Shown here piece by piece: positions 1 through 8,075 of a stretch of 8,075 bases of DNA. Numbering within the stretch: the stretch's first letter is position 1; each line of letters opens with the position of its first letter. Position numbers and translations under genes: made by a program. The notes beneath the pieces were generated by a model, which saw nothing but the letters and a program-made list of their open reading frames with translations, ran no database searches and was not told the origin of the DNA. Origin of the DNA: a bacterium (GTDB lineage: Bacteria > CG2-30-53-67 > CG2-30-70-394); assembly GCA_024278555.1 (NCBI GenBank), contig JAJRSX010000069.1, forward strand, positions 1-8,075, in the 5' to 3' direction.

Positions 1-288
1 CACCACCACCACCCAGTCGGGCCGCTGGTCGATGCAGACCGGCTCGAAGCGTCGGATCGTCTCGGCGGTCTGCACCGCGTGGCTGCCGGAGCCGACCCCG
101 AGGTCGATGTCCGGCTTGGGGATCCCCAGCTCCTCGAAGAAGAGCTTCGACATGCGCTGGTCGTAGTGCTGGCCGGTGTGGACCAGGTACGGCGCCAGCC
201 GCTCATCACCCGCCATCGCCGCCATGATCGGGGCGATCTTCATGAAGTTGGGCCGCGCCCCCGCCACCAGGATGACCTTGATTGCCAT
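1..288 (-). CDS. wecB: UDP-N-acetylglucosamine 2-epimerase (non-hydrolysing), N-terminal part, cut by the window edge
   Basis: The enzyme interconverts UDP-GlcNAc and UDP-ManNAc in the cytoplasm, supplying ManNAc-type sugars for surface polysaccharides. Only the first 96 residues are present, ending exactly on a codon at the left edge. Visible family signatures are the N-terminal nucleotide-binding loop GARPNFMKIAP (residues 10-20, equivalent to GTRPEAIKMAP in E. coli WecB), HTGQHYD (37-43), the GSGSHAVQTAE stretch (66-76) and the start of the PDWVVVV strand (90-96). The ATG is preceded by a strong GGAGGAG site. The gene starts 38 bp after the stop of the ExeA-like ATPase on the same strand, so the two are very likely co-transcribed. 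The family is secure. The exact sugar pathway, and whether the gene is intact beyond the edge, cannot be seen. Confidence 0.92.
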   Translation of the reverse strand, partial: MAIKVILVAGARPNFMKIAPIMAAMAGDERLAPYLVHTGQHYDQRMSKLFFEELGIPKPDIDLGVGSGSHAVQTAETIRRFEPVCIDQRPDWVVVV

Positions 289-293
289 GGGTT

Positions 294-300
294 CTCCTCC
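294..300 (-). promoter_or_regulatory. Shine-Dalgarno site of the wecB gene
   Basis: On the minus strand this reads GGAGGAG, five bases before the ATG at 288. It fixes the wecB start and contrasts with the ATPase gene just upstream, which has no comparable site. Confidence 0.8.
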
Positions 301-326
301 GCCACTCGCCGGATGTTCGCCTCTGC

Positions 327-1502
327 CTACCAGCGCCAGAAGCGGCGGCGCTCCCGGTCGTTCGCCGGGTCGAGGTGCGTCGCCCGGTCGCCGGCGTCGC
401 CGTGGCGATCGACCCGCTCGGCGAGGCGACGGACCTCCTCCAGGAGCTCCCGGTGGTGGTCGTCGCTGTCTGCCGCGTGGGCGGCGAGGGCCTCAATGGT
501 GGTGGTGAGACGCCCGAGGAGGTCGACCAGCTCCCGACTCGGGCCGCCCCCTCCCCGCCCGGCGAGGCCGGCCTCGCGGACCGCAACGGCGACCCCCTCG
601 ACCGCGGCGGTGAGGCGGGTGAGGAGCGGGGTGAGGCCACCCCCCGCCGGCGTCGGCAGGCCACCGGCCGCCGCCTCCGCCACCGGCGGTTGCGGGGCGA
701 AGGCGGCCTGCTCCGCCACCACCTCCTCCAGGAGGGCGGCGTCCACACTGTCGCGCTCGTCGGCGAAGGCGGCCACCAGGGCGGTGTCGCAGAGCTGGTT
801 GATCAGGCGCGGGACGCCGTGAGTGTGGCGGTAGATCAGCGGCACTGCATCATCGGCGAAGAGGTCGAACCGCTGAGCCCCGGCACACTCGAGGCGGTGG
901 TGGATGTAGGGCGCCACCTCCTCCTCATCCAGCGGCGCCAGGTGGTAGGTGACCGCGACCCGCTGGCGAAGCTGCTCCAGGTCGGGCCGGGCGAGGGTCT
1001 TCCCGAGGCCGGGCTGGCCGGCGAGGATGATCTGCAAGAGCGGCTGGGAGCCGGTCTCCAGGTTGGCGAGCAGGCGCACCTGTTCGAGGACCTCGGGGGC
1101 GAGGTTCTGCGCCTCGTCCACCATCAGGACGACCCGGCGGCCCGCCTGGTACTCGGCGAGCAGGAAGTCGTAGAGGGCGTTGAGGCGATCGGCGTCGCTG
1201 TCGACGGTCGCCGCCACCTCGAACTCGGTGAGGATGAGGGTGAGGAACTCGCTCTTCGTCAGGTTGGTGTGGAAGACAAAGGCGACATTCACGTCCTCCG
1301 GCAGCCGCCCGAGGACGTAGTTCAGCAGGGTCGTCTTGCCCGCCCCCACCTCCCCCACCAGGACCACGAACCCCTTGCGCTCCAGGAGACCGTACTCGAG
1401 GGTCGCCAGGGCCCGGTCATGCTTCGGGCTCAGGTAGAGGTAGTCCGGATTCGCCTGAATCCGAAACGGGTTCTCCCGCAGGCCGAAGTGGCGCTCGTAC
1501 AT
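327..1502 (-). CDS. ExeA-like AAA ATPase of a polysaccharide locus (XrtA-system-ATPase-like)
   Basis: 391 residues. The opening MYERHFGLRENPF followed by LYLSPKHDRALATLEYGL is the typical start of the ExeA/GspA-type ATPase family and supports the ATG chosen, although no good ribosome site precedes it. Walker A is GEVGAGKT (50-57), Walker B VVLMVDEAQ (124-132; D129, E130), a sensor-1-like strand is at ILAGQPGL (159-166) and a sensor-2-like GVPRLIN at 229-235. No transmembrane segment is apparent. After about residue 265 the AAA core gives way to an Ala/Pro/Gly-rich linker and a predicted helical, coiled-coil-like stretch (about 322-368), ending in a basic-aromatic tail RERRRFWRW. The peptidoglycan-binding domain of true ExeA is not evident. 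Relatives are common in EPS loci with chain-length proteins and BY-kinases, where their role is unclear; energising assembly or export is an inference. It is co-directional with wecB and separated from the kinase gene by a repeat-filled gap. Confidence 0.88.
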   Translation of the reverse strand: MYERHFGLRENPFRIQANPDYLYLSPKHDRALATLEYGLLERKGFVVLVGEVGAGKTTLLNYVLGRLPEDVNVAFVFHTNLTKSEFLTLILTEFEVAATVDSDADRLNALYDFLLAEYQAGRRVVLMVDEAQNLAPEVLEQVRLLANLETGSQPLLQIILAGQPGLGKTLARPDLEQLRQRVAVTYHLAPLDEEEVAPYIHHRLECAGAQRFDLFADDAVPLIYRHTHGVPRLINQLCDTALVAAFADERDSVDAALLEEVVAEQAAFAPQPPVAEAAAGGLPTPAGGGLTPLLTRLTAAVEGVAVAVREAGLAGRGGGGPSRELVDLLGRLTTTIEALAAHAADSDDHHRELLEEVRRLAERVDRHGDAGDRATHLDPANDRERRRFWRW

Positions 1503-1531
1503 GGGGGGGCTCGCCGCGCTCGCCCGGGGTT

Positions 1532-1734
1532 GGGGGCTAGGGACTAGGGGCGAATGGCCGCTGCGCGGCTGGAAATTATTCTTCGGGTACGACTCGTCGT
1601 CATCTTTTTCAGCCCGAGGGGCTGCCCTTCCCTAGGAGTCTGTCGGACTTAGGCGATCGTCGCGAGGGAAAGCGGATCTCGGCCAGAATTGTGCATAAGT
1701 CCGACAGGCTCCTAGCCCCGAGTCCCTAGCCCCC
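1532..1734. repeat. Outer inverted repeat of a MITE/REP-like intergenic element
   Basis: The left arm, 1532-1550, reads GGGGGCTAGGGACTAGGGG. The reverse complement of 1716-1734 is identical except for one base (C for A in ACTAGGGG). The arms enclose 165 bp with no coding potential that itself contains a second inverted repeat. Size, palindromic ends and absence of a transposase fit a MITE or a composite REP-type element. Target-site duplication is ambiguous: CCGGGG occurs next to both ends but is part of a GC palindrome. Confidence 0.75.
1632..1715. repeat. Inner 20-bp inverted repeat with 44-bp spacer
   Basis: The left arm 1632-1651 (CTAGGAGTCTGTCGGACTTA) and the right arm 1696-1715 are reverse complements with one mismatch (T versus C at the eighth base). 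The spacer is 1652-1695. As RNA this could form a long stem between the kinase and ATPase cistrons. As DNA it resembles the terminal inverted repeats of a small non-autonomous element. The right arm directly abuts the right arm of the outer repeat (1716-1734), so the two are nested without a gap on that side. Confidence 0.85.
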
Positions 1735-1736
1735 CG

Positions 1737-1755
1737 GGGCGCGCGTAGGGCGCCC
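1737..1755 (-). other. GC hairpin just after the kinase stop codon
   Basis: GGGCGC (1737-1742) and GCGCCC (1750-1755) are perfectly complementary around a 7-base loop. The hairpin starts 3 bases after the TAA of the kinase gene. No T-tract follows on the minus strand, so it is not a canonical intrinsic terminator. It may protect the 3' end or be part of the neighbouring repeat. Confidence 0.45.
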
Positions 1756-1758
1756 GCC

Positions 1759-2559
1759 TTAGCCGCCTGGCACCTCCAGACTTGCCGTCAGCACCGTCCC
1801 CAACAGCTTGTCCTGGGGCAAGACCGAGAGCGCCTTGGAGAGAGCGTCGGAGTGGGTGGCCCCCTCCCGAACCACCAGCAAGACGCGGTCGACAAAACGC
1901 GACAGGATGATCGGATCGGCGGCCCCTTCCACACCGGGGCCGTCGAAGAGGATGGTACGGTCCGGGTAGCGCCCCTTGAGCTCCGCCACCAGGTCGCGCA
2001 TCCGCTGGGAGTCGAGGAGCTCGGCGGCGCCGCCGTTGGAGCCGACACCGGCAAACAGGGTGAGCTTGCCGACGTCGGTACGCAGAAGGCAGTCGGAGAC
2101 CTCGGCGTTGCCCTCGAGGTAGTCGGCGAGACCGCGCTCGGGGGTAAGGCCGAGGAGCTGGGCGACCGCCGGGGCGCGCAGGTTGGCGTCCACCAGGAGG
2201 ACCGTCTGGTCCATCTCCCGAGCCATGGAGACGGCGAGGTTCAGGGCGGTGAGGGTCTTGCCGTCGCTGCTCCCCGGGCTGGTGATGAGAAAGCAGTTGT
2301 CGCCGGTCGCCTGGGCGTGGGCCCGGAGCTGGGTACGCAGCTTGCGGTACTGCTCCGCCACCGGGTGGTCGTCGAGAAAGGCGACCAGGCGCCGCTCGCG
2401 GGCGTGGCTGAGGTCGACCGCGACGCGCTGCGCCGGACGGTCGGTGGTCGTGGGGGCGGGGGCGGCGGGCTCGGTCGCCACGGTCGCCTCGGCACCCTCC
2501 ACCGGGGTGTCTCCATTCTGCTGCTGCGCCTTGTCCAGCGCCTTGCGTAGGCGGCTCAT
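1759..2559 (-). CDS. BY-kinase-type tyrosine autokinase / polysaccharide co-polymerase ATPase, without a tyrosine tail
   Basis: 266 residues, the cytoplasmic ATPase partner expected for the Wzz-type membrane protein encoded just upstream. Such CpsD/Wzc-like kinases control polymer length through cycles of autophosphorylation. Order: basic N-terminus MSRLRKALDKAQQQ, a Pro/Thr/Ala-rich linker (about 17-46), PVAEQYRKLRTQL (66-78, the usual E-x-[FY]-R-x-[LI]-R-T motif), P-loop TSPGSSDGKT (93-102, K101), Walker A' VLLVDANLRAP (120-130) and Walker B ILFDGPG (203-209). The P-loop departs from the usual PGEGK, the second Walker A' Asp is Asn126, and the C-terminus (LTASLEVPGG) has no tyrosine; the protein has only Y71, Y147 and Y198. 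The ATG at 2559 is chosen because it overlaps the upstream TGA as ATGA and gives the family's typical start; the frame is open further upstream, but only inside the co-polymerase gene. It resembles exosortase-locus autokinases. Real kinase activity is uncertain. Confidence 0.88.
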   Translation of the reverse strand: MSRLRKALDKAQQQNGDTPVEGAEATVATEPAAPAPTTTDRPAQRVAVDLSHARERRLVAFLDDHPVAEQYRKLRTQLRAHAQATGDNCFLITSPGSSDGKTLTALNLAVSMAREMDQTVLLVDANLRAPAVAQLLGLTPERGLADYLEGNAEVSDCLLRTDVGKLTLFAGVGSNGGAAELLDSQRMRDLVAELKGRYPDRTILFDGPGVEGAADPIILSRFVDRVLLVVREGATHSDALSKALSVLPQDKLLGTVLTASLEVPGG

Positions 2560-4337
2560 CGTTCCTCTCCCGTGGACTGCGTCGGTGGCGGCGAGGGCGT
2601 CCGCTCCGCCTCCTCCTCGGCGGCGGTGACCTTGCCGGTTACCTGCAGCCAGAGGACGTCGAGCGGCTTGACCGCGAAATGGACGGTGGCCACGGCGGCG
2701 ACCATCACCCCGACCACCGTACCGGCGGCAAACCACCGACGACGCCGACGACGGCTGCGGTCGGCAGCGGTCTCGATGGCGCCGATCACCGCCAGCACCG
2801 GCAGGCGGGCGGCGTGGGCCAGACGGTTGGCGGAGTAAAAGCCGGTATCCAGTGCCTCGCGCGCCGCTGCCACACCGACCCCGACGCCGACCCCGAGGAT
2901 CAGCCCAATGAGGGTGAGGGCGAGGCGATTCGGCTTCACCGGCTCCTCCGGGAAGACCGCCGGGTCGATGATCGAGAACCGCTCCGCCATCTGACCGCGC
3001 TCGAGGTCGATGGAGGCCTTCGCCTCCTCCAGCTTCTGGCGCATGTCGCGGTAGCGCGCGGTGCGGTTCGCCTTCGCCTCCATGAGGCGGTCGTACTCGG
3101 CCCCCACCTTGGGGGTGAGGAGGATCTGCTTGCGGAGCCCCTCGATCCGCTCCTCCACCGCCTTCACCTCCTGGTTGAGGGCGTGGATATTGGTCTCGAC
3201 CCCGGCGAGCTGGTTCTGGGTGGCGATGTAGTAGGGATCGTTGGCAAGCGAGCTCTCCTCCGCCTCCATCGCCGCCTGAGGGTCGAGGGCGTGGATCTGC
3301 TTGCGCAGGTCGGCGACCTTCGCCTCAATCGGTGCCTTCGCCTTCTCCCCCTCGGCGGAGCTGAGGGCGAGGCGGGTGTTGAAGAGCTCGTGGAGGAGGT
3401 TGTCGACCTGCTGCTGGGTCGCCGCGTCCGCCTCCACCTCGGCGATCTCGCGGCGGACCTTCACCACATCCGGGTGGTCGGGAGAGTACTTGGAGAGGAG
3501 CTGCGCCTCCTGCAGGCGGAGCTCCTTGAGGCGGTCCTTGGCGGTGGGCCCCTGCTTGCGGGCCGTCGCCTGGCGGGTGAAGAGCTGGGCGGCGAGCTGC
3601 TCGCGCTGTGACTTGAAGTCGGCGATGCGGGTGAGGAGGGCGTCGCGGTCCCGCGACATCCGCTCCATCGTCTGCATGTTGATCATCTTCTGGTCGGGCA
3701 GGGAGCCGAGGTACTTCTCCTTGAGTTCGACGAGCTTGGTGTCGATCGCCCTGATCTCTTCCTGGAGGCGGGTCGTCTCTTTCTCCAGGAATTCGGTGGA
3801 CGCCTTGGCGTGCTCCTCACGCGCCTTGAGGTTTTGCGACAGGTAGAAGGTCGCCAGGTTGTTGGCCACCTGCTGCACCTTCGCCGGGTTCTCCCCCTGG
3901 TAGACCACCTCGAAGGCGATGGTGGCGGTCATCGGCCTGCCGGTGCGCTTGTCCACCACCTCGGTGGAGATCGGGTTGAGCTGGATGTCCTCGCGGAAGC
4001 CGTCGATCACCTCCTCGGTGGTCTCCTTCTTCCGCTCCTTCTTGTAGAGGTCGAACCGCTTGATCAGGTCGAGGAGGCTCTGCCGGCTCATCACCTGCTG
4101 GGTGATCATCTGCAGCCGCTGCTCGACGAAGTCGGTGACCGTGGTGCGTACCATGTCCGGCGGGATCTGCTGCTCCTCCACCAGGACCGTGGTCTTCGCC
4201 TCGTAGACCGGCGGCAGGAGCAGGGCGAGCGCCACCGCCACCGCGAAGACGACGACAAAGGTGAGGACGAAGGCTCCCGCGCGGCGGCGAGCAATGGCCA
4301 GCACTTCGGGGAGGCCTGTCGTGTTTTCCGATTCCAT
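2556..4337 (-). CDS. Wzz/GNVR-family polysaccharide chain-length determinant (co-polymerase)
   Basis: 593 residues. An inner-membrane protein with a large periplasmic coiled-coil domain that sets exopolysaccharide chain length with the partner kinase encoded next. A first transmembrane helix is at about 21-43, followed by the Wzz start PPVYEAKTTVLVEEQ. Long charged heptad-rich helices span about 165-450 and include SPDHPDV (285-291), usual in this family. The GNVR-like segment VGAEYDRLMEAKANRTARYR is at 411-430. The Pro-rich motif FPEEPVKPNR (462-471) precedes a second membrane helix (472-491, LGVGVGVGVA). An unusual third hydrophobic segment (536-555) follows an Arg run (RSRRRRRRW, 527-535) and leads to an acidic, Pro/Thr-rich tail. 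The ATG at 4337 is preferred over one 30 bases upstream because AGGAGGAAGA stands directly before it. The gene ends overlapping the kinase start by 4 bp, consistent with a Wzc split into two polypeptides. Confidence 0.92.
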   Translation of the reverse strand: MESENTTGLPEVLAIARRRAGAFVLTFVVVFAVAVALALLLPPVYEAKTTVLVEEQQIPPDMVRTTVTDFVEQRLQMITQQVMSRQSLLDLIKRFDLYKKERKKETTEEVIDGFREDIQLNPISTEVVDKRTGRPMTATIAFEVVYQGENPAKVQQVANNLATFYLSQNLKAREEHAKASTEFLEKETTRLQEEIRAIDTKLVELKEKYLGSLPDQKMINMQTMERMSRDRDALLTRIADFKSQREQLAAQLFTRQATARKQGPTAKDRLKELRLQEAQLLSKYSPDHPDVVKVRREIAEVEADAATQQQVDNLLHELFNTRLALSSAEGEKAKAPIEAKVADLRKQIHALDPQAAMEAEESSLANDPYYIATQNQLAGVETNIHALNQEVKAVEERIEGLRKQILLTPKVGAEYDRLMEAKANRTARYRDMRQKLEEAKASIDLERGQMAERFSIIDPAVFPEEPVKPNRLALTLIGLILGVGVGVGVAAAREALDTGFYSANRLAHAARLPVLAVIGAIETAADRSRRRRRRWFAAGTVVGVMVAAVATVHFAVKPLDVLWLQVTGKVTAAEEEAERTPSPPPTQSTGEER

Positions 4338-4339
4338 TC

Positions 4340-4347
4340 TTCCTCCT
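4340..4347 (-). promoter_or_regulatory. Shine-Dalgarno site of the co-polymerase gene
   Basis: It reads AGGAGGAA on the minus strand, two bases before the ATG at 4337 (core AGGAGG four bases before). It decides the start against the upstream ATG at 4367, which would add ten residues (MGTAPPLGGR) unlike the family N-terminus. Confidence 0.8.
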
Positions 4348-4374
4348 AGCGGCGGCGCGGTGCCCATCCTGGCT

Positions 4375-4390
4375 CCGCGTCTCTCCGCGG
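4375..4390 (-). other. Small intercistronic hairpin between TPR and co-polymerase genes
   Basis: CCGCG (4375-4379) and CGCGG (4386-4390) pair around a 6-base loop in the 72-bp gap. There is no T-tract, so termination is unlikely. The gap otherwise holds only the ribosome site of the next gene. Confidence 0.35.
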
Positions 4391-4409
4391 CCTCATCGTC
4401 GTTCGGTCC

Positions 4410-6512
4410 TTAACCCTTCAGTCTCTTTTGTAGCGCTTCTGCCGCCTTCACCCACGGTCCGCGCGGCTTGGCGGCGAGGCACTGGTCGATCGCCTGAAGC
4501 GCGGCGTCACGCTCGCCGGCTGCGTCGGCAATCGCCGCCTGGTGGTAGCGCACGATGGCCGGAATCGCCTTCGCCTCCTTGCCCTCCAGCGCCTTCTCCA
4601 GGATCGCCCGCGCCTCCTTCGCCTTGCCCTGCTTGTAGAGGACCCAGGCGTAGGTATCGGCGACGTTGGCGTCCTTGGGGTAGCGCTCCATGAGCCCCTT
4701 GGCGAGGGTGGCGGCACGCTCCAGCCGCTGCCCCATCTCCGCCAGGCGGTAGGCGAGGTTGTTCGCCGCCATCGGGTCGTCGGGCTTGAGCTCGAGGATC
4801 CGGTCGTAGGTGGCCACCGCCTCCTTGCCCCTGTTACCCCACTCGTAGAGGCGCGACAGGGAGGAGAGGAGCTGCACCGACTTCGGGGTCGCCTCCACCT
4901 GGCTTTCGAGGATGGTGATCCCCTTGTCGAGGTTGCCGGTGCGCGCCTCCAGCACCGCCTGCTGGGTGGCGTAGATCGGGTTGGTGGGGAACCGCTCCAC
5001 CAACGGGTCGATCACCTTGTGCGCCTCCTCCGTCTTGCCCTTCTGGAGCAGCAGGGAGAGGAGCATCTCGATCCCCTGGGGCGGCGGCGCGTTCATCTCC
5101 CCCAACGGCTCCAGCCGCGCCAGGGCGGTGTCCGCGGCCTTGTCCTTCAAGTAGAGGCGGGCGAGCTGGATGCGCGCGGTGGTGTTCTCCGGGCTCAGCT
5201 CCACCACCTTCTCCAGCTCCTGGCGGCCGAGGAGCTCCTCGCCGAGGGCGAGGTGGCAGCCGGCGAGGCCGGCGTGGATCTGCGGATCCTGCGGCGCCTC
5301 TTTGAGGAGCTCGCGGAAGTGGTCCAGTGCCCCCTGGGCATCCTTGCTGAGGAGCTCCACCTGCGCCTGCAGGACGCGGCCATCGAAGTCCTCCTCGCTG
5401 GCGGCGAGGATCTGATCGACCACCGCCTTCGCCTTGTCGAGGTGCTGGAGCTGGATATCGAGGCGGGCAAGGGAGGTGTGGACCGCCGACGGCGGCTGCA
5501 CCCGCTTCGCCGCCCGCTCCAGGACCGCCACCGCCTCGTCGATCTTCCCCTCCGCCGCCTTGATCCGGGTGAAGGCGGTGATCAGGCGGACATCCGGCTG
5601 CTCCTGCTCGATCCCCGCCACCAGCATCTCCTCCGCCCGCGCCACCTGCCGCAGCCGGAGATAGGTGTCGGCGGCCAGGAGCCGCCCCTCGGGGGGGAGG
5701 TCCGGGTTGGCGACAAAGGCGTCCACCACCCGCTGCACGTCGTCGAGCCGCTTCTGTCGCCCGTAGTAGCCGATAAGGCCGGCGGTGAGGCGGACGTCGC
5801 CGGCGAGCTTCTCCGGCGCCCCGGTGAAGGTCGCCTCCGCCCCCCTGGTGTCACCCCGCTCCTCCTGGATGCGGGCGAGCATGAGCAGCGCATTCACCGA
5901 CTCCGGCTGCGCGGTCAGGGCCGCCTGCGCGTACCCCTGCGCCTCCTCGAGATGCTTGCCCTTGATCGCCATCTGGGCCAGGGCCAAATTCACCCCGGCC
6001 CGCTCCTCCGGCTTCAGGTCCCGGCGGTCGAGGAGGGCCTTGAGGAGCGCCGCCGCCTCGTCACCGCGGTCGCGAAGCTGGAGGGAGGCGGCCTCAACGG
6101 TGGCGATCCGGTAGCTCTTGCGCGCCTCCTCCGGGAGGCCGCCGAGGACCTCGTCGAGGCGGTCGAACTGGCGCGCCGCCACCAGGATATTGGCCAGGGG
6201 GACCACGAAGTCGAGGTCGGTGGGGGCGAGCTTGGCGGCCTTGTTGTAGTAACCCAGGGCGGAGCGGTAGTCGCGGCTCTTCAGATAGGTCTCACCGAGG
6301 AGGCCGTAGGCCTGCGCGAACTTCGGATCGATCTGTGCCGTGTTCTTCAGCTCGATGATCCCCTCGGCGGACTTCCCCTCCTCGAGATACCTCTTTGCCC
6401 GCTCGAAGTGGGCGTCGCGACGCGACTCCCGCGAGCCGCACGCAGAGAGCAGGGTGAGCGATGCCACCACCAGGGTGATCAGGGCGAGACGTAACAGACG
6501 AACCGTATTCAT
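4410..6512 (-). CDS. TPR-repeat lipoprotein, PrsT-like
   Basis: 700 residues. The N-terminus has a basic start, a hydrophobic stretch and lipobox LLSAC (cleavage before C25), so the product is a lipoprotein. Gly at +2 is compatible with outer-membrane sorting under the E. coli rule. From about residue 33 to the end the protein is built of degenerate TPR units, e.g. FAQAYGLLGETYLKSRDYRS (65-84) and a late PDDPMAANNLAYRLAEMGQ followed by VADTYAWVLYKQGKAKEA. TPR lipoproteins of this size recur in EPS loci, notably PrsT of exosortase/PEP-CTERM systems, which is usually longer (around 900 residues). By analogy it may scaffold assembly or secretion components in the periplasm. It is the first gene of the minus-strand operon and divergent from the REC-LpxC gene. 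The ATG has AAGGAG five bases upstream. TPR and lipoprotein calls are firm; the PrsT subfamily is an inference. Confidence 0.9.
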   Translation of the reverse strand: MNTVRLLRLALITLVVASLTLLSACGSRESRRDAHFERAKRYLEEGKSAEGIIELKNTAQIDPKFAQAYGLLGETYLKSRDYRSALGYYNKAAKLAPTDLDFVVPLANILVAARQFDRLDEVLGGLPEEARKSYRIATVEAASLQLRDRGDEAAALLKALLDRRDLKPEERAGVNLALAQMAIKGKHLEEAQGYAQAALTAQPESVNALLMLARIQEERGDTRGAEATFTGAPEKLAGDVRLTAGLIGYYGRQKRLDDVQRVVDAFVANPDLPPEGRLLAADTYLRLRQVARAEEMLVAGIEQEQPDVRLITAFTRIKAAEGKIDEAVAVLERAAKRVQPPSAVHTSLARLDIQLQHLDKAKAVVDQILAASEEDFDGRVLQAQVELLSKDAQGALDHFRELLKEAPQDPQIHAGLAGCHLALGEELLGRQELEKVVELSPENTTARIQLARLYLKDKAADTALARLEPLGEMNAPPPQGIEMLLSLLLQKGKTEEAHKVIDPLVERFPTNPIYATQQAVLEARTGNLDKGITILESQVEATPKSVQLLSSLSRLYEWGNRGKEAVATYDRILELKPDDPMAANNLAYRLAEMGQRLERAATLAKGLMERYPKDANVADTYAWVLYKQGKAKEARAILEKALEGKEAKAIPAIVRYHQAAIADAAGERDAALQAIDQCLAAKPRGPWVKAAEALQKRLKG

Positions 6513-6517
6513 TCCAG

Positions 6518-6523
6518 CTCCTT
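6518..6523 (-). promoter_or_regulatory. Shine-Dalgarno site of the TPR lipoprotein gene
   Basis: It reads AAGGAG on the minus strand, five bases before the ATG at 6512, supporting this start and hence the complete lipoprotein signal peptide. Confidence 0.75.
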
Positions 6524-6541
6524 ACCGCGGGTGTACCTCCG

Positions 6542-6592
6542 ACAATGGTCGATCAGTTTGCACCATTTGTGGGGCGGGTGGCGACAAACGGT
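6542..6592 (-). promoter_or_regulatory. Three alternating ACAA(A)YGGT half-sites upstream of the TPR gene
   Basis: ACAATGGT (6542-6549), ACCATTTGT (6562-6570) and ACAAACGGT (6584-6592) are versions of one motif in alternating orientation, with centres about 21 bp apart (two helical turns). This could be an operator for a dimeric regulator. In a minus-strand transcript, 6592-6584 can pair with 6570-6562 over nine base pairs (one G-U), while 6570-6562 can instead pair with 6549-6542 with one bulged base, giving two mutually exclusive hairpins. Whether the transcript starts upstream of this segment is unknown. Confidence 0.4.
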
Positions 6593-6628
6593 CGTCCGCT
6601 CTTCGGCGCCCTGCCTCCGCCGCTCAAC

Positions 6629-6657
6629 TTGGATCGTCCCCAAGGGGTGCGTAGGAT
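6629..6657 (+). promoter_or_regulatory. Weak candidate sigma-70-type promoter for the REC-LpxC gene
   Basis: TTGGAT (6629-6634) and TAGGAT (6652-6657) are 17 bp apart, matching the consensus at 3 of 6 and 4 of 6 positions. It would give a leader of roughly 80 bases before the ATG at 6743. In GC-rich DNA such matches are weak evidence. Confidence 0.25.
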
Positions 6658-6742
6658 AGACCACCTCGCGCCGATTGCTCACCCGGTACCCGTTGCGGTC
6701 ACGACGATCCGGGACAAGCGGTAAGCGCCACAAGGGAACTCC

Positions 6743-8008
6743 ATGGCTGCCACCATCTACATCGTCGACGACGAGCCGAACATCCTCACCACCCTCGACG
6801 GGTGCATGCGCGACGAGGGGTACGCGGTGACCACCCAGAGCGACCCGATGCAGATCGAGAAGGACCTGGAGACGGTCCATCCCGACGTGGTCCTCCTCGA
6901 CATCTGGATGCCGGCGCGCGACGGCATCGAGGCGCTCTCCATCATCAAGGGGATCGACCCGACCATCGAGGTGATCATCGTCACCGGCCACGGCAATATC
7001 CGCACCGCCGTGGAGGTGACCCGGCTGGGCGCCTACGACTTCGTGGAGAAGCCGATCAACCTCGACACCCTCCTGGCGGCGGTGGACGGGGCCCTGGCCC
7101 GCCGCGGCGGCGAGCGGCCGGCGGCCAAGCCGCTGCCGGCGGCCGGTGGCCAACCCGAAGCCCGCCGGGGCGGCCGCCACCAGCGCACCCTGCGGCGCAG
7201 CGTCGTGGTCGGCGGCATGGGGCTCCACTCGGGGGAGAAGACCGGGGTTATCCTGTCGCCGCTGCCGCCGGGCTCGGGAATCCTCTTTACCGACATCAAC
7301 CGCGGCGACACGGTGCCGGCCCTGGTCGACTACGTGGACACCACCGGCTACGCCACCACCCTGCGCCACGGCACCACCGTGGTCCACACCACCGAGCACT
7401 TCCTCGCCACCCTCTCCATGTACGGGGTCACCAACTTGATGGTGAAGGTCCACGAGGAGCTGCCGATCATGGACGGCTCAGCCGCGGAGTTCTGCCGGGT
7501 GGTGGAGGAGGCGGGGATCGAGAAGCAGGCGGCGGAGATCTCGCCCCTGGTCGTGGAAGAGACCTTTGTGGTGGGCGACGAGGCCAAGGGGGTCTACGTG
7601 AAGGTGGAGCCGGCGGACGAGCTCATCGTCACCTACACCATCGACTACCCACCGCCGATCGGCAGCGACACCCACACCTTCCACGCCACCGGCCCCGACG
7701 CCTTCTGCCAAGAGATCGCCCCGGCGCGCACCTTAGGCTTCCTCAAGGACATCGCCCAGCTCGAACAGATGGGGCTCGGCGGCGGCGGCCGGATGGACAA
7801 CTTCATCCTGGTAGACGACGTCGAGAAGAAGGTGCTCAACACCGAGCTCCGTTTCCCCAACGAGTTCACCCGCCACAAGATCCTCGACATCCTCGGCGAC
7901 TTCGCCCTCCTCGGCCGTCCGGTGCAGGCCCACATCACCGGCGTGCGCAGCGGCCACACGGAGAACTCCGCCATGGTCCGCAAGCTCGCCGCGCTCGGGC
8001 GCGGGTAG
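6743..8008 (+). CDS. lpxC: Response-regulator receiver domain fused to LpxC (UDP-3-O-acyl-GlcNAc deacetylase)
   Basis: 421 residues in one frame. Residues 1-120 are a receiver domain: acidic pair D9/D10, phosphoacceptor D53 in LLDIWMP, T81 in IVTGHG, K103 in EKP. GHGNIRTAVEVTRLGAYDF resembles NtrC/NtrX-type receivers. A Gly/Ala/Pro/Arg-rich linker (about 121-146) leads to a full LpxC domain (about 147-421), starting RTLRRSVVVGGMGLHSGEK. LpxC is the zinc deacetylase of the committed lipid A step. Aligned by eye to E. coli LpxC: E218/H219 (E78/H79) in TTEH, PIMDGSA (241-247), ART (328-330), H378/K379/D382/D386 in RHKILDILGD (H238/K239/D242/D246) and H405 in SGH (H265), so activity is expected. 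Only 16 residues follow H405, versus about 40 in E. coli, so the C-terminal FtsH degron of the E. coli enzyme is absent. AAGGGA lies five bases before the ATG. It is divergent from the EPS operon with no histidine kinase in view. Phosphorylation control of LpxC is inferred. Confidence 0.95.
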   Translation: MAATIYIVDDEPNILTTLDGCMRDEGYAVTTQSDPMQIEKDLETVHPDVVLLDIWMPARDGIEALSIIKGIDPTIEVIIVTGHGNIRTAVEVTRLGAYDFVEKPINLDTLLAAVDGALARRGGERPAAKPLPAAGGQPEARRGGRHQRTLRRSVVVGGMGLHSGEKTGVILSPLPPGSGILFTDINRGDTVPALVDYVDTTGYATTLRHGTTVVHTTEHFLATLSMYGVTNLMVKVHEELPIMDGSAAEFCRVVEEAGIEKQAAEISPLVVEETFVVGDEAKGVYVKVEPADELIVTYTIDYPPPIGSDTHTFHATGPDAFCQEIAPARTLGFLKDIAQLEQMGLGGGGRMDNFILVDDVEKKVLNTELRFPNEFTRHKILDILGDFALLGRPVQAHITGVRSGHTENSAMVRKLAALGRG

Positions 8009-8075
8009 CCACGCGCTGCGCGAGCCGGGGGTGGGGGATGGGCTCGCTCCGCTCGCGGGATGGGGGGTGAGGGGG
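8009..8075. repeat. G-rich palindromic intergenic repeat after lpxC, running off the window
   Basis: It contains inverted 7-bp arms GCGAGCC (8020-8026) and GGCTCGC (8041-8047), then repeated G runs to the edge. GGCTCGCTCCGCTCGC (8041-8056) matches 1508-1523 at 14 of 16 bases and, like that copy, is followed by G runs. It therefore appears to be a second copy of a dispersed intergenic unit. There is no T-tract to call an intrinsic terminator, though the hairpin lies just after the lpxC stop. Confidence 0.6.

Follow-up and report, generated by a model that had tools for sequence, protein, structure and literature searches.

A receiver domain joined to LpxC in a family of NtrX-like fusion proteins: a candidate for two-component control of lipid A synthesis

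The rec-lpxC locus and its product

The window (the whole stretch of 8,075 nucleotides that was analysed) is the entire contig C38 of a source genome of metagenome-assembled type, which comprises 3.06 Mb in 211 contigs and is estimated to be 100% complete with 0.68% contamination. Positions 1-6512 carry, on the minus strand, an XrtA/PEP-CTERM exopolysaccharide locus whose TIGR matches all fall slightly below their cut-offs, and on the plus strand lies a gene, rec-lpxC, that encodes a fusion of a receiver domain (REC) with LpxC. The features are as follows.

1-288, minus strand: UDP-GlcNAc 2-epimerase-like start, named by inspection only
327-1502, minus strand: ATPase (TIGR03015), slightly below cut-off
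1759-2607, minus strand: tyrosine autokinase (TIGR03018), slightly below cut-off
2556-4367, minus strand: chain-length protein (TIGR03007), slightly below cut-off
4410-6512, minus strand: PrsT (TIGR02917), slightly below cut-off
6732-6737, plus strand: AAGGGA, probable ribosome-binding site judging from the sequence, 5 bases 5' of the ATG at 6743
6743-8008, plus strand: rec-lpxC fusion gene, a single open frame of 421 aa with Pfam REC and LpxC
6755-7084, plus strand: REC domain, residues 5-114 (Pfam PF00072, Response_reg, 95.7 bits, far above cut-off)
6899-6901, plus strand: codon of D53, the predicted phospho-acceptor, Asp in 77/77 fusions
7097-7180, plus strand: flexible linker, residues 119-146, with nearly neutral dN/dS, in the place that AAA+ and HTH occupy in long forms
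7181-7990, plus strand: LpxC domain, residues 147-416 (Pfam PF03331, 264.8 bits versus a cut-off of 27, profile positions 1-267 of 268)
7958-8005, plus strand: short C-terminus, 16 residues after the catalytic H405, no tail

The first-pass annotation had read this gene as a single open frame joining an intact receiver to a complete LpxC, and the 421-residue frame with both Pfam domains above their cut-offs bears this out, as does the finding that all the residues it had named (D9, D10, D53, T81, K103, E218, H219, H378, D382 and H405) lie at the numbers claimed. With the acidic pocket D9 and D10, the phospho-Asp D53, T81 and K103, the REC is by its sequence an ordinary receiver, and structure prediction gave it a fold of alternating beta/alpha order at a pLDDT of about 90. 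The LpxC half of the predicted structure had a pLDDT below 50, from an alignment with almost no LpxC depth. By every sequence test made, the fusion protein belongs to the LpxC family: it scored 235.5 with TIGR00325 (cut-off 187.25) and holds the active-site residues E218, H219, D244, H378, K379, D382 and H405. At residue 331 (7733-7735) the window protein has Leu, where 76/76 other fusions, that of the genus-mate included, have the Phe of an RTFGF motif and all 27 other LpxC sequences compared also have Phe.

A search for a second, stand-alone lpxC, a check proposed with the first-pass annotation, found none in this source genome, and the fusion is its only LpxC. Both lpxA and lpxB are present in the genome, so that lipid A synthesis is to be expected, and the protein is likely to have UDP-3-O-acyl-GlcNAc deacetylase activity, since it is the sole LpxC of a genome that also has these two genes. 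The linker holds no ATG, GTG or TTG able to start a free LpxC, as judged by inspection of the sequence; the first internal candidates, GTG155 and ATG159, were rejected, as they would cost the first LpxC strand. A promoter scan, itself uninformative, found no sigma70-like site upstream of rec-lpxC.

The window protein is, from its sequence, neither an FtsH-type LpxC nor an LpxC-FabZ. It scored 201 with the LpxC-FabZ model NF009667, against a cut-off of 465, and ends after LpxC with no C-terminal FabZ domain. It was also correctly noted at first pass to miss the C-terminal extension: 16 residues follow H405, ending KLAALGRG, and the degron LAXXXXXAVLA is absent from them. The stretch after the catalytic His measures 13-32 residues in the fusions (median 18) and 17-192 in free non-FabZ LpxCs (median 43), a comparison between sequences that are related by descent and are not independent samples. 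The further idea that REC could replace proteolytic control thus stands in one part, as the fusions lack the long tail of free LpxCs, and is weakened in another, as the canonical FtsH degron is mainly a feature of Enterobacteriaceae (PMC12444477) and there was perhaps no FtsH control to replace.

Distribution, forms and ancestry of the fusions

The genus-mate Nitrospirae bacterium CG2_30_70_394 (MNYW01000006.1) encodes the same fusion, 91% identical; a scan of genome contigs returned only this protein and free NtrX-like regulators. Between these two genomes of the genus, dN/dS (single-pair estimates) was 0.153 for REC (residues 1-118) and 0.146 for LpxC but 0.789 for the linker of 28 residues, so that receiver and enzyme are both under purifying selection and the linker hardly at all.

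The taxonomic range of the architecture, which the first-pass annotation had left open, proved not to be restricted to the window's genus. The 77 fusions that we examined come from at least seven phyla, perhaps twelve: the window's own phylum and those of the genomes G012, G015, G049, G055 and G038 make six, and extra lineages bring the count to at least seven. Fusions are found in 4/4 genomes examined of G049's phylum, in nearly all LpxC-bearing genomes of the phyla of G012 and G015 (genomes with a match number 65/77 and 40/45, respectively), in two single-genome phyla (G055 and G038) and in further lineages outside these phyla (f107, f171, f97/f213/f273, f117, f121 and f128). LpxC at E<=5e-69 occurred in 25 genomes of a domain-wide sample of 386, with REC in the same frame in all 25; the remaining LpxC matches of that sample had E>=2e-59, and the best five of these were without REC. 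Genomes of the phyla surveyed normally carry a single LpxC. Across the 77 fusions, D53 and S/T81 are kept in all, D10 and K103 in 76 each, and the LpxC residues E218, H219, D244, H378, K379, D382 and H405 in every member. Two short fusions of lineage f128 have lost a pocket residue (D10 to S and K103 to R in L202 and L204, respectively), and may be a natural experiment on receivers unable to switch.

The fusions come in two forms. Long forms (about 670-766 aa), to which most examined fusions belong, run REC-sigma54-type AAA+-(HTH_8)-LpxC and are, by their sequence, NtrX-like regulators with LpxC appended at the end. Short forms (about 430-496 aa) run REC-linker-LpxC, the window protein being the minimal form at 421 aa with neither AAA+ nor HTH, and the residues between REC and LpxC number 21-55 in short forms, versus 276-348 in long forms. 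The GAFTGA-like sigma54-contact loop is found in 0/43 long fusions; in class-mates of the window genome, NtrX that is not fused has GSFTGA. Walker B is often altered in long fusions, Walker A is mostly kept and lost in one lineage, and the HTH is gone from several. Intermediates with an AAA+ region and no HTH occur in G012's phylum (L117, L118, L119, L121, L122, L124, L127, L135, L139 and L140), their LpxC beginning near residue 410-434, and among them the HTH has apparently been lost several times. Read from these sequences, evolution retains the receiver and the enzyme while the transcription module decays, and the window form is plausibly a reduced version of REC-AAA+-HTH-LpxC. Two points were thereby added to the first-pass annotation, the NtrX-like nature of the REC and this reduction. 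As for gene surroundings named by inspection only, a purN-like gene follows the fusion in the long-form lineages L063 and L060 (with purM too in L063), and the short form often lies downstream of purA in G015's phylum.

Phylogenetic trees placed the fused LpxC domains in one clade against free LpxCs with full support. The window LpxC shares 49-58% identity with long-form LpxCs of other phyla and 37-39% with the free LpxCs of its own class; because it is nearer the former, the fusion was acquired by transfer or else inherited from an old ancestor. The window pair (the fusions of the two genus genomes) sits among long forms, apart from other short forms, with support of 97 in the REC tree, 82 in the LpxC tree and 90/94 in the joint tree, a placement suggesting repeated deletion of AAA+ and HTH. 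The best tree takes three changes for the short form, and a single clade of short forms was not rejected in a smaller set (AU p 0.27). The best match of the window REC was the NtrX model NF051870 (99.4 bits, over REC only), and in the REC tree it falls with the RECs of other fusions (97), near those of NtrX-like type, the deep forks being weak. Pfam found neither the AAA+ sigma54-activation domain nor a C-terminal Fis-type HTH in the window protein. Since these and a linked ntrY are all absent from the window form, the protein is not an NtrX, yet it is plausibly derived from an NtrX-LpxC fusion.

The NtrY-type kinase and how the receiver may act on LpxC

A gene for an NtrY-type kinase, NtrY being a predicted membrane kinase, adjoins the long fusion at 11 loci (G049, G060, G055, G038, G203, G467, G267, G401, G458, G331 and G193), lying immediately upstream, overlapping or a short distance off. 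It is located elsewhere in G012's phylum and in short-form lineages, and no ntrY stands beside the fusion in the window genome or in the genus-mate (G001). A single kinase gene of NtrY type occurs in the window genome (C73); it encodes complete HAMP, PAS, HisKA and HATPase and has no adjoining ntrX. This orphan (L145) has a glnD-like gene on one side and lpxA about 1.6 kb off on the other. We found no close unfused NtrX in the window genome, the best match being 45% identical to a class-mate NtrX, which is paralogue level (NtrX identity between class-mates is 75%). In six class-mates (family f2) LpxC is free and carries a long tail that ends A[ST]A, and those whose locus could be read have an ordinary ntrY-ntrX pair. 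From these comparisons the fusion seems to have taken the place of both NtrX and free LpxC in the window's genus. The prsT gene stands divergent beside rec-lpxC in both genus genomes (window 4410-6742; L064:10359-12128), and a PrsT-matching TPR protein lies 1.5-2 kb from ntrY in the class-mates G007 and G005 (L150; L172). Because a PrsT-like gene is thus near both rec-lpxC and the class-mates' ntrY, the fusion may sit where ntrYX once stood.

We propose NtrY as the phosphodonor mainly because an orphan NtrY-type kinase without a close NtrX accompanies REC-LpxC. That the C73 kinase itself serves the window protein is a guess, since its gene is unlinked and only 32% identical to the fusion-linked NtrYs, and many other kinases exist.

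The reading that we favour, and hold to be probable though well short of firm, is that phosphorylation of REC by an NtrY-type kinase controls LpxC directly, the protein being a response regulator with LpxC as its output. By this account LpxC was joined to the end of an NtrX-like regulator (REC-AAA+-HTH-LpxC), next to whose gene an NtrY-type membrane kinase is commonly encoded. Within the fusion family, sigma54 contact and DNA binding have decayed, and in the window's genus AAA+ and HTH are missing altogether, so that REC is tied to LpxC by a flexible linker. The NtrY-type kinase (in the window genome, perhaps the orphan C73) would phosphorylate D53, and the phosphorylated REC would then interact differently with LpxC, itself or the membrane kinase. 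This change would raise or lower LpxC activity, the sign being part of what we infer, so that the signal would set lipid A synthesis at the protein level. A loose linker makes allosteric coupling not obvious and leads us to favour a tethered REC over a rigid relay: the REC may cover and uncover LpxC, dimerise, or hold LpxC at the membrane kinase.

Direct post-translational control, which the first-pass annotation had taken the fusion to imply, gains independent support from the spread over at least seven phyla, an invariant D53, adjoining NtrY-type genes, the decaying transcription module, the lack of a second LpxC and a REC dN/dS like that of LpxC, and remains a prediction from sequence. Against it count the two short members that lost D10 or K103 and the short forms without a neighbouring ntrY. 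The wider proposition is that NtrY-type kinases set lipid A synthesis in one step via REC-LpxC, replacing both transcriptional NtrX control and tail-dependent LpxC turnover, in a lineage present in at least seven phyla; we regard its chances as evenly balanced.

Among the alternatives, the one that fares best has REC place or stabilise LpxC: by binding the membrane kinase or another partner, it would site the enzyme at the inner membrane, or shield it from or deliver it to a protease in a phosphorylation-dependent manner. A nearly neutral linker of 21-55 residues in short forms is what a tether would be expected to look like, the fusions lack the C-terminal tail seen in most free LpxCs, NtrY is predicted to be in the membrane, and in Neisseria meningitidis the LapB homologue Ght controls LpxC location (PMC12444477). 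By sequence alone this scheme cannot be cleanly told apart from the favoured reading, and we consider it possible but rather unlikely.

A historical accident, in which ntrX and lpxC became joined, LpxC was kept as essential and REC stayed on as a passive folding or solubility appendage, would fit the decay of AAA+ and HTH after fusion, which shows how pieces of a regulator can lose their use, and the loss of one pocket residue in each of two members. However, the phosphorylation pocket is kept in almost all 77 members across the phyla, and the dN/dS of REC is as low as that of the essential LpxC half, unlike AAA+, HTH and linker, making a passive REC quite improbable. A reversed flow, in which LpxC senses its acylated UDP-sugar ligand and, through the regulator, drives transcription or signalling, draws on the long forms, which keep the AAA+ region, mostly with Walker A, and in many cases an HTH-like end; but with the GAFTGA loop missing from every long form, the HTH gone in several, both modules absent from the window protein, and the LpxC catalytic residues invariant in what is the only LpxC, there is very little to be said for it. 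Finally, that a sequencing or assembly artefact joined two genes might be suspected of a window that is a whole contig of a fragmented metagenome-type assembly, but can be dismissed, in agreement with the first-pass annotation, because the identical junction recurs in the second genome of the genus at 91% identity and 77 fusions occur across many lineages.

Comparison with known systems

LpxC is a drug target. The step that it catalyses commits the cell to lipid A synthesis and sets the rate of the pathway; the known controls of the enzyme are proteolysis, protein partners and transcription. If the favoured reading is true, a two-component system would, throughout entire phyla, govern LPS output directly by way of a phospho-receiver covalently attached to the sole LpxC, and such systems seldom act on biosynthetic enzymes. 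What makes this hypothesis sharp and testable is that the transcription module has decayed repeatedly while REC and LpxC were kept. Response regulators with enzymatic output (CheB, PleD, RpfG) are well known, so that the kind of protein is not new. In these, too, REC is covalently joined to a catalytic domain, but their outputs are signalling or chemoreceptor-modifying enzymes, whereas LpxC, an essential enzyme of biosynthesis, has a metabolite as its substrate. We found no report of a REC-LpxC or NtrX-LpxC architecture, nor of LpxC as a response-regulator output, in the open-access literature, to which our search extended; subscription papers and InterPro-type databases may list it. A 2025 review expects undiscovered strategies of LpxC control outside Proteobacteria (PMC12444477).

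The LapB-FtsH-YejM system of Enterobacteriaceae (PMC12444477) is likewise a post-translational control of LpxC, but it uses a C-terminal degron and an adaptor; in the fusions that tail is lacking and a receiver is covalently attached. LpxC-FabZ (NF009667), which occurs among the relatives sampled, also combines LpxC with a second domain in one frame; there another enzyme has been added C-terminally, whereas in the proteins described here the N-terminus bears a regulatory REC. DVU2934 of Desulfovibrio vulgaris is a response regulator with lpxC as its only mapped target (PMC3333781), and thus likewise a two-component regulator dedicated to lpxC, but it binds DNA and acts on a separate lpxC gene.

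A further parallel is NtrY-NtrX of Rhodobacter sphaeroides and Caulobacter crescentus (PMC7240162, PMC12444477), which shares with the fusions an NtrX-like REC, an NtrY-type kinase (in the case of the long forms) and LpxC, or LPS amount, as the target. Loss of NtrYX in R. sphaeroides raised lpxC mRNA 8.8-fold and about doubled LPS with no NtrX binding at lpxC (PMC7240162), which by analogy would suggest that NtrY signalling restrains LpxC. In those species the effect on lpxC transcription is indirect and one among dozens of genes, and a review treats NtrYX as a transcriptional influence only (PMC12444477). In the proteins described here, unlike NtrY-NtrX, regulator and LpxC share one polypeptide from which the sigma54 loop has gone, and the window form is without a DNA-binding part; the fusion unites in one protein an NtrX-like regulator and LpxC, the same partners as in the Rhodobacter effect.
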